Below are positions 1 through 64,000 of a stretch of 64,000 nt of DNA, in pieces; positions within the stretch are counted from its first letter, which is position 1, and every line of letters begins with the position of its first letter. The notes under the pieces are model-generated. The model had not been told where the DNA came from, made no database searches, and saw only the letters and a list, made by a program, of their open reading frames with translations. A program made the translations under genes and the position numbers. The DNA comes from Mycobacterium sp. UM_WGJ. Lineage in GTDB: Bacteria; Actinomycetota; Actinomycetes; Mycobacteriales; Mycobacteriaceae. The stretch lies in the NCBI RefSeq assembly GCF_000455125.1, contig NZ_AUWR01000008.1, positions 186,001 through 250,000 of the forward strand, in the 5' to 3' direction.

Positions 1-1
1 C

Positions 2-235
2 CTGGTGTACCAAACCGGCGGCGCGGACCTGATTCGCTGGGTGACCCCGGCTCCGCAGGCACCGGCGCCCGCCGGCGGCGCTCAACTCCCGGCGAGCGGT
101 GGCAGCAACCGGGCCCCCGCTGCACCGGCTCGCCCCCCGGCGTCGCGGCCCGCGCAACCCGCACCGTCGGCTCCGCCGTCCGGCAGCTCGGGGACTCCGC
201 TGCCCGAGGGCAGTTCCGGCACACCACTGCCCTGA
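2..235 (+). CDS. C-terminal tail of an unidentified Pro/Ala-rich protein (5' end outside the window)
   Basis: The frame is already open at base 2 and ends at TGA 233-235, so only about 77 C-terminal residues are visible. They are mainly Ala, Pro, Ser and Gly, and end with the short motif SSGTPLP written twice. Low-complexity proline-rich tails of this kind occur on mycobacterial cell-envelope proteins, including some Mce-family proteins, but no domain is visible here and I do not name a family. The gene converges on the leftward acyl-CoA-dehydrogenase-like gene, 12 bases away. Confidence 0.6.
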   Translation: MVYQTGGADLIRWVTPAPQAPAPAGGAQLPASGGSNRAPAAPARPPASRPAQPAPSAPPSGSSGTPLPEGSSGTPLP

Positions 236-247
236 TTCAGCGGCTGC

Positions 248-1420
248 TCACAGCCCGAACTGGTCGTCGATCAGCCCGAGCCAGATCTGGGCCGCGTCAA
301 TGGCGACCTTCTCGCTGATGAACGCGTGCTGGGTCCCGGTGTAGATGTCTCGGAATGCTCGCTCGAGGCGGCTGCCTTCGCGGATCGCCGTGGTTCCGGC
401 CGCCAGATGTGCCCACTCGGCGCAGCTTCTGGCGGTATCGGTGGCGTAGACGGCTGCCACCCGCATGTCGGCCCGCAGTAGTGGCGTCAGGTCTTCGCCT
501 GCCGCGACGGCGGTTTCGGCTGTGGTGAAGGCCTCGAGCACCAGTAAGCGAGCGGCCCGCCACGCGGCGACGTGGTGTGCCAGATCCTTCTGAAACGTAG
601 GACGGCTGGCCAACGCCGCCATGTCGCTCATCCGGTACTTGGTGGCTGCCAGCTCGGTCACGTCGTCGAGCATGCTTTTGGCCACACCGAGCGCCCAGGA
701 TGCGTGGCCCGCGGCGGTCACCGGCATCAGGCCCATCCGAGCTGCCGGCGAGGCTCCTCGAAGGGGGGAACGGCAGAACAGTGGAAAGGTCCGGCTCCCT
801 GGTACGAACACGTCCTGGGCGCTGTAGTCGTAGGAGCCGGTTCCCTTGAGCCCCTGGACATGCCAGCCGTCGTTGAAGGAGATCTGCGCACGTGGGAGCA
901 CCGCGACCTGCATGTCGGGTATTCCGTCGCTGACCCAGCGCATCTCGCCGTCGTCCATCGGGAGGAAGCCGGCCGCCACATATTGGGAGTGGCCGATACC
1001 CGAGCCGAAGCTCCACGATCCGCTCAACCGGTAGCCGCCGTCGACGGCAACGCCCTGGCCGTTGGGGAAGTATTGGCCGCCCAGTGTGACGTGATTGTCG
1101 TGGGAAGTGAACACCTCAGCGAAACCGTCGTCGGGCAGGTACGCGGCCGCCGCGAACGACGAGGGCATGTTGGCGATACCAACCCAGCCGAATGAGCCGT
1201 CCTGCCATGCCATTTCGATCCAGGTCTCGATCATCTCGGCGAACGACGGCTCGGCGCCGCCGGCGGCGGCGGGATTGAACGCCGACATCAAGCCGGTGCG
1301 CCACATCTCGTCGACGATGGGATCGGTCAGCGTGCGACGCTGCTCGGATGCGACGGCCTCGGCCGCCACCAGCTCGCGCATGCCGCGCGCCAGCGCGGCA
1401 AGGCCGCCGGGCTTGCTCAC
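248..1420 (-). CDS. Acyl-CoA dehydrogenase-fold flavoprotein (HsaA/DszC-like monooxygenase type)
   Basis: A 390-residue protein with the acyl-CoA dehydrogenase fold: an N-terminal helical part, a central beta domain (W-S-F-G-S-G near residue 140, typical of the flavin-binding strand region) and a C-terminal helical bundle. Sequence character is closest to the flavin-dependent monooxygenase branch (HsaA, DszC), which uses reduced flavin to hydroxylate aromatic or S-containing rings, rather than to beta-oxidation enzymes; this is inference. The GTG start at 1420 overlaps the stop of the upstream reductase gene (GTGA), so translation is coupled. The open frame continues upstream to 1690, but that part reads as an antisense-like shadow of the reductase. 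Third gene of the Rieske operon. Confidence 0.85.
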   Translation of the reverse strand: MSKPGGLAALARGMRELVAAEAVASEQRRTLTDPIVDEMWRTGLMSAFNPAAAGGAEPSFAEMIETWIEMAWQDGSFGWVGIANMPSSFAAAAYLPDDGFAEVFTSHDNHVTLGGQYFPNGQGVAVDGGYRLSGSWSFGSGIGHSQYVAAGFLPMDDGEMRWVSDGIPDMQVAVLPRAQISFNDGWHVQGLKGTGSYDYSAQDVFVPGSRTFPLFCRSPLRGASPAARMGLMPVTAAGHASWALGVAKSMLDDVTELAATKYRMSDMAALASRPTFQKDLAHHVAAWRAARLLVLEAFTTAETAVAAGEDLTPLLRADMRVAAVYATDTARSCAEWAHLAAGTTAIREGSRLERAFRDIYTGTQHAFISEKVAIDAAQIWLGLIDDQFGL

Positions 1421-2505
1421 CTGCGAAATCTCCCGGCGAATCCGCGCAGCGGCAGGTCCGCACTGGTCAGCAGGCCCGGCGGCGCCGCCACCACCGACTT
1501 GATCGCGTTGAGGGCGGGCAATCCGGTCACGGTCATGCCGATCGAGGCGAAGTTGTCCGGGTTGGAAAGGTCCACACCGGGTTTGGGAAAGATCATGTGC
1601 TTGTTGTAGACGCACGGATCGCCGGTGACCCGGGTGATGTAGCAGCCCTTGATGTTCCAGTTCGGCTCGGTGAACGGCGTCATCTGCCACTCCAGGTGCG
1701 TCTCCACCCGCGGCACGCCGTTGACCATGCCCTGGTACTTGATGTAGTTGCCGCCCAAGGAGCCCTTGGGCAGGGTGTACCAGCCCAGGTCGACGTCCCT
1801 TGTGCAGGCGCCCAATTCGTAGCTGAACGTGACCTCGTCGAGAGTCAGGTCGAAGCAGTCCGCCATCATCAACACACTGTCGGCGAACACCCGGGTGAAC
1901 TTCTCCAGCTTGGCCGGGATCTCCGGATCATCCACCGGCTGGCCGTAGCCCACCTCGATCCAGGTGTCCTTGGAATGGTGGCAGGACACGTCCACCGACT
2001 CGATGGTGGTGATGTTCTCGATCTCGGCGACATCGGCCGAACACACCACGCCCAGAATCTGATTGACTCCCGGATTCATCCCGGTGCCGTAGAAGGTCGC
2101 ACCGCCCTTCGCGCACGCCTCGGCCAGCAGCTGCGTCACCGGCTTGCCCGACGGGTGGGGGTGGTTGGTGTCGCGGTGCCAGCCGGTGATCCAGTCGGCT
2201 GTGGTGACGATGTTGATGCCCGCTTCCAGGATCGCGACGTAGAGGTCCTCGTCGGGGAACACCCCGTGAAACGTCAGGACGTCGGGCTTGGCGGCGATGA
2301 TCTCTTCGACGCTCCCGGTCGCGATGACACCGTTGGGCGCGATCCCGGCCAGCTCGCCGGTGTCTTTGCCGATCTTTTCCGGCGAATAGCAGTGCACGCC
2401 CACCAGTTCGAGGTCGTCGCGGGCGGCGAACCGCCGGATCATCTCGGTTCCGACGTTGCCGGTGGCGACCTGGAAGACCCGGATGGGTGCGGCGGTTGTG
2501 TTCAT
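1417..2505 (-). CDS. NAD(P)H-dependent dihydrodipicolinate reductase-like oxidoreductase
   Basis: A 362-residue protein with an N-terminal Rossmann fold: the motif VATGNVGTEM (residues about 13-22) is a G-x-x-G-type dinucleotide loop. The rest follows the DapB/2,4-diaminopentanoate dehydrogenase-like family common in mycobacteria, whose substrates are mostly unknown. It is far longer than true DapB and is not placed for lysine synthesis. ATG at 2505 overlaps the TGA of the Rieske gene (ATGA), and its own stop overlaps the GTG of the next gene, so the three proteins are translationally coupled and probably work on one substrate. The family call is firm; the reaction is not known. Confidence 0.85.
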   Translation of the reverse strand: MNTTAAPIRVFQVATGNVGTEMIRRFAARDDLELVGVHCYSPEKIGKDTGELAGIAPNGVIATGSVEEIIAAKPDVLTFHGVFPDEDLYVAILEAGINIVTTADWITGWHRDTNHPHPSGKPVTQLLAEACAKGGATFYGTGMNPGVNQILGVVCSADVAEIENITTIESVDVSCHHSKDTWIEVGYGQPVDDPEIPAKLEKFTRVFADSVLMMADCFDLTLDEVTFSYELGACTRDVDLGWYTLPKGSLGGNYIKYQGMVNGVPRVETHLEWQMTPFTEPNWNIKGCYITRVTGDPCVYNKHMIFPKPGVDLSNPDNFASIGMTVTGLPALNAIKSVVAAPPGLLTSADLPLRGFAGRFRR

Positions 2506-3593
2506 GCGGTGGAACCTCTCTGCGCTGTGAGTTCAGCGACCTCAGCGGCACTGCCACCGATGCCGTCGGGATAGAACTGTTTGGCCCACTGCCGAATTGC
2601 GGTGAAGCCCTCGTATTCGGCGGTCGCCAGCGCCGGCGGATCCGAGTAGCGCTGATGCGACCAGATGTGGATGTCCTGTTCGAACTGGCGGATGACTTCA
2701 CGCCCGAAATCGGCCGCCCGGGCCTCGGCCCGCGTCGGGTCGCCGGGTTTATGCGGCGGTCCCGGCTTCGCCTCTCCTCCGTCGGGCCTCGCCGAACCGC
2801 CGGACGGTGAGCGGCCGATGTAGACCATGAAGCGGACGTCGGAGGTGGAGTCGTCGACGGGCGTGATCGCCGAGATGGTGCGGTTGTCGATCATCCCCCA
2901 GCTCTTGGTAACCGCAATCCCCAAGCCGCCGTTGATGGCTTCCACGCCACTGTTGACGTCCTCGATCTTCTGGCCGTCGTCGCCTTCGAAGGTGATGGTG
3001 AAGTCGACGTAGGACACCGGTTCGGCGAAATCGTGCCGGGTGAAGACAGGCACGATGGGGGTCTGGTGCACGTACTTGAAGTGGGCGAAGTCCACCCCGT
3101 TCTCCAACACGTACTGCGGGTGCAGCTCAAGTCTCGAGCGGTACAGCCGCTGTTGCGGGTAGTAATCGGCGGCACTGCGATCGTCGAAGCTGGCGAAGAC
3201 ATCCGGTGCGTCGAAGAACGGCGCGCGCCCCTGCGCGTCGTTCCAGATGTAGACCGACTCGTTGCGTTCGGTGACCGGATAGGTGGTGATCCGTCGGCCG
3301 CGGTTGGGCTTGTCCTGGTATGGGATGCAGACGTTGCGGCCCTGGGAGTTCCACTGCCAGCCGTGGAACGGGCATTGCAGAACCTCGCCGTGAACGGTGC
3401 CGCCGAATCCCAGGTGCGCGCCGAGGTGTTCGCAGTAGGCGTTCATCACGGTGAGCTGACCCGACTCAGCCCGCCAGGCCACCATCTCCCGGCCGAAGTA
3501 CTTCATGGTGTGAACATCGCCGATGCCGATCTCGTCGGACCAGGCGACTTGAAACCAGCCTGTCGGGTTCATCGACAACGGCGGTTTGGCCAT
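2502..3593 (-). CDS. Rieske [2Fe-2S] non-haem iron oxygenase, KshA-like oxygenase component
   Basis: A 363-residue ring-hydroxylating oxygenase alpha-subunit-like protein. The Rieske cluster ligands are C54, H56, C74 and H77 (C-x-H-x17-C-x2-H). The mononuclear iron site follows in the motif DFAHFKYVH (D-x2-H-x4-H). Overall shape matches 3-ketosteroid 9-alpha-hydroxylase KshA and related sterol/steroid oxygenases; the substrate here is inferred only loosely. No ferredoxin reductase partner is adjacent, so electrons must come from elsewhere. The ATG at 3593 has the Shine-Dalgarno-like GAGAGGA just upstream; an open extension to 3710 runs through the operator and is not believed. First gene of a three-gene operon facing away from a TetR regulator. 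Confidence 0.9.
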   Translation of the reverse strand: MAKPPLSMNPTGWFQVAWSDEIGIGDVHTMKYFGREMVAWRAESGQLTVMNAYCEHLGAHLGFGGTVHGEVLQCPFHGWQWNSQGRNVCIPYQDKPNRGRRITTYPVTERNESVYIWNDAQGRAPFFDAPDVFASFDDRSAADYYPQQRLYRSRLELHPQYVLENGVDFAHFKYVHQTPIVPVFTRHDFAEPVSYVDFTITFEGDDGQKIEDVNSGVEAINGGLGIAVTKSWGMIDNRTISAITPVDDSTSDVRFMVYIGRSPSGGSARPDGGEAKPGPPHKPGDPTRAEARAADFGREVIRQFEQDIHIWSHQRYSDPPALATAEYEGFTAIRQWAKQFYPDGIGGSAAEVAELTAQRGSTA

Positions 3594-3662
3594 GTCAACG
3601 TGTCCTCTCTGTGGTCTCCGAGCGGGCCGACTGTCGCAGCATAGTGCGCCTCGAAGAAGAAT

Positions 3663-3678
3663 CATAGTGGGCACTATG
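3663..3678. promoter_or_regulatory. Perfect palindrome CATAGTG-GG-CACTATG, probable TetR operator
   Basis: Bases 3663-3678 are a perfect inverted repeat with 7-bp arms and a 2-bp centre. A further single half-site CATAGTG lies at 3640-3646, closer to the Rieske gene. The palindrome sits in the 108-bp gap between the Rieske operon and the divergent TetR gene. For TetR, a -10 hexamer TAGGAT at 3689-3694 lies 7 bases before the ATG, which puts the expected -35 region inside the palindrome. That geometry fits autorepression plus control of the operon. No binding data are implied. Confidence 0.75.
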
Positions 3679-3701
3679 TAAACGTTGTTAGGATTCCCCG
3701 G

Positions 3702-4334
3702 ATGGCTCAATCAGAGACGCGGCGCAGCAATAAGCGGGGGCTGGCAACCCGCGAGGCGATGCTGGACGCCGCGGTGCGCTCGCTGGCCACCGGGGACCCC
3801 GGCGCGGTGTCGGCCAGCCGGATCGCCAAGGAGAGCGGCGCCACCTGGGGCGCGGTGCAGTATCAGTTCGGCGACGTCGACGGGTTCTGGGCAGCGGTGT
3901 TGCACCGCACCGCCGAACGCCGCGACGCCGCGATCTCGGCGTTCGGCAGCGTGAAATCGGATGCGCCGCTGCGGGAACGGGTCGCGGCCATCATCGACAC
4001 GCTCTACGACGGGCTGGCGTCACCGGATTCACGCGCCATCGAGAACCTGCGCGCCGCACTCCCCCGCGACCACCGTGAATTGGAACGGCTCTACCCGCGC
4101 ACCGCAGCCGAGTTGCACTCCTGGGGCAAGAGCTGGCTGACGACGTGCCATGCGGCCTTCGCCGATCTCGGCGTCGACCCCCAGCGGGTGCGGGAGGTGG
4201 CCGCGCTCATCCCGGGTGCCATGCGCGGGTTGGTCTCCGAGCGCCAACTGGGCTCCTATGCCGACCTGGACGAGGCCCGCCGCGGCCTGACCAATGCGCT
4301 GGCGGCGTATCTCGAGCAGTCCCGGCCCGGCTGA
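3702..4334 (+). CDS. TetR/AcrR-family repressor divergent from the Rieske operon
   Basis: A 210-residue protein with an N-terminal TetR helix-turn-helix (about residues 14-60; signature ASRIAKESGATWGAVQYQFG) and a helical C-terminal ligand domain. TetR proteins next to catabolic operons normally bind a palindrome in the shared promoter and release it on ligand binding; the 3663-3678 palindrome is the obvious site. TAGGAT at 3689-3694, 7 bases before the ATG, predicts a leaderless transcript, and no Shine-Dalgarno sequence is present. The ligand is unknown; the neighbouring Rieske and ACAD-like genes suggest a steroid-like or aromatic compound. The gene is followed after 41 bases by the antiporter and may be cotranscribed with it. 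Confidence 0.9.
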   Translation: MAQSETRRSNKRGLATREAMLDAAVRSLATGDPGAVSASRIAKESGATWGAVQYQFGDVDGFWAAVLHRTAERRDAAISAFGSVKSDAPLRERVAAIIDTLYDGLASPDSRAIENLRAALPRDHRELERLYPRTAAELHSWGKSWLTTCHAAFADLGVDPQRVREVAALIPGAMRGLVSERQLGSYADLDEARRGLTNALAAYLEQSRPG

Positions 4335-4375
4335 AATCGGGGGCTGCGCAAATCGGGCGGCCACGCAAGGATGTG

Positions 4376-5962
4376 ATGGTGTTTGGTCTCGTCGTTGTTG
4401 TCACACTTGTCGCCACCGTGCTCGGCGGCACGATTGTGGGCAAGCGGTATCGCGTCGGCCCCCCGGTGTTGCTCATCCTGCTCGGCGGCATGCTGGGCCT
4501 GATTCCCAGCTTCGGCGAAACCCAGCTCGACGGGGAGATCGTGTTGCTGCTGTTCCTGCCGGCAATCCTGTACTGGGAGAGCATGAACACCAGCTTCCGG
4601 GAGATCCGGGCGAACCTGCGGGTAATCGTGCTCATCAGTGTCGGCCTGGTGATTGCGACCGCGGTGGCGGTGTCCTGGACGGCACGTTCGCTGGGCATGG
4701 AACAACATGCGGCGTCGGTTCTGGGCGCCGTGCTCTCGCCCACCGATGCCGCCGCGGTAGCCGGGCTGGCGAAGAAACTGCCCCGCCGGCCGCTGACCGT
4801 GCTGCGCGCCGAAAGCATCATCAACGACGGCACCGCGCTGGTGCTGTTCGCGGTGACGGTCGCGGTCGCCACCGGCAGCCCCGCGATCGGCCCCGTCGAC
4901 CTGGTGGGCCGATTCGTCGGCTCGTACCTCGGCGGTATCGCGGCCGGACTGCTGGTGGGTGCGGCGGTCACCCTGCTGCGCCGCCGCATCGACGCGCCGC
5001 TCGAGGAAGGCGCCCTGAGCCTGTTGACGCCGTTCGCGGCGTTCCTGCTCGCCCAGACTTTTCACTGCAGCGGCGTCGTCGCGGTGCTGGTGTCGGCACT
5101 GGTGCTGTCCTACGTCGGCCCGCGAGTGATCGGAGCTCGTTCGCGGCTGCAGGCATTCGCTTTCTGGGACATGGCGACGTTTCTGATCAATGGCTCACTG
5201 TGGGTGTTCGTCGGCGTCCAGATTCCCGGTGCGGTGCACGGGATCGAAAATGTCGGCGACGGCATTCCGCATGCCACGGTGCTGGCCCTCGCTGTCACCG
5301 GTGTCGTCATCGTGACAAGAATCGCCTGGTCGGAAATCACCAGCATGCTCGTGCGCACCCTGGACCGGCGTGCCGTGCAGCGCGCCCGTCGGGTGGACTG
5401 GCGCCAGCGCGCGGTATCGAGTTGGGCGGGCTTCCGTGGCGCGGTCTCCCTGGCCGCCGCGCTGGCCGTCCCGTTGACCACCCACGCGGGCACCCCCTTT
5501 CCGGATCGCAACCTGATCATCTACGTGGTCACCTTCGTCATCCTGGTGACAGTGCTGGTCCAGGGAAGCACCCTGCCCGCCGTCGTTCGATGGGCGCGGA
5601 TGCCCGAGGACACAGCGCACGCCGAGGAGTTGCAGCTGGCGCGGACCCGAGCTGCCGAGGCCGCCCTGACAGCGTTGCCGCGGGTGACCGACGAACTCGA
5701 CGTCGACCCGGATCTGGCGGCTCGGCTGCTCAAGGAGTACCAGGATCAGGCCGAGCTGGTGGCGGTGGCCGATCAGCCCAACGCGGCCACCGAACGTGAC
5801 GACATGGCGCGCCGGGTGCACCTGAGGGTCCTTGAGCACAAGCGCGGTGCCGTCACCGAGCTGCGCGACCGAAATCAGATCGACGACATCGTATTACGCG
5901 AGCTGCAGGCGGAAATGGACCTGGAGGAAGTGCGCCTACTGGGGCCGGCCGACGCCGAATAG
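4376..5962 (+). CDS. yjcE: Na+/H+ antiporter of the CPA1/NhaP family (YjcE, Rv2287-like)
   Basis: A 528-residue integral membrane protein of the monovalent cation:proton antiporter-1 family, which exchanges cytoplasmic Na+ or K+ for external H+. About twelve hydrophobic segments run from residue 1 to about 400; the conserved SPTDAAAV motif (around residue 120) and the RAESIINDGTALVLF segment carry the ion-binding acidic residues of the family. A charged cytoplasmic tail of about 120 residues follows. Length and sequence agree with M. tuberculosis Rv2287. The start at ATG 4376 is preceded by AAGG at 4367-4370; the longer open frame from 4145 overlaps TetR in another frame and is not used. Confidence 0.9.
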   Translation: MVFGLVVVVTLVATVLGGTIVGKRYRVGPPVLLILLGGMLGLIPSFGETQLDGEIVLLLFLPAILYWESMNTSFREIRANLRVIVLISVGLVIATAVAVSWTARSLGMEQHAASVLGAVLSPTDAAAVAGLAKKLPRRPLTVLRAESIINDGTALVLFAVTVAVATGSPAIGPVDLVGRFVGSYLGGIAAGLLVGAAVTLLRRRIDAPLEEGALSLLTPFAAFLLAQTFHCSGVVAVLVSALVLSYVGPRVIGARSRLQAFAFWDMATFLINGSLWVFVGVQIPGAVHGIENVGDGIPHATVLALAVTGVVIVTRIAWSEITSMLVRTLDRRAVQRARRVDWRQRAVSSWAGFRGAVSLAAALAVPLTTHAGTPFPDRNLIIYVVTFVILVTVLVQGSTLPAVVRWARMPEDTAHAEELQLARTRAAEAALTALPRVTDELDVDPDLAARLLKEYQDQAELVAVADQPNAATERDDMARRVHLRVLEHKRGAVTELRDRNQIDDIVLRELQAEMDLEEVRLLGPADAE

Positions 5963-6049
5963 CTACCGGAGAAGTCGATGTACATAGTCTGCCGACTTCG
6001 ATCCCGGTCGGTGGCGACAGGGTGGCCGCGGACCACTACTATCCACTCC

Positions 6050-6736
6050 GTGAGCGATTCCTCGGCCCGACGACTGCGACTCGCAAGTTCAGGCACTGTA
6101 CTGGCGGCGGTCTTGCTGACCGCTCCCGTTGTCATTCCCGCGGGAACACCCGGTGCGGTCGCACCGGCCGGCGCGGCCTGCCCCGACGTCGAAGTGGTGT
6201 TCGCCCGTGGGCGTCTGGAATCGCCCGGGGCCGGCGCGGTCGGCAACGCCTTCGTCAGCGCGCTGCGCTCCAAGACCTCCAAATACGTCAGCTTGTATGC
6301 GGTGAACTACCCCGCTGACAATGAGATCGACCGGGGCGCCAACGACATGAGCGCCCACATCCAGAACACCATCAACGGATGTCCCAACACCCGCATCGTG
6401 GCCGGGGGATACTCGCTGGGCGCGGCCGTCACCGACGTCGTGCTCGCGATCCCCTTCTCGGCGTTCGGCTTCACCAATCCCCTGCCACCGGGCGCCGACG
6501 AGCACATCGCCGCGGTGGCCCTCTTCGGCAACGGCAGCCAATGGGTCGGACCCATCACGAACTTCAACCCGATCTACAACGATCGGACCATCGAGCAGTG
6601 CCACGGCGCCGACCCGATCTGCAACCCGGCCGACCCGAACACCTGGGAAGAGAACTGGCCGCAACACCTGGCCAGCGCCTACATCTCGTCAGGCATGGTC
6701 AACCAAGCAGCTGACTTCGTCGCCGGAAAGCTGTAG
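6050..6736 (+). CDS. cut2: Secreted cutinase-family serine esterase, Cut2 (Rv2301-like)
   Basis: A 228-residue exported esterase of the cutinase family. A signal peptide (about residues 1-45, hydrophobic core LASSGTVLAAVLLTAPVV) precedes the mature region, which begins near AACPDVEVVFARG. The nucleophile lies in GGYSLGAAVTD (G-Y-S-x-G), and cysteines typical of cutinase disulphides are present (AACPD, NGCPN, EQCHG, ICNP). Similarity to Rv2301 is very strong along the mature part. GTG 6050 is preferred because TACTAT at 6037-6042 lies 7 bases before it (leaderless mRNA) and it matches the homologue's N-terminus. The alternative ATG 5978 has a GGAG Shine-Dalgarno at 5968-5971 and would add 24 residues. 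The likely substrate is a short-chain or polar ester outside the cell. Confidence 0.9.
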   Translation: MSDSSARRLRLASSGTVLAAVLLTAPVVIPAGTPGAVAPAGAACPDVEVVFARGRLESPGAGAVGNAFVSALRSKTSKYVSLYAVNYPADNEIDRGANDMSAHIQNTINGCPNTRIVAGGYSLGAAVTDVVLAIPFSAFGFTNPLPPGADEHIAAVALFGNGSQWVGPITNFNPIYNDRTIEQCHGADPICNPADPNTWEENWPQHLASAYISSGMVNQAADFVAGKL

Positions 6737-6759
6737 CCGCTCTGCGCTGACCGCCGCCG

Positions 6760-7479
6760 TCAGCCCTTCGAGAGTTCGGCGGCCTTGCGGCCCAGGCCAC
6801 GAAATCCCGCGCAGGGCTCCTTGGCTCCGATCGCGAACGGCAGCGCCTTCCACCGAAACCGCATCCTGCCGCGAAATCCCATGGAGTCTGGCGGCGGTTC
6901 TACCGCCGACTTCGCCAGGTCCAGATAGTACGTCGACGTTTGGCCCAGGCCTTCGAAGTCGTGCACCAGTGGTGTGCACACCGCCCGAACCGGTTCGTCA
7001 AGCCGCTGCGCGATGGCATCGGTCATCAAGACGTATTCCGGAACCGGCACCAGGTTCTTGAGCATCCGGTGCACCAGGATGACGTCGACGCCGGCAAGTT
7101 CGGTGTGGCGCTTGACCTTCTGCTCGGCCACCTCGCCCTCGTGCGCGACGAACTTCAGCGAGAGATTCATCAGCTGCTCGCAGCTTTCGCAGTGACAGTT
7201 GCGGCCATTCTCGATAAGGGCCCGACGATTCAGGAAGGCCTGGTGCATCCGCGACAACCGCTCGCTGACCAAGACCTGGGCATCGCCGTTGGGCGCCCAG
7301 AAAAAGGCGGCGTCGCCCTCCAGCTTCGCCAGCTTCATGCCCTTGGCGGCGTCGATGACTGATTCCAGCAGCGTGGCCACTGCCAGCTGGGCATGCACCA
7401 GATGGGTCCGGTTCCAGTTCATGTAGGCGGTGTATCCGCCGATGTCGGCAATGACGAGCACCGCGCGCCGGATGGCCAT
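6760..7479 (-). CDS. DUF2652 protein (nucleotide-cyclase-like fold), last gene of the 13316-6760 cluster
   Basis: A 239-residue cytoplasmic protein. The opening [17 protein letters not shown] resembles the first strand of class III nucleotide cyclases (metal-binding Asp in IADIGGYT), and [10 protein letters not shown] resembles the second Asp motif; this is the pattern of the DUF2652 family. A four-residue-spaced cysteine pair with His (NCHCESCEQ, residues about 94-102) could bind metal. Whether it makes a cyclic nucleotide is unknown; the family is better described as cyclase-like. It follows the AhpD-like gene by 25 bases in the same direction, so it is probably cotranscribed with the oxidative genes. 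Confidence 0.8.
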
Positions 7480-7504
7480 GAGCTCAACAGTCTAGTCCGG
7501 GTAG

Positions 7505-8077
7505 CTATCCGTAACCACGTTTCACCAGATGCCGTGCGGCGGCCTCCATGGCAGCTGGGCCGGCCACCTCGAAGCCGAATGCGTTGGCCAACCGATCGGT
7601 GATGTTGAAGGCCAGGCCGACCGCCAGTGCGTCTTTGACCTGCCCGGGTGTGACGCCGGCTGCCAGCACGGCACGTACGTCGTCGGCGTCGACGCGGTGC
7701 CGGCGTGTCAGTTTGTCGAGCAGGCGAAGGGTGGCCCGCAGCTCTTCGGGGATCGGGGCGGTGTCCAGATCGGCGAGGGTGGCGGCCGCGGTCTCGTCGT
7801 CGTAGCAGATGTTGGAGGTGGCCGTGTGCGCGGCGACGCAGAACGGGCAGTCGTTGGCCTTCGAGACGTAGGCGGCCATCAGTTCCCGCTCCCCGATGGT
7901 CCACGCCGATGGCCCGCGCATCGCCTCGTTGGTCAGGGGCCCACCGCCGTAGAAGTCCGGGCGATAGAAAGCGAGCTTGACGGCGTCGACCACGGGCTGG
8001 CGTGAGATCAGCCGAATGATTCCCAGCAGGGCCTTGGTGCGCAACCGGTGGCCGCGATCGAGGATGGCCAGCCTCAT
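7505..8077 (-). CDS. AhpD/carboxymuconolactone-decarboxylase-like protein with CxxC
   Basis: A 190-residue all-helical protein of the carboxymuconolactone decarboxylase superfamily. The motif CPFCVAAH (residues about 77-84) is the AhpD-type redox site C-x-x-C-x3-H, so peroxidase or disulphide-reductase chemistry is more likely than ring decarboxylation. ATG 8077 overlaps the stop of the upstream gene (ATGA), coupling it to a shorter relative that lacks the CxxC. The open frame extends to 8593 but the extra part has no homologous character. In this cluster it may deal with peroxide leaking from the monooxygenase; that is inference. Confidence 0.85.
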   Translation of the reverse strand: MRLAILDRGHRLRTKALLGIIRLISRQPVVDAVKLAFYRPDFYGGGPLTNEAMRGPSAWTIGERELMAAYVSKANDCPFCVAAHTATSNICYDDETAAATLADLDTAPIPEELRATLRLLDKLTRRHRVDADDVRAVLAAGVTPGQVKDALAVGLAFNITDRLANAFGFEVAGPAAMEAAARHLVKRGYG

Positions 8078-8391
8078 GGCGCTCCGCGGTCCGCGGTGGC
8101 ATCGGCGAGCGCTTCCAGCGCGCTGGCGTACTGCCGGGTGGCCTGGCCGACCGCGGCGCACACCGCGATCTCGAAGATCTGGTCTTCGCTCAGACCTGCG
8201 GCTCCGACCGCGGCAACGTCCTCGTCGGTCACCTCGTAGGAGCGCAGGGTCACCTTGTCGACCAGGGTGCTGAGCGGTTCCTCGAGTCCGGCGTTGTCGT
8301 AAGCCGCTCGGCGCAATTCGAGGGGCGCTGTCCCGCCCCGACCCAGAACGCGGCCGAGCAGCGCTTGATGCAGTTCGGTGATGTCGGACAT
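8074..8391 (-). CDS. Small AhpD-like/carboxymuconolactone decarboxylase-like partner without CxxC
   Basis: A 105-residue helical protein with carboxymuconolactone-decarboxylase-like composition (helix IFEIAVCAAVGQATRQYASALEAL near the C-terminus). It has no C-x-x-C, so it would not be redox-active by itself. It overlaps the following CxxC-containing gene by four bases (ATGA), suggesting that the two form a complex or a split version of a longer enzyme. A strong GGAGGAGG lies about 13 bases upstream of ATG 8391, rather distant; ATG 8427 is an alternative start. The family assignment is moderate. Confidence 0.7.
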   Translation of the reverse strand: MSDITELHQALLGRVLGRGGTAPLELRRAAYDNAGLEEPLSTLVDKVTLRSYEVTDEDVAAVGAAGLSEDQIFEIAVCAAVGQATRQYASALEALADATADRGAP

Positions 8392-8480
8392 AACGTTTCG
8401 TGGACCTCCTCCCCCGCGCAGGGCCACATCGGTTGGTCACTGCCGTCCATTGTGCGACCGCAGGGCCCTTTCGGTCCAGA

Positions 8481-9041
8481 TCAGTGCGACAGATCCGCCG
8501 GCGGGGTGTCGACGAGGCCGGCATCGGGTGCTCCCGACATGCGCAGCAGACCGCGCACAACGCGGATGACCAGCAGCCAGGAGCGCGGGGCACGCAAGTT
8601 GATGCCAGCGATCAGCTGTTTGACCATGGACAGCGTGTCGAAGTAGATACGCTCGATCGCCAGGTTCTCCTGCTCGTCGAAGACGAAGTAGGCGGTCATC
8701 CGGGTGCGGTGGCGTGATCCGGTGGCCGGAACCGTGCCTAAGGGTCCCAGATGTGTTCCGGTCAGCCAGAATTCGACGATCACTGCGTCGGCACTGTGAC
8801 GCAGTGCGATGATCTCGTGGTTCTGGTCCGGGAATGCCACTCGGGTGTCGTGGTAGTAGCCGCGCACTTCCGCGTCGCCGTCGTGCACGGTCAGCGTCGG
8901 GATGATCTCGTAGTGGGGGTGGCCGAACGTGGCGAGCACGTCGTCCCAGTGCTGACGCACTTCGTCCCGAAAATGGTCGAGTACCAGCTGCTCACGGGCG
9001 CGCAAGACCTCGATGGACGGGATGGCGTAGCGGTTGGTCAC
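8481..9041 (-). CDS. SnoaL/NTF2-like ester-cyclase-type protein
   Basis: A 186-residue protein with the SnoaL-like (NTF2) alpha+beta barrel pattern: N-terminal helices, DDVLATFGHPHYEIIPT, the strand region EVRGYYHDTRVAFPD and ALRHSADAVIVEFWLTGTHLGPL, typical of the aldol-condensing polyketide-cyclase and ester-cyclase branch. A C-terminal tail of about 50 residues contains a helix (SWLLVIRVVRGLL). Such proteins hold hydrophobic ring substrates, sometimes catalytically. It lies 45 bases after the MerR gene in the cluster. The substrate is unknown. Confidence 0.8.
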   Translation of the reverse strand: MTNRYAIPSIEVLRAREQLVLDHFRDEVRQHWDDVLATFGHPHYEIIPTLTVHDGDAEVRGYYHDTRVAFPDQNHEIIALRHSADAVIVEFWLTGTHLGPLGTVPATGSRHRTRMTAYFVFDEQENLAIERIYFDTLSMVKQLIAGINLRAPRSWLLVIRVVRGLLRMSGAPDAGLVDTPPADLSH

Positions 9042-9086
9042 GGTGTCCCCCTCATGGAGTCAGGCGTTGTCCTGCACGCGCTCCTC

Positions 9087-9836
9087 TTACTCGTGGCTCG
9101 CCTGCCGATACTGCCGCAACTCGGCGCGCACCGCCGCATCGAATGCCCGGTCCAGACTGGCGTGCGCCGCCCGTCGGGCCACCCTGCGCATGGCGTTGAC
9201 CAGGTCGGCAGCCCAGGCGAGTTCGTCGTCATTGGCCGGTAACCACCCGGGCCCGCGCTGGCGGACCACCTCGGCATGTCCGCTGCGGGTCAGAAGTCCG
9301 GCCGCATCGTCCAACTTCTGGTCGACGGCAATCACGGTCTCCAGCATCACCGCCAAGGGCATCCCCCGCGACATCAGCGTGGCGAGATCATCGATCTGAT
9401 CGGTGTCGGTCACCCGGTAGACGTCGTCGGTGTCGGTCGGCTCGATGACTCCACTGGCGGTCAGGCGCCGCAACAAGGGGGCGTCCAACTGGCCCAGCCG
9501 CGCCTCCAATTGTTCGCGCGTCATCGTCCTCGACACCGGACGCGACCATGGCGCAGTCACCAACTCTCCCAGATCAGCCAGATCCAGGACCTCGACCAAA
9601 GCCTCACCGCGCTGCAATCCGGTCAGGAACTTCAGGATGTGTTTGACCGTGAATCCCTCGCCGAGCAAACGGATGATCGCCTGCAACTGCTTGAGGTGCC
9701 GGTCGGTGTAGATCGCCACCCGGCCGCGGCGCTGGGGCCGGGGCAGCAGGCCGCTTTCCTGGTACACCCGGACGTTGCGAGTGGTGGTCCCAGCCTGTCT
9801 CGCAAGATCGTCGATCCGGTACTCGGTCACTACCAC
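9087..9836 (-). CDS. MerR-family regulator inside the BVMO operon
   Basis: A 249-residue MerR protein: winged helix-turn-helix at residues 4-70 (YRIDDLARQAGTTTRNVRVYQESGLLP, then a wing and the helix TDRHLKQLQAIIRLLGEGFTVKHIL), then a helical C-terminal region of about 170 residues lacking the cysteine clusters of metal sensors, so it probably senses an organic ligand or stress. The GTG at 9836 follows the monooxygenase stop (9840-9842) by three bases, so it is made with the enzymes. MerR proteins usually act on promoters with long -10/-35 spacers; its target could be the promoter upstream of the cluster. Confidence 0.88.
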   Translation of the reverse strand: MVVTEYRIDDLARQAGTTTRNVRVYQESGLLPRPQRRGRVAIYTDRHLKQLQAIIRLLGEGFTVKHILKFLTGLQRGEALVEVLDLADLGELVTAPWSRPVSRTMTREQLEARLGQLDAPLLRRLTASGVIEPTDTDDVYRVTDTDQIDDLATLMSRGMPLAVMLETVIAVDQKLDDAAGLLTRSGHAEVVRQRGPGWLPANDDELAWAADLVNAMRRVARRAAHASLDRAFDAAVRAELRQYRQASHE

Positions 9837-9839
9837 ATC

Positions 9840-11324
9840 CTAGGCAGTCAGGACCGGGTCGCTGCGGGTCTTCTCGGCGGTGATCTTGAAGTCTTCCAGC
9901 TCCAGCGTCTTGAGTTGGTTGACGAATTGCGTGGCGAAGCCCGGGAACATGGTGGCGTTGAAACCGTCCTCGGTCAGATACCAGCTCTGGCATCCGGAAT
10001 TCCACGTGGTGGTCTTCAGGCGCCGCTGGATGTCCTGGTTGTAGCGGTCCTGCACCTCGGGCCGCACGTCGAGCGACTTCCATTGGTACTGAAGCAATTT
10101 CGAGATCGCGCCGACGATATAGTCGATCTGCGCCTCCATGTAGACCAGAGCCGAGCTGTGGCCGGGTCCGGAGTTCGGCCCGAAGGTGAAGAACAGGTTC
10201 GGATAACCCGATACCGCGACACTACGGTAGGCGTAGGCACCCCTGCTCCACTCCGAAGCCAGGTCACGGCCATCGATTCCGGTGATCGGAATCGGGGTGC
10301 CGGTTTTGGACACCTCGAATCCGGTGGCGAACACGATGGCGTCGAACTGGTGCTCGATGCCTTCGACGGTGCGAATCCCCTTGGGCGACAACCGAGCGAT
10401 GGGCCAGGTGACCAGTTTGCAGTTGTCCTTCTGCAGCGCTGGATAGTAGTCACTGGTCATCAGCAGGCGCTTGCAGCCGGCGGAGAAGTCCGGTGTGAGC
10501 TGTCGGCGCAGCCACGGATCCTTCACCTGCGCGCGCAGGTTCGCCAGGCTCAAGGCCTCCACGAGCCGGGTGAACGGGCTGTCCCACACCACGCCGACCG
10601 CAACAGACTCATGGCCCCAGAACCAGGCGGACCGCATCAGCTTCTCGGCCAGCGGCACATCCTTGTAGATCTTCTTCAGCCAGCCACTGGTCGCTGCGTT
10701 GAGCCGTGGCAGCACCCATCCCGGGGTGCGCTGGAACACCTTGACCGACTCCGCCACCTTGACCAGTTCGGGGATGATCTGCACCCCGCTGGCGCCGGTG
10801 CCGACCACGGCCACCTTCTTGCCGGTGAAGTCGTAGTCGTGATCCCAGCGGGCGCTGTGGATCGTGCGCCCCTCGTAGTCCGCCAGGCCGGGGATATTCG
10901 GGAAGCTGGCGTTAGCCAGTGGCCCGGAGGCGAGGATGACAGACTTGGCCCGCACGGCTTCCCGGCCATCCAGGTCGATGGTCCACTCACCGGCGTCCGC
11001 GTCGTAGCTGATCCCGGAGACGTTGTGTCCGAACCGGATATACGGCGCGATCCCGAAGGATTCGACCATGGTGTCGATATAGCCGAGGATCTCCGCGCTG
11101 CCCGAGTAGGTGTGCGACCAGTCGGGGTTGGGAGCGAAGCTGTAGGAGTACAGCCGCGACGGGATGTCGCAGGCCGCACCCGGGTAGGTGTTGTCGCGCC
11201 AGGTGCCACCGACCCGCGTACCGCGTTCAAGGAGGACGAAGTCGGTGATTCCCTGGTCTTTGAGGCGAATGGCGGCACCGATGCCGGCGAAGCCGGCGCC
11301 GATGATGGCTGTTGAGATAGTCAC
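9840..11324 (-). CDS. Flavin-containing monooxygenase, Baeyer-Villiger type
   Basis: A 494-residue FAD/NADPH monooxygenase. The FAD Rossmann motif is GAGFAGIG (residues 8-15) and the NADPH motif is GTGASG (about residue 180); between them YEGRTIHSARWD matches the Baeyer-Villiger fingerprint F/Y-x-G-x3-H-x3-W/D. The family inserts oxygen next to a ketone (ester formation) or oxidises S/N atoms; mycobacterial relatives include EthA and MymA. The following MerR start is three bases downstream and the diiron gene ends 18 bases upstream. Pairing with an HSL-type hydrolase in the same operon would allow ketone to ester to acid plus alcohol; this pathway is inference. Confidence 0.92.
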   Translation of the reverse strand: MTISTAIIGAGFAGIGAAIRLKDQGITDFVLLERGTRVGGTWRDNTYPGAACDIPSRLYSYSFAPNPDWSHTYSGSAEILGYIDTMVESFGIAPYIRFGHNVSGISYDADAGEWTIDLDGREAVRAKSVILASGPLANASFPNIPGLADYEGRTIHSARWDHDYDFTGKKVAVVGTGASGVQIIPELVKVAESVKVFQRTPGWVLPRLNAATSGWLKKIYKDVPLAEKLMRSAWFWGHESVAVGVVWDSPFTRLVEALSLANLRAQVKDPWLRRQLTPDFSAGCKRLLMTSDYYPALQKDNCKLVTWPIARLSPKGIRTVEGIEHQFDAIVFATGFEVSKTGTPIPITGIDGRDLASEWSRGAYAYRSVAVSGYPNLFFTFGPNSGPGHSSALVYMEAQIDYIVGAISKLLQYQWKSLDVRPEVQDRYNQDIQRRLKTTTWNSGCQSWYLTEDGFNATMFPGFATQFVNQLKTLELEDFKITAEKTRSDPVLTA

Positions 11325-11342
11325 AGTGATCGTTCCTCTTAC

Positions 11343-12263
11343 TTACGCGACCGGCTCGTAGGTCAGTTCCTGCGACCAGGTGGGGGTGTTGTGCACCAGC
11401 GCGGGCGGGATGATGCCGGTGATCCTGACCAGGGAATCGGCCAGCCAGTGGTACTTCGAGCTGCGGTCGATAACCTTCTTGCCGTGCCAGGAGATCAACT
11501 GATACATCGGCACCCGGCGCGCGAAAGAGCTTCGTTCGCCGACGCTTTGGAAGCGTCGCATGGCCTGGTAGAGGCGTTCCTCGTTGACGCCCATCGCCAC
11601 GATGTTGTCGCGCATCTTGTTCAGCAGCGGGAAGTAGCTCAAGGTGCCGAGCAGCAGCGCGGGGTTCATCCAGCTGCCCACCAACTCGACGGCCAGCTTC
11701 CGAATGCCGGCGTGGCCCAGGATGTCCATCACCTCGAAGTCGACCGCCAGGTGACGCGACTCGTCTGAGTTGATCCGCTTGAAAACCTCTTGAGCCACCG
11801 GGTCTTTGACCTCGTCGGTGATGAACTTGATCAGCGCGCCGTCCAGGGCCACTTCCAGCATGGGGATGACGGTGCCCAGGATCGACAGCGACATGCTGTC
11901 GGAGAACTTGTCCAGCCAGGTGATCACCAACTGGACGTTGACGCTCGGAGCCGGAATTTCGTCGTCGTCCAGCATCCCCCACCGTCGCATCAACGCGAGC
12001 TCGGCGTTGGCGTGCTTCTGCTCCTCGGCGTGGAAGTGCTCGTAGATGCTCTTCAGGGTCGGGGTGGGAGCCTTCTTGGCGAGCGCCGCAAAGCCCCGGG
12101 CGCCGACGTTCTCGATCCACATCAGGTCGGTCATGAAGGGCTTGAGCTTGGCCCACAGCTCCGGCTCGATCAGCTCGGCTCCGGGGGCGTCCCAATCGAT
12201 GTCGACCAAGGCCCACTGCTTGTCCTTGATCTTCTGCAGCATGTCGTCGAGGTTCATCGCCAT
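11343..12263 (-). CDS. Ferritin-like diiron protein (AurF/R2-like helical bundle)
   Basis: A 306-residue mostly helical protein. Two carboxylate-His motifs are visible, HAEEQKHANAE (around residue 78) and SDESRHLAVD (around residue 167), the E-x2-H pattern of ferritin-like diiron enzymes. Related mycobacterial proteins are usually annotated only as ferritin-like or diiron oxygenase-type. It begins 27 bases after the hydrolase gene and ends 18 bases before the monooxygenase gene, so it is part of the same operon. It could be an oxygenase/oxidase acting on the same substrate; the reaction is unknown. Confidence 0.82.
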   Translation of the reverse strand: MAMNLDDMLQKIKDKQWALVDIDWDAPGAELIEPELWAKLKPFMTDLMWIENVGARGFAALAKKAPTPTLKSIYEHFHAEEQKHANAELALMRRWGMLDDDEIPAPSVNVQLVITWLDKFSDSMSLSILGTVIPMLEVALDGALIKFITDEVKDPVAQEVFKRINSDESRHLAVDFEVMDILGHAGIRKLAVELVGSWMNPALLLGTLSYFPLLNKMRDNIVAMGVNEERLYQAMRRFQSVGERSSFARRVPMYQLISWHGKKVIDRSSKYHWLADSLVRITGIIPPALVHNTPTWSQELTYEPVA

Positions 12264-12290
12264 GATCAGTTCTTTCCTTTCACAAGACGG

Positions 12291-13316
12291 TCATTCGCAG
12301 GTCAGTTCCGGGGAAGGAGGCGCGCAAGCAGCCGCCGCGAGCTCGTCGGATCGCTGGTCGGCGTAGACACCGGCGATGAAGGCCGCCACGCGGCGCAACG
12401 CGGGCTTTGCCTCCGGGGCCAGCCGCGGCAGCGCCTGGAAGACATGCACCATCCCCGGCCATACCTCCAAGGTGGAAGCTCCGCCGTTTCGGCGTATCTC
12501 GGTGTCCAGGTGGCGCGCGTCGGCGCTGAGGATCTCGAAGCCACCTACCTGGGTGAACACCGGCGGCAGCCGATCCGCCCGGGCGAAGTCGAGCCGGAGG
12601 CGCACATGGTCGGGGTCTTGGCCCCGCACGTAGAGCTCCACCAGCCGGCGCGCCGAGGCCGCCGACACCGCGGGGTCACGCCGCACCTTCTCCTGCTGCT
12701 CGGCGAGCTGGAGCGTGAGGTCGATCAACGGCGAGAACAGCACGACCCCGGCCGGTTGAAACCCCGGCTCATCGGCATGTGCGAGCAACATGTCGCAGCT
12801 CAGGTGGCCGCCTGCGGAGTCCGCACCGATCACGACCTCGGCGGCGGCATACCCCTGAGCCAGCAACCACCGGTAGCCGGCTTCGACATCGTCGGCGGCC
12901 GCCGGGAACGGGTTCTCGGGAGCCAAGCGGTAGTCCACGGAGAACATCGGCAGGCCGGTTGCCTCCGAGAGCCTGGCGACCAGCTTGCGGTGGGTCCGCG
13001 TCGAGCACAACACGTATCCGCTGCCGTGCACGTAGTACCCCGCCCGCCGGCCGAACTCGACTCCGGGGCCGAGCACCCATTCGCCGCGCACCCCTGCCTC
13101 GCGCACCGGAATGACTCGGGTGCCGGCCGGCGTAGAGCCGAGCGTTCCCATGATGGTGGCGATCAGACCGCGCGCGAACGCGATACCCGGTCGATTCATC
13201 GGAATCATGTTGTTCAGAACGTGCAACGTCCAGCGCGTGGACGTACCGGCCACCACGGCGCGCATCGACGCACGCGTGGGCACCGGCGGCAGGGGCAAAC
13301 CATCGGGTTTCGTCAC
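12291..13316 (-). CDS. Alpha/beta hydrolase fold-3 (HSL-family esterase/lipase, LipR/LipF-like)
   Basis: A 341-residue esterase of the hormone-sensitive lipase family. An oxyanion-hole motif appears as YYVHGSGYVL (H-G-S-G replacing the usual H-G-G-G), DYRLAPE follows, the nucleophile lies in GADSAGGHL (G-x-S-x-G), and the C-terminal His is in WPGMVHVFQ. It hydrolyses esters of small or lipidic acids. The GTG at 13316 is chosen because the preceding 70 bases form a promoter with an inverted repeat; the open frame to 13634 runs through that promoter and into the next gene antisense. First gene of the eight-gene cluster. Confidence 0.87.
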   Translation of the reverse strand: MTKPDGLPLPPVPTRASMRAVVAGTSTRWTLHVLNNMIPMNRPGIAFARGLIATIMGTLGSTPAGTRVIPVREAGVRGEWVLGPGVEFGRRAGYYVHGSGYVLCSTRTHRKLVARLSEATGLPMFSVDYRLAPENPFPAAADDVEAGYRWLLAQGYAAAEVVIGADSAGGHLSCDMLLAHADEPGFQPAGVVLFSPLIDLTLQLAEQQEKVRRDPAVSAASARRLVELYVRGQDPDHVRLRLDFARADRLPPVFTQVGGFEILSADARHLDTEIRRNGGASTLEVWPGMVHVFQALPRLAPEAKPALRRVAAFIAGVYADQRSDELAAAACAPPSPELTCE

Positions 13317-13338
13317 GGCACATACAACACCAATTATT

Positions 13339-13358
13339 GTGCCATTTGTCAATGGCAC
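13339..13358 (-). promoter_or_regulatory. Promoter/operator: inverted repeat GTGCCATT-N4-AATGGCAC before the oxidative cluster
   Basis: Perfect 8-bp arms (13339-13346 and 13351-13358) separated by TGTC. On the minus strand the repeat contains TTGACA, a consensus -35 box, with plausible -10 sequences 17-19 bases downstream (TGTTGT/TTGTAT) shortly before the GTG at 13316. A regulator bound here would cover the -35 region. The regulator is unknown; the MerR protein encoded in the operon is one candidate, although an 8-4-8 repeat is also typical of TetR-type sites. Confidence 0.6.
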
Positions 13359-13387
13359 GATTGGCGATGTAGGCGTGGCGGCCGGAG

Positions 13388-15460
13388 TCAGGACACCGTG
13401 ACCGGGCCCAACAGCTCGGGCACTTCGGCCTGGTACGGCGGCAGGCTCAGTATGGCCGGCCTGAGTTGGGTCGACGGGGCCGGCGGAGGCGTGGATCCCA
13501 TACTCCAGTTGCCGTCGTTGCCGGCGGTGTAGGCCAGCCAGACCCGGTCGACACCGGCTTGGGCCTTGGCTGCCTTGAGCAGTTCGTTCTGATACCCGGT
13601 GCGGGGTACCGCGAATGCGCCCTGCCCGACGCATGCCAGGGCACCACCGGCGAACTGGCCGGCGCCGGAACTGATGTGCCAGCCGTCAGGAGCCTGGCAG
13701 GCGTAGTGCAGGAACTGGCCGCAGGCCTCCGCCTGGAAGCGACCGTCGCCATTATGCACGGCGCATTGCTGGGTGGGGCTGGACAACGGCTGACCGTAGG
13801 ACCAGCTCCAGGCGAAGCCCGCCAACTGGTCGGCCTGTGGGTCCACAAAGTTCGGGCCGGGCGCGTTGGCACCGCATTTCATCATCTCGTGGATATCGGC
13901 GGACGTCATCGGCTGGGCGTTGCCGCCGCCGGCGAGCACATCGACCAGCGTGCTGGAGTCGAAGAACCGCGTGTAGGAACTTTCGTACTGCGCTCTGCTG
14001 AAGTAACAGTCCGGGTACTGCACGGTGACCGGCCTGCCCTTCTCCGCCACATTGCTGTCGTTGAACCCGAGCGCGTCCCACGCCGCATTCCGGCCACACC
14101 CGCTGTTGGTGAAGAGCAACACCTGCTTGCCGCTCGCCAGGATCTGGGCCATGGTGACGCCCAGCGGGATCGGCTGGGTGTCGCAGGATGAGCCGGGCTG
14201 CACCTGAGAGGGGCGGAACAACAGGTCACGCGCGGAGGTATTGCCCAGCGTGCTCTCGATGACCGCAGCCCCGGCAGGCAGCGACTTGGTGGTGTCATCG
14301 ACCGGGTCGTCGAGCCGATTCTCGATGTAGAGGACCACCACCTGGTCGGGGTGCGCATCCAGCCAGCGCCTGATCTGCTGCAAGCCCGAGACCGCGGGCT
14401 GTTCGAAGGTGCAGCCCAGGTGGTTGTCGAAGCCGTGACACAGAATGGGTGCGTAGCCGCCGGGGGCGCCCAGGCTCGGATACCAGTGCAGGTCGAGCTC
14501 AAGGAACCTCATGTCCAAGTCGAGTTGATCGACCAATGAATAGAGCTGGTCGGGGTCCATGCCCGACAACGTCGGCGGCACGTTGGCATTGGTGTAGTTG
14601 AAAGAGTTATGGGTGGCGGGGATCTGGGCCTCCCCCAGCGGCAGCGTCATGCTCAGCCGGTACTGCTGTACCAGCGCCTTGTGGACCGGACCGGCCAGGT
14701 AGTTCTGCACCGACCGCTGGCCGATGGGGCTGCCGTTGCGCAGCGCGCAATAGTCGATCGGGCCATTGATCACCCGACACTGGCTGGCCACCAGTTGCGC
14801 CGCTGCGTCGAGCGTCTTACAGGTCGCCGCCAGCTGCCCGGTGGCGACATCGAAGCAGGCGCTGATCAGCCCGTGCTTGTTCCCGCCGAACCAGCTGCAC
14901 GCCTCGACGGAACCGACTGTGCTGCAAGCGTTCACGATCGGGTTGGTGACATCGCCGATCGCCTTGCACACCGGGGTGAAGGCCGGACCCAAGTCGGTAC
15001 AGGCGGTAGCCAGCGACGGCGGAGCGGAGGACGGGGACATCACGGTGATACCGACGGTGGCCGGCGTCGAGACCGTCACGCCGTCGGTGGTGGCGTAGCT
15101 GAAGGCGTCGGTGCCGACGAAGCCGTTGACCGGGGTATAGGTGAAGGTAGCGCCCGTGATCGTCGCCGTGCCGTTCGCGGGAGGGCTGACGATGGCGAAC
15201 TGCGTGGCCGGGTTCGCCGGAACGGCAACCAGTCCGGCGCTGACCGGACTGGCGGTGGTGGTCACCGCCACCACGTTCTGCGGCTCCGCGCTGGCCGCCG
15301 ACGCCAGTCCGGGAAGTCCCACCGCGGTTCCCGCCCAAGCGATGAGCACCGACAACACGGCGAGGATCGCCGTCCAGCGCAGGCGGCGCGTTGCGGTGGT
15401 GGTAGCGGCCGGCCACCGGAAGTGGCGCCGAGAACGCTCAATTGCCGCCCCAAAGACCAC
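13388..15460 (-). CDS. Exported PI-PLC-like phosphodiesterase with an N-terminal Ig/cadherin-like domain
   Basis: A 690-residue secreted protein. A signal peptide/anchor with an Arg-rich n-region spans residues 1-58. A Ser/Thr/Pro-rich segment follows with a bacterial Ig/cadherin-like repeat (TYTPVNGFVGTDAFSYATTD, residues about 107-126). The main domain has PI-PLC-like TIM-barrel character: IPATHNSFNYTN carries the catalytic His, FLELDLHWYP the metal/acid residues, and ILCHGF a second His. The C-terminal part is Cys-rich (ACGQFLHYACQAPDGW), probably disulphide-bonded. GTG 15460 has AAGGAG eight bases upstream. Substrate unknown (phosphoinositide or glycerophosphodiester likely). Confidence 0.8.
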   Translation of the reverse strand: MVFGAAIERSRRHFRWPAATTTATRRLRWTAILAVLSVLIAWAGTAVGLPGLASAASAEPQNVVAVTTTASPVSAGLVAVPANPATQFAIVSPPANGTATITGATFTYTPVNGFVGTDAFSYATTDGVTVSTPATVGITVMSPSSAPPSLATACTDLGPAFTPVCKAIGDVTNPIVNACSTVGSVEACSWFGGNKHGLISACFDVATGQLAATCKTLDAAAQLVASQCRVINGPIDYCALRNGSPIGQRSVQNYLAGPVHKALVQQYRLSMTLPLGEAQIPATHNSFNYTNANVPPTLSGMDPDQLYSLVDQLDLDMRFLELDLHWYPSLGAPGGYAPILCHGFDNHLGCTFEQPAVSGLQQIRRWLDAHPDQVVVLYIENRLDDPVDDTTKSLPAGAAVIESTLGNTSARDLLFRPSQVQPGSSCDTQPIPLGVTMAQILASGKQVLLFTNSGCGRNAAWDALGFNDSNVAEKGRPVTVQYPDCYFSRAQYESSYTRFFDSSTLVDVLAGGGNAQPMTSADIHEMMKCGANAPGPNFVDPQADQLAGFAWSWSYGQPLSSPTQQCAVHNGDGRFQAEACGQFLHYACQAPDGWHISSGAGQFAGGALACVGQGAFAVPRTGYQNELLKAAKAQAGVDRVWLAYTAGNDGNWSMGSTPPPAPSTQLRPAILSLPPYQAEVPELLGPVTVS

Positions 15461-15622
15461 CGACCAAACTCCTTATTCGGTTACGACACCGACTCGCTCT
15501 CGGAACACTCAGGCAACTTCCGTAACAATGGGCAACAGAAATCACACCGGCAACACGACACGATCACAGATCGGGCTCAATGAATTCTTCGGCTTAACTT
15601 GGCTTGCGCTCACTCAAAGGAG

Positions 15623-15643
15623 CGCGCCGTTCCCTCCGGCGCG
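15623..15643 (-). terminator. GC-rich hairpin after the porin-like gene
   Basis: CGCGCCG (15623-15629) and CGGCGCG (15637-15643) form a perfect 7-bp stem with a 7-base loop, 14 bases beyond the stop of the leftward gene ending at 15657. No T-tract follows, as is usual for mycobacterial intrinsic terminators. Confidence 0.5.
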
Positions 15644-15656
15644 AACGCCGACTGGC

Positions 15657-16547
15657 TCAGAAGTCCAGAAGTAGAGCGCTCGGCTCGACCACGTCCCCCA
15701 GGTCGAAGTCGCCGAGGTCCGGCGGCGGCGAACCATCGATCGGCGAGTACGAAGCACCGATCGACTCGGCGACAGCGCGCGGCAGATAGTTCACCAGGGC
15801 ATCGACGAAACCCGTTTGGTCAACGTCTTCGAAGGGCGCCAGAATGCCGGCCAGGCCCGGCGCGTCACTGTTGAGATAGGCGTTGAGGAGATCGGCCGGT
15901 GCGCCGATCAAGCCGAAGAGTGCGCCGGTGATATCGCCGGCCGCCAGATCATCGACGAAGTTGCGGGCGAGCGTCTCGAATTCGACGACCACGGCCTGCA
16001 GTGAGCTGAGTGCGGCAAGCCCGACCGGCACCTGCACCGCGTGCAGCGTGGCCATTGCCGCGTTCACGATGTTCCCGACGATGTCGATGGGGATCGCCAC
16101 CAGGCGGTCCACCAGCCCCAGGACCGGAAAGGCACTGATCACGATGATGATCGCCTGCCCCAACGCCTCGGTGATATCACCCGACGAGATGGCGCTGAAC
16201 AGGGTGTCGAGCTGGTCGGGCAGGTTGATCAACCCGTCGACGAAGGACTGGGCGGTGGCCCCGAACGCCTCGAACGTGCGTTGCGCGTAGTCGAACCAGT
16301 TGGTGGCCAGTTGGACGACTGTGGGCAGCGGGTCCTCCAGCCAGTGCGCGCCGATGGTGCCCAGGTTGTTGAAGGTGTTGGTGACCAGGTCGATATAGGG
16401 GTCGAATGGACTGGCCGTCAGCTCGACTACGCGCGCGACGACGTCAGAGGGCGGCGCCGCCACTGGCGGCGCGATCAAGGTGCTCGCGGCCAGTGCTGCG
16501 ATGCCGACGGCAATCCGGGGTTGGCTGACTGATCCCACAACACTCAT
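15657..16547 (-). CDS. Exported hydrophobic protein, possibly related to GjpA-type outer-membrane porins
   Basis: A 296-residue protein. Residues 1-40 (MSVVGSVSQPRIAVGIAALAASTL...) read as a signal peptide, followed by VVELTASPFDPYIDLVTNTFNNLG, reminiscent of the mycobacterial/gordonial proteins annotated as outer-membrane porin GjpA and related exported proteins. The body alternates hydrophobic and small residues with few charges; the tail is acidic (DLGDFDLGDVVEPSALLLDF). The ATG at 16547 is chosen because the signal peptide begins there; the open frame to 16727 is not supported. The family call is tentative; export is firm. Confidence 0.65.
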   Translation of the reverse strand: MSVVGSVSQPRIAVGIAALAASTLIAPPVAAPPSDVVARVVELTASPFDPYIDLVTNTFNNLGTIGAHWLEDPLPTVVQLATNWFDYAQRTFEAFGATAQSFVDGLINLPDQLDTLFSAISSGDITEALGQAIIIVISAFPVLGLVDRLVAIPIDIVGNIVNAAMATLHAVQVPVGLAALSSLQAVVVEFETLARNFVDDLAAGDITGALFGLIGAPADLLNAYLNSDAPGLAGILAPFEDVDQTGFVDALVNYLPRAVAESIGASYSPIDGSPPPDLGDFDLGDVVEPSALLLDF

Positions 16548-17014
16548 TTCATGACTGGAGCCACTACGGTAACTCTGGGCACGCTGGTCAACGGTATAAA
16601 CGGGCGTTTTGCGATTGCCACGTGCCAGCCAGGCCGCCTTTGGAGCGCCGGGTGCATCCGCAGCTGGGGGCACGTACCGCCGGCGGCCGAGCCCGCACCG
16701 GATACCGGGCAGCGAGCGGATCCGCACCGGTCAGTTTTCCTGTCGCCGAGTACCCAAGAAAGGACATAAGTCTTTTTATTCCCGACCTGCGGCTCCTTTA
16801 ATGCATCAGCCGACGGGACATCGGCTATTTCATTCAGGGAATGTTTCAGATCCGAATACGAAAATTGACACGGCTTGCAATAATCCTGTGAGTTGCCAAC
16901 TGACGGCACGGCGTACGGCCCGACATCTGCTGGGGGCATGTCGGAGACGTAATCGCCTGCCGCGCAAACAGCTTGGCGACCACCACCAGTGATCGCTCCG
17001 AACGAGGGGATTCG
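16548..17014. other. 467-bp divergent intergenic region without a gene
   Basis: The region separates two divergent exported-protein genes. It holds a short hairpin AGCCGA-N7-TCGGCT at 16808-16826 and TTGACA at 16865-16870, but the only nearby -10-like sequence (TAATCC) is just 10 bases further, too close for a normal promoter. A GAGGGG Shine-Dalgarno at 17004-17009 serves the gene at 17015. Open frames here have no protein character. Otherwise I see nothing. Confidence 0.5.
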
Positions 17015-17776
17015 ATGAAGAAAATCATCTTCGGCGTTGCATTTTGTGGCGCTGCGCTGGCGTTCGCCGGTGCGGCCAACGCCGCCAACGACAACCAGTA
17101 CGACTTCCTCTACGGCTCAAGCGATGCGCTTATTCTCGGGCCGACCGGCATCGCGACACCGAGTGTCGGCTACATCAACAGCGCGGTGGACCGGTATCTC
17201 GATCCGCTGGGATACGACGGCACTCCCGCAACGACGTTGCCGCTGACCCTCCCCAACACCTGGGAATTCTTCCAGAGCGTCCCGGCGGGCCAGGCCGTCC
17301 TCGTCGACGCGATTCTTGCCGACTACGCCGCCGGCGAGATGGGCTGCGACGCTTCCGGCGTGTGCAGCGACCCGCTGACCATTTTCACCTACTCGCAGAG
17401 CAGCCTGGTCGCCGCCTATGCCCAGCAGGAACTCTCCGACGCCGGCGTGCCCACCGATGCCTTACGTTTCGTGATGCTCGGCGCCAACCCCGCCCCCGTC
17501 CCCACCGACCTCTACCCCACCGAAGTGTTCAACATCCAGGGCGATATCTACACGAATCCGCTGGGCCAAAGTTGGATAGACCTGCTGTTCGGTGGCACAA
17601 GTTGGCAGGACCTGCTGTACGGGCTACTAGTCCATAACGCCTACCTCGGATTGACGGCAGACCAGATCGACTCGGCCACCTCGGTCGTCGACGGGATGAC
17701 CACCTTCAACGAGATCCCAGCACTGGACACCGGCGAATTGTGGCAAGCGCTGTTCACTTCGTTCTTTGGCTTGTGA
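17015..17776 (+). CDS. Secreted PE-PPE-domain serine esterase (standalone)
   Basis: A 253-residue protein: a signal peptide MKKIIFGVAFCGAALAFAGAANA ending about residue 23, then a PE-PPE domain (PF08237-type), the alpha/beta-hydrolase-like domain normally found behind PE or PPE modules. Its nucleophile motif is FTYSQSSLVA (Y-S-Q-S, residues about 127-136). No PE or PPE N-terminus is present, so it should leave by the Sec route rather than by type VII secretion. ATG 17015 has GAGGGG 5 bases upstream; the extra 14 codons to 16973 lack support. A strong hairpin terminator follows. Confidence 0.85.
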   Translation: MKKIIFGVAFCGAALAFAGAANAANDNQYDFLYGSSDALILGPTGIATPSVGYINSAVDRYLDPLGYDGTPATTLPLTLPNTWEFFQSVPAGQAVLVDAILADYAAGEMGCDASGVCSDPLTIFTYSQSSLVAAYAQQELSDAGVPTDALRFVMLGANPAPVPTDLYPTEVFNIQGDIYTNPLGQSWIDLLFGGTSWQDLLYGLLVHNAYLGLTADQIDSATSVVDGMTTFNEIPALDTGELWQALFTSFFGL

Positions 17777-17787
17777 CGCCTAGGGGA

Positions 17788-17820
17788 GGAGTTGAGCCGG
17801 GCGGAACTCGGCTCAACTCC
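17788..17820 (+). terminator. Strong 11-bp hairpin after the PE-PPE esterase
   Basis: GGAGTTGAGCC (17788-17798) pairs perfectly with GGCTCAACTCC (17810-17820) across an 11-base loop, 11 bases past the stop codon. There is no T-tract, but the stem is long and stable. Confidence 0.7.
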
Positions 17821-17912
17821 CTCACCCGCGGAGCGTCAAGGATCAACCGAAGCCGCTGTCAAGCATCAGCCGAAACACCTCAACCGACGCCCGAAGCCAT
17901 ACACCTCTGAAG

Positions 17913-17986
17913 TAGGGCGGGCGGGGCTCGAACCCGCGACCAATGGATTATGAGTCCACGGCTCTAACCAACTGAGCTACCGCCCC
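17913..17986 (-). tRNA. tRNA with CAU anticodon (elongator tRNA-Met or tRNA-Ile2)
   Basis: A full cloverleaf reads on the minus strand: acceptor GGGGCGG with CCGCCCU (a terminal G-U pair), D arm GCUC/GAGC, anticodon stem GUGGA/UCCAU with loop CUCAUAA, variable loop UGGUC, T arm GCGGG/CCCGC and discriminator A. CCA is not encoded. The anticodon CAU fits either elongator Met or lysidine-modified Ile2. The UUGGUCG stretch after the anticodon stem resembles Ile2 tRNAs, so the identity is open. It is not an initiator (no C-A first pair, no GGG/CCC anticodon stem). Confidence 0.9.
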
Positions 17987-18202
17987 TGATACGCATGTGC
18001 GCGGGAACCATCGTGCCATGCCGCACCAGCGGCGTCTCCATGCACCGTGGCCCCCGATCCACGCCGTGACGATGTATCCGTCGACGACTTCGTCTCCCCT
18101 GCCTGTCCCGCTGATCGCGGACGCCTCCTGCCGATTGGCGTTGCGTCCCGGCCACAGGATCAGCACCGCCGGCCGACGTGACATCCGGCCGATCGACCTC
18201 CT

Positions 18203-18236
18203 TAATCATAGTATTATTGCAATATATGCATGATTA
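18203..18236. promoter_or_regulatory. Composite AT-rich palindrome over the start of the His-rich peptide gene
   Basis: A 34-bp dyad centred between 18219 and 18220: outer arms TAATCAT (18203-18209) and ATGATTA (18230-18236) and an inner perfect palindrome TATTGCAATA (18215-18224), with five unmatched bases on each side. It overlaps a -10-like TATTAT (18212-18217) and the predicted transcription start at 18226. Two concentric inverted repeats in an AT-rich island of GC-rich DNA are the usual form of operators for metal-sensing ArsR/SmtB- or Fur-type repressors. The regulator is not identified. Confidence 0.65.
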
Positions 18237-18405
18237 CGGTAGCGTCGCCGCCATGAACACGACAGCGCATCAGACCCACTCCCACAGCGAACACACCCAC
18301 GGCGCCGACTGCGGGCACGAGGCAATCCAGCACGGCGACCACGTGGACTACCTGCACGATGGTCACCGTCACGCCGCGCACGGTGACCACTACGACGAGC
18401 ACTGA
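18226..18405 (+). CDS. Small His-rich, probably metal-binding peptide
   Basis: A 59-residue peptide with about 14 histidines and one cysteine (motifs HTHGADCGHEA, HDGHRHAAHGDHYDEH). Similar short His-rich mycobacterial proteins are often mislabelled as zinc transporter permease; no membrane segment exists, and zinc, copper or nickel buffering is more likely. ATG 18226 is chosen because TATTAT at 18212-18217 lies 8 bases upstream, predicting a leaderless mRNA, and because the palindrome overlaps the start. ATG 18253 (50 residues) is the alternative; neither has a Shine-Dalgarno sequence. Confidence 0.75.
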   Translation: MHDYGSVAAMNTTAHQTHSHSEHTHGADCGHEAIQHGDHVDYLHDGHRHAAHGDHYDEH

Positions 18406-18474
18406 TCACTGACCAACCAGCAAGCGGCACAGGCGTGTCCGCAACGTGGGCAACCGACCGCACGCAACCGATGG

Positions 18475-18502
18475 GGAAGGCTCCGCAACAGCGGGGCCTT
18501 CC
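18475..18502. terminator. 12-bp hairpin between convergent His-rich and sigma-factor genes
   Basis: GGAAGGC-T-CCGC, loop AACA, then GCGG-G-GCCTTCC: 11 Watson-Crick pairs and one G-U pair with a tetraloop. It lies in the 121-bp gap between two converging genes and could end transcription from either side. No strong T-tract. Confidence 0.7.
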
Positions 18503-18526
18503 TCATCAGCAAGCGGGGAACGCTGG

Positions 18527-19414
18527 CTAAGTGCCGCTGTCCGGCTCTTCGGAAGGACGGGGCAGATCCATGCCGGCCAAGCGGACCGGGTCCGCGATCG
18601 ACACGATGCCCACCAGCCGACCATCTCGCACCGTGCACGCCATCAAGGCCAGCGGCCGGCCCGTCGGCCCCCAGCCCAAAATCCCGGGTTCGCCGTTGAC
18701 CAGGACACGACGCGCGGTGAAGCGCGCCCCCTGACCTCGACGGACGGCCTCCACCACCGCACTGGCCCCAGTGGTCACGCTCACCCCGCGCACCGTGTGC
18801 CGACGCCAGCTGACCTCGGGGTCGAGCACCCGCAGCAGCGCCTCGAAGTCCCCTCCTTGCGCGGCCGCCAGAAACGCATCCACGACCTGGCGCTGCGCAC
18901 GCCGATCCCCTGCCGGCGTCGGGACGTCCTGGACCTTGCGGCGAGCCCGGCTGGCCAACATCTTCGCGGCATCAGCCGATCTCCCCACGATCGGGCCGAT
19001 CTCGGCGAACGGCACCGCGAACATGTCGTGCAGCACGAACGCCAGCCGTTCGTCGGGGCGCAGCGACCCCAGCACCACCAGCAGCGCCAATCCGACTGAA
19101 TCCGACAGCACCGCCGCATCTTCGGGAGTGTCGCGGTCATCGGTCACGACGAGGTCGGGAAACTCCTGATCGATCGAGGCTTCGGGCCGCGCCGCACGCG
19201 ACCGCAGGGTGTCGATGCAGATCCGGCCGATCACCGTCGTCAACCACCCCGACAGGTTGTCGATCGCATCGACGTCCTGGCGAGCCAACCGCAGCCAGGC
19301 CTCCTGGACCGCATCTTCGGCGTCCGCCCCCGAGCCCAGCACTCGATACGCCAACGCCCGCAGGCGATGACGCTGCTGATCGAAGGCCTGTGCCAGCTGC
19401 GTCTCGGTCGTCAT
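18527..19414 (-). CDS. ECF sigma factor with SnoaL-like C-terminal domain (SigJ/ECF41-like)
   Basis: A 295-residue sigma factor: sigma-2 region at about 10-75 (RALAYRVLGSGADAEDAVQEAWLRL), sigma-4 region at about 110-165 (DERLAFVLHDMFAVPFAEIG with a helix-turn-helix ending in SRARRKV), and a C-terminal NTF2/SnoaL-like domain of about 120 residues starting at RQVVDAFLAAAQGGDFEALLRVLDPEV. In the ECF41-type family this domain controls the sigma factor directly and replaces an anti-sigma factor. The ending (IADPVRLAGMDLP) resembles the family's C-terminal N-P-D-K-L-type motif. It is divergent from a DoxX-like gene, a typical arrangement in which the sigma factor drives the neighbour. ATG 19414. 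Confidence 0.88.
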   Translation of the reverse strand: MTTETQLAQAFDQQRHRLRALAYRVLGSGADAEDAVQEAWLRLARQDVDAIDNLSGWLTTVIGRICIDTLRSRAARPEASIDQEFPDLVVTDDRDTPEDAAVLSDSVGLALLVVLGSLRPDERLAFVLHDMFAVPFAEIGPIVGRSADAAKMLASRARRKVQDVPTPAGDRRAQRQVVDAFLAAAQGGDFEALLRVLDPEVSWRRHTVRGVSVTTGASAVVEAVRRGQGARFTARRVLVNGEPGILGWGPTGRPLALMACTVRDGRLVGIVSIADPVRLAGMDLPRPSEEPDSGT

Positions 19415-19438
19415 CGGTTACCTCTCGAGGTGTCGGTC

Positions 19439-19455
19439 CGTCATAGGTAATGACG
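19439..19455. promoter_or_regulatory. Inverted repeat CGTCAT-N5-ATGACG between sigma factor and DoxX gene
   Basis: Arms 19439-19444 and 19450-19455 are perfect complements with a 5-base spacer, in the 85-bp divergent promoter. Each arm contains CGTC, the -10 core of ECF41-type promoters, one on each strand; TGTCGG at 19431-19436 resembles the matching -35 element, but the spacing to the arm on the same strand is too short. Its role as promoter or operator is therefore unsettled. Confidence 0.35.
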
Positions 19456-19499
19456 AACCGCACCCGACCGAGGTAACCACGAACACAAAGGAGCGCGCC

Positions 19500-19883
19500 A
19501 TCAACACCACGCTGTGGATCATCGCCTGCGTCGCCGCCGCCGCGTATGCCATCGGCGGCGCCACCCTGCTACTGCTGCCCCGGGCGCGGTACCGCGCATT
19601 GGGCGCGAATCAGCACTGGGTCGACGACTTCGCCGACGGCCACCTCAAGGCGATCGGAACGATCAAGCTGCTCGGCGCGATCGGCCTGATCCTGCCGGCA
19701 GCTGTCGGAGTGGCACCACTGCTGGCGCCCCTGGCCGCCACCGGTCTGATGCTGTTCATGGCGGGCGCGGCCACCACCAGGTTCCGCCGCAGCGAGTGGA
19801 TCGCCATGGCCGGCGACGTCATCTTCATCGCGATGTTCGCGTTCCTGGCCTGGGGCCGATTCGCGCTGCACCCGTTCGCCTGA
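19500..19883 (+). CDS. DoxX-like membrane protein, apparently starting at ATC
   Basis: A 127-residue four-helix membrane protein of the DoxX-like family (helices LWIIACVAAAAYAIGGATLL, LGAIGLILPAAVGV, LAPLAATGLMLFMAGA, DVIFIAMFAFLAW). The frame has no ATG, GTG or TTG from 19419 to 19598. An AAAGGAG Shine-Dalgarno at 19487-19493 is six bases before ATC 19500, giving the usual DoxX opening (M)NTTLWIIA. Starting at TTG 19599 instead would remove the first helix. So either AUC is used as start codon or an ATG has mutated or been misread. The partner sigma factor is divergent. The last 59 bases overlap the convergent methyltransferase gene. Confidence 0.8.
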   Translation: MNTTLWIIACVAAAAYAIGGATLLLLPRARYRALGANQHWVDDFADGHLKAIGTIKLLGAIGLILPAAVGVAPLLAPLAATGLMLFMAGAATTRFRRSEWIAMAGDVIFIAMFAFLAWGRFALHPFA

Positions 19884-20604
19884 ACCCACCGGGCACCAGC
19901 ATCGGCACCTGGCGGCGATACTGCCGGTATTCCTCGCCGAGCGCGGCCACCAGGTCTCGCTCCTCCAGCTGCACCGCGACCAGGATGAAGCACGTGGCCG
20001 CGACCGCGAACAACAGGTGACCGGCAGTCATGGTGGGCGTGGCCCAGAACGCGATCACGAACCCCACCATCAGCGGGTGGCGCACCACCCGGTACAGCGC
20101 GCGGGCGTGAAAACCGACATGGGAGTATGGCCGTTCCCGCCATGCGAGGTAGACCTGGCGCAGTCCGAACAGGTCCACGTGACTGATCATGAATGTCGAC
20201 GCCAGGGCTATCGCCCAGCCGATCCAGAACAGTCCCCACAGCACCGTGCGCTCCGCGGGCATCGTCAGATTCCAGACGGTTGTCGGGATCGGCCGCCACT
20301 GCCAATACAGCAGGACCAGAACCAGATTCGACGCTAGAACATAGGTGCTGCGTTCGATGCTCTCGGGCACCAATCGGGTCAACCACCGCTTGAATGCCGG
20401 GCGCGCCATCACGCTGTGCTGCACCGCGAACAGGGCCACCAGCGCGACATCGATGACAACCGCCCACCCGAGCGGCGCGGGCGGGCCGTGGTCGACGCTG
20501 CGCGGCACGACGAAGTTCCCGAGAAAGCCAACCAGATACAGGAAGACAGCGATGAAACCGAGATAGTTGAGTGCCCCGTAGGCCAGGGCGAGATAACGGG
20601 GCAT
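19825..20604 (-). CDS. mddA: Methanethiol S-methyltransferase (MddA)-like membrane methyltransferase
   Basis: A 259-residue integral membrane protein of the NnrU/isoprenylcysteine methyltransferase-like superfamily. Six to seven hydrophobic segments are seen; HSVMARPAFKRW and RHPLMVGFVIAFWATP are the conserved blocks, the latter (R-H-P-L/x-x-G) binding S-adenosylmethionine. MddA methylates methanethiol to dimethyl sulphide; the specificity here is assigned from family resemblance only. ATG 20604 has GGGAGGG close upstream; the open frame to 20664 is not needed. Its 3' end overlaps the DoxX gene tail to tail by 59 bases. Confidence 0.75.
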   Translation of the reverse strand: MPRYLALAYGALNYLGFIAVFLYLVGFLGNFVVPRSVDHGPPAPLGWAVVIDVALVALFAVQHSVMARPAFKRWLTRLVPESIERSTYVLASNLVLVLLYWQWRPIPTTVWNLTMPAERTVLWGLFWIGWAIALASTFMISHVDLFGLRQVYLAWRERPYSHVGFHARALYRVVRHPLMVGFVIAFWATPTMTAGHLLFAVAATCFILVAVQLEERDLVAALGEEYRQYRRQVPMLVPGGFRRTGAARIGPRPGTRTSR

Positions 20605-20718
20605 GGCGCCCTCCCGAGTTTGCCGACGCCGCCATCGTAGTCCCCCGAACCCGCAGGTCACCATAGGTTTCGTCGGGCAAGTGACCGACCGTTAGCAAGG
20701 TCGGCTTACTATCCCAGG

Positions 20719-21582
20719 ATGACCGCGGAAACCTTCGTCACCCACGCGCCCGGCGACGTCCGGATCATCGCCGACCGGCACGGTGACCCCGACGCGCGCG
20801 CCGTGGTGTTCCTGCACGGCGGCGGTCAGACCCGCCGATCCTGGGGGCGGGCGGCCGCGGCGGTGGCCGAGCGCGGCTGGCAGGCGGTCACCGTCGACCT
20901 GCGCGGCCACGGCGAGTCGGATTGGGCACGCGAGGGCGACTACCGGTTGGTCAGCTTCGCCGCCGACGTTCACCAGGTGCTGCGCACCCTGCCGCCGGAC
21001 CCGGTGCTGGTCGGCGCCTCGCTGGGCGGATGCACCGCGATGCTGCTCGGCGGCGAACTGGCGCCGGGCGCGGCCAGTGCGGTGGTCCTGGTCGACATCG
21101 TGCCCAACATGGACGCCTCAGGCGCGCAGCGCGTACAGGCGTTCATGGCCGAGAACATGGAGTCCGGCTTCGACTCTCTCGACGAGGTCGCCGACGCGAT
21201 CGCCGCCTACAATCCGCACCGGCCCCGCCCCGCCGACCTCAATGGGCTCACTACCAACCTGCGCCGGCGCGGCGACCGCTGGTACTGGCACTGGGACCCG
21301 CAGTTCATCAGCGGCCCCGAGCACCAGGGACCGATGGAGATCCACGATGTCGAGCGGCTCAACGCCGCGGTGCAGACCATTCTCGACGGCGGCGTGCCGA
21401 TGCTGCTCGTCCGCGGCCAGCTCAGCGACCTGGTCAGCGCCGCCAACGCCGAGGAGTTCCTAGCCCGGTTCCCGCAGGTGGAGTTCGTCGACGTTGCCGG
21501 GGCCGGTCACATGGTCGCCGGAGATCGCAACGACATCTTCGCCGACGCCATCCTGGCCTTCTTGGCGCAGCACTCCGCCTGA
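20719..21582 (+). CDS. Alpha/beta hydrolase (epoxide-hydrolase/haloperoxidase-like)
   Basis: A 287-residue alpha/beta hydrolase: oxyanion-hole motif FLHGGGQTRRSW, DLRGHGESDW, nucleophile elbow VGASLGGCT (G-A-S-L-G), acid in LLVRGQLSDLV and catalytic His in GAGHMVAGD near the end. Serine-type chemistry on esters or lactones is expected; the substrate is unknown. TACTAT at 20707-20712 lies six bases before the ATG, predicting a leaderless mRNA. It converges with the next gene, the two stops being only two bases apart. Confidence 0.88.
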   Translation: MTAETFVTHAPGDVRIIADRHGDPDARAVVFLHGGGQTRRSWGRAAAAVAERGWQAVTVDLRGHGESDWAREGDYRLVSFAADVHQVLRTLPPDPVLVGASLGGCTAMLLGGELAPGAASAVVLVDIVPNMDASGAQRVQAFMAENMESGFDSLDEVADAIAAYNPHRPRPADLNGLTTNLRRRGDRWYWHWDPQFISGPEHQGPMEIHDVERLNAAVQTILDGGVPMLLVRGQLSDLVSAANAEEFLARFPQVEFVDVAGAGHMVAGDRNDIFADAILAFLAQHSA

Positions 21583-21584
21583 AC

Positions 21585-22403
21585 TCAGCCGAACACGGTC
21601 TGGCCGTCTGCGTCCAGCAGATAGCGCTCGGTGCCGTCGGCAACCCGCGGTGCGTCGGCGGCCAGTGACACCGCAATCTTGTTGCCGGCGTTGCGCATCA
21701 CATCCAACGTCAGCTCGACGGCCTGCTCATCGGTGAAGTGCCGGCGCACCCCGGCGGCCACCTCTGCGTCGATATGCGCCGGTGTCCAGACCAGCGCGTC
21801 GACGTAGCGCAGCGCCACCTTCTGCGCCTCGCTGAGTAGCCGGGACTGCTCGAAACGTTCGATGTCGTCATAGAGCGACTCGGATCCGCCGGCATTCAGG
21901 GCGGTCGTCTCTCGCAGCGACTTGCACAGCCGGCAGTTGTGCTGGGCCGCTCCACGCAGCCGCACCACCTCAGAGGTCACCGGATCCAAGGACCGCAATC
22001 GGGCGACGGCGGGCATGAACCCGTTGAACAACGCGTCGGCCGGGTGGCCTGAGTTATCCCAGACGATCACGTCCGGCCATGACACCTCGACGCCGACGGC
22101 GTCCAGCCCGGCACGCACCCGGGGCACGAAGTCACCGATGTACATCTGCACGACGGCGTCGAAGGCCTTGTCCCCCAGCGCCTCCCGCAGCCGATCCCGC
22201 TGGGCATCGGAGATCATGGAGACGTCCACACAGAACTGTTCGGCGAATTCGGTCACCGCCGGATCGGCATCGGACGCCTCGGCGCTCACCTCGGCCGGCA
22301 GCGGCGACAGGCCCAGCGTCCGCCCGCACACCTGGCGGACCAGGGCGCCCAGCCGGCCACCCGAGCACGCCACCAATCGGTTCAGCTCACCGAGTATCTC
22401 CAT
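21585..22403 (-). CDS. Carboxymuconolactone decarboxylase/AhpD-like protein with CxxC
   Basis: A 272-residue helical protein. The second half is the AhpD-like unit, with redox motif [12 protein letters not shown] (C-x-x-C, residues about 176-179) and the helix [15 protein letters not shown]. The first half (about 130 residues) is a diverged helical region. It probably has alkylhydroperoxidase-type activity or an unknown redox role. The minus-strand hexamer TAAACT (22416-22411) lies exactly 7 bases before ATG 22403, predicting a leaderless mRNA; this fixes the start, although the frame is open to 22463. Divergent from the quinone-oxidoreductase-like gene. Confidence 0.8.
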
Positions 22404-22410
22404 CTCGCTG

Positions 22411-22433
22411 AGTTTATGCCGCCCACATAGGGT
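22411..22433. promoter_or_regulatory. Back-to-back -10 elements of two divergent leaderless genes
   Basis: TAAACT on the minus strand (22416-22411) and TAGGGT on the plus strand (22428-22433) each lie exactly 7 bases before the start codons at 22403 and 22441. The 37-bp gap therefore holds two overlapping promoters with no room for leaders; the two RNA polymerases must compete. Confidence 0.55.
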
Positions 22434-22440
22434 GAAACCC

Positions 22441-23445
22441 ATGCGCGTCGTCGTCATCACCAAAACCGGTCCTCCGTCAGTGCTGCAGGTGCAGGACCGG
22501 CCCGACCCGCCGCCGCCCGCCAGCGGACAGGTACGGATCGGGGTGCGAGCCGCGGGGGTGAACTTCGCCGATCACCTCGCCCGGGTCGGGCTGTATCCCG
22601 ATGCGCCGAAGCTGCCCGCCGTGGTCGGTTACGAGGTCGCGGGGACCATCGAGGCCGTCGGTGACGGTGTCGACCCGGCCCGCATCGGTGAGCGAGTGTT
22701 GGCCGGCACCCGGTTCGGCGGCTACGCCGAGATCGTCAACGCCAACGCCGACGACACGGTCACCCTGCCGCCGGCGATGAGCTTCGAGGAGGGCGCAGCC
22801 ATACCGGTGAACTACGCGACGGCCTGGGCGGCACTGCACGGCTACGGGTCGCTGCAGGCCGGCGAGCGGGTGTTGGTGCACGCCGCGGCCGGCGGCGTCG
22901 GCATCGCGGCGATCCAGTTGGCAAAGGCCGCCGGTGCCGTCGTGCACGGCACCGCGTCACCGGGCAAGCACGCCCAACTCGATGCCCTGGGCATCGACCG
23001 CGCGATCGACTACCGCCGCAAAGGCTGGTGGGACGGTCTGCCGCCGTATGACATCGTGCTCGACGGGCTCGGCGGCACCTCGCTGCGGCGCTCGCTGACG
23101 TTGTTGCGTCCCGGCGGACGCCTTGTCGCCTACGGTCTTTCGTCATTGCAGCAGGGCGAGAAGCGGTCGCTGCTGCGGGCGGCGCCGCAGGCGCTGGCCA
23201 TGCTGCGCGGCTTCAGCCTGATCACGCAGATGGAGCAGTCCAAGACCGTTATCGGCCTGAACATGCTGCGACTGTGGGACGACCGCGGCACGCTCGGACC
23301 CTGGATCGCCCCGCTCTCCGAGGCGCTGGCAGACGGGACCGCGGCCCCGGTGGTGCATGCGGCGGTGCCATTCGCGGACGCACCAGAGGCCCACCGCATT
23401 CTGGCCGCGCGGGAAAACGTCGGAAAGGTGGTGCTGGTGCCCTGA
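22441..23445 (+). CDS. Zinc-independent MDR-family quinone oxidoreductase (VAT-1-like)
   Basis: A 334-residue medium-chain dehydrogenase/reductase. The N-terminal catalytic domain ([17 protein letters not shown]) lacks the zinc-binding cysteines, as in quinone oxidoreductases; the NADPH-binding loop is [16 protein letters not shown] (A-A-x-G-G-V-G, residues about 144-152). The insertion [20 protein letters not shown] is characteristic of the VAT-1-like branch. It likely reduces quinones or enones with NADPH. The ATG at 22441 follows TAGGGT by 7 bases (leaderless); the open frame from 21922 is antisense to the preceding gene. Confidence 0.88.
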
Positions 23446-23477
23446 GGGCGGTACGCCGGCTCACCGGTCGCCGCTGG

Positions 23478-24689
23478 CTATCCCGCGGTGGGTGGCCTCG
23501 GCATCCGAAATCGGCGGTCCCGCATCCGGAACACCGGGGTTGCGTGGTTGCGGGCGGCCGAGCGCCCCATCGGCCCCATCATTCCCATTGGGGCGTGGTT
23601 TCCGGTGGCTCGCAGCGGGCTGGCGGGTTCCGCAGCCAACCCAGGGAGACCTCCCAGCCGGGATGCACCGCCGGCGGGATCGGCGGAGTCGATCATCTGA
23701 ACCGCTGTGAACCAGCGCTGCGGCACCGTCAACTTCCCCACCGGTGCCGATCGGCCGGTGCTCGCCAGCACCGCGTTGGGGAACTGCGGCGATCCGGGCG
23801 GACCGTCGGGAACGGCCGGGTTGGGCAACGCGGTTCCTGCGGCCGCTTTTGCCTGCGCATTCAGAATCGCCACAGCGAAGATGCCCTGCGACCCGGTGGT
23901 GAACACCACTTGTTGAGCGACCCCGAGCACCCCCAACGTGGGTCCCAGCACCGCAAGCTCGGCGACTATCGGCCACGTCTGTGGCGACGAGGCCGCCGCA
24001 AGACCCGCGTGCGCTGGCTGTGTGGAGGTAGCGGCCAGGAGTTGGGGGGACTCCAGCACGCCAGTCAGCGGCTTAAGTACCGATAGTTGCGGCTGCCCGG
24101 TGACAGCGTCGGCTGCCGCACGCGCCGCCGCGGCGTGTTGAGCGAATTGCCCGCCCGCGTTGGTTGTCTCCGGCGGCCGCTGAAACGGTGTGAGCGCGTG
24201 AGCCTGCGCCGAAGCCGCGGCGTAGCCATACATAGCGGAGGCGTCTTGAGCCCACATCTCGGCGTAGACGGCCTCGGTGGCAGCAATCGCCGCCACATTC
24301 TGCCCAAAGAAATTGGTGGCCACCAGCATCAACAACTGGGCCCGGTTGGCTGCTACCGCGGTCGGCGGTACGGTCGCCGCGAAGGCAGTCTCGTACGCGC
24401 CCGCCACCGCTCGGATCTGGGCCGCCGTCGCTTCGACTTGCGCCGCCGTGGCCGAAGCCCACGCGACGTATCGTGTGGCTGCCGCCACCATCGCTTGGGT
24501 GGCAGGACCCGACCACGCCTGGCCCTGCAGGCTCGAGATCGTCTCGGTGTAACCGGCGGCGAGTGAGTCCAGTTCTCTCCCGGTGGCGTCCCAAGCCACG
24601 GCAGCCGCCATCATCGGCCCCGAACCCGGACCGGAATACATTCGGGTCGAATTGATTTCGGGAGGCAGAGCGCCGAAGTCAAACACCAC
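23478..24689 (-). CDS. PPE family protein, PPE-SVP type (first of two tandem paralogues)
   Basis: A 403-residue PPE protein. The PPE domain (residues 1-180) opens with [21 protein letters not shown] and contains the W-x-G turn ([11 protein letters not shown]). The C-terminal region has the SVP-type signature [10 protein letters not shown] (usual GxxSVPxxW) and ends with a Met/Arg-rich tail. PPE proteins are exported by ESX systems as heterodimers with PE partners, but no PE gene is adjacent. It sits 70 bases downstream of a paralogue on the same strand. Start GTG 24689 (GTG 24686 is also possible). Confidence 0.93.
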
Positions 24690-24759
24690 AGATCCTGCCG
24701 CTGCGGCAGCGGATCACTTGAAACGCTTCGCGGAAACTCCCGCGGCGCACCAACATCAG

Positions 24760-25992
24760 CTAGCCGCCGAGGGACGGGCGGGGCATGGTGAATCGACTGG
24801 GCGCCACACGCAGAGCGCTGGACACGGTCTGGCGCCCCGTCGCCGCCGCGCCGCCCATCATGGCGGCCATCGGGCCCATACCCAATGCCGGAGCAGCCCC
24901 GGACAGCTCAGCCGCCGAACCCTCCGGCACCGCCAGTTCGCCGGCAAGCTCGTCTTCGGACAACCACACCGGATCGGTGGAGGCGGCTGCCACCGGGGTG
25001 GCGTCGGCCCAGGCCGGGGGCACCGACAACTGGCCCACCGGGACCACGTCGCTCCCCATGTGGGCCAGTACCGCGCGACGGTCCGCGACTTCAGACTCCG
25101 CTGCCAGCCTATCGTCGTTCACCAGGACGTGCCTGCCGTCTTTTGGCTCACCCGCGCCGGCGTCACCATGGGCGATCAGATAAGCGTTACCGGCCAGCGC
25201 GAAGGAACCCACCGACGAGATGGTCCGCGCTGTCTGCAAGGCGAACGAGGTCGGTCCCAGCACGATGTTGAGGGCAGCGATCACATCCAGCGGCAGCCAC
25301 GGATCCGCCTGAGCGGGCAGCGCCGCGGCCTGCCCGGTCGAGAGGCCGCCAAGCTGCTGCGGCAACTCGGCGAGCAGCGGCGAGAGCAGACTCTGCGTGT
25401 CCGAGGCAGCAGTGGAGCCCGCGGCACCGGCGACCGCGGCGGTCTGGGCCGCGCCGCCGACGGGGTTGGTTGTCTGCGGCGGCTGCTGAAACGGCGCCAA
25501 CTTCGTAGCCGTCGCGGCCGAGGACGCATACCCGAACATCGCCAGGGCGTCTTGGGCCCACATCTCGGCGTATGCGAACTCGGTGGCCGCGATCGCCGGT
25601 GTGTTCTGCCCGAAGATATTGGCTGCAGCCAGGCTCGCAAGCTGAGCACGGTTGGCTGTCACGACCACCGGTGGAACGATCGCGACACGCGCCTGCTCAT
25701 AGCTGGCCGCCGCCGCGCGCGCCTGGCCGGCGGCCCGTTCAACCTGGACAGCCGTTACCGCCGCCCACTCGGCGTAGGGCATTGCCGCTGCGGCCATCGC
25801 CGCAGACGCCCTGCCAGTCCAACCGTCGCCCTGTAAGTCCGCGATCACCGAGTGATAGCCGGTCGCAAATGCACTCAGTTGCGCAGCAAGCGCATCGTAA
25901 GCGGCCGCAGCGGCCAACAGTGGTCCCGAGCCGGGGCCGACATACATTTTCGCCGAGGTGATCTCGGGCGGAGACGTTCCAAAATCCAACAC
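24760..25992 (-). CDS. PPE family protein, PPE-SVP type (second of two tandem paralogues)
   Basis: A 410-residue PPE protein: PPE domain residues 1-180 (FGTSPPEITSAKMYVGPGSGP, turn DGWTGRASAAM), SVP motif VGQLSVPPAW around residue 320 and a C-terminal Met-rich stretch MGPMAAMMGGAA like that of its neighbour. The two proteins align along their whole length but are clearly diverged, so the duplication is old. Start GTG 25992 has GAGGGG about ten bases upstream. No PE or ESX genes nearby. Confidence 0.93.
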   Translation of the reverse strand: MLDFGTSPPEITSAKMYVGPGSGPLLAAAAAYDALAAQLSAFATGYHSVIADLQGDGWTGRASAAMAAAAMPYAEWAAVTAVQVERAAGQARAAAASYEQARVAIVPPVVVTANRAQLASLAAANIFGQNTPAIAATEFAYAEMWAQDALAMFGYASSAATATKLAPFQQPPQTTNPVGGAAQTAAVAGAAGSTAASDTQSLLSPLLAELPQQLGGLSTGQAAALPAQADPWLPLDVIAALNIVLGPTSFALQTARTISSVGSFALAGNAYLIAHGDAGAGEPKDGRHVLVNDDRLAAESEVADRRAVLAHMGSDVVPVGQLSVPPAWADATPVAAASTDPVWLSEDELAGELAVPEGSAAELSGAAPALGMGPMAAMMGGAAATGRQTVSSALRVAPSRFTMPRPSLGG

Positions 25993-26311
25993 CGCGCATA
26001 TCCCCTCTAGTTGCCGTTCTATCGGCGACCAGCGGTGCCGGGCTCCCCCCGCGTTTGCAGTTCATGGAGCTGATCGACCAACGCTGGTTCCACCGGACCG
26101 GATCATGTGACGGCGTCGCCGCCCATCACGGGGAATGCCTTCCGGACAATGACTCCGGCCCGGTGGAAATCTGCTTCCACCTGAGTCCAGCTTCATCGCC
26201 GTGCTCGCCCTGCGCCATCGGAGCTGACACCCAATCGCGGGGGGTGAAAACCTGTAGAAAAGAGCTGCGACCGGCAAGAGCCGCCGGCCGCACCGGCTGC
26301 CCCTGGCGAGC
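25993..26311. other. 319-bp gap between PPE and htpG, no gene seen
   Basis: The gap should hold the PPE promoter (Shine-Dalgarno GAGGGG close to 25992) and the 3' end signals of htpG. The short open frames here lack any protein character. I found no convincing -10/-35 pair or long hairpin. Confidence 0.5.
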
Positions 26312-28255
26312 TCAGACGGTGCGGGCCAGCCGGTGCGCCAGCAGTTCGGCGAAACGTGCCGGATCGTCAAGCGCCCCGCCCTCGGCCAACAGTGCAGTAC
26401 CGTAGAGCAACTCCGCGGTCTCGGCCAGGTCGGCGTCCTCGCCGCCCCGCTCGCCGTGCGCCTGGCGCAGACCGGTGACCAGCGGATGGCTCGGGTTGAG
26501 CTCGAGGATGCGCTTGCCGACCGGGACCTCCTGGCCGTTGGCGCGGTAGATGCGGGCCAACGCCGGCGTCATCTCGAAGGTGTCGGTGATCAGGCACGCA
26601 GGCGACTCGGTCAGCCGGGTCGACAACCGCACCTCTTTGACCTGCTCGGCCAAGGTCTGTTCCAGCCACGCGATCAGGTCGGCGAAGTCCTTCTGCTGCT
26701 CCTCGCGCTCGGCCTCGTGCGCAGCCTTGTCCTCCTCGGAGTCCAGATCCACCTCCCCCTTGGCGGTCGACTGCAGCGGCTTACCGGCGTACTCGGCGAC
26801 GGTGTTCACCCACACCTCGTCGACCGGGTCGGTCAGCAGCAGCACCTCGTAACCCTTGGCCTTGAACGCCTCCAGGTGCGGTGACTTCAGCAGCTGCTGG
26901 CGGGACTCGCCGGTGGCATAGAAGATCTGCTCCTGGCCGTCTTTCATGCGCTCGACATACTCGGCCAGCGTGGTCGGCTCGGAGTCGCTGTGCGTCGAGG
27001 CGAACGAGCTGATCGCCAGCAGCGCCTCCTGATTGTCGAAGTCGGACAGCAGCCCCTCTTTGACGACGCGACCGAACTCGGTCCAGAAGGTGCGGTAGTC
27101 ATCGGGCCGCTGTGACTGCAGCTCCTTGATGGTCGACAGCACCTTTTTGGTCAGCCGCCGCCGAATCGCGTTGATTTGGCGGTCCTGCTGCAGGATCTCC
27201 CGCGAGACGTTGAGGGACATGTCCGCCGCGTCGACGACACCCTTGACGAAGCGCAGGTATTCGGGCATCAGCTGGTCGCAGTCGCCCATGATGAACACGC
27301 GTTTGACGTACAGCTGCACGCCGACCTGGGCGTCCCGGTTGAACAGGTCGAACGGCGCGTGCGACGGGATGAACAGCAGCGCCTGGTATTCGAACGTGCC
27401 TTCGGCCTTCATCGCGATGACCTCAAGCGGGTCATCCCAGGCGTGCGCGATGTGCTTGTAGAACTCGTTGTATTCCTCTTGCGCGACTTCATCTTTGGGG
27501 CGCGCCCACAGCGCCTGCATCGAGTTCAGTGTCTGGGTTTCGACGGTGACCGTCTCGTCTCCACCGTCTTCGGTGGCCGGAGTCACCCGCTCGATCTGCA
27601 TCCGGATCGGCCAGGCGATGAAGTCGGAGTACTTCTTGACCAGACCCCGGATCGTCCACTCCGCGGTGTAGTCGTGCAGCGCATCGTCGGCGTCTTCGGG
27701 CTTGAGGTGCAACGTGATCGACGTGCCCTGCGGTGCTTGCTCGCCCGGGTCGACGGTTTCGATGGTGTAGGTGCCATCACCACTGGATTCCCACCGGATG
27801 GTCTCACTCTGACCGGCCTTGTGGGTGACCATCTCGACCTTGTTGGCGACCATGAACACCGAGTAGAAGCCGATCCCGAACTGGCCGATCAGCTCTTCGG
27901 ACGCCTTGGCGTTCTGCGCTTCACGCAGTTGCTGGCGCAGCTCGGCGGTGCCGGAGCGGGCCAGGGTGCCGATCAGGTCCACCACCTCATCGCGCGACAT
28001 GCCGATGCCGTTGTCGCGTACCGTCAGGGTGCGCGCCGCGGTGTCGACCTCGATCTCGATGTGCAGGTCGGAGGTGTCTGCCTCGAGGTCCTTGTTCCGG
28101 AACGACTCGAGTCGCAGCTTGTCCAGGGCGTCGGAGGCGTTGGAGATCAGCTCCCGCAGGAACGCGTCCTTGTTGGAGTAGACCGAGTGGACCATCAAAT
28201 CCAGCAGCTGCCGAGCCTCAGCCTGAAACTCCAGCTGCTCCACACGTGCGCTCAT
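26312..28255 (-). CDS. htpG: Molecular chaperone HtpG (bacterial Hsp90)
   Basis: A 647-residue Hsp90 homologue equivalent to Rv2299c. The N-terminal GHKL ATPase shows LRELISNASDALDKLR (catalytic Glu, Mg-binding Asn), DNGIGM, GQFGIGFYSVF and GTSITLHLK (lid and gamma-phosphate contacts); the middle domain has NVSREILQQ (ATP-contacting Arg); the C-terminal dimerisation domain completes the chain. It is an ATP-dependent cytosolic dimer assisting folding under stress. ATG 28255; TAAAAT on the minus strand lies about 9 bases upstream. A stand-alone transcription unit. Confidence 0.97.
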   Translation of the reverse strand: MSARVEQLEFQAEARQLLDLMVHSVYSNKDAFLRELISNASDALDKLRLESFRNKDLEADTSDLHIEIEVDTAARTLTVRDNGIGMSRDEVVDLIGTLARSGTAELRQQLREAQNAKASEELIGQFGIGFYSVFMVANKVEMVTHKAGQSETIRWESSGDGTYTIETVDPGEQAPQGTSITLHLKPEDADDALHDYTAEWTIRGLVKKYSDFIAWPIRMQIERVTPATEDGGDETVTVETQTLNSMQALWARPKDEVAQEEYNEFYKHIAHAWDDPLEVIAMKAEGTFEYQALLFIPSHAPFDLFNRDAQVGVQLYVKRVFIMGDCDQLMPEYLRFVKGVVDAADMSLNVSREILQQDRQINAIRRRLTKKVLSTIKELQSQRPDDYRTFWTEFGRVVKEGLLSDFDNQEALLAISSFASTHSDSEPTTLAEYVERMKDGQEQIFYATGESRQQLLKSPHLEAFKAKGYEVLLLTDPVDEVWVNTVAEYAGKPLQSTAKGEVDLDSEEDKAAHEAEREEQQKDFADLIAWLEQTLAEQVKEVRLSTRLTESPACLITDTFEMTPALARIYRANGQEVPVGKRILELNPSHPLVTGLRQAHGERGGEDADLAETAELLYGTALLAEGGALDDPARFAELLAHRLARTV

Positions 28256-28409
28256 AAGTCCCGAATTTTAGCGACGGCCCCATCGCGTTCTTCGGGGGGC
28301 CACGGCACGCCCGACGGCGCCACGACGGCCGCGGACCGCGTCTTTACCCAACCTTGACCAGCTGTTGAATCAACCCCCCGACGATTGCCACGTGACTACC
28401 ATTCAAGCC

Positions 28410-31400
28410 GTGGAGCTGGGGGTTTTGGGACCTCTTCAAGCCCGGCGGGACGGCGCCCCGGTCGCAATCCCGGGCGCCAAACCGCGTGCGATCCTCACGC
28501 TGCTCGGTCTGCACGGTGGTGCGGTCGTGTCAGCCGAAACGCTGATCGATCTGCTCTGGGGTGATGCGCCGCCGCGTACCGCGGCCAAGGCGCTGCAGAC
28601 GCACATCTCCTCGTTGCGCCGGGCGTTGGGCGATGGCTTCGTCCTCACCGAGGGCACGGGCTGGATCCTCAACACCACCGAGGTGGATGCCCCGCGCTAC
28701 AAGCGGGCCATCAAGGCCGGACGAGACGCCGCGGTAGCCGGCGATACCGGTCAAGCGGTGGTCCGCTTCGAAGAGGCGCTGGGCCTGTGGCGCGGAACTC
28801 CGGAACTGCCCGATTCCCGCCGAGGCATCTCGGAAAGGACGCGCTGGCTCGAGGGCCACGCTGCCCTGGTCGAGGACCGTGCCGACGCGTTGCTGGCGAC
28901 GGGCCGGGCCGCCGAGATCGTCGGCGAGCTGGAAGCCGCGGTGGCAGACGCACCGTTGCGCGAGCGGCGATGGGCCCAGCTGATGCTGGCGCTCTACCGC
29001 GCCGGCCGGCAGGGTGACGCGCTGGGCGCGTATCAGCGAGCCCGGTCGCTGCTCGCCGACGATTTGGGGGTCGATCCCGGGCCGGAGCTTCGACGGCTGG
29101 CCGCCGCGATCGTTGCCCAAGACGCCGCACTCGACCACCCCGCAGCCCAGCAGCTTCGGTCGGTGACCCGCGCGGTGACATTTCTGCTCACCGATATCGA
29201 GGGCTCGACCGCCGCGTGGGAAGCCGATGCCGACGCCATGGCGACAGCGCTCGCGCGCCACGACGAACTCGTCGAGCAGGTGGTCACCTCCCGCGGCGGC
29301 CGGCTCATCAAAACCCGTGGCGAAGGCGATGCCACCTTCTCGGTCTTCGACCGGCCCTCAGCGGCGGCCGCCGCGGCTATCGAACTCCAAGACGCAATCC
29401 TGCACGAGCCGTGGGCTTTGCGTGAACCCATGCGGATCAGGATCGCCCTGCACACCGGCGAGGTAGAGCTGCGCGACGGTGACTATTTCGGTCGCGCGGT
29501 CAACCGTGCCGCCCGTCTGCGGTCGCTGGCCGCCGGGGGCCAGATTCTGTGCTCCGGCGCGACGGCCGAGCTCGTCATCGACACCCTGCCCGACGACGTC
29601 GGCCTCGCCGACCTCGGGATGCGTGCGCTGCGTAACCTGCCGCGCCCGGAGCACGTATTCGAGCTTCGCCTCCAGACCGCCGAGCGAGTCGAGGAGACCG
29701 TCGACGCGCCTCTGGAGCGTCCCGAGCTTCCCGCGGTACTGACCGGTCCCGGTCGGTTCGTGGGGCGCGGCCTGGAACTGGAGCGACTCGCCTCCGCATG
29801 GCAGGCCGCGCTCGCGGGTGGCATTCACGCCATGCTGATTGCCGGTGAACCCGGCGTGGGCAAGACACGCCTGTCCGGCGAGTGGGCGCAACAGGCCTTC
29901 AAGCAAGGCGCCGTCGTGCTGTACGGCCGATCCGACGAGGACCTCGGTGCGCCCTATCAGCCGTTCGCCGAAGCACTGCGTTCGCTCGTCCCCTGCATCG
30001 GCGGACACAGACTGCGGGGATTGCGGGGCGTTGAAGCACTACTTCCGTTGATTCCTGGTCTGACCGAGGTACTCCCCGATCTGTCCGCGCCGCCCCGCGC
30101 CGACCCCGACACCGAGCGTTATGCGCTTTTCGACTCCGTGGTCGCGCTTTTGGAACTCGCCTCTGCCAGTGCGTCCATCGTGCTGATACTCGACGATCTG
30201 CACTGGGCGGCCAAGCCGACGCTGTTGCTGTTGCGCCATCTGCTGCGCTTCGGTGATCACACCCGAGTGCAGATCGTCGCGACCTACCGCAACACCGACC
30301 TCGATCGATCCCATCCTCTGGCGGCGATGCTCGCCGATCTTCACCGGGACGGCACCGCAGACCGCCTTGCGCTGAGCGGCCTTGGTGCCGACGATGTGAG
30401 CGCCTATGTCGTCGATGCCGGGTACGACGATGAACAGCTGGCCCGGGCGCTGGCCTCGGTCACCGGCGGGAACCCGTTCTTTTTGATCCAGGCACTGCGG
30501 CATGTGGACGAAAGTGGCGGGGTCTGGGATCCCAACACCTTGCCGCAGGGGGTTCGTGAAGCCGTGAGCCGCAGGCTTTCGCGGCTTCCGGCGGAGACCA
30601 ACAAGGCCCTTGCCGCCGCCGCCGTGGTGGGCAGCCGCTTCGCGGTGGACCTCGTGGAGCGGGTGGTCGAAGAAGACCTCGTCGACGCTTTCGACGAGGC
30701 CTGCAAGGCCGGCATCGTCATCGAAGAGTCCGGCGGGCGGTACCGGTTCAACCACGCCCTCGTCCGGCAGGCGCTGATCGCCGAGCTGGCCTCGGTGCGG
30801 CGCATGCGACTGCACCAACGTATCGCCATCACACTGGAGTCCATGCCCGGCGCAGACGAGGAGCTGCTGGCGGAACTGGCGTATCACTACTTCGAATGTG
30901 CGTGGGCGGGAAACGCGGCCAAGGCCGTCGAGTATTGCCGACGAGCCGCGGATCAGGCGATGTCTCGCCTGGCCTACGAAGGCGCCGCCGATCTGTACGA
31001 CCAGGCGCTGCACGCACTGGAGGAGATCGACGACGAGTTGCCCGATCGCGCCGATCAGACCGCCGATCTGCTGATCGCGCGCTGCGAGGCGCTGCTCGCC
31101 GCGGGAGAGGTGGCATCGGCCACCCATGCGTTCTCGCAATTGCAGGCAGCGACAGTCGATTCGGCTCGCCTGGCGGCGTGGGCGACATGTTTTGACGGCC
31201 AGCTGTCGATGCTGGTGCATCCGGAACGATTGGACGAGATCGAGGCTGCGCTGAGCGTGGCCGCCGACGCGCTGGCCAGGTTGGGCGATGCCGAAGGCCA
31301 AGCAAAGGCCCACACTGTACGGGCCGGATGCCTTGCGCGCCTTGGACGAATCGGCGACTGCGAGATCGCCCTCGACAGCGCGCTGACCGCAGCTCGGCAC

Positions 31401-34400
31401 GCCCGTGAACACCGTCGCGTGAACGCGGTGCTGGCGGGAGCGCCCCTGGCGGCCCTGTGGGGCCCGAACCCGGTTCCGCGCGCCGGCGGGCGTTGTCTTG
31501 ACGTGGTGCGACTGTTGCGCATCACGACGGACTCCCCTGCGGTCGAGGTGACGTCGACGCGATGCCAAGCCGTGTTGGAGGCCTTCCGCGGCCGGGCCGC
31601 CACCGCCCGACGAATGATCGACTCGGCGCGGCGCACGGTGACCGAAATCGGCCTGCGCCATGCCCTGCTCGAGGTTGAGCAGTTCGCCGGAATCATTGAG
31701 CTGGTCGTCGACGAGCCCGGTGACGCCGAGCCACATCTTCGTCAGGCCTATCAGGGCTTTCGCCGCATGGGACTGGACGCCGACACCGCCGAGACCGCTG
31801 CCCTGTTGGGCCGTACCTGCCTGGCTCTCGGCCGAGACGTCGAGGCCGAGGAGTTGTGCACCGAGAGTGAGCGTCTCGCCGGCCACGCGCTGAAGGCGTC
31901 GATCGCCTGGCGCACGCTTCGGGCGCTGCTGTTGACGCGACGCGGGGATCATGCCGCCGCCCGGCGGACGGCCGAGTCCGCGGTCGCCCTGGCTGAACGC
32001 ACCGACGCCTTGGTCGACCACGGCGATGCCTGTCTGGCCCTGGCGACGGTGTTGAATGCCGCCGGCGACGGTGCGGGAGCGCGGGCCGCCGCGGAGCGAG
32101 CGACGGGACTCTACGAGCGGAAAGGCGCCGAGGCGCTTGCCGCCAAGGCGCGCGAGATGTTGGACGAACGGGGGTGCGACCGCGACGACAGCCACGTGGC
32201 GATCGCCGAACTCGAGGCGCGGCAGGCGGAGCCCGAGAAGGCACGTCCTCGACTGCCGCTGGGAAACTTGGCAGGCGCGGTGGCCAAACACTGGCGGGAA
32301 AGGTTCGCGGCGCGTGATTGGGCCGCCATGACAGCTATCGCGGCCGACGATATCTGCACCGATGACCGGCGGGGCGTGGTGGGCGCCGGGGTCCGACGCG
32401 GGCGAGATGTCGCAATCGCCGACATGCGGGTGCTCGCCGAGCTTGATACGAACATGATGTCCACAGTCGTGGCCACCCGCGGCGAGCGTCTCGCCCTCTG
32501 CCTTGACCGACTGTCGGAGCACGATCCCCGGCCCGACGCGTTTCACGGCGAGATACTCAGCCTCGTCGAGATCGACACCGACGGACGGCTCGCGGCCGGT
32601 GTCATCTTCGAGGTTGACGACTTCGCTGACGCCCTGGCCGAACTCGACGCGCGCTATCTCGCCGGCGAAGCCGCCGCCTGCGCACACGCGTGGTCGGTGA
32701 TAACGGCGGCTTTCGGTGCGATGAGTAGACGCGAAATGCCTCCGACCGCGCCCGGCTTCACCGACGTAGACCGCCGTACGCTGGCGGCGGTCGGGTCCGC
32801 AGACCTGATGGCATACCTCAGCGTCGCGCTGAAAGACACGGCACACAACACCATTTACGTCGAAGCCGTGCATCGGCTGACCGACCGCGGCGCGGTGATC
32901 ACCCACGTAGCCAAAGGGAGTTCGCAGGACGGGCTGGACGCCGAGTGGCGCGTTGTCGATACCCTCACGATCGACGGCGATCTCATCAGCCACTGCGAGA
33001 TGTTCGACGAGGCAGATCTCGACGCGGCTCTTGCGCGCTTGGACGAACTGCACCCGCAGCCGCAGCGGCTGCAGAACGCGGCAAGCCAGGTGTCGGAACG
33101 CGTCCTGACGCACTTCGCGGCCCACCAATGGGACGCCCTGGCGACCGTATTGGCCGAGGATTACCACTACGTCGATCACCGAAGCGTGGTGAATGCAGGG
33201 ATTCGACACGGTCGAGATGCAGCAGTCGAGAATCTGCGCGTTGTCGCGAATCTCGGCATCTCAGACCTCAACACCACCGTCATCGCGACCCGGGGCGAGC
33301 GACTCGTGCTGACCCGCAGCGGCTATTCGTTCCGAGATCAAGGACCCGGGGCTTTCGGCGGTGAACAACTCGATGTCGGTGAGATCGATGAGGAGGGGCG
33401 GCTGGTGGCGAGCGTTACGTTCGACTGCGATGACTTCGACGCCGCCATCGCCGAACTGGACGCCCGTTACCTGGCCGGCGAGGCGAGCGCCTGCGCACGC
33501 GCGTGGTCGGTCATAGCGGCCGGCTATGCAGCATTCAACCGACACGACTTTCCCGATCTCGACTGGGTGAACATCGATCACCGTCGCGCGCGGGCGTTCG
33601 CACCCGGTGAATTGACGGCGTATATGCGCGCGACATGGGATCTAGCGCCTGACGTCGGGGGGTACAGCCAGGCCGTGCATCGGCTGAGCCCCCTGGGCGC
33701 GGTCGTCACCCACGTGGTGCGCGGTACCTCACACGAGGGGTTCGAGGCCGAATGGCGCGAAGTCGTTCTGCTCACGGTTGAGGGCGAAATGATCAGCCGC
33801 TGCGAAGTATTCGACGAGGCCGACCTGGACGCCGCGCTCGCCAAATTCGACGAGCTGAGCCGGTCGAGTCCGACGCTGGAGAACGCAGCGACCCGAACCT
33901 GCGTACGCATTGCCGAGGCATTCGACCGCCGTGACGCGGAAGCGATCTTCGCGCTTGCCGACGACGACGGCCGCTACGAGGATCGGCGGAAAGGCCTGCG
34001 CTCGGTCCTCGACGGCCCCGAGCGGCGGAAAGTCATCGACGCCACGCTGCAGACGGTCCCGAGCACCTGGCGGTTGGAGGTCGAACCGATCGCAGTCCGG
34101 GGATCTCGGCTCTCGCTGACCCGCGACTGTTATCGCGACGCCGGTGATCCCGATCGAACCGTCCTCGTCGAGATATTGCATCTCGTGGAAGTCGACACCA
34201 CCGGTCTTATGCAGCACACGGTCACATTCGATCTCGACGACATCGACGCTGCCCTCGCCGAGCTCGACGCCCGTTACCTCGCCGGCGAAGCGGCCGGTTA
34301 CGCGCAGACGTGGTCGCTCGTCACCGACGCGTATGCCGGTTTCAACCGGCGCGAGGTCTTTCCAACCACGCCGGACTGGATCAGCATCGACCACCGACGG

Positions 34401-34676
34401 GGAGCGGGCTTCGAGTCCGGCGACATGATCGCCTACCTGGAGGCCGCCTGGGCCGATTCGCCGGACACCACCATCCACATCGCGGCTGTGCATCGACTCA
34501 GCCAGATCGGCGCCGTCGTCACCCATGTGGCGCAAGGGATCTCACAAGACGGTTTCGCCGCCGAGTGGCGCGATATCGTCGTCATGACTGTCGACGGCCG
34601 CCGGGTCAACCGTTCTGAACTGTTCGACGGGGACGATCTCGACGCCGCGCTGAGCCGGTTCGACGAACTCAGTTGA
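28410..34676 (+). CDS. Giant multidomain regulator: SARP/BTAD - class III cyclase - ATPase - TPR - three NTF2-like double modules
   Basis: A protein of 2,088 residues. Order: OmpR-type winged helix (about 1-90; LIDLLWGDAPPRTAAKALQ), BTAD domain (about 95-240; LGVDPGPELRRLAAAI), class III nucleotide cyclase (about 255-415; metal Asps in FLLTDIEGST and GEGDATF, base-recognising Lys in KTRGEGD, transition-state Asn/Arg in VNRAARLRS, so probably active), an AAA/STAND ATPase (Walker A GEPGVGKTRL about 479, Walker B VLILDDLHW about 591), helical TPR-like repeats (about 780-1270) and three repeats of about 268 residues (1284-2088). GTG 28410 is chosen because TACCAT at 28397-28402 lies 7 bases before it and the SARP domain starts there. 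The cyclase-ATPase-TPR core is known from mycobacterial LuxR-type regulators; here the DNA-binding domain is N-terminal and no LuxR domain exists. Confidence 0.9.
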   Translation: MELGVLGPLQARRDGAPVAIPGAKPRAILTLLGLHGGAVVSAETLIDLLWGDAPPRTAAKALQTHISSLRRALGDGFVLTEGTGWILNTTEVDAPRYKRAIKAGRDAAVAGDTGQAVVRFEEALGLWRGTPELPDSRRGISERTRWLEGHAALVEDRADALLATGRAAEIVGELEAAVADAPLRERRWAQLMLALYRAGRQGDALGAYQRARSLLADDLGVDPGPELRRLAAAIVAQDAALDHPAAQQLRSVTRAVTFLLTDIEGSTAAWEADADAMATALARHDELVEQVVTSRGGRLIKTRGEGDATFSVFDRPSAAAAAAIELQDAILHEPWALREPMRIRIALHTGEVELRDGDYFGRAVNRAARLRSLAAGGQILCSGATAELVIDTLPDDVGLADLGMRALRNLPRPEHVFELRLQTAERVEETVDAPLERPELPAVLTGPGRFVGRGLELERLASAWQAALAGGIHAMLIAGEPGVGKTRLSGEWAQQAFKQGAVVLYGRSDEDLGAPYQPFAEALRSLVPCIGGHRLRGLRGVEALLPLIPGLTEVLPDLSAPPRADPDTERYALFDSVVALLELASASASIVLILDDLHWAAKPTLLLLRHLLRFGDHTRVQIVATYRNTDLDRSHPLAAMLADLHRDGTADRLALSGLGADDVSAYVVDAGYDDEQLARALASVTGGNPFFLIQALRHVDESGGVWDPNTLPQGVREAVSRRLSRLPAETNKALAAAAVVGSRFAVDLVERVVEEDLVDAFDEACKAGIVIEESGGRYRFNHALVRQALIAELASVRRMRLHQRIAITLESMPGADEELLAELAYHYFECAWAGNAAKAVEYCRRAADQAMSRLAYEGAADLYDQALHALEEIDDELPDRADQTADLLIARCEALLAAGEVASATHAFSQLQAATVDSARLAAWATCFDGQLSMLVHPERLDEIEAALSVAADALARLGDAEGQAKAHTVRAGCLARLGRIGDCEIALDSALTAARHAREHRRVNAVLAGAPLAALWGPNPVPRAGGRCLDVVRLLRITTDSPAVEVTSTRCQAVLEAFRGRAATARRMIDSARRTVTEIGLRHALLEVEQFAGIIELVVDEPGDAEPHLRQAYQGFRRMGLDADTAETAALLGRTCLALGRDVEAEELCTESERLAGHALKASIAWRTLRALLLTRRGDHAAARRTAESAVALAERTDALVDHGDACLALATVLNAAGDGAGARAAAERATGLYERKGAEALAAKAREMLDERGCDRDDSHVAIAELEARQAEPEKARPRLPLGNLAGAVAKHWRERFAARDWAAMTAIAADDICTDDRRGVVGAGVRRGRDVAIADMRVLAELDTNMMSTVVATRGERLALCLDRLSEHDPRPDAFHGEILSLVEIDTDGRLAAGVIFEVDDFADALAELDARYLAGEAAACAHAWSVITAAFGAMSRREMPPTAPGFTDVDRRTLAAVGSADLMAYLSVALKDTAHNTIYVEAVHRLTDRGAVITHVAKGSSQDGLDAEWRVVDTLTIDGDLISHCEMFDEADLDAALARLDELHPQPQRLQNAASQVSERVLTHFAAHQWDALATVLAEDYHYVDHRSVVNAGIRHGRDAAVENLRVVANLGISDLNTTVIATRGERLVLTRSGYSFRDQGPGAFGGEQLDVGEIDEEGRLVASVTFDCDDFDAAIAELDARYLAGEASACARAWSVIAAGYAAFNRHDFPDLDWVNIDHRRARAFAPGELTAYMRATWDLAPDVGGYSQAVHRLSPLGAVVTHVVRGTSHEGFEAEWREVVLLTVEGEMISRCEVFDEADLDAALAKFDELSRSSPTLENAATRTCVRIAEAFDRRDAEAIFALADDDGRYEDRRKGLRSVLDGPERRKVIDATLQTVPSTWRLEVEPIAVRGSRLSLTRDCYRDAGDPDRTVLVEILHLVEVDTTGLMQHTVTFDLDDIDAALAELDARYLAGEAAGYAQTWSLVTDAYAGFNRREVFPTTPDWISIDHRRGAGFESGDMIAYLEAAWADSPDTTIHIAAVHRLSQIGAVVTHVAQGISQDGFAAEWRDIVVMTVDGRRVNRSELFDGDDLDAALSRFDELS
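32259..34676 (+). repeat. Three tandem in-frame copies of a ~808-bp module inside the giant regulator
   Basis: Copies lie at about 32259-33067, 33068-33875 and 33876-34676. Each encodes two NTF2/SnoaL-like halves. Landmarks recur in order: an opening N/ENAA-helix, a VxATRGERL strand in copies 1 and 2 (VAVRGSRL in copy 3), ALAELDARYLAGEA followed by A-W/T-W-S, a HRLxxxGAVxTHV strand, and a closing ExFDExDLDAAL segment. Copies are diverged at DNA level, so this is an old duplication within the gene and not an assembly artefact. Confidence 0.85.
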
Positions 34677-34688
34677 TCGCGGCCGCCG

Positions 34689-36056
34689 TCACTGCGCCTG
34701 ACTCACCGACGACATGTGGAAGTCGGGGATCCGCAATGACGGCATCGACGCCCGGGTCGCCCAGTCGCCCCATTCCCGGGGCAGCGTCGGCTCGGCGATG
34801 CCGGCCTGGGTGGCGCGGCGCAGCAGGTCCAATGGGCTCTCGTTGAACCGAAAGTTGTTCACCGCCGCGGTCACCGCGCCGTCCTCGACCAGATAGACGC
34901 CGTCGCGGGTCAGTCCGGTCAGCAGCAGCGTGGTCGGATCCACCTCGCGGATGTACCATAGCGTGGTCAGCAGCAGCCCGCGCTCGGTCGAGGCGATCAT
35001 CTCGTCCATGCTGGCCGAACCGCCCGTCATCAACAGGTTGTCGGCGGCCAGGGCGACCGGGACGCCGAACTCGGCGGCCGCGGCGCGCGGGTAGGCCAGC
35101 GCGTTGATCACCCCACCGCGGATCCAGTCCACGCAGCCGATGTCCAAACCGTTGTCGAACACCGACACGGTCTCCGATGAAGTGCCGGTCGCCACGAACG
35201 GCGCGCACTCGAGCCCGAAGGCGTGTGGATCGGAATACAAGGTCAGGGGTAGTTCGGACAGCCGCTCCCCCACCCGGGTGCCACCGCCGGGTGCCGACAG
35301 CGCGGTTCGGCCTTCCTGGGCGCCGCGGCCACCCATCGTCCAACCGAGGTAGATCATCATGTCGGCGACAGTGGAAGGCGGCATCAGTGTCTCGTAGCGT
35401 CCGGCCGGCAATTCGACGCTGCGCGCAGCCCAGCCCAATCGCGTCGAGAGCTGTTCCAGCAGGGAATCCGTTGGCACGTCGACGAAATCCGGGGTGCTGA
35501 CGCCAGCCCAGGCGCTGGCGCCGGCGCGTTTGGCGTTGATCTCCACCGTTCCGGTGGGTTGGGTGAAACGTCGCCGCAACCCGGTCGAGGACGCCAGAAA
35601 CGTTGTCGCCACCTCGTGGCGGGCGAAACCATAAAGCTGGTCGGCGCCCCGAAAACCTCGACTCAGCGAGCCGGCCAGCTCGGCGAAGGCCTCCGCGCCG
35701 GTCTGCGGGACCGCGGCGTCCCAGTCGTCCGGCGCGGCCGTGCCGCCCAGCAGGTCCGCGGCGTCGCGAGCCTCCGGTGCGCCCGCAGCGGCCTCCGCCG
35801 AGGCCGTCACCAGCTCGGGAATCAGCGCCGGATCCACCTCCGCCGAGCTCAGCGAGCCGACCCGCGCTCCCTCGTCGTCGGAAACGATCGAGATGACCGT
35901 GGTGGTCCGGCTGCTCGACACCCCATTGGTGGTCATCGAGTTACCGGCCCAGCGCAGCGACGCCTCAGTCCGGTCGGTGACCAGCACGATGGTCTCGGTG
36001 TTACCACTCTTGGCCGCCGCCAGCGCGGTGTCGATGACGTCTTGCGGCCCGATCAT
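34689..36056 (-). CDS. tldE: TldE/PmbA-family metalloprotease partner (Rv2314c-like)
   Basis: A 455-residue protein of the U62/PmbA family. It lacks the HExxxH site, as expected for TldE, which forms a heterodimer around the catalytic TldD. The complex degrades or trims unfolded peptides and matures some peptide natural products in other bacteria; the mycobacterial substrate is unknown. ATG 36056 overlaps the TldD stop (ATGA). The C-terminal half carries the conserved SDPHAFGLECAPFVATGTSS and GLTRDGVYLVEDGAV blocks. It converges on the giant regulator with 12 bases between stops. Confidence 0.92.
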   Translation of the reverse strand: MIGPQDVIDTALAAAKSGNTETIVLVTDRTEASLRWAGNSMTTNGVSSSRTTTVISIVSDDEGARVGSLSSAEVDPALIPELVTASAEAAAGAPEARDAADLLGGTAAPDDWDAAVPQTGAEAFAELAGSLSRGFRGADQLYGFARHEVATTFLASSTGLRRRFTQPTGTVEINAKRAGASAWAGVSTPDFVDVPTDSLLEQLSTRLGWAARSVELPAGRYETLMPPSTVADMMIYLGWTMGGRGAQEGRTALSAPGGGTRVGERLSELPLTLYSDPHAFGLECAPFVATGTSSETVSVFDNGLDIGCVDWIRGGVINALAYPRAAAAEFGVPVALAADNLLMTGGSASMDEMIASTERGLLLTTLWYIREVDPTTLLLTGLTRDGVYLVEDGAVTAAVNNFRFNESPLDLLRRATQAGIAEPTLPREWGDWATRASMPSLRIPDFHMSSVSQAQ

Positions 36057-37567
36057 TCCCGGCCCCCCTCGCTGCGTGTGTTGAGCACGTTGATCCCCCG
36101 GAACAGTGCTGACGGGCAGCCGTGGCTGACCGCGGCGACCTGACCGGGCTGCGCCTTGCCGCAGTTGAACGCCCCGCCCAGCCGCCACGTCGAGGCGCCG
36201 CCGACAGCTTCCATCGCATTCCAGAAATCGGTGGTGGTCGCCTGATAGGCCACGTCGCGCAGTTGCCCGTCGAGGCGGCCGTCGCGAATACGGAAGAACC
36301 GTTGCCCGGTGAACTGGAAGTTGTAGCGCTGCATGTCAATCGACCATGAGCGGTCCCCGACGATGTAGATGCCGTTAGCCACCCGACCGATCAGATCTGC
36401 GGTAGACAGGTCCTCGGTACCGGGCTGCAGGGACACGTTGGCCATCCGCTGGATCGGGACATGGTGCGGCGAGTCGGCGTACGAGCACCCGTTGGAACGT
36501 GACTGCCCCAACCTGGGCGCGAACACCCGGTCCAGCTGATACCCCACGAAACGCCCGTCGCGCACCAGATCCCAGCTCTGGGCCGCCACGCCTTCGTCGT
36601 CATAACCGATGCTGGCCAACCCATAAGGCACCGTGCGGTCAGCGGTCACGTTCATCACCGGTGAGCCGTATTGCAACGTGCCGAGCTTGTCCGGGGTGGC
36701 GAACGACGTCCCGGCGTACGCCGCCTCATAACCGATGGCCCGGTCGTATTCGGTCGCGTGCCCGATAGATTCGTGGATGGTCAGCCACAGGTTGGTCGGG
36801 TCGATCACCAAGTCGGTTGGTCCGGCGGCAACGCTGGGCGACTTGACCTTCTCCGCGAGCAGCACCGGAAGCTCGCTCAGCTCGCTCGACCAGTCCCAGA
36901 TCTGGTCGCCGGCGACCGCTTCCCAACCGCGCGCGGTCGGCGGCGCCAGCGTTCGCATCGAGTCAAAGCCGTGCGGGCCGACGGTGACCGCCTCGCAGAC
37001 CGGCATGAGCCGCACCCGCTGCTGGGTGATCGCCGAGCCGGACGTGTCGGCGTAGAAGGTCTGCTCCTTGACCGCGGTGAGCGAGGCCGACACATGGTGT
37101 ACCCCGTGGGACGATAGGAGGCGGCCCGAGTAGTCCTCCAGCACGTCGATCTTGTCCGCGGCAGGCACGTCGAACGGATCGATCAGATAGTCCGACACCC
37201 ATGTCGCGTCGCGGTACACCGGCTCAGCCGCCAGCTCGACACGTTCGGTGTTGAGCACCGCCAGCGTCTTGGCGACCTGCACCGCTCGCCGGGCGGTGTC
37301 CGCCGCGACGCCCGGCGCCAGCTCGGCATGTGAGGCGAAACCCCAGGTGCCGTCGACCACCACCCGCACCGCGAAGCCGAGCTCACGGTTGAGCACGGCG
37401 GTCTCCAACTCACCGTCGCGTAGCCGGATGACCTCGGTGGCGATCCGGTGGATACGCAGGTCAGCATGCTCGGCACCGGCCGTTCTGGCCGCCGACAACG
37501 CGGCGTCGGCCAGCTCGTGGCGGGGCAGGGCCAGAAACTCGGCGTCGATCCCCCGGTTCGCTGTCAC
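36053..37567 (-). CDS. tldD: TldD-family metalloprotease, catalytic subunit (Rv2315c-like)
   Basis: A 504-residue zinc protease of the TldD/U62 family. The catalytic motif is LTIHESIGHATEYDRA (H-E-x3-H, residues about 250-265); a distal Cys/His region follows (NGCSYADSPHHVPIQRM). With TldE it forms the heterodimeric chamber protease. Minus-strand TACGGT at 37579-37574 lies six bases before the GTG 37567, predicting a leaderless mRNA. Translation continues into tldE through a 4-base overlap. Gene order tldE-tldD next to uspA matches M. tuberculosis. Confidence 0.95.
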   Translation of the reverse strand: MTANRGIDAEFLALPRHELADAALSAARTAGAEHADLRIHRIATEVIRLRDGELETAVLNRELGFAVRVVVDGTWGFASHAELAPGVAADTARRAVQVAKTLAVLNTERVELAAEPVYRDATWVSDYLIDPFDVPAADKIDVLEDYSGRLLSSHGVHHVSASLTAVKEQTFYADTSGSAITQQRVRLMPVCEAVTVGPHGFDSMRTLAPPTARGWEAVAGDQIWDWSSELSELPVLLAEKVKSPSVAAGPTDLVIDPTNLWLTIHESIGHATEYDRAIGYEAAYAGTSFATPDKLGTLQYGSPVMNVTADRTVPYGLASIGYDDEGVAAQSWDLVRDGRFVGYQLDRVFAPRLGQSRSNGCSYADSPHHVPIQRMANVSLQPGTEDLSTADLIGRVANGIYIVGDRSWSIDMQRYNFQFTGQRFFRIRDGRLDGQLRDVAYQATTTDFWNAMEAVGGASTWRLGGAFNCGKAQPGQVAAVSHGCPSALFRGINVLNTRSEGGRE

Positions 37568-37594
37568 CCATCCACCGTAACGACGTGCCGGAGG

Positions 37595-37622
37595 TTGACC
37601 TCGGAATAGGTGTCCATAATGA
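37595..37622 (+). promoter_or_regulatory. SigA-like promoter TTGACC-N16-TAATGA for DUF2804-uspA
   Basis: -35 TTGACC (37595-37600) and -10 TAATGA (37617-37622), 16-base spacer, with the expected start of transcription at about the GTG 37630. It supports leaderless translation from that GTG. The -10 deviates in its last base from TANNNT. Confidence 0.45.
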
Positions 37623-37629
37623 TCACGGC

Positions 37630-38646
37630 GTGACTGCGCCGCAGCGACTGGTTCAGGACGGTGTCCGCCACTACGGCAGGTTCGACGGGCGAGTCCGCAA
37701 CGTCAATCCCGTCGACGGGCACCGGGGTGTCGCGCGACTGTGGCGTGAGTTTCGGCTCAAGGAATGGATCGGTGTCGGCTTGATTCATCCCGAGATGTCG
37801 GGCGCGATGATCATGCAGGACGTCAAATACCTGGCCTCGTCGGAGCTGTTCGTCCACGATCAGGCCAGCGGTGTCCTGGTGGAGAAGAGCGCTCGGTTCC
37901 GGGGTGCCACCCTGGACCTGCCAGACGACCTGCTGCACGGCGGCCGCTGCCGAGTCAAGACGCGCCGCTACCTGCTCGCCTACGACTTCGACGCCGACAC
38001 CGGCACCATCGCGGTGCGGTTCGACTGTGCCGCAGACCGGCACGGGCCGGCGATCACCGGTGCGCTGACGCTTTACACCGATGGGGCCGCACCGCCGCTC
38101 AGCCTCAGCGCCAGGCTCACCCCGACGATGGACTACTACACGTTCAAACAGCCCTTCCCGGCTGACGGGGCGCTGACGGTCGGCGACCGCACCTACGTCT
38201 TCGATCCGGCACGCGACTTCGCCATCCTCGACGAACATCGTTCGCAGTTCCCGTATTCGACGACGTGGACGTGGGGCACGTTTGCCGTCCGCATGGCCGG
38301 TGGTGTGGTCGGGTCCAATTTCGTCGAGCGGCAGGAGTTCAGCGACGACGATGACGAGTCCTGCAACTGGGTTCCCGGTGGGGTCGAGCCGCTCGCGGGC
38401 GTCGAGTTCGCGGTCGAATCCGAGCACCCGCTGTCGAGCGCACAGGTCCGCGACCGTGACCGTCGCCTCGATGTGACGTTCACTCCGACCGGCCGCAAAG
38501 CGGTCAAGGCCAATCTGGTTGCCACCGGAATCGACTATTGGCAACTCGCCGGAACCTACCGGGGAACCGTGCGATCCTTGGCAGGAGAATGTTTCACCTT
38601 CGATCACGTGCCGGGGGTGCTTGAGCGGATGAAGGCCCGCTTTTGA
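37630..38646 (+). CDS. DUF2804-family protein coupled to uspA
   Basis: A 338-residue protein of the DUF2804 family (lipocalin/beta-sandwich-like, Trp/Tyr/Asp-rich strands such as TWTWGTFAVRMAGGVVGSNFVERQEF). The biochemical role of the family is unknown; there is no signal peptide. The GTG 37630 is preferred over GTG 37585 because of the promoter just upstream. Its stop overlaps the TTG start of uspA (TTGA), so the two are translationally coupled, suggesting a link to sugar uptake. In M. tuberculosis, as I recall, tldD and uspA are direct neighbours, so this gene is extra here. Confidence 0.8.
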   Translation: MTAPQRLVQDGVRHYGRFDGRVRNVNPVDGHRGVARLWREFRLKEWIGVGLIHPEMSGAMIMQDVKYLASSELFVHDQASGVLVEKSARFRGATLDLPDDLLHGGRCRVKTRRYLLAYDFDADTGTIAVRFDCAADRHGPAITGALTLYTDGAAPPLSLSARLTPTMDYYTFKQPFPADGALTVGDRTYVFDPARDFAILDEHRSQFPYSTTWTWGTFAVRMAGGVVGSNFVERQEFSDDDDESCNWVPGGVEPLAGVEFAVESEHPLSSAQVRDRDRRLDVTFTPTGRKAVKANLVATGIDYWQLAGTYRGTVRSLAGECFTFDHVPGVLERMKARF

Positions 38647-39527
38647 GTCCACGCGATCGCCGGGGCGTCCCGACGAGCCCAATGCTGGGTTACGCGCTGC
38701 TCGCTCCCAGCCTGTTCGGCGTGGTGGCATTCCTGCTGCTGCCGATGCTGGTTGTGGTGTGGCTGAGTCTGCACCGCTGGGACCTGCTGGGGCCGATCAG
38801 TTATGTCGGCGCGGAGAACTGGCGATCGGTGCTCACCGATCCGGTGTTCGGCAATTCCCTTGTGGTGACCGTGCTTTTCGTCGCCCTCGTCGTCCCGCTG
38901 CAAACCGCACTCGGGCTGGGCGTGGCGGTCCTGCTGGCCCGCGGGTTGCCCGGCAGCGCCGTGTTTCGCACCGTGTATGTGCTGCCGTGGATCTGCGCAC
39001 CCCTGGCCATCGCGGTGCTGTGGCGCTGGATTCTGAGCCCCACCGACGGCGCGGTGAGCACGGTGCTGGGGCATCGCATCGAATGGCTGACCGACCCTGG
39101 GCTGGCACTGCCGGTGACCTCGGCGGTGGTGGTGTGGACCAACGTCGGCTACGTGGCGCTGTTCTTCCTGGCCGGGATCCTGGCCATCCCCACCCAGGTG
39201 CTGTCGGCGGCGCGCATCGACGGGGCGAACGGGTGGCAGCGGTTCTGGCGGGTAACGCTGCCGATGCTGCGGCCCACCATGTTCTTCGTACTGGTCACCG
39301 GCGTGGTCAGCGCGGCCCAGGTGTTCGACACCGTGTACGCGCTGACCGGCGGCGGGCCCGGTGGCCGCACCGACCTGATCGCCCACCGCATCTATGACGA
39401 GGCGTTCGGGGCGGCTGCGATCGGCCGGGCCGCGGTGATGGCACTGGTGCTGTTCGCCGTACTGGTTTCAGTGACGGTCGTCCAGCAGCTTTCGTTGGGC
39501 CGGCGGGTCAGCTATGACCTCACGTAA
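38643..39527 (+). CDS. uspA: Sugar ABC transporter permease UspA (Rv2316-like)
   Basis: A 294-residue inner-membrane permease of the MalF type with six hydrophobic segments and the ATPase-docking EAA loop ARIDGANGWQRFWRVTLPML (residues about 190-209). In M. tuberculosis UspABC imports amino sugars. The likely start is TTG 38643, overlapping the DUF2804 stop; ATG 38682 would be shorter by 13 residues. Its partners uspB and uspC are not adjacent but lie 4.9 kb downstream. No transport ATPase is encoded nearby, as usual for systems sharing an MsiK-type ATPase. Confidence 0.92.
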   Translation: MSPRDRRGVPTSPMLGYALLAPSLFGVVAFLLLPMLVVVWLSLHRWDLLGPISYVGAENWRSVLTDPVFGNSLVVTVLFVALVVPLQTALGLGVAVLLARGLPGSAVFRTVYVLPWICAPLAIAVLWRWILSPTDGAVSTVLGHRIEWLTDPGLALPVTSAVVVWTNVGYVALFFLAGILAIPTQVLSAARIDGANGWQRFWRVTLPMLRPTMFFVLVTGVVSAAQVFDTVYALTGGGPGGRTDLIAHRIYDEAFGAAAIGRAAVMALVLFAVLVSVTVVQQLSLGRRVSYDLT

Positions 39528-39553
39528 GCCCACGGCGTCGGGGTGCGTGCGTT

Positions 39554-40975
39554 CTAACCACCGTTGAGTGCGCTGTGACGCCGACCCCACACCAGGTAGA
39601 AGACCAACGCGATTGCCAGCCAGCCGGTGAACACGATCCAGGTGTACCGGTGCAGGCTGCACATGATCCATCCGCAAACCACCACCGACAAGACCGGCGT
39701 GATCGGATAGCCGGGCACCTTGAATCCGCGGGGCAGATCCGGTTCCCGGACCCGGAGCACAACCACCGCCACGGACACGACGACGAACGCGCTCAAGGCG
39801 CCGATGGAGACCGTTTCGGCCAGACGCTGAAGCGGTACCAGACCGGCGAGGGCGGCCGCCACGACCGCGACGATCATGGTGTTGGTTGCCGGTGTCCGGG
39901 TGCGCGGGTTGACCTTGGCGAACGTCGCCGGCAGCAGGCCATCGCGACCCATCGCGAGAAGGATGCGGGTCTGGCAGTACATCGTGACCAACGTGACAGA
40001 GAAGATCGAGATCACCGCGCCCGCGGCCAAGACGGTGCTGCCGAAGCGGTTTCCGGTGATGTGGTCCACGATCACGGCCAGGCCCGCGCTTTGCCCCTCG
40101 AAGTCCTGCCAAGGCTGGCTGCCCATCGCGGCCACCGCGACAATCACGTAGACACCGGTCACGATCAGCAGTGCCGCGATGATCGCCCGCGGGATCGTGT
40201 GCTGCGGGTCTTTGGCCTCCTCCCCGGCGGTCGATACCGCGTCAAGGCCGACGTAGGAGAAGAAGATGGTGCCCGCTGCCCAGCTGATTCCGGAGAATCC
40301 GAACGGGGCGAAGTCGGTGAAGTGGTCCGCTCGAAACGCCGTTGACGCGATCACCGCGAACATCAGCAGCACGCCGAGCTTGATCACCACCATCACGGCA
40401 TTGACCTTGGCCGATTCGCTGGTGCCGCCGATCAGCAGCGCCGCACACATCGTCACCAAGACGATGGCAGGCAGATTGACGAAACCACCGTCGGAATCCC
40501 ATGGCCCCGATGAAATAGCTTGCGGTACCGAGAATCCGAAGGTATTGAGCGACAGTTTGCTCAGGTACTGACTCCACCCCACTGACACCGCGGCGGTGGA
40601 CACCCCGTATTCGAGCAGCAGGCATGCCCCGACGACCACGGCCATGAATTCACCGAGGGTGGCATAGGAGTATGAGTATGCCGAACCCGAAATCGGCACC
40701 GCTGAAGCCAACTCCGCGTAGCACATCGCGGCCAGACCCGCTGCGGCCCCGGCGATGAGGAACGAAACGACCACTGCCGGGCCGGCTTGGGGTACCGCCA
40801 CCGGGAAGACAAAGAAGATCCCTGTTCCGACGGTCGAGCCGACGCCGAACATGGTGAGCCGAAAGCCGCCGAGCCTGCGTCGCAGGTGGTTAGTGCCCCC
40901 GGCGGGGGTCGGTCCACCGTTCACCGGCCGACGCCGCAGCATCTGCCGTGACAGGCTGAGCGCCGGCGTTGACAT
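39554..40975 (-). CDS. rocE: APC-superfamily amino acid permease (RocE/Rv2320c-like)
   Basis: A 473-residue amino acid permease with about twelve membrane helices. The family signature FGVGSTVGTGIFFVFPVAVPQAGPA (helix 1) and the central SYVGLDAVSTAGEEAKDPQHTIPRAI block place it in the cationic amino acid transporter branch, so arginine, ornithine or lysine import is likely. ATG 40975 has AGGGG a few bases upstream; ATG 41008 is possible. It lies antisense between uspA and uspB, a position different from M. tuberculosis, where rocE is beyond uspC. Confidence 0.85.
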   Translation of the reverse strand: MSTPALSLSRQMLRRRPVNGGPTPAGGTNHLRRRLGGFRLTMFGVGSTVGTGIFFVFPVAVPQAGPAVVVSFLIAGAAAGLAAMCYAELASAVPISGSAYSYSYATLGEFMAVVVGACLLLEYGVSTAAVSVGWSQYLSKLSLNTFGFSVPQAISSGPWDSDGGFVNLPAIVLVTMCAALLIGGTSESAKVNAVMVVIKLGVLLMFAVIASTAFRADHFTDFAPFGFSGISWAAGTIFFSYVGLDAVSTAGEEAKDPQHTIPRAIIAALLIVTGVYVIVAVAAMGSQPWQDFEGQSAGLAVIVDHITGNRFGSTVLAAGAVISIFSVTLVTMYCQTRILLAMGRDGLLPATFAKVNPRTRTPATNTMIVAVVAAALAGLVPLQRLAETVSIGALSAFVVVSVAVVVLRVREPDLPRGFKVPGYPITPVLSVVVCGWIMCSLHRYTWIVFTGWLAIALVFYLVWGRRHSALNGG

Positions 40976-41056
40976 GGTGCCCCTAGCTGGACGGTACGTG
41001 TCCATCATTGAACACGGCCCGATGGACGCAAGGGGCTTACAACACGACGAACCGGG

Positions 41057-41551
41057 TTAGGAACAGGTTACGTCGATTTCGAACGGCTTGTTCACCGGCT
41101 GCATCGGGTTGGCGGTATCGATCCCCGTCGCGGTGCCGCTGATCTTGTATTCGTTGCCGTCCTTGGTCGCCTTGGCATCGCCCTGACCGGTACCCGCGGT
41201 GTAGGCCAGTGTCACCCCGTTGACGTTGCCCAGCCCGACCGACTTCACCTCCGGCGGGTTGGCATCGGTGAGCACCGCGGCGATGCCGGTGGCCGCTCCA
41301 CCGATCGCGATGTTGACGTCGCCGCCCATCGTGGTGCACACGGTCGTGCCGGTGACGTTCTGGTCTTGACCGTCGATGGTGACTTTCGTGTTTGCCGCGG
41401 TACCGCTGACGTTCACCGACGCACTGGTTCCACTTGAGGCGCTCGAGGAGGACGCGGGGGTGGTTTCCGACTTCTTGTCGTTCGAGCACCCAGACAGACC
41501 TACGACCGCGATTGCTGCCGCTGCTGCGACAACCGTTATTGAACGCTTCAC
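41057..41551 (-). CDS. lpqH: LpqH-family (19 kDa antigen) lipoprotein
   Basis: A 164-residue surface lipoprotein. The signal peptide ends in the lipobox LSGC (Cys at about residue 22), followed by a Ser/Thr-rich linker ([13 protein letters not shown]). The mature domain is nearly superimposable on M. tuberculosis Lpq[39 protein letters not shown] and a closing FEIDVTCS with two conserved cysteines. LpqH is a TLR2-stimulating, O-glycosylated lipoprotein. GTG 41551 has AAAGGAG five bases upstream. It may be a paralogue, because the usual lpqH neighbours are missing. Confidence 0.92.
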
Positions 41552-41798
41552 CGGTACTCCTTTGTTGTGGGTGGTCACGTGCCTGGTTTCGTGCTGTTTG
41601 GTGGGCGCGGGCGGGGGCCGGCGGGCTAGGCTTTACCCCGCATCCTGATCAGATGGCGGTGTGCTGACGCCCGTGGCAGACCGCCCGCCACGCTCATTTG
41701 GGAGTGTGCTGGGCGGCCCAACCTCGGCGCATCGGGTAATTACCTGATATTTGCTCCGGGATGCGCGGTCTCGGACCCGACGCGGGAGGGGGTTGGCC

Positions 41799-44396
41799 GT
41801 GGTGAGCCGCCTGCTCGAACGCGATACGACGCTGACCGCCCTTCATCGCTGCTATCGGACCGCCACCCGCGGGCAGGGGCAGCTGGTTTTACTGCGTGGC
41901 GAAGCCGGGGCGGGCAAGACCACGGTGATCGCCCAGTTTCTCGCCACCCTCGATCCGGGCATCCGGGTGCTGCGCGGCTGGTGCGACGGCCTGGCCACCC
42001 CGCGGCCACTGGGTCCCTTCATCGACATGCTTGCCTACCTACCCGCGAGCCGGGCTGCCTCGATACGCGCGGCCATCGATGCGGGAGACACCGAGGCGGT
42101 CTATTCCGGGCTGGCCGGCGTCGTCGGTGACGGCACCCCTTCGGTGGGTGTGATCGAGGACCTGCACTGGGCCGACAGCGCCGCCCTGGATCTGCTGCGC
42201 TACCTGGCCCGGCGCATCGACACACTGCCGGTGCTGATGCTTGCGTCCTACCGCGACGACCAGGTCGGCCCCAGCCATCCGCTGGCCGTGTTTTTAGGCG
42301 ATGTGGCTACCTGGGCGACCGTAACGCGCATGGTGTTGGATCCGCTCAGCGCCACCGCGGTGGCTGCGCTGGCCGCCGGTAGCGGCATCAACGCCCAAGC
42401 GTTGTACCGGCTTACCGACGGAAACCCGTTCCTCATCACAGAGGTGTTGGCAGCGGGACCCGATGCGCTGGGCGAGGGCGGCCTGCCGTGCAGTGTCTCC
42501 GAAGCGGTGCGGGGCCGACTCGCGCGACTGTCGGACGCTGGGCGCGAAACCGCGCACGCGGCAGCGATCTGCGGGCCGCGGGTGCACCCCGCCCTGCTCG
42601 ATGCGGTATCGCCGGGTGCAACCGGCACCCTGGACGAATGCCTCGCCGCCGGGGTGCTGGTCGCCAGTGCCGACGCGGTGGGATTCCGCCACGAGCTGAC
42701 CCGTCGTGCCACCGTCGAGCAGATCCCCGACTATCAACGCCGAGTGCTGCACAAGCGAGCGCTGACCGTATTGGCCGAACCCCCGATCGACCCGGACACA
42801 CTGGCGGCGTTGACTTTTCATGCCGAACAGGCCGGCGACACCGACACCGTCATCAGCCACGGCCCGGCAGCCGCCGAGCGCGCCGCAGGATCTGGCGCCC
42901 ATCGGCAGGCCGCAGACCTGTATGCATTGGTGCTGCGCCACGCGGGCACCATCCCCGACGAGCAGAAAGTGTTGTGGCTCGAACAGCACGCCTTCAACAG
43001 TTATCTGAGCGGGCAGGCCGAATCTGCGGTGCTGTCATGGCAACAGGCGATCGCGCTTCGCCAGCAGTTGGGGGATCCCCGCCAGGAGGCTGAGGACCTG
43101 CGCCGGCTGTCACACGTCCTGCAGCTGCGGGGACGCCCTACCGAAGCCTCGGCGGCCGCGCACGCGTCGCTTCGGCTGCTCGAAAACCTGGGGCCGTCCC
43201 CACAGTTGGCCTGGTCGCTGATCAATATGGCGCACATCGCCGCTCTTTCCCTCGACCCCGCCTGTGCCCGATATGCGACCCGCGCGAAGGCTCTCGGTGC
43301 CCGATTCGGGGACCCTGCCGTGGTGATCCACGCCCGCGGATACGCGGCGCTCACCACGGTCTTCTGCAGCAACACCGGCTGGGACGAGTTCGAGCAGGTG
43401 TGGCGAGAGGCGGCGGCGTGTCCTGGGATCGAGGAGCACAGCGGAATTTTAGGCATTCTCCTCGGCACGTTCGCTGTGGTGCGCGGCGATGTCCGTCGCG
43501 CAGAGCGCTACCTCGCCGAGGTCGCGGCCTACCTCGACCACCGCGACCTTGGCATGTTCCAGGCTTTGGCGGCGGGACTGCAGGCACTGACCGGCCTGGC
43601 CGGCGGCGACTGGACGTCCGCCGCGCTGGCGGCCGAGCACATCCTGACCCAGCCCGAATTGGCCCCCCAACACCGGATCGCGCCGTTGATCACGGTGGCC
43701 TTGATCCGGGCACGCCGTGGCGAGGAACCGGTGTGGCCGCTGCTCGACGAGGCCCTTGACGCTGCGACGGGCAGCCTGCTGCGCCTGCCCGTCTGCGCCG
43801 CGCGCGCCGAGGCCGCCTGGCTGGCCGACGACGACGAGGCGGCCCGCCGCTGCGCGTCCGAGGTCCTTACGGTGTCCGGCACGGCGTACGCGTGGCTGGG
43901 GGGTTCGCTGCGGCGCTGGGCTCATCTGGCCGGCGACCGATCCGCTATTGACGTCATCGCTGCCACGCCCTATGAGCTTGAGATCCATGGGGATTGGAGC
44001 GCAGCCACCCGGGAGTGGATCCTTCGCGACTGTCCCTACGATGCCGCCATCGCTCAACTCGGTGGTGACATCGACGCCGTTGAGGCCGCGCTGGGCACCT
44101 TCCGCCGGCTGGGCGCCCGGGCCGCTGCCCGGCGCGCCCAGCAGCGTCTCGCCCACCTGCGCGGCCGCGATCCCGACCGCCGCCGCAAAGACACCAGCGC
44201 TGACCCACGCGGCCTCACCAAGCGCCAGCGCGACGTCCTCGAACTCCTTGCCGCCGGACGAAGCGACGCCGAAATCGCCACCGCCCTCTACATCAGCGCT
44301 AAAACTGCCAACACCCACGTCTGCGCCATCATGGCCAAACTCGGCGTCCACAACCGCACCCAAGCCGCCGCCTACGCCCACCAACAACCCCAGTGA
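41799..44396 (+). CDS. LuxR-family ATPase regulator (LAL/MalT-like) upstream of uspBC
   Basis: An 865-residue large ATP-binding LuxR regulator: Walker A GEAGAGKTTVI (residues about 34-44), Walker B VGVIEDLHWADSAALDLL (about 110-127), a long helical TPR-like middle and a C-terminal LuxR helix-turn-helix (TKRQRDVLELLAAGRSDAEI...). Such proteins activate transport and catabolic operons on binding an inducer, as MalT does. GTG 41799 follows a GGGAGGGGG ribosome site by about 7 bases. Its stop is 13 bases before uspB, so it may be cotranscribed with and control uspBC; this is inference. Confidence 0.9.
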   Translation: MVSRLLERDTTLTALHRCYRTATRGQGQLVLLRGEAGAGKTTVIAQFLATLDPGIRVLRGWCDGLATPRPLGPFIDMLAYLPASRAASIRAAIDAGDTEAVYSGLAGVVGDGTPSVGVIEDLHWADSAALDLLRYLARRIDTLPVLMLASYRDDQVGPSHPLAVFLGDVATWATVTRMVLDPLSATAVAALAAGSGINAQALYRLTDGNPFLITEVLAAGPDALGEGGLPCSVSEAVRGRLARLSDAGRETAHAAAICGPRVHPALLDAVSPGATGTLDECLAAGVLVASADAVGFRHELTRRATVEQIPDYQRRVLHKRALTVLAEPPIDPDTLAALTFHAEQAGDTDTVISHGPAAAERAAGSGAHRQAADLYALVLRHAGTIPDEQKVLWLEQHAFNSYLSGQAESAVLSWQQAIALRQQLGDPRQEAEDLRRLSHVLQLRGRPTEASAAAHASLRLLENLGPSPQLAWSLINMAHIAALSLDPACARYATRAKALGARFGDPAVVIHARGYAALTTVFCSNTGWDEFEQVWREAAACPGIEEHSGILGILLGTFAVVRGDVRRAERYLAEVAAYLDHRDLGMFQALAAGLQALTGLAGGDWTSAALAAEHILTQPELAPQHRIAPLITVALIRARRGEEPVWPLLDEALDAATGSLLRLPVCAARAEAAWLADDDEAARRCASEVLTVSGTAYAWLGGSLRRWAHLAGDRSAIDVIAATPYELEIHGDWSAATREWILRDCPYDAAIAQLGGDIDAVEAALGTFRRLGARAAARRAQQRLAHLRGRDPDRRRKDTSADPRGLTKRQRDVLELLAAGRSDAEIATALYISAKTANTHVCAIMAKLGVHNRTQAAAYAHQQPQ

Positions 44397-44409
44397 GCCA
44401 TCCACGTCA

Positions 44410-45252
44410 ATGTTGAGCAGCACTTCACACCTCCCGCACAACTACCTTCGCGCCTCCGCGATCTACGCGTTGCTGACGCTCGGCGCGCTGATCACCCTGG
44501 CGCCCTTCGGACTCGGGCTGTTGACGTCGTTCACCCCGGCGCGCCAATTCGCCACCAATACCCCGCTGTCGTGGCCACACCCGCCGACGCTGGACAACTA
44601 CGGCGATCTCGGCGGCGCCGGGTTCGGCCGGGCGGCGGCGGTCACCGCGCTGATGACGGCGGTGATCATGGTGGGACAGTTGAGTTTCTCGGTGCTGGCC
44701 GCCTACGCGTTCGCGCGGCTGGAGTTTCCCGGCCGAGACACGTTGTTCTGGGTCTATGTGGCGACCCTGATGGTGCCGGCCACCGTGACGGTGGTACCGC
44801 TGTATCTGATGATGGCGCAGCTGGGGCTGCGGAACACGTTCTGGGCGTTGGTATTGCCGTTCGTATTCGGTTCGCCGTATGCGATCTTCCTACTCCGCCA
44901 GCATTTCCGCAGCGTCCCCAGTGATCTGATCAACGCCGCGCGACTCGACGGAGCCAACACCCTGGACGTGATCGTGCACGTGATGCTGCCGGCCAGCAGG
45001 CCGATCCTGGTCACGCTCGGGCTGATCACCGTGGTCTCACAGTGGAACAACTTCATGTGGCCGCTGGTGATCACCAGCGGGGACAAGTGGCGGGTACTCA
45101 CGGTGGCCACCGCCGCCCTGCAGTCGCGCTACAACGCGCAGTGGACGCTGGTGATGGCGGCAACAACGGTGGCGATGATCCCGTTGATCGTGCTGTTCAT
45201 GGTGTTCCAGCGCCGAATCGTGCAGTCGATCGTGATCACGGGGATCAAGTGA
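44410..45252 (+). CDS. uspB: Sugar ABC transporter permease UspB (Rv2317-like)
   Basis: A 280-residue permease of the MalG type with six membrane segments and the EAA loop ARLDGANTLDVIVHVMLPAS (residues about 177-196). It pairs with UspA in the membrane. ATG 44410 is 13 bases after the LuxR-regulator stop and has no strong Shine-Dalgarno, so it may rely on re-initiation. The open frame from 43717 overlaps the regulator in another frame and is discounted. The stop overlaps the uspC GTG (GTGA). Confidence 0.92.
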   Translation: MLSSTSHLPHNYLRASAIYALLTLGALITLAPFGLGLLTSFTPARQFATNTPLSWPHPPTLDNYGDLGGAGFGRAAAVTALMTAVIMVGQLSFSVLAAYAFARLEFPGRDTLFWVYVATLMVPATVTVVPLYLMMAQLGLRNTFWALVLPFVFGSPYAIFLLRQHFRSVPSDLINAARLDGANTLDVIVHVMLPASRPILVTLGLITVVSQWNNFMWPLVITSGDKWRVLTVATAALQSRYNAQWTLVMAATTVAMIPLIVLFMVFQRRIVQSIVITGIK

Positions 45253-46580
45253 GCCGGCCGCGGTTCTCCACCATGTTCGCCGCGGCGGTGGTGGCCCTGG
45301 CCGCCCTGCTCGGCGCCGCGGCGGTGCTGCTCAACGGAGTCTCGAACCGATCGGCGGCCGGCGCGACGCTGGTGACGCTACGACTGTGGGACGAACAGGT
45401 CGCCAACGCCTACCGGCAGTCGCTGACCGCGTTCCACCGCACCCACCCCGAGATCGAGGTGCGCGTCAACGTCGTCGCCTACGGAACCTATTTCGACACG
45501 CTGCGCACCGATGTGGCAGGTGGCGGCGCCGACGACATCTTCTGGCTCTCCAACGCCTACCTGGCCGGCTACGCCGACAGCGGACGGCTGATGAAGATCG
45601 ATGCGGCGGACACGGATTGGGAACCATCAGTGGTAACTCAGTTCACCCGTGACGGCACGCTGTGGGGCGTCCCGCAACTGACCGATGCCGGGATCGCGGT
45701 GTACTACAACGCCGATCTGCTGGCCGCCGCGGGGATCGCTCCCGCGCAACTGGAGCAACTTCGCTGGGATCCCCGGATCACGCACGACACCCTGCGGTCA
45801 CTGTTGGCCCGGCTCACCCGCGACAGCGCCGGACGAAGCGCCGACTCCCCCGGTTTCGACCACCGCCGAATCCGGCAGTGGGGCTACAACGCCGCCAACG
45901 ACCCGCAGGGCATCTACCTGAACTACATCGGCTCCGCCGGCGGGGTGTTCCAGCGCGGCGAGGACTTCGCCTTCGACAACCCGGCGGCGATCGGCGCCTT
46001 CGGTTACCTGGTGCAGCTGATCAACGACGACCATGTGGCACCGCCGGCCTCGGAGACCAACACCAACGGCGACTTCTCCCGCAATCAGTTCCTGGCCGGC
46101 AAGATGGCGCTGTTTCAGTCCGGCACCTACAACCTGGCGGCCGTCGCCGAGCAGGCGGGGTTCTCCTGGGGGGTAGCGATGTTGCCCGCCGGGCCGGTAG
46201 GACGAGTCAGCGTCACCAACGGGATCGCCGCCGTCGGCAACGCCGCATCGCCGCACCCCGCGGCGGTGCGGGAGGTGCTGAGCTGGCTCGGCAGCCGCGA
46301 CGGCAACGCCTACCTGGGACGCCACGGGGCGGCGATACCGGCGGTGCTCAGCGCACAGCGGGTCTACTTCGACTATTGGGCGCAGCGCGGGGTCGACGTC
46401 ACACCCTTCTTCGCGGTGCTCAACGGGCCCCGCATGCCCGCCCCGGGCGGCGGCGCGGGCTTCGCCGCCGGAAACCAGGCCATCAAGCCATATTTCGATG
46501 AGATGTTCCTCGGCCGCTCCGCTGTCGACACGGCCCTACGCCAAGCCCAGGATGCCGCGAACGCGGCCGCACGCCGGTAG
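45249..46580 (+). CDS. uspC: Sugar-binding lipoprotein-like component UspC (Rv2318-like)
   Basis: A 443-residue extracytoplasmic solute-binding protein (family 1). An N-terminal hydrophobic segment (FSTMFAAAVVALAALLGAAAVLL) serves as signal/anchor; no clear lipobox Cys is seen. The binding domain shows the usual alternation (ADDIFWLSNAYLAGYADSGRLM, VPQLTDAGIAVYYNADLL, MALFQSGTYNLAAVAEQAGFSWGVAMLP). The M. tuberculosis homologue binds amino sugars. GTG 45249 overlaps the uspB stop. Length agrees with Rv2318. Confidence 0.92.
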   Translation: MSRPRFSTMFAAAVVALAALLGAAAVLLNGVSNRSAAGATLVTLRLWDEQVANAYRQSLTAFHRTHPEIEVRVNVVAYGTYFDTLRTDVAGGGADDIFWLSNAYLAGYADSGRLMKIDAADTDWEPSVVTQFTRDGTLWGVPQLTDAGIAVYYNADLLAAAGIAPAQLEQLRWDPRITHDTLRSLLARLTRDSAGRSADSPGFDHRRIRQWGYNAANDPQGIYLNYIGSAGGVFQRGEDFAFDNPAAIGAFGYLVQLINDDHVAPPASETNTNGDFSRNQFLAGKMALFQSGTYNLAAVAEQAGFSWGVAMLPAGPVGRVSVTNGIAAVGNAASPHPAAVREVLSWLGSRDGNAYLGRHGAAIPAVLSAQRVYFDYWAQRGVDVTPFFAVLNGPRMPAPGGGAGFAAGNQAIKPYFDEMFLGRSAVDTALRQAQDAANAAARR

Positions 46581-46645
46581 TTGCCCGCGAATCGGGTGGA
46601 CGCACAAAACTGCGGGTGGCTACCTGCGTGAGCGCGTTCCGGCTC

Positions 46646-47452
46646 TCAGGGCGTCGTCAACACGGTCAGTTCAACAGCCACTGCCGCACCGCACATCACG
46701 ACCACCACCGCCAGTGCCACCAGGTCGGTCCACCCGGGCCGCGCCGGCGACGCCGAAATCTGGCCGATGCCACCACGAGCGGTGATCGCGTCGCCCATCT
46801 CGTCGGCACGGCGAAGAGTCACGGTGATGGCCGCAGCCATCAGGTCAATGGCCTCACGTGCCCAGTGGCGCAGGCGTTGCCGCCGGGTCCGCGGCCGGTG
46901 CCGGGGCCGCAGGCGCCGCGCGGCATAGAGCACCCGGAACTCATCGACGAGCATCGGAAAAGCCCGCAGCGCCAGCGCCAACGCCACCGCCCACTCATCG
47001 ACGGGAATGCGAAGCAGCCGCAACGGTCGCCCCAGCGTGGCCACCGCGGGAGCGATCTCCGCGACATTGGTGGTCCACGACACCATCGCGCCCAGCCCCA
47101 GCAATACGATCGACAGCGCGGTGATCCGCAGGAAGTACAACAGCCCGCCCAGGCCGGCCGGATCACCGCCGGACATCGCCGCGGTCCCACCGCCGACCAC
47201 CAGCAACACCCACAGCCAGCGCGGCACTGACGGCAGCGCGCCCCGGGGAATGCGAGCGATCCGGGCCGCGCCGAATACCAGCAGCGCCACCGCACCGATC
47301 GTCACCCAGCCGGGATAGAAGGTCAGCAGCACCGAGATGCCGAAGACCACGACCAGCTTCGTCCCGGCCCACAGTCGGTGCACGGCCGAGTCGCCGGGCA
47401 CCGGCCGCAGCAGCACCACCGGCCGAGGGGCGCTGCGCGCCTCCCGCGTCAC
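46646..47452 (-). CDS. ECF transporter transmembrane protein EcfT (Rv2325c-like)
   Basis: A 268-residue membrane protein of the CbiQ/EcfT family: about five to six hydrophobic segments and the two Ala-Arg-Gly-type coupling motifs, [10 protein letters not shown] and [13 protein letters not shown], which contact the ATPases. It transmits ATP hydrolysis to the substrate-binding S protein. GTG 47452 overlaps the stop of the upstream ABC gene (GTGA). The substrate (vitamin or metal) cannot be read from the sequence. Confidence 0.9.
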
Positions 47453-49497
47453 GCCGCACCTGCCGGCGCCGACACCAAGACACCGTTGTGCAGGTGCAGG
47501 GTCCGTGGGCACAGGTCGCCCAGGCCGGCGAAATCGTGCGAGATGACCACCACCGTCAGACCACTTTGCCGCCGCAGATCCTCCAGCAGTCGCAGCAAGC
47601 CGTCGCGGCTGGCGGCGTCAAGGCCGGCCAGCGGCTCGTCGAGGATCAGCGCCCGCGGCGACCGGGCCAGTAAGCCGGCCAGGACCAGCCGGCGCATCTG
47701 GCCGCCGCTGAGCTGGTCGATGCGCCGTCCAGCCAGCGCCGGGTCCAAGCCGACGGCAGCCAGCGCGGCGCTGACCTTGGCGTGGTCACGCGGCGAAAAG
47801 CCCGCGGCAGAAGCCACTTCCCGACCAACGTGGCTGCGCATCAGCTGCAGGCGAGCCGCCTGGAATGACAGCGCGACGGCCCCCACCTGCTGGTCGGCGG
47901 GCCGACCCCCGAGCAGGCAGCGGCCGGCGGTCGGGGTGGTCAGGCCGGCCATGATCCAGGCCAGGGTGGACTTGCCCGAACCGTTGCCGCCATGGATCAA
48001 CAAGCCATCGCCTTCGTCGACGCTGAAGCTGATGTCCCGCAGAGCGGTCTTGGCCCACGGTGTGCCGCTGGCGTATTCATGTCCCACGCCGGACAATTCG
48101 AGCACCGGCTCGCCCACGTGCGCCGGGGCGCCGCCACCGGATGCGGCGGGAACCTCGGCGGTCTCCACCATGGCGGTGTTGTCGCGGGATCCGGACAGGT
48201 CGATGGTGCGGTCGGCGCTGCCGGCCTCGTCGTTGTAGTGGGTGATGTGCACCAAGGAGGTGCAGCGCCGGCCGGAGCAGCCGGCCAGCTCCGACAACAC
48301 GCCCAACAGCACCTCGCGTCCTTGCGGGTCGACCATGCTGGTGACCTCGTCGGCGATCAACAGTGCGGGTTCGCGGGCCAGCGCCGCCGCCACGGCCAGC
48401 CGCTGCAGCTCGCCGCCGGACAGGCCGCCGGTGTCGCGCTCGGCGAAGCCCGCCAGGCCGACCTCACCGAGCAGCCGCTCGACGTCGGTGCTGGTTCCCG
48501 GCGGCAGGCCCCACACCACGTCGTCGGCGACCCGGGTGCCCAACACCTGGCTCTCGGGATGCTGCATGACGACCGCGGTGCCCCCGAGCGCACCAAGCCC
48601 CACCGCGCCGGGGCGCTCAACGGTGCCGGCCGTGGGGGGCCGCCCGGCCAGCAACAGCATCAAGGTGGTCTTGCCCGACCCGTTGGCGCCGGTGATCGCG
48701 ACATGCTCGCCGGCGACGACTTCCAGGCTCACCGGACCGAGGGCGTCATGGTCGGACTGCGGATAGCGGAACCGCACCTGATCCAGCCGGACCGGGACCG
48801 GCGCTACTGGACCGCTCTCGGCCAGAAGGTCCAGCTTGTGCACGTCGGGCACCCCACGGAGCCGGTGGAGCACCCGCGACAACGCCCACCACCCGAGCAG
48901 CGAGACGGTCATGACGCCGATAGTCATCTGAGCCAGGATGAGCCACTGCCAGTAATGCAGCAGCACCCCGAGAAATCCGTTCAAGTCCTCAGCGGCCCGC
49001 TGGAACTCCGGCAGCGGGATCCGCGCCATAGCGGCCGCGACCCCGTGCACATTGGCGGTGATCGCGTCGAAGATCAGGTGGCGCAGCCGGGACAACACGG
49101 TCAGCGCCAGCACCATAACGGTGCCGAAGATGCCGCCGGCCACCGCGGAGGCCACGATCACGGTGGGCAGGCCGCGACGATGACGCTTGATGACGCCGGT
49201 CAGGCCGCCGATGTAGGCGCTGTTCACCACCGTCATGAAGCCGCCCATCCCTGCGATCAGAAACGCGATGGTCGCGGCGGCGACGGTGGCGGCGATCAAC
49301 ACGCGAATCCGGTAGCGGTAGGCCAGGAGCCCCATCGGCACCGTGCCGAGCATCGCCAGACCGGCGGCGAAGGGGACCACGACCGCGATGATCGCCGTCG
49401 CCGCGCACAGCGCCGCCATCACAGCGGCCTGCGCAATCTCGAAGGGCTGCATCGACCGCGCCCGGACTCGGTTCTCGCCCTGGCCGGTCTTGGTCAC
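47449..49497 (-). CDS. Fused ECF transporter protein: S-component-like membrane domain plus two ATPases (Rv2326c-like)
   Basis: A 682-residue fusion. Residues 1-210 are an S-component-like domain with about five to six membrane helices ([26 protein letters not shown]...). Then come two ABC ATPases: the first with Walker [11 protein letters not shown], signature [10 protein letters not shown] and Walker [11 protein letters not shown]; the second with [20 protein letters not shown] and [10 protein letters not shown]. Both look intact. With the coupled EcfT gene this makes a whole importer from two polypeptides. GTG 49497 is chosen over the open frame to 49890 because MarR begins on the other strand at 49586 and the membrane domain starts here. 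Confidence 0.92.
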
Positions 49498-49585
49498 CCG
49501 TCGATTCTGCCAGTCGCTCGGAGCGTCCCACGCTGAGCGGACCGACGTGGTCCACTTTCGTGCACGCTTGTGAAATACTGGCCCG

Positions 49586-50035
49586 ATGGTAGCCCCCGCC
49601 CAAGCCAGCCTTGGAGCCGATTTGCTCAGCGTTGTCTCCCGGCTCAACCGGCTCGCTACCCAACGAGTCGCACTTCCCATCCCGGCCGCACAGGCGCGAC
49701 TTCTGTCCACTATCGAGGACCTCGACGTGGCCCGGATCTCCGACCTGGCGGCGGTGGACCACTGCTCCCAGCCGACGATGACCACCCAGGTGCGCCGACT
49801 CGAGGACGCCGGGCTGACCACTCGCACCCCCGACCCGCTCGATGCCCGAGCCGTGTTGATCCGGATCACCGATAAGGGCGTGGACACCATGGCGCGGGTC
49901 CGCCAGGACCGGGCGGCGGCGCTGGACCCCGAATTGGACCGGCTTTCTACCGAAGACCGCCAGACGCTTGCCGACGCCGTCGAGGTGCTTCACCGATTCC
50001 TGGCCGAGGCCGGGCCGACCCGACCGGCCCGCTGA
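49586..50035 (+). CDS. MarR-family regulator (Rv2327-like)
   Basis: A 149-residue MarR winged-helix protein: helix-turn-helix [23 protein letters not shown] (residues about 52-74) and the wing region [13 protein letters not shown]. Divergent from the ECF transporter operon with an 88-bp gap, and therefore a candidate regulator of it. AATACT at 49574-49579 lies six bases before the ATG; a leaderless mRNA is possible. Confidence 0.9.
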
Positions 50036-50191
50036 CACCCTCGCAATCGGGCCGTAGTTCCACTGAGAAGTTTCCAGCCTGAGGGGCTTTTCGCATATGC
50101 TCAACAGCGGCATCGGCCCGAAGCGAAGCTAGGCCTCCTGCGGCCCTCGCGGCTCGCCCACTGGGCTGCCGGTCTTCGGGGGAAGGACATC
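50036..50191 (+). other. GC-rich leader region before the GGDEF-EAL gene, possible structured RNA
   Basis: 156 bases containing several short complementary segments (AGCC-N5-GGCT, GGCC...GGCC, CCG-N5-CGG) and a GGGGGAAGGA ribosome site just before the GTG 50192. It does not match any riboswitch consensus that I can recognise, including c-di-GMP GEMM, so I only note that it could fold. Confidence 0.25.
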
Positions 50192-52045
50192 GTGGCGGAT
50201 AGATTGGCGCTGGTCACCTCGATCGCCGCCCAACTGATGGCTACCACACCGTCGACGGCTGCTGCGGTCAGTGAACGCGTGCTACAGACGTTGGTGGAGC
50301 AACTCAACGTCGACGCCGGATTCCTGCGTCACAACGACCACGAGATCAGAGCCTCCAAGCTGGTGGCCGAATGGCCGCCGCGCCCGAACGCCCCGGAGCC
50401 CGACCCGTTGGCGGTCGTCTCGTTCACCACCGCCGATCCGGTCTTCACCACCTGCGCGCATGGCAAGCGGGTGGCGGTTATCCGGCCGGAGCCGAACGAG
50501 TCCGGCTATGTGCGCCAGATGTCGATGGACCACGCCATCGAATCGCTGTCGGTCGCCACCGCGCCACTGATCTCCGGTCCGGTGACCATCGGCATGCTTG
50601 GCCTGGTCAAGTTTCGCCGACCCAAGTGGCGTCCCGAAGAGCTCAACACGATCGAGGCGATCGCCTCGCTGTTCGCGCAGTTGCAGGCCCGTGTCGCGGC
50701 CGAGGAGCGGCTGCGCTATCTGGCCGACCACGACGACCTGACCGGCCTGCACAATCGTCGTGCGCTGGTCGCTCACCTGTCCGAACGACTCGTCGCCGGC
50801 AAGCCCGGTCCGGTCGGCGTCTTCTACATCGACCTCGACCGGCTCAAGCCGATCAACGACTACCTCGGTCACGCCGCCGGCGACTGGTTCATCCAGGACT
50901 TCGCCCGGCGACTGCGTGCGTACGCCGGAAACCGGACCATGGCGGCCCGCATCGGCGGGGACGAATTCGTCGTCATCCCGGACTGGCCGATGTCGATGGC
51001 CAGCGCCGAGACCTTCGCCGACCGACTGCAGGGCGCGCTTCGCGAACGGGTGGAGATCCAGGGCCATACGGTCAACAGCACGGTCAGTGTGGGCGTGACC
51101 GTCGGGCTACCCGGGGAAGACACCAGCGCCGGTCTGCTGCACCGCGCCGACGAGGCCGTCTTGGCGGCGAAACGCGGCGGCGGCAACCAGACCGTCAGCT
51201 CCACCGACGATATGTCCTTGAAGAGCTTGTTCCGCAAGGACATCGAACTGCACATGCAGGGCAAGATCGATGACGAGTCGTTGTTGTTGTACTACCAGCC
51301 CGAGGTCGATCTGTGGAGCGGCGCGATCGTGGCAGTGGAGGCGCTGGTGCGCTGGCGTCATCCCACCCGCGGGTTGCTGTTGCCGAGTTCGTTCATCAGC
51401 ATCGCCGAATCCGCCAACCTGGCCGATGATCTGGGCCGGTGGGTGATGCGCACCGCGTGCGCAGAATTCAGCCAATGGCAGACCAATGGCGTCCGGACCA
51501 GCGCGACGCTGCGCGTCAATGTCTCGCCCATCCAGCTGGCCGCCCGCGGTTTCGTCCAGAACGTGGTGGAAACCATCAACGAATTCGGCCTACGTCCCGG
51601 CTCGCTGTGCCTGGAGATCACCGAGCGGGCGGTGGTGCAGAACATCGAGAGCACCCGTCGAACCCTGGCGGAACTGCGCGAAGCCGGGGTGCAGATCGCC
51701 ATCGACGACTTCGGCACGGGTTACGCCGTCTTGTCACATCTGAAAGATCTGCCGGTCGACACCCTGAAGATCGACACCGTCTTCGTGCGCGAATTGGGCG
51801 TCAATCCGGGCGATCTCGCCATTGTCCGAGCGATCATCGCGCTGGCCGAGGCATTCGGTCTGCAGGTGGTCGCCGAGGGTGTGGAAACGTCGGCGGCCGC
51901 GCTCACCTTGATGCGGCACGGCTGTCACCGCGCGCAGGGCTTCCTGTTCTCCCGCCCGGTGCCGGGGCCCGCCGCCGAAGCAATGCTGGCGTCACGCTGG
52001 ATGGCGATGCCCTTCCTGGCCGACAGCCAAGCTTTGGTGATCTGA
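50192..52045 (+). CDS. dcpA: Bifunctional c-di-GMP cyclase/phosphodiesterase, GAF-GGDEF-EAL (DcpA/Rv1354c-like)
   Basis: A 617-residue cytoplasmic enzyme. GAF domain about 1-165; GGDEF domain about 175-335 with an intact GGDEF (about residue 255) and DLDRLKPIND; EAL domain about 350-600 with EALVRW, NVSP, LEITE, DDFGTG, LKID and AEGVE all present. Both synthesis and hydrolysis of c-di-GMP are thus possible. No RxxD inhibitory site precedes GGDEF. Length and domain order match M. smegmatis DcpA and Rv1354c, whose neighbour Rv1353c is a TetR gene, as here. Start GTG 50192. Confidence 0.93.
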   Translation: MADRLALVTSIAAQLMATTPSTAAAVSERVLQTLVEQLNVDAGFLRHNDHEIRASKLVAEWPPRPNAPEPDPLAVVSFTTADPVFTTCAHGKRVAVIRPEPNESGYVRQMSMDHAIESLSVATAPLISGPVTIGMLGLVKFRRPKWRPEELNTIEAIASLFAQLQARVAAEERLRYLADHDDLTGLHNRRALVAHLSERLVAGKPGPVGVFYIDLDRLKPINDYLGHAAGDWFIQDFARRLRAYAGNRTMAARIGGDEFVVIPDWPMSMASAETFADRLQGALRERVEIQGHTVNSTVSVGVTVGLPGEDTSAGLLHRADEAVLAAKRGGGNQTVSSTDDMSLKSLFRKDIELHMQGKIDDESLLLYYQPEVDLWSGAIVAVEALVRWRHPTRGLLLPSSFISIAESANLADDLGRWVMRTACAEFSQWQTNGVRTSATLRVNVSPIQLAARGFVQNVVETINEFGLRPGSLCLEITERAVVQNIESTRRTLAELREAGVQIAIDDFGTGYAVLSHLKDLPVDTLKIDTVFVRELGVNPGDLAIVRAIIALAEAFGLQVVAEGVETSAAALTLMRHGCHRAQGFLFSRPVPGPAAEAMLASRWMAMPFLADSQALVI

Positions 52046-52417
52046 CAAGAACATCGCCCGGTAGAAAGTGGCACACAACCGCACCCCCGTCTGCCTGCCG
52101 GCGAGCGCGGCAGTCGGTGCGGTGCACCAACGCGGCTCGGCGTGCGGCGACACACGGCGATGCGGACCCCTCAAGGTGCCCCGGGCGAAGCTTCGGGAGG
52201 AACTCGACGGCCTCGGCGCACGCCGCAGCGCGCCCGATCCGTACAAACCAATCCCTCGCATAACCGGAGATAGTACATACCTTTTGGATGATGTTCAATC
52301 AATACGAGACTGTGCGTCTCGTCACGTCGATCGTCTATGTGTCGGGGCGACGCGGTCCGTGCCCGGCCGTGGCCAACACCGCCCACGCCCTCGGCGGCGC
52401 CCGTCATAATCAGAGCC
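52046..52417. other. 372-bp gap between the GGDEF-EAL and PAS genes
   Basis: No open frame here has protein character. It contains a perfect 7-bp hairpin ACGAGAC-N5-GTCTCGT (52304-52322) and, at its right end, CATAAT (52405-52410) placed 7 bases before the PAS start codon. Nothing else is recognised. Confidence 0.5.
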
Positions 52418-52822
52418 ATGGAGCGACGGCGGAACGCGCAAACCCCTCAGGCACCGATGGACACGCTGCGGCAGTTGCCGGCCCTGGTCGCGCTCGAGCG
52501 GATCCCCGTTCCGGTGCTCGCAATCGCCGACGACGGCACCATCTTGTTCGCCAACAGCGGGTTCGCCGCCATGCTGGGCTACACCCAGGAAGAGGTGCTG
52601 GCCCTGGAATTCCGGCAGATCTTCGGCCAGGTTCCACCGGCTGAGGAATCGGCCTTGTCGGTGATGCATTCGCTGGCAAATCTGGTTGTCTCCCTGGAAC
52701 ATCGGGACGGCTCGACGGTGCGCGCCCTGATGAGCAAGTCAGCGCTCGAACGTGCCGACGACCGGGTTGCGCTCGCCACGTTCCAAGACCTCACCGAGCA
52801 GCTCTGGCTGGAGGAACGCTAG
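52418..52822 (+). CDS. Stand-alone PAS-domain protein
   Basis: A 134-residue protein made almost entirely of one PAS domain (residues about 25-125): IPVPVLAIADDGTILFANSGFAAMLGYTQEEVLAL, then VSLEHRDGSTVRALMSKS and a final strand VALATFQDLTEQ. No output domain is attached, so it should act by binding another protein, plausibly the GGDEF-EAL enzyme encoded upstream. CATAAT 7 bases before ATG 52418 predicts a leaderless mRNA. It converges with the TetR gene, four bases separating the stops. Confidence 0.85.
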   Translation: MERRRNAQTPQAPMDTLRQLPALVALERIPVPVLAIADDGTILFANSGFAAMLGYTQEEVLALEFRQIFGQVPPAEESALSVMHSLANLVVSLEHRDGSTVRALMSKSALERADDRVALATFQDLTEQLWLEER

Positions 52823-52826
52823 CGCT

Positions 52827-53492
52827 TCAGCGCTCGGTGCCCGACGCGCCGTCACCGCCGTTCTGATAGCGCAGCGTGTTGCGGGCCAGGAACTGCCGGA
52901 AATACGACAGTGAGTCGGCCACTACGATGGCGGGCAGCAGCGTCTCCCACATCCGCGTCACCCGTCCGATGCTGTCACCGGCATAGTGCGTCAACAGCCA
53001 CGTCCCAAGCATCGCCGAGGTGATCGACTCGGCAACCTGGCGGGCATCGAGCTCCTCGCGGAGGTCGCCCTCGGCGATCGCGCGCGCGGTCTGAGCGGCG
53101 ACCGCGTTCGCCCATTCGCCGCCGACCTCAGCCCCCAATTCATTGGATTCGGCCAGGGCGAAGACCAGGTGACCCGCCGCCCGCGCCTCCTTGTCGACGG
53201 ACAACAACTCCGTGACGGCGAACATGCCGTGGATCATCCCCTCCAAAGCGGGTGAGGACGGCTGACACATGCTCCGAAACGTGGTCAACACCGTGGCGAA
53301 ACCGCCCTCGATGATGGCCGTCACCAACGAATCCATCGAGTCGAAGTGGTGGTAGAGCGCCCCCTTGGTCACCCCGGCCCGCTCGATGATCGCGGTTCGC
53401 CCGGCAGCGACGTAGCCGGCCTCGCCGAACACGTCGATGGCCGCATCGAGCAACTTGCGCCGAGTCGCCTCGGACCGGACCTGGCGCGCCAT
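52827..53492 (-). CDS. TetR-family regulator, second of a tandem pair (Rv1353c-like position)
   Basis: A 221-residue TetR protein with helix-turn-helix TAIIERAGVTKGALYHHFDSMDSL (residues about 33-56) and a helical ligand domain. Its ATG overlaps the stop of the preceding TetR gene by one base (TGATG), so the pair is translationally coupled. The sequence style (YHHF, long alpha-helical C-terminus) is common among regulators of efflux or lipid metabolism. Position beside the GGDEF-EAL gene resembles Rv1353c. Confidence 0.9.
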   Translation of the reverse strand: MARQVRSEATRRKLLDAAIDVFGEAGYVAAGRTAIIERAGVTKGALYHHFDSMDSLVTAIIEGGFATVLTTFRSMCQPSSPALEGMIHGMFAVTELLSVDKEARAAGHLVFALAESNELGAEVGGEWANAVAAQTARAIAEGDLREELDARQVAESITSAMLGTWLLTHYAGDSIGRVTRMWETLLPAIVVADSLSYFRQFLARNTLRYQNGGDGASGTER

Positions 53493-54181
53493 CAGCCGAC
53501 CTCCCCTTCAGGCACCGCCGACTTCGCCACCGCCGTCGTCTTGACTGCCAACGCAGTACGCCGACGAACGAACTGAACGAAATAGTCGATGCGATCCGCA
53601 GGCACCACACTGGGCAGCACAACCGACCAGACCCGCTCCAACTCACGCAGGAACTGTTCGGGCTCATCGAGATTGCCGGCCTGCCGCAAGCCCAGGTACA
53701 GCGCCACCATCATCCGGGCCACATCGCGCGGATCGCGGTCGAGGACGTCGCCTTCGGCGATCGCCCGCTCGGTCACCGCGCTCAGCGCCTGAATCGCATT
53801 GTTGAGCACGGTGGCCTGCAACCCCTCGGCGCCGCCGACGACCGGCAGCAGGTGCAGCATTGCTCGGGCACCGTCACTGGTGAGGTCTTCGACCGCCATG
53901 AGGTAGCCCACGTCAAGCAGGGTTTCCAAGCCGGAAAGCTTGCGGTCCACCAATGCCCGCATCGCTGTGCCCGTCTTGGCGAGTTGTTCGTCGATGACGG
54001 CCAGGGCCAGCGCGTGCTTAGATCGGAAATGAAAATACATCGCACCCTTGGTCAATTCTGCTTCAGCCAGAATGTCGTCGAGGCCGACGTCGTGAAATGG
54101 CCGCTGGGCGAACTGATGCGCAGCGGCACGGATGATCTGCTGGCGCGTCGCATCGGCGCGCCGGTCGGTCGACTCAGCCAA
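53492..54181 (-). CDS. TetR-family regulator, ScbR/ArpA-like, first of a tandem pair
   Basis: A 229-residue TetR protein. The helix-turn-helix VGLDDILAEAELTKGAMYFHFRSKHALALAVIDEQ resembles the gamma-butyrolactone receptor-like (ScbR/ArpA) branch, which in streptomycetes senses signalling lactones; that function is not shown in mycobacteria. Start TTG 54181 with a GAGG-type ribosome site upstream. The operator candidate 54244-54286 lies just upstream. Coupled to the second TetR gene, so hetero-oligomers are possible. Confidence 0.88.
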   Translation of the reverse strand: MAESTDRRADATRQQIIRAAAHQFAQRPFHDVGLDDILAEAELTKGAMYFHFRSKHALALAVIDEQLAKTGTAMRALVDRKLSGLETLLDVGYLMAVEDLTSDGARAMLHLLPVVGGAEGLQATVLNNAIQALSAVTERAIAEGDVLDRDPRDVARMMVALYLGLRQAGNLDEPEQFLRELERVWSVVLPSVVPADRIDYFVQFVRRRTALAVKTTAVAKSAVPEGEVG

Positions 54182-54243
54182 CGCGTGATCTCAGCCTCGT
54201 CGCTGACCAGCAGTCGTACCACACCCGGGTTACGGTATCAGTC

Positions 54244-54286
54244 GAATGACGAAGTTGACTCATTTCTATACTGTAAATCGTCATTC
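54244..54286. promoter_or_regulatory. Inverted repeat GAATGACGA-N25-TCGTCATTC upstream of the TetR pair
   Basis: Perfect 9-bp arms at 54244-54252 and 54278-54286, with their centres 34 bp apart, about three helical turns on the same face. The enclosed AT-rich spacer carries -10-like TATACT/TATAGA sequences. It lies 63-105 bp upstream of the first TetR start in an AT-rich island. Expected role: autoregulation by one or both TetR proteins. Confidence 0.6.
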
Positions 54287-54379
54287 AGCTTTGCTGGCAT
54301 TCTGAAAAACGCCAATTCCGTGGTGCCAGATTGCATTCGGTCTGTCGAGGCTGTCGCACCGGCGATCACCGTTGTCTGG

Positions 54380-55522
54380 CTAGCCGGCGGGTATCGCGAA
54401 GGCGACGAACTGGGTTACCTGACGCGGTGAGAAGTTGTCGTCACTGACCAGCACCACGGTCTGCCGGCCATCGGGCAGCCGTGGGCCGAGCGTCAACCCC
54501 TCGATGTTGTCCAGCGGATCCAGCCCGGGTGTGGTGGACAAGTCGGCCACCAACGTCTTGGTCATCGGAGTCACGGCTGCAGCCGCGAGCGCCGGCATAC
54601 CGAGCACATCGGTTGCATCGGCGATCTCGGCGCGAAACAGGCGTACCGTCGGGCGGTCACTGAACGCACGCTCGATCACCAAGAACGCGGTGTCCGACAG
54701 TGCCACCAGATCAGTGAGGCCGTTGGTTTTGGCCGGGACGGCCGCAGGCTCCAGCGGATAGGCGTACTGCGCGACCGGAGCGTCGGCGTCGAGGCGGTAG
54801 GCGGTGATGCGAGTCAGCGCACCCCGGTCGCGATCCGGCAGCGGGCCGTCGTCATACCCCGGGCCCTCCATTGCGGCGAACAGCATCCGTCCGTCGTCGG
54901 TCACCGTCAGGCCCTCGAGAGTGGTGTTGCGGCGCGGCCCGGTGGGCTGCGCCGACATCGCCAGCTGCGTCGGCAGGGTAAACCGGCCGAGGTAGCTACC
55001 GTCCAGCCCGGCGATACGCACCCACGGGTCGGCCAACACCGCACCGCGTGGGCCGTCGGTGCGCCGCTCCCCCTCTGAGGACCAATACAACCGTTGGCGG
55101 CCGGCATCGAAGGCGATGCCTTCGGGGTCCGGCGGTATGACGGGCGGCGTCGCATCGAAGGCCTGGGGCTCGAACGGACGCCCGTCGGAGTCCAGCAGCG
55201 GGTTCATGGCACTGACCGCCAGCCCGTCGACGCCGCGGTCGGACACCGTGAGCCGCACCGTATAAAAGCGGGCGGGGCCGTTGGCCGAGCGGTCATCGCT
55301 GATCACGTAGTAGCAATCACGGCCCGGGTCGTAGCTGATTCCGGACAGGCCACCCACGACAGTGCCGGCGAACCTGGTGTTCGGTGCCAGTAGTGCCTGG
55401 CCCAGATACTGCAGTCCGGCGGTCGTCGTGGGGTTCTCGCACGGCGTGCAACCCGCAAGTGCAGCACCAACGGTCAGCAGCGCACCGCACAGCGCCGGTA
55501 ACCGGCTCCACGTCCTACGCAC
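54380..55522 (-). CDS. Lipoprotein with esterase-like activity-of-phytase domain
   Basis: A 380-residue exported protein. Signal peptide with lipobox LAGC (Cys about residue 25) followed by a beta-propeller-like domain of the phytase-like esterase family (PF13449-type): GGLSGISYDPGRDCYYVISDDRS, DPEGIAFD, TTLEGLTVTDDGRMLFAAMEGP and DNIEGLTLGPRLPDG. Ca-dependent hydrolysis of phospho- or carboxylic esters at the cell surface is possible but unproven. Minus-strand TAGATT (55534-55529) lies six bases before GTG 55522: leaderless. Confidence 0.85.
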   Translation of the reverse strand: MRRTWSRLPALCGALLTVGAALAGCTPCENPTTTAGLQYLGQALLAPNTRFAGTVVGGLSGISYDPGRDCYYVISDDRSANGPARFYTVRLTVSDRGVDGLAVSAMNPLLDSDGRPFEPQAFDATPPVIPPDPEGIAFDAGRQRLYWSSEGERRTDGPRGAVLADPWVRIAGLDGSYLGRFTLPTQLAMSAQPTGPRRNTTLEGLTVTDDGRMLFAAMEGPGYDDGPLPDRDRGALTRITAYRLDADAPVAQYAYPLEPAAVPAKTNGLTDLVALSDTAFLVIERAFSDRPTVRLFRAEIADATDVLGMPALAAAAVTPMTKTLVADLSTTPGLDPLDNIEGLTLGPRLPDGRQTVVLVSDDNFSPRQVTQFVAFAIPAG

Positions 55523-55528
55523 CTCGGT

Positions 55529-55570
55529 AATCTAAAACGCGGTTTACCGGCGGCCTCACCTGGATACGGT
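55529..55570. promoter_or_regulatory. Divergent leaderless promoters with near-palindrome TAAAACG-CGGTTTA
   Basis: Minus-strand TAGATT (55534-55529) serves the lipoprotein; plus-strand TACGGT (55565-55570) lies 7 bases before GTG 55578 of the acyl-CoA oxidase. Between them 55533-55546 reads TAAAACG-CGGTTTA, a 7-bp dyad with one mismatch, a possible operator for both genes. Confidence 0.4.
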
Positions 55571-55577
55571 GCATGAG

Positions 55578-57524
55578 GTGACCACTTCCGATGCCCTGCG
55601 CGACACTTTGGACGGCCGCTGGCGGACGGTGAAAAACCAGGTCCGGGCCACTCTGTGCGATGAGAAGTTTCGTCCGCACTACACACCGAACACGGCTATC
55701 GCCCGCGCCAAGGTCGCCGAACAACTCCGGATCATGGCCGGCTCCGGCGTGGCGGCGGACAGTTTCCGCAAGGAACACGGCGGCACCGGCGACGTCGGCG
55801 CGGCGATCACCATGATCGAGATGTTGGCGATGTCGGATCTGTCGCTGATGGTCAAGGCCGGGGTCCAATGGGGGCTGTTCGGCGGCGCAGTGGAGAACCT
55901 GGGCACCGAACGACACCACCGCGCCTACGTCGAGAAGATCATCGACCTCGACCTGCTCGGTTGTTTTGCGATGACCGAGACCGGCCACGGCAGCGACGTG
56001 CAGTCGCTGGAGACCACCGCCACCTACGACCCGGCCTCCCAAGAATTTGTGATCGACTCCGCCACGGGATCGGCACGCAAGGACTACATCGGTGGAGCCG
56101 CCGAAACCGCCACCGTTGCGGCGGTTTTCGCCCAGCTCATCACCGGTGGCGAATGCCACGGCGTGCATTGCTTCCTGGTGCCGATCCGCGACGCGCAGGG
56201 CAACGATCTGCCCGGTGTGGTCACCTCGGACTGCCACTACAAGGGCGGTCTACCGGGGGTGGACAACGGACGCATCGTCTTCGACCATGTTCGGGTGCCC
56301 CGGGAGAACCTGCTGAATCGCTATGCCGATGTCGAACCGGACGGCAGTTATCGGTCATCGATTGAGAGCGACGGCCGGCGGTTCTTCACCATGATCGGCA
56401 CCCTGATCCGAGGGCGGGTCTCGGTGGGCGGAAGCGCAGGCGCCGCCGCCCGGGTCGCCCTGGACATCGCTACCCGATATGCGTTGCAGCGCAGGCAGTT
56501 CAGCGCCCCAAGCGACGACGGGATCGAACACGAGGTGCTCATCATCGATTACCTGGTTCACCAGCGCCGCCTGTTCCCGCTGATTGCCCGCTCCTATGCC
56601 CTGCAGTTCGCCCAGAACGAGCTGGTGGGTCGCTGCCATGATCTGCAGACCGCCGACGAACCCGACGCCGAAGAACAACGCGAACTGGAGGCACGAGCAG
56701 CCGGGCTCAAGGCCGCCAACACCTGGCACGCGTCCCGGGCCATCCAGGAGGCGCGCGAGGCCTGCGGCGGCGCCGGCTACATGGCCGAGAACCGGCTGAT
56801 CGCACTGCGCGCGGACGTTGATGTGTTCACCACCTTCGAGGGCGACAACCACGTGCTGACGCAACTGGTGGCCAAGCAGCTGCTGACCACCTACGCCGAC
56901 GACATCGCCGACATGAGCCCAGTCGGGTGGGTGCGATTCGCGGCTGAGACTGTCGGGGATCGGGTGCTCAAACGCACTGCCGCCGAGACGATCATCCAGA
57001 CCATCGTGGACGCCCGGCAGGACAGCGAGGAGGAGGGCAGCCTGTTCAACCGCGGCACGCAGGTGCACATGTTCGAAGACCGCGAGGAATATCTGCTGAC
57101 CTCGGTGGCACGGCGGCTCAGAGGCAAGGCCCAGGAAATGAGCGACTTCGATGCCTTCAACGCGGTCCAGGACCACCTGCTGCATGCGGCCACCGCGCAC
57201 ATCGACCGCGTCGTGCTGGAGGCGTTCGTCGCCGGGATCGACTCCTGCCCGGATCCCGACGCCCGCGAACTGCTGGAGCTGGTGTGCGACCTCTACGCGC
57301 TCAGCGTCATCGAGGACGACAAAGCCTGGTTCATCGAGCACCGGTATCTGTCCACCGATCGAGCCAAGGCCGTCACCCGCGGCATCAATGACCGGTGCCG
57401 GAAATTGCGCCCGCACGCCCAGACTCTGATCGACGGGTTCGGCATCCCCGAAGAATTGCGGTACGCCGAGATGCTGCACCCCGAACACCTGTCGGTACCG
57501 CCCGCCGGTGCGTCCACCGGGTAG
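55578..57524 (+). CDS. Acyl-CoA oxidase/dehydrogenase family protein (ACOX-like)
   Basis: A 648-residue flavoenzyme of the acyl-CoA oxidase type, longer than ordinary acyl-CoA dehydrogenases because of an extra C-terminal helical domain. Visible: FAMTETGHGSDVQSLETTATYD (substrate/FAD contacts), VFDHVRVPRENLLNRY, RRQFSAP and the catalytic region EACGGAGYMAENRLIALRADVDVFTTFEGDNHVL. It would oxidise acyl-CoA to enoyl-CoA in fatty acid or sterol side-chain degradation. GTG 55578 is preferred because TACGGT precedes it by 7 bases; GTG 55569 would add three residues. Confidence 0.88.
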   Translation: MTTSDALRDTLDGRWRTVKNQVRATLCDEKFRPHYTPNTAIARAKVAEQLRIMAGSGVAADSFRKEHGGTGDVGAAITMIEMLAMSDLSLMVKAGVQWGLFGGAVENLGTERHHRAYVEKIIDLDLLGCFAMTETGHGSDVQSLETTATYDPASQEFVIDSATGSARKDYIGGAAETATVAAVFAQLITGGECHGVHCFLVPIRDAQGNDLPGVVTSDCHYKGGLPGVDNGRIVFDHVRVPRENLLNRYADVEPDGSYRSSIESDGRRFFTMIGTLIRGRVSVGGSAGAAARVALDIATRYALQRRQFSAPSDDGIEHEVLIIDYLVHQRRLFPLIARSYALQFAQNELVGRCHDLQTADEPDAEEQRELEARAAGLKAANTWHASRAIQEAREACGGAGYMAENRLIALRADVDVFTTFEGDNHVLTQLVAKQLLTTYADDIADMSPVGWVRFAAETVGDRVLKRTAAETIIQTIVDARQDSEEEGSLFNRGTQVHMFEDREEYLLTSVARRLRGKAQEMSDFDAFNAVQDHLLHAATAHIDRVVLEAFVAGIDSCPDPDARELLELVCDLYALSVIEDDKAWFIEHRYLSTDRAKAVTRGINDRCRKLRPHAQTLIDGFGIPEELRYAEMLHPEHLSVPPAGASTG

Positions 57525-57574
57525 CCGTCTTTATAGGCTGTCTGGACCCCAGACCGAACAAAGGAGTACCTCTC

Positions 57575-57967
57575 ATGGCGTGGTTCCTCGCCCTGAATGC
57601 CACCCCCACCAAGGGCGTGCAAGCGCCCACCTATGAGCTGCACGAAACCGCTGATCTCGAGCGGATCACCGAGGAGATGGCCACCTTCGCGGCCACCGAC
57701 CGGGCCGTGGCAGTTCCCGCCGTCTTCAACAACGGCCGCCAGCAGGTCACCGTGTACGTGCGGCCGGCCGCCTGGGGCGCGTGGGCGATCTACGAGCTCA
57801 GCGAAGAAGAGCGTCGCGAGATGATGGCCAACAATCCGCTGGTCAACGCGCTCGCCCAGGCCCGTGCCGCCAAGCAGCAGGGACAGCCACAGCAGGCGCC
57901 GGCGATGTTCGCACCGCAGCAGCCGCCTTCGCAGGCGGGTCCGTCGGCGATTCCCCGGCTGGACTAA
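57575..57967 (+). CDS. Conserved hypothetical protein (Rv2342-like)
   Basis: A 130-residue cytoplasmic protein of unknown function. The N-terminal 85 residues are compact (MAWFLALNATPTKG..., VTVYVRPAAWGAWAIYELSEEERREM); the remainder is a Gln/Pro/Ala-rich tail. Position before tRNA-Asn and dnaG fits Rv2342, which is shorter (about 85 residues as I recall), so the tail is an extension. AAGGAG at 57561-57566 lies eight bases upstream of ATG 57575. Confidence 0.8.
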   Translation: MAWFLALNATPTKGVQAPTYELHETADLERITEEMATFAATDRAVAVPAVFNNGRQQVTVYVRPAAWGAWAIYELSEEERREMMANNPLVNALAQARAAKQQGQPQQAPAMFAPQQPPSQAGPSAIPRLD

Positions 57968-57989
57968 ACGCCGCCGGCCTCAAACGTGG

Positions 57990-58062
57990 CTCCCCCGGGT
58001 GGACTCGAACCACCAACCCTCCGGTTAACAGCCGAATGCTCTGCCAATTGAGCTACAGGGGA
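57990..58062 (-). tRNA. asnT: tRNA-Asn (GUU)
   Basis: A complete cloverleaf on the minus strand: acceptor UCCCCUG/CGGGGGA, D arm GCUC/GAGC, anticodon loop CUGUUAA with GUU, T arm GGUGG/CCACC, discriminator G. CCA is encoded at 57989-57987. It lies between the Rv2342-like gene and dnaG. Confidence 0.97.
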
Positions 58063-58196
58063 TTGCTGTCCTCGCGGACTTGCAAGACTCTAGCGCATAC
58101 CGAAACCACCGCGGTGCAACGGGGGTCGCACCCGGCCCCCGTCGCACCGCGTGAGGCAGGATGGAAGCACTGCATCGACTGTTTTAAGGGGCCGCA

Positions 58197-58454
58197 TTGA
58201 TCGGGTATGTCGTGGTGATGGGGGTCGGCTACGTGATGGGCACCAAAGCCGGCCGCCGCCGCTACGAGCAGATTGTCAGCACCTATCACGCGGTGACGAG
58301 CAGCCCGGTCGCCAAGGCGCTGATCGACAAAGGACGGCGCAGCATCGCCGACCGGATCCATCCCGATCCGACGATGGTGACGCTGACCGAACTCGAGGAC
58401 GGCATCACCGTGGTGCGGCCGGAGGAGCCAGACGACGACAACCCGCGGCGGTGA
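58197..58454 (+). CDS. Small conserved protein with N-terminal membrane segment
   Basis: An 85-residue protein: a short hydrophobic N-terminus (IGYVVVMGVGYVMGTKAGRRRYEQI), a basic stretch and an acidic tail (RPEEPDDDNPRR). The pattern G-Y-V-M-G-T-K-A-G-R-R-R-Y-E resembles small YtxH-like envelope proteins of actinobacteria. Start TTG 58197 with AAGGGG five bases upstream. Function unknown. It converges with dnaG, 11 bases between stops. Confidence 0.8.
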   Translation: MIGYVVVMGVGYVMGTKAGRRRYEQIVSTYHAVTSSPVAKALIDKGRRSIADRIHPDPTMVTLTELEDGITVVRPEEPDDDNPRR

Positions 58455-58465
58455 GCTCCGCGACC

Positions 58466-60394
58466 TCAGGCGGTCAGATCGTCGCCGCTGGCCTGTTCCA
58501 GCAGGCTTCGCCGGTAGGCCTCCATGGCCACCAGATCGCCGAAGAGCGCGTGGTATTCGTCGCTGTGCTCCACCGGAGACATGCGCTGCAGTTTGGACTT
58601 GACCTCGGCGATCTGGCGGCCCACCCACACCTCCTGGAGGCGGGCCAGCACGCCGCCGATATAGCGCGGCAGCTTGTCCTCATCGACGCGGATGGCCTCC
58701 ACGCTCAACTCGTGGATCAGCGCGGTGGTCAGCGACGAAGGCGTCTGCTCGCGCACGGTCTCGATCCACTGCGCGCCGCCGGTGCCGGCCACTCCCGCCG
58801 TCCCCCCGGCCGCATCGATCGCCGAGCGCACCGCGGCATAGCCGGGGTGGGTAAAGCTCTCCACCGTCAAGGTGTCGAACACCGGCCCGGCCAGCGCCGG
58901 GTACTGCAGAGCCGCTTTGAGCGCCTCACGCTGCGGCCACAACGTCGGATCGGTCGGGTTCGGTCGGGCGACCGCCGGCTTTTCGGCCGGGCCGGCGGCC
59001 GCGGGAGACGCCGGACGGTCCCGAGCCGGCCCGCTGCTTTTGGCATCGCCCTTGGCCTCGTTCTTGGCCCGCGCACGCACCCGGCCGATCACCTGCGCGA
59101 CGTCGTCCCAGCCCACCCAGCCGGCCAGCTGGCGCGCGTATTCGTCGCGCAGCGTCGGGTCCTTGATCGCAGCGACCATCGGCACGCAACGGCGCAGCGC
59201 AGCGACCCGGCCCTCGGCTGTCTCCAGGTCCATCTCCGCGAGCGCGGTGCGCACCGCGAACTCGAACAGCGGGGTGCGGCGTGCCACCAGGTCGCGCAGC
59301 GCTTCGTCGCCGTGTGCCAGGCGCAGATCACACGGATCCATGCCGTCGGCGGCGACCGCGACGAATGACTGTCCGGCCAGCTGCTGCTCACCCTCGAGCG
59401 CCTTGACCGCGGCGGCACGGCCCGCCGCATCGCCGTCGAAGACGTAGATCAGTTCACCTCGAAAGAACTTGTCGTCCATCATCAGTCGGCGCAGCATCGC
59501 CAGGTGCTCATCGCCGAAGGCGGTACCGCACGAGGCGACCGCGGTGGTGACGCCTGCCAGATGCATTGCCATCACATCGGTGTAGCCCTCGACGACGATC
59601 GCCTGGTGTCCGCGGGCGATGTCTCGTTTGGCCAGGTCCAGGCCGAACAGCACGTTGGACTTCTTGTACAGCGTGGTTTCGGGGGTGTTGACGTACTTGG
59701 CCTCCATCGGGTCGTCGTCGAACAACCGGCGCGCACCGAACCCGATCACCTCCCCCGCCGACGAACGGATCGGCCACAGCAGCCGGCGGTGGAACCGGTC
59801 CATCGGGCCGCGACGCCCTTCGCGGGACAGCCCGGCGGCCTCCAGCTCCTTGAACTCGAAACCCTTGCGCAGCAGATGTTTGGTCAGGCCGTCCCACCCG
59901 GATGGGGCGAAACCGCACCCGAACCGCTCGGCGGCGGCGGCATCAAAGTTTCGCTCGGTAAGATACTTGCGCGCCGGTGCGGCCTCAGGGGTGCTCAGCG
60001 CCGCCGCGTAGAACTCGGCAGCCGCCGCATTGGCGGCGATCAGCCGGCTGCGGCCGCCGCGCTCGCGCTGGATGTTGGTCGCCGACGCGCCGGTGTAGGT
60101 GATGGTGTGGCCGACCCGGTCGGCCAGCAGCTCGACCGCCTCGACGAAACTGGCGTGCTCGATCTTCTGCACGAAGGCGTAGACGTCGCCGCCTTCCCCG
60201 CAGCCGAAGCAGTGGAACAGGCCGTGGTTGGGCCGGACGTGAAACGACGGCGACTTCTCGTTGTGAAACGGGCACAAGCCCTTGAGCGAGTCGGCGCCGG
60301 CGCGTCTGAGCTGCACGTAGTCACCGACCACGTCCTCGATTCGGACACGTTCGCGGATAGCGGCGATGTCGCGATCGGAGATGCGGCCTGGCAC
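58466..60394 (-). CDS. dnaG: DNA primase DnaG
   Basis: A 642-residue primase that makes RNA primers at the replication fork. Zinc-binding domain: CPFH...CFGC (residues about 42-67). The catalytic TOPRIM core shows VVEGYTDVMAMHLAG and YVFDGDAAG (metal-binding acidic residues). A C-terminal helical DnaB-interaction domain follows an Ala/Pro/Lys linker. The N-terminus GRISDRDIAAIRERVRIEDVVGDYVQLRRAG matches M. tuberculosis DnaG. GTG 60394 is six bases after minus-strand TACACT (60406-60401), so leaderless. Here dnaG is separated from dgt by a PknH-sensor gene. Confidence 0.97.
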   Translation of the reverse strand: MPGRISDRDIAAIRERVRIEDVVGDYVQLRRAGADSLKGLCPFHNEKSPSFHVRPNHGLFHCFGCGEGGDVYAFVQKIEHASFVEAVELLADRVGHTITYTGASATNIQRERGGRSRLIAANAAAAEFYAAALSTPEAAPARKYLTERNFDAAAAERFGCGFAPSGWDGLTKHLLRKGFEFKELEAAGLSREGRRGPMDRFHRRLLWPIRSSAGEVIGFGARRLFDDDPMEAKYVNTPETTLYKKSNVLFGLDLAKRDIARGHQAIVVEGYTDVMAMHLAGVTTAVASCGTAFGDEHLAMLRRLMMDDKFFRGELIYVFDGDAAGRAAAVKALEGEQQLAGQSFVAVAADGMDPCDLRLAHGDEALRDLVARRTPLFEFAVRTALAEMDLETAEGRVAALRRCVPMVAAIKDPTLRDEYARQLAGWVGWDDVAQVIGRVRARAKNEAKGDAKSSGPARDRPASPAAAGPAEKPAVARPNPTDPTLWPQREALKAALQYPALAGPVFDTLTVESFTHPGYAAVRSAIDAAGGTAGVAGTGGAQWIETVREQTPSSLTTALIHELSVEAIRVDEDKLPRYIGGVLARLQEVWVGRQIAEVKSKLQRMSPVEHSDEYHALFGDLVAMEAYRRSLLEQASGDDLTA

Positions 60395-60544
60395 GGGGTC
60401 AGTGTAGAGCGCGCCGCCATCTGCACCACCGCGATCGCGTGCACGGCGGAGCCGGGCGAAGCGGATCGCCGCCATCTGCCCAGCCCTCGGTACCGGAACC
60501 GCCCATGTTTTAATGACGGGTCAACTGCTGCGTCAGGGGCGTGA

Positions 60545-61312
60545 ATGAACTCGAAACGGGTCTGGTTGCTGACCCTTGTCGCCGTCGCCGTGCTCGCCGC
60601 GGCCGCGGTGACGACCTGGCTGGTGCTGCCCGACCGGTCGCGTAGTGCGGCCGGCGTCACCGGCGAGACCGTCAAGCAGGTGCTGCTCAACGGCACCGAG
60701 TTGACCGCAATGCTGGACCAGCCCTTCACCACTGTCACCGGCCCGCCGTCCTACGGCGGCCTGGAGGCGATGGACGACTCAGCAACCCCCGGCGACTGCG
60801 TGGGAGTCCTCGACGTCGCGCAGCGAAGCGTGTATGCCTCGGCCCCCGTCCAGAGCTACGCGCGTGAGACCTGGATCGACCCCGAGCCCGCTCACGACGG
60901 CTTCAAGCCGCTCGACACCCGGGTGATGTTCGTCAAGGAGGCCGTGGTCGCCCTGCCCACCGCCGACGACGCGCGGCAACTGTTCGATAAGTTCACCGAG
61001 CAGTGGAAGCACTGCGACGGTCAACCGGTCAACGCGGCCGACCCGGACACGGCCGGATCGCCGCACCTCCGCGGCACCGAGATGCACATCACCGACGTGC
61101 GGATCACCGACGATGTCCTGGCCGCATCGATCGTGCTGGACAAGAGCCCTAAGGCGCCGGACACCCGCGCGATCGGGCTGCAGGACAACTGCATCGTCGG
61201 TGTCCTGATCGCCTTCACCGGAACCGAGAACGCCAGTGGTTCCGGTGACCCGCAGACCAGCAGCACCGATGTCGTGCGGGCGATGATGGACAAGGTCGCC
61301 AAGCTCGGCTGA
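60545..61312 (+). CDS. Exported PknH-like sensor-domain protein
   Basis: A 255-residue protein: one N-terminal membrane anchor (VWLLTLVAVAVLAAAAVTTWLVL) and an extracellular domain of the PknH-sensor type (PF14032-like), with conserved cysteines (GDCVGVLDVAQRSVYAS, KHCDGQ, DNCIVGV) expected to form two disulphides. In PknH this domain is attached to a Ser/Thr kinase; here it stands alone, as in several mycobacterial lipoproteins. The ligand is unknown. Inserted between dnaG and dgt on the opposite strand. Confidence 0.85.
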   Translation: MNSKRVWLLTLVAVAVLAAAAVTTWLVLPDRSRSAAGVTGETVKQVLLNGTELTAMLDQPFTTVTGPPSYGGLEAMDDSATPGDCVGVLDVAQRSVYASAPVQSYARETWIDPEPAHDGFKPLDTRVMFVKEAVVALPTADDARQLFDKFTEQWKHCDGQPVNAADPDTAGSPHLRGTEMHITDVRITDDVLAASIVLDKSPKAPDTRAIGLQDNCIVGVLIAFTGTENASGSGDPQTSSTDVVRAMMDKVAKLG

Positions 61313-61395
61313 GTTCATCCGCGGTGGCCGCACGCACGGCGAAGCCGGGTGCTGGGCGCTCCCCTACTTGCGGGGGCGGGCCCGCCGCTGTGTCA

Positions 61396-62649
61396 CTAGC
61401 CCGCGACGAGGCGTTCCAGCCGCCCCTCGGTGCATGACGCGATCTGGTCGACGACCACCCGCAGCCGTGCATTGTCGTCAGCCGCGGCGTTGAACGCCGG
61501 AACGAAGATCGGGTCCAGGCTCTCCGGTGCCGTGGCGAGCAGCCGGTGCGCGACCTCGTGCACCTGCTCACGCTGGGCGGCCTGAATCCTGCGGTGCTGG
61601 TCCGACGATATGATGAACTGCACCGCAAGGGTTTTCAGCACGGCTACTTCAGCCCGCACTAGTTCAGGCACTTCCAGGTTTGCCTGGTAACGGGTCAGCG
61701 GTCCCGGGCCGGCGGCGTCGTGGGTGGCGGTGATCGCCGCGGAGGCGAAGCGCCCGACCAGTTCACTGGTCAGCCGTTTGAGTGCCACCGACGCCGACAG
61801 TGTCGCGTCGTAATCACCCACAGCGGCCACCACCGGCAGTTCGGTGAGCCGGCGAGCCGCCCCGGCCAGATCGTGCACCCCGTGGGGGTCGCCCAGACGC
61901 GTCAGTTCGGCCACGGTCGAGGCGTCGGCGAGCACCCGCAGGTCGATCCGGCCGGAGATGACGCCGTCTTCAACGTCATGCACCGAGTAGGCGACATCGT
62001 CGGCCCAGTCCATGATCTGCGACTCCAGACAGACGCGTCCCTCCGGTGCGCCGCGGCGCATCCAGTCAGCGGCCTCCCGGTCGTCGTCGTAGAAGCCGAA
62101 CTTGGTCCGTACCGAGCCGTCTGTCGCGTGGCGGAACCACGGGTATTTGGTGACCGCATCCAGCGTCGCCCGGCTCAGATTCAGGCCCGCACTCGCACCG
62201 TCCGGACCCAGGACCTTGGGCTCCAAACTGGTCAAGATGCGGAAGTTCTGCGCGTTTCCCTCGAATCCGCCACAGCTCGCAGCGATTTCGTTGAGCGCCT
62301 GCTCACCGTTGTGTCCGTAAGGCGGGTGGCCGATATCGTGAGCCAGGCCGGCCAGGTCCACCAGGTCAGGGTCGCAGCCCAATCCGATCGCCATCCCCCG
62401 CCCGATCTGCGCGACCTCCAGCGAGTGGGTCAGGCGGGTGCGCGGGGTGTCGCCGTCTCGGGGGCCGACCACCTGGGTCTTGTCGGCCAGCCGGCGCAGG
62501 GCAGCACTGTGCAGCACCCTGGCCCGGTCGCGGGCGAAGTCAGTGCGGTGCTGGCCGCCGGTTCCGGGCAGGCCGGCGGTTTTCGACGACTCCGCCACGA
62601 TGCGTTCGCGGTCGTGCGCGTCGTAGCTGTCGCAGGAGTTGGTAGCCAC
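61396..62649 (-). CDS. dgt: Deoxyguanosinetriphosphate triphosphohydrolase (dGTPase)
   Basis: A 417-residue HD-domain dNTP triphosphohydrolase. Metal ligands: H in [10 protein letters not shown] in [15 protein letters not shown] and a distal D in [13 protein letters not shown]. It cleaves dGTP (or other dNTPs) to nucleoside plus triphosphate. Very similar to Rv2344c. Minus-strand TAGACT (62662-62657) lies exactly 7 bases before GTG 62649, fixing the start; the open frame to 63642 is antisense to the next gene and not real. Confidence 0.96.
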
Positions 62650-62656
62650 CGCCGCC

Positions 62657-62777
62657 AGTCTATTTTGACCCGACCCGAGACCATGACACCGCGGGCCGAA
62701 GTTCGGCATCCGACCGCTGCGAACCGAGTGGGCCGGTCGCAGAATTCCGTCGATCACCCCCCGATCACATATAGATT
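62657..62777. promoter_or_regulatory. Divergent leaderless promoters of dgt and the TPM-domain gene
   Basis: TAGACT on the minus strand (62662-62657) is 7 bases from the dgt GTG; TAGATT on the plus strand (62772-62777) is 7 bases from the ATG 62785. Both match TANNNT, and neither gene has a Shine-Dalgarno sequence. The 135-bp gap holds no other gene. Confidence 0.55.
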
Positions 62778-62784
62778 TACCGGC

Positions 62785-64000
62785 ATGCGCATTCCCCGGC
62801 TGGCCGCTGCCGCCCTGGCGTTTCTCCTCGCAGTGCTGCTGGTAGCCCCAAGCGCTGCGGCGCAGCCTTCGATGCGTCTGCCCACTTTGATCACCGACAG
62901 CGCCGGGGCGCTCTCGCAGTCCGATCGCGCCGAGGTGCAGAACGCGATCGACAAGCTCTACGCCGACCGGCACATCCGGCTGTGGGTGGTCTACGTCGAG
63001 GTGTTCTCCGGGCAGACCGCTGAGGACTGGGGACGCAGCACGGCGCGACTCAGCGATCTCGGCAGCAACGACGCCTTGCTCGCTGTTGCCACCGCCGACC
63101 GCAGCTACGCCTTCCTGGTTTCCAACGCCATCTCCGAGATCAGCTCGGACAAGGTCGACGCGTTGCGGCGCAACCAGATCGAACCGGCCCTGCACCGCAA
63201 CGACTGGGCCGGTGCGGCCTCCGCGGCCGCCACCGGACTCGACGCCGCCGCCGCACCCACGCAGGTGAGCTGGACACCGATCCTGATCGCCCTGGCCACG
63301 GTGGCGCTCGCCGGCCTGGTGTTGCTGCTGGTGGTCCGTCACCTGCGTCGCCGCCGCCGCGCCGCGGCACTGGCGGCGGCCCGGCGGGTCGACCCCACCG
63401 ACCCCAACGCGCTGTCCGACGTGCCGGTGTTCGCGCTGGACGCCTTGTCGCGCGAGAAAGTCGTCGAGGTCGACAATGCGGTCCGCACCAGCGCCAACGA
63501 ATTGGAGCTGGCCCTCGAAGAATTCGGCACGGAACGCGTGCGACCGTTCGCGCAGGCCGTCTCCTCCGCCAAGGCCGCTATGGAGCACGCCTTCACGGTG
63601 CGCCAGCAGCTCGACGACGATATCCCTGAGACACCGGCACAACAGCGCGACTTGCTGACCGGGGTGATCGTCACCGCTTCAAAGGCCGACCGCGAACTGG
63701 AGATCCAGCGTGCCGCGTTCGAGCAGTTGCGAGATCTCGTACTCAACGCCGGCGACCGCCTCGACACACTGACCCAGCAACTGGTCGAGCTGACCGGGCG
63801 CATCCCGGCCTCCGAGCAGCACCTGGTCGAACTGCACACCCAGTTCGACGCCACCGCGCTCAGTACGGTGTCCGGCAACGTCAAGACCGCACAGGATCGG
63901 GCCGCCTTCGCCGAACGCAACATCACCCGGGCCCGCAGCCTGGCCGACCACCCGGTGACCGGCGGGCAGAGCGAGCTGGTGGACGCGGTTCGGGCCGCCG
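62785..64000 (+). CDS. TPM-domain membrane protein, Rv2345-like (3' end outside the window)
   Basis: At least 405 residues, still open at the right edge. A signal peptide ([22 protein letters not shown]) is followed by an extracytoplasmic TPM domain (residues about 30-155; [40 protein letters not shown]), a membrane helix ([20 protein letters not shown]) and a long cytoplasmic coiled-coil-rich region ([22 protein letters not shown]). TPM domains occur in phosphatases and in photosystem repair factors; the mycobacterial role is unknown. Leaderless start at ATG 62785. Confidence 0.9.

Follow-up and report, generated by a model that had tools for sequence, protein, structure and literature searches.

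The 64-kb window analysed here (the whole stretch of 64,000 nucleotides from Mycobacterium sp. UM_WGJ) encodes a giant regulator, itself one of the shorter members of a large mycobacterial family whose nearly constant SARP–cyclase–ATPase–TPR head is joined to arrays of paired NTF2-like modules, A and B. Positions of pocket type vary between the modules of one array and are retained between species, and the pairing of A with B modules is mosaic. A nearly constant head followed by variable domains of pocket type therefore suggests a many-input chemical sensor. On balance, and with modest confidence, we favour the reading that the protein is a STAND switch whose polyvalent set of ligand pockets, assembled from cassettes, would control DNA binding and cAMP.

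The gene and its head

An uninterrupted frame on the forward strand (28410–34676) translates into 2088 residues, in agreement with the single chain announced by the sequence-only reading. The longest ORF of the gene opens at a TTG (28365), and an in-frame GTG (28392) would place VTTIQAVELGVLGPL at the start of the protein, a stretch common to loci L003 and L004; this GTG appears a likelier start than 28410. The order read from the letters alone (SARP/BTAD, cyclase, STAND ATPase, TPR and NTF2 tail, all on the forward strand) is supported by domain matches and by a doublet model. Indeed, the SARP winged-helix DNA-binding domain (Trans_reg_C, residues 24–75, 28479..28634) and the BTAD domain (residues 92–234, 28683..29111; E = 1.7e-37) both exceed their Pfam cut-offs, giving the OmpR-type winged helix plus BTAD that characterizes SARPs, and this part matches EmbR (2.5e-35), AfsR (3.6e-34) and the PDB entries 8hvr, 8k60 and 8jke. 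The STAND-type ATPase (AAA_16, residues 449–618, 29754..30263; 90.1 bits versus a cut-off of 32.6) possesses both Walker A and Walker B; GEPGVGKT (Walker A) and LDDLHW are conserved without exception in the 34 heads compared. The TPR-like region (residues 830–1262, 30897..32195) scores 18.7 bits with TPR_12, below the cut-off of 30.1. None of the ten Pfam families that match with E up to 1 is a sigma domain (sigma2/sigma4 of an ECF41-type sigma factor).

The class III nucleotide cyclase (Guanylate_cyc, residues 254–388, 29169..29573) likewise exceeds its Pfam cut-off, and a residue alignment with solved cyclases (3mr7) places D262, K301, D358, N365 and R369, all invariant in 34 of 34 heads, in columns that we take to be those of the first metal Asp (D262), the Lys/Asp specificity pair (K301/D358) and the Asn/Arg pair (N365/R369). 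The column of the second metal holds E305 instead of Asp, while D307 lies two residues further on, within a two-residue insertion of the alignment; E305 and D307 are both invariant in the same heads (34/34). The cyclase looks competent by sequence, in line with the apparent activity proposed by the sequence-only reading, apart from an ambiguous second metal position (E305 or D307). Over the 34 heads compared, mean identity to the window protein is 90% for the cyclase, 81–85% for the other domains and 48% for a 20-residue linker; the head is nearly constant across the family.

The engine is already known; the putative sensor is of a new kind. Mycobacterial LuxR regulators of the Rv0386/Rv1358 type carry a class III cyclase, then an ATPase and a TPR-like region, and the window protein resembles them in this core. 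To our knowledge, these regulators have a LuxR DNA-binding end in place of the SARP and no NTF2 array. In AfsR of Streptomyces coelicolor (993 residues in the chain of 8k60), the SARP is reported to be inhibited by NOD and TPR and relieved by ATP (PMC10936776). AfsR shares with the window protein the SARP head (wHTH and BTAD), the STAND ATPase and the TPR region, but is not known to have a cyclase between SARP and ATPase or an NTF2 array (PMC10936776).

Flank comparison identified htpG (Hsp90; 26312..28255, minus strand) as the divergent neighbour of the giant gene and, downstream and convergent, a tldE/pmbA-like metallopeptidase gene (34689..36188, minus strand) along with a tldD-like one (36053..37567, minus strand). 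As htpG was matched beside the giant gene in 7 of 39 loci only (flanks being short in some others), a functional link, with Hsp90 serving the STAND protein, was dropped; the best 30 shared flank ORFs all came from the htpG–tldE group of loci. A mobile origin was also rejected, as a tblastn search of 72,556 plasmid records with the tail gave no match (E up to 1e-5).

The NTF2 array and its family

Downstream of the TPR-like region, the tail consists of three A–B doublets (residues 1286–1550, 1556–1819 and 1825–2088), which bears out the triplicated double modules proposed earlier. The modules, all on the forward strand, are A1 (32265..32657) and B1 (32658..33059), which are also covered by a doublet model, A2 (33075..33470), B2 (33471..33866), A3 (33882..34277) and B3 (34278..34673). 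When modelled, the first doublet (pLDDT 89.9, pTM 0.87) displays two NTF2-type halves with the helices on a curved mixed sheet of the NTF2/SnoaL-like fold, and these halves match ketosteroid isomerases (KSIs) and SnoaL-like proteins in the pdb and pdb_via fold libraries. A model of the whole tail was poor (pLDDT 54.9, from an alignment of four rows) and was discarded, so that the structural count expected from the sequence-only reading covers the two halves of the first doublet. SnoaL_2 scores 22.8 bits on the whole window protein, below the cut-off of 27; in one array it matches all 13 doublets, each with E no higher than 0.01.

As a whole, the doublet finds its best Foldseek matches in the polyether epoxide hydrolases Lsd19 and MonBI–MonBII, whose NTF2 domains likewise come in twos, as a tandem or as a pair. 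These are however enzymes, with an Asp/Glu catalytic dyad and 12–16% identity to the doublet, and their domain arrangement differs since the whole-doublet rmsd reaches 11–13 Å. One may then ask whether the modules are enzymes of the isomerase or epoxide-hydrolase kind, strung together behind a regulator: the top fold matches include these tandem or paired proteins as well as KSIs, and D34, which falls in the column of the KSI general base Asp38, is conserved as Asp in 99% of the 287 doublets. We nevertheless regard this as very unlikely, as the partners of that base are not retained (for the oxyanion hole, which we take to be Tyr14 and Asp99, aligned position 10 is Tyr in 9% of doublets and aligned position 99 is Asp in 9%), and as different pockets in the modules of one chain would argue against a single pathway. 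In addition, 64 of the 65 genomes with the TPR-like region (65 of 148 genus genomes) are also among those with the tail, so that the tail goes with the regulator.

The tail is not the lone oddity that it had seemed. The search in other genomes, which had been proposed along with that reading, retrieved the tail or its remnants in 177 of 396 genomes of the genus sample, in a family of variable arrays whose longest frame reaches 7523 residues and 46 modules; outside the genus, the class and order samples yielded one weak 64-residue match and nothing more. Among 33 frames joining head and tail, 2 to 22 B modules follow the same head, and an extra A module opens 30 of the arrays. The window array is without it, and the approximately 23 residues that precede A1 (32196..32264, forward strand) apparently resemble the end of this extra module, which is whole in M. 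engbaekii (locus L002), and would be its remnant. Presence across the genus sample is patchy, and several species retain fragments only, their copies being broken or lost; the gene is therefore dispensable. No description of the tail or of the array family was found in the titles and abstract openings of the literature matches listed, a coverage outside which most subscription papers and preprints fall, and in the available part of Shenoy 2004 (PMC2447327) the terms sought occur in the reference list only.

Variation and inheritance of the modules

Eighteen tKSI positions, from a list that we take to be that of its pocket, were looked up, and 17 were mapped onto the modules by sequence alignment (beta6 being ambiguous by one residue); the aligned module positions are presumed here to be pocket positions. 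Two contrasting rates emerged:

— Within arrays, the 17 KSI-aligned positions differ in 64.4% of comparisons, versus 46.8% at low-entropy A positions (the scaffold).

— In 40 matched between-array pairs, the same positions differ in 13.5%, versus 15.0% for the scaffold.

Variability is concentrated on beta4 and beta5, where seven KSI-aligned positions have entropies of 2.48–3.66 (0.15–2.75 on the alternate strand phase), whereas the other ten average 1.79, under the A mean of 1.95. The string formed by these seven letters is never repeated within any array, and at least five of the seven letters are common, gap-free, in 32 of 40 matched pairs versus 3 of 950 within-array pairs; some strings are shared between species, and CTIIMIV, for instance, occurs in more than one array. 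The seven had been picked after the entropies were seen; the test was therefore redone with all 17 positions, which is the one relied upon, and the hand-picked set was dropped as a sole test. Taken alone, the seven changed in 23.2% of matched pairs versus 15.0% for the scaffold and, in a separate comparison, 1.24–1.40 times as fast as the rest of A. With pairs restricted most strictly (17 remaining), the rate of change at hypervariable A positions as a whole is 1.88 times that at low-entropy positions, close to the ratio within arrays (1.84). A further set of 14 positions combines six of these seven with positions 112 and 114; its other six were chosen once the positions had been ranked.

Could the array then be a structural spacer or an oligomerization scaffold, of immaterial length and with drifting modules? 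The range of 2 to 22 B modules on the same head, the broken or lost copies and the fast change of some hypervariable positions between matched modules (34.1%) would all fit. We judge it unlikely, as the KSI-aligned positions are conserved like the scaffold in matched modules, as seven-letter strings are common to different species, and as the substitution rates of 15 close pairs (dN 0.106, dS 0.437, dN/dS approx. 0.24) indicate that the modules are under purifying selection. The multi-ligand sensor first proposed thus receives indirect support, from KSI-aligned positions that vary within arrays and are kept between species.

The same data bear on recognition of proteins by the tail, as a non-self or stress receptor. 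Fungal NLRs of the HET-E/D/R type resemble the window protein in their STAND ATPase, variable-number repeats and hypervariable positions, and the variable sites of their repeats are reported to lie on the binding face (PMC4986451). The STAND core with its C-terminal array of varying repeat number, the patchy presence and the gene decay would be in line with such a role, which we hold to be rather improbable. Indeed, charged letters make up 4.5% at the seven most variable KSI-aligned positions versus 29.6% over A, unlike an exposed face, and both the conservation of KSI-aligned positions in matched modules and the low dN/dS of the close pairs speak against it. A SARP head would moreover designate a transcription factor and no killing effector, and a defence role was rejected, as PADLOC matched 0 known anti-phage families at E up to 0.01. 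Finally, the fungal repeats are described as evolving in concert and under positive selection (PMC4986451), whereas the NTF2 arrays are made of old, distinct modules. Concerted evolution was rejected here: of 287 doublets, 272 have their nearest neighbour in a different array and only 15 in their own, identity is similar within (47.4%) and between arrays (46.3%), and no within-array pair among the 287 doublets exceeds 88% nucleotide identity.

The doublet is not in general the unit of inheritance. Between arrays, 64 pairs combine a B above 72% with an A under 50% identity and 14 show the reverse, versus 22 with both above 65%; A and B modules thus appear to be exchanged independently of each other, exchange being what we infer as the cause of the mosaic. 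Specificity-like behaviour was seen at 14 of 24 hypervariable positions in A versus 0 of 15 in B, and at 7 of 24 versus 0 of 15 (p = 0.03) with pairs defined on A alone. However, a symmetric control with B-defined pairs gives the same behaviour for B modules, which traces the asymmetry to the way pairs were defined; a division into a recognizing A and a passive B was dropped.

Proposed mechanism and significance

For the favoured reading of a switch governed by an array of ligand pockets, we infer ligand binding, its coupling to the switch, and the cyclase and DNA-binding outputs. In the resting state, both SARP head and cyclase would be silenced by the ATPase and TPR region, just as NOD and TPR inhibit the SARP of AfsR. 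Every NTF2 module would offer one pocket, probably for a different small and mostly apolar molecule; the filling of one or several pockets would alter the contact of the tail with the TPR/ATPase core, and the altered contact would permit ATP binding and assembly. SARP heads could then be joined on DNA and cyclase domains as active dimers, with transcription and cAMP as outputs. The arrays would be remade as A and B cassettes are gained, lost or exchanged, which would give each species its own pocket set on a common engine.

The ECF41/ECF56 sigma factors (SigJ, SigG1) also fuse an NTF2/SnoaL_2 domain to a transcription regulator, but with a sigma factor and a single SnoaL_2 extension in place of a SARP–STAND protein and its array (PMC7730460). 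The NTF2 tails of SigJ/ECF41 use intramolecular contacts, and the word ‘ligand’ is absent from the portion of that text available (PMC7730460); the tail of the window protein could thus act without ligands. A more ambitious version of our reading, in which a polyvalent chemoreceptor would hold up to approximately 46 NTF2 pockets, each with its own metabolite, on one STAND engine with transcription and cAMP as outputs and a cassette-edited repertoire, is put forward as a tentative possibility; no description of a soluble combinatorial small-molecule recognition system of this type was found among the literature matches listed.

Very large open frames of the genus (7523 residues here) can encode regulators. 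If the proposed reading is true, mycobacteria of this genus hold libraries of distinct pockets on one regulatory engine, and one protein could therefore report many chemicals. Several hundred naturally diversified NTF2 pockets, some with pocket strings common to different species, would then be at hand for ligand discovery and biosensor design, and the family would provide a test case for STAND switches reading many inputs.

The window gene and its engine

The giant regulator gene (28410–34676, + strand) is open over 2088 codons and thus encodes a single chain of 2,088 residues, as the sequence-only reading had proposed. Its assignment of a SARP/BTAD head, a cyclase and an ATPase is likewise confirmed, as Trans_reg_C, BTAD, Guanylate_cyc and AAA_16 exceed the Pfam cut-off (TPR_12 and SnoaL_2 fall under it). 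The longest ORF starts at TTG 28365. GTG 28392 opens a stretch, VTTIQAVELGVLGPL, common to the window gene and two fetched loci (L003 and L004), and seems the likelier start. An opposite-strand ORF of 1056 aa (30039–33209) overlaps the gene; it is probably a shadow frame of the sort common where G+C content is high.

The solved relatives of the head are EmbR and AfsR, and those of the cyclase domain are the class III cyclases 3mr7 and Ma1120. Cyclase residues D262, K301, D358, N365 and R369 align with their 3mr7 counterparts; the second metal Asp of solved cyclases aligns with E305, D307 being located in a two-residue insertion. We take D262, K301, D358, N365 and R369 to have the corresponding catalytic roles; either E305 or D307 may provide the second metal position. 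Class III cyclases require two domains per active site.

Over 34 heads, the cyclase shared a mean identity of 90% with the window protein (minimum 85%); the corresponding means were 81% for the wHTH, 82% for BTAD, 81% for the ATPase, 85% for the stretch after it, 82% for TPR and 48% for a 20-residue linker. D262, K301, E305, D307, D358, N365 and R369, as well as the ATPase Walker A and LDD motifs, are invariant in 34/34 heads. At the sequence level, the engine preceding the NTF2 array is nearly constant across these 34 frames.

The gene adjoins htpG and tldE/tldD, as do relatives at 7 of the 39 fetched loci (L002 from M. engbaekii, L003, L004, L034, L038, L045 and L047); neither htpG nor tldE/tldD had a match within the fetched stretches of the other 32. 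In the window, htpG is divergent from the giant STAND gene, 154 bases apart (26312–28410), and a PPE family gene with a PPE-SVP C-terminus lies near htpG (24763–25992, − strand). A 388-aa ORF (37564–38730, − strand) matches neither Pfam nor NCBIfam models at E ≤ 1e-5, and a relative (57–74% identity) is found near the same place in L002–L004.

Distribution of the family

A pattern search of genome contigs matched 98 stretches, three of which were confirmed, in Mycolicibacter engbaekii, M. senuensis and M. heraklionensis. The relatives there span the whole gene and measure 2236, 2395 and 2247 aa, respectively, and the window's host is on this basis probably a Mycolicibacter as well. Among 401 genomes from the window's family, tblastn detected the tail in 29, which belong to one of 31 genera. 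In searches with tail profile A1, scoring covered 6–8 first-look candidates from each genome, so that distant tails could be missed. Matches occurred in 177 of the 396 genomes sampled from the genus (174 of the 362 rated good; the 177 include genomes holding fragments alone), in 14 of 394 genomes of the class sample (one of 137 genera) and in 21 of 298 genomes of the order sample, 20 in the genus and one with a weak 64-residue match elsewhere.

Fifteen low-scoring or unclear genomes were re-examined. Nine held fragments alone (G553, G472, G676, G440, G508, G529, G606, G626 and G648; loci L163–L167, L170 and L173–L175), G634 a partial copy, four (G436, G546, G551 and G643) weak matches alone, within frames of 1756–2242 aa, and G441 no tail. 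The short fragments in the nine genomes are read as relics, signs of repeated loss.

The TPR region was found in 65 of 148 genus genomes, 64 of which also have a profile A1 tail match (lists compared by eye). The sole genome off the tail list is G441, whose TPR match is at a contig end; over the same handle range, G440, G457, G472 and G508 are on the tail list and off the TPR list, three of them holding fragments alone. A second subfamily, approximately 50% identical in the TPR region, is seen in 11 listed frames of 1965–3352 aa. Its examples include L062 (genome and contig G177:C12), G390:C116, G483:C115, G493:C54 and G436:C193, and its tails, where examined, match the profiles of both NTF2 module types, A and B, weakly.

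Array size and mosaic modules

We fetched 29 regions from the 28 other genomes of the tblastn family search, and a further set chosen for long frames or cut ends; the sample is not an even one. Among 34 frames starting with a recognised head, 33 continue into NTF2 modules, the exception (L034) being interrupted ahead of them. These 33 arrays contain 2 to 22 B modules, and an extra A opens 30 of them. The window gene has no such opening module; approximately 23 residues before A1 resemble that module's end and may be its remainder. The largest frame seen (G696, contig C1:7793–30361) measures 7523 residues between stops and carries 24 A and 22 B modules. In G741, a one-contig genome, a frame reaches 5753 residues, and long frames are therefore not draft artefacts alone. 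Other copies are broken: L003, L034, L035 and L038 are split over two or three frames, and L061 is a remnant. The frame changes in these four split loci fall inside head or array and may reflect either real decay or assembly errors.

Mean identity among 287 A–B doublets was 47.4% within arrays versus 46.3% between them, the nearest neighbour of 272 lies in another array, and no within-array pair exceeded 88% nucleotide identity. Just seven array pairs shared at least three matched doublets, with order mostly kept: L123 versus G696 (eight doublets, 6/7 steps in order), L037 versus L041 (five, 4/4), L043 versus L049 (four, 3/3) and L122 versus L123 (three, 1/2), for example. Between arrays, 64 pairs combined B >72% with A <50%, 14 combined A >72% with B <50%, and 22 had both >65%. 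This mosaic of A and B suggests cassette exchange.

Pocket-aligned positions and a possible sensor role

Column entropy over the 287 doublets peaks at alternating positions along A strands (split-half correlation 0.976). By sequence alignment alone (MAFFT), 17 of the 18 tKSI pocket positions considered map on A, the beta6 mapping moving by one residue depending on the way of aligning. Mean entropy was 2.35 at the 17 positions versus 1.95 over all A; it reached 3.16 at seven positions on beta4/beta5, picked after entropies were seen, and 1.79 at the other ten. Charged letters make up 4.5% at the picked seven, compared with 29.6% for the A module as a whole and 18.2% for its remaining hypervariable positions. 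D34, R36 and R72 of the A module (doublet numbering) are 99–100% conserved; D34 aligns with the general base of KSI but may instead form a salt bridge. The B module has its own charged and aromatic set (D169 96%, R171 98%, H203 91%, W228 93%, R243 87% and E245 97%).

We then compared all 17 aligned positions, unpicked, in 40 between-array pairs that had been matched solely by the low-entropy positions of A. They differ by 13.5% versus 15.0% for low-entropy positions (8.8% versus 11.5% in 17 pairs at a stricter threshold); within arrays, the values are 64.4% versus 46.8%. The picked seven change faster than the scaffold, both in matched pairs (23.2% versus 15.0%) and within arrays (84.3% versus 46.8%), and in pairs defined on the rest of A they outpace that rest by a factor of 1.24 to 1.40. 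A 14-position set, partly chosen post-ranking, differs by 14.7% in matched pairs, other hypervariable positions by 34.1%. Taken as one set, the hypervariable positions of A change faster than the others by a factor of 1.5 in matched pairs, rising to 1.88 under the strictest threshold, and by a factor of 1.84 within arrays. B modules act as A when pairs are defined on B, and 15 close pairs gave dN 0.106 and dS 0.437.

Of 240 complete seven-position strings, 223 are distinct and none is repeated inside one array. Gap-free strings are identical in 9/40 matched pairs versus 0/950 within-array pairs, and share at least five of seven letters in 32/40 versus 3/950, the matched pairs here being chosen by overall identity >68%, which favours likeness. 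A module thus tends, as judged from alignments, to keep its pocket-aligned positions between species, whereas neighbours in the chain all differ. Drift or an arms race would fit this pattern less well than separate ligands for each module.

Among the matches listed, no paper on the tail or array family was found by title or abstract start, and the portions consulted of PMC2447327, PMC3388012 and PMC10551460 contain nothing about either. Whereas the engine belongs to a known kind, the polyvalent NTF2 array is new to the extent that these literature listings show. In AfsR, NOD and TPR restrain the SARP domain, and ATP binding lifts this restraint (PMC10936776). By analogy, the NTF2 array would act as an inducer sensor, and SARP and cyclase would be the outputs of the array-bearing regulator.
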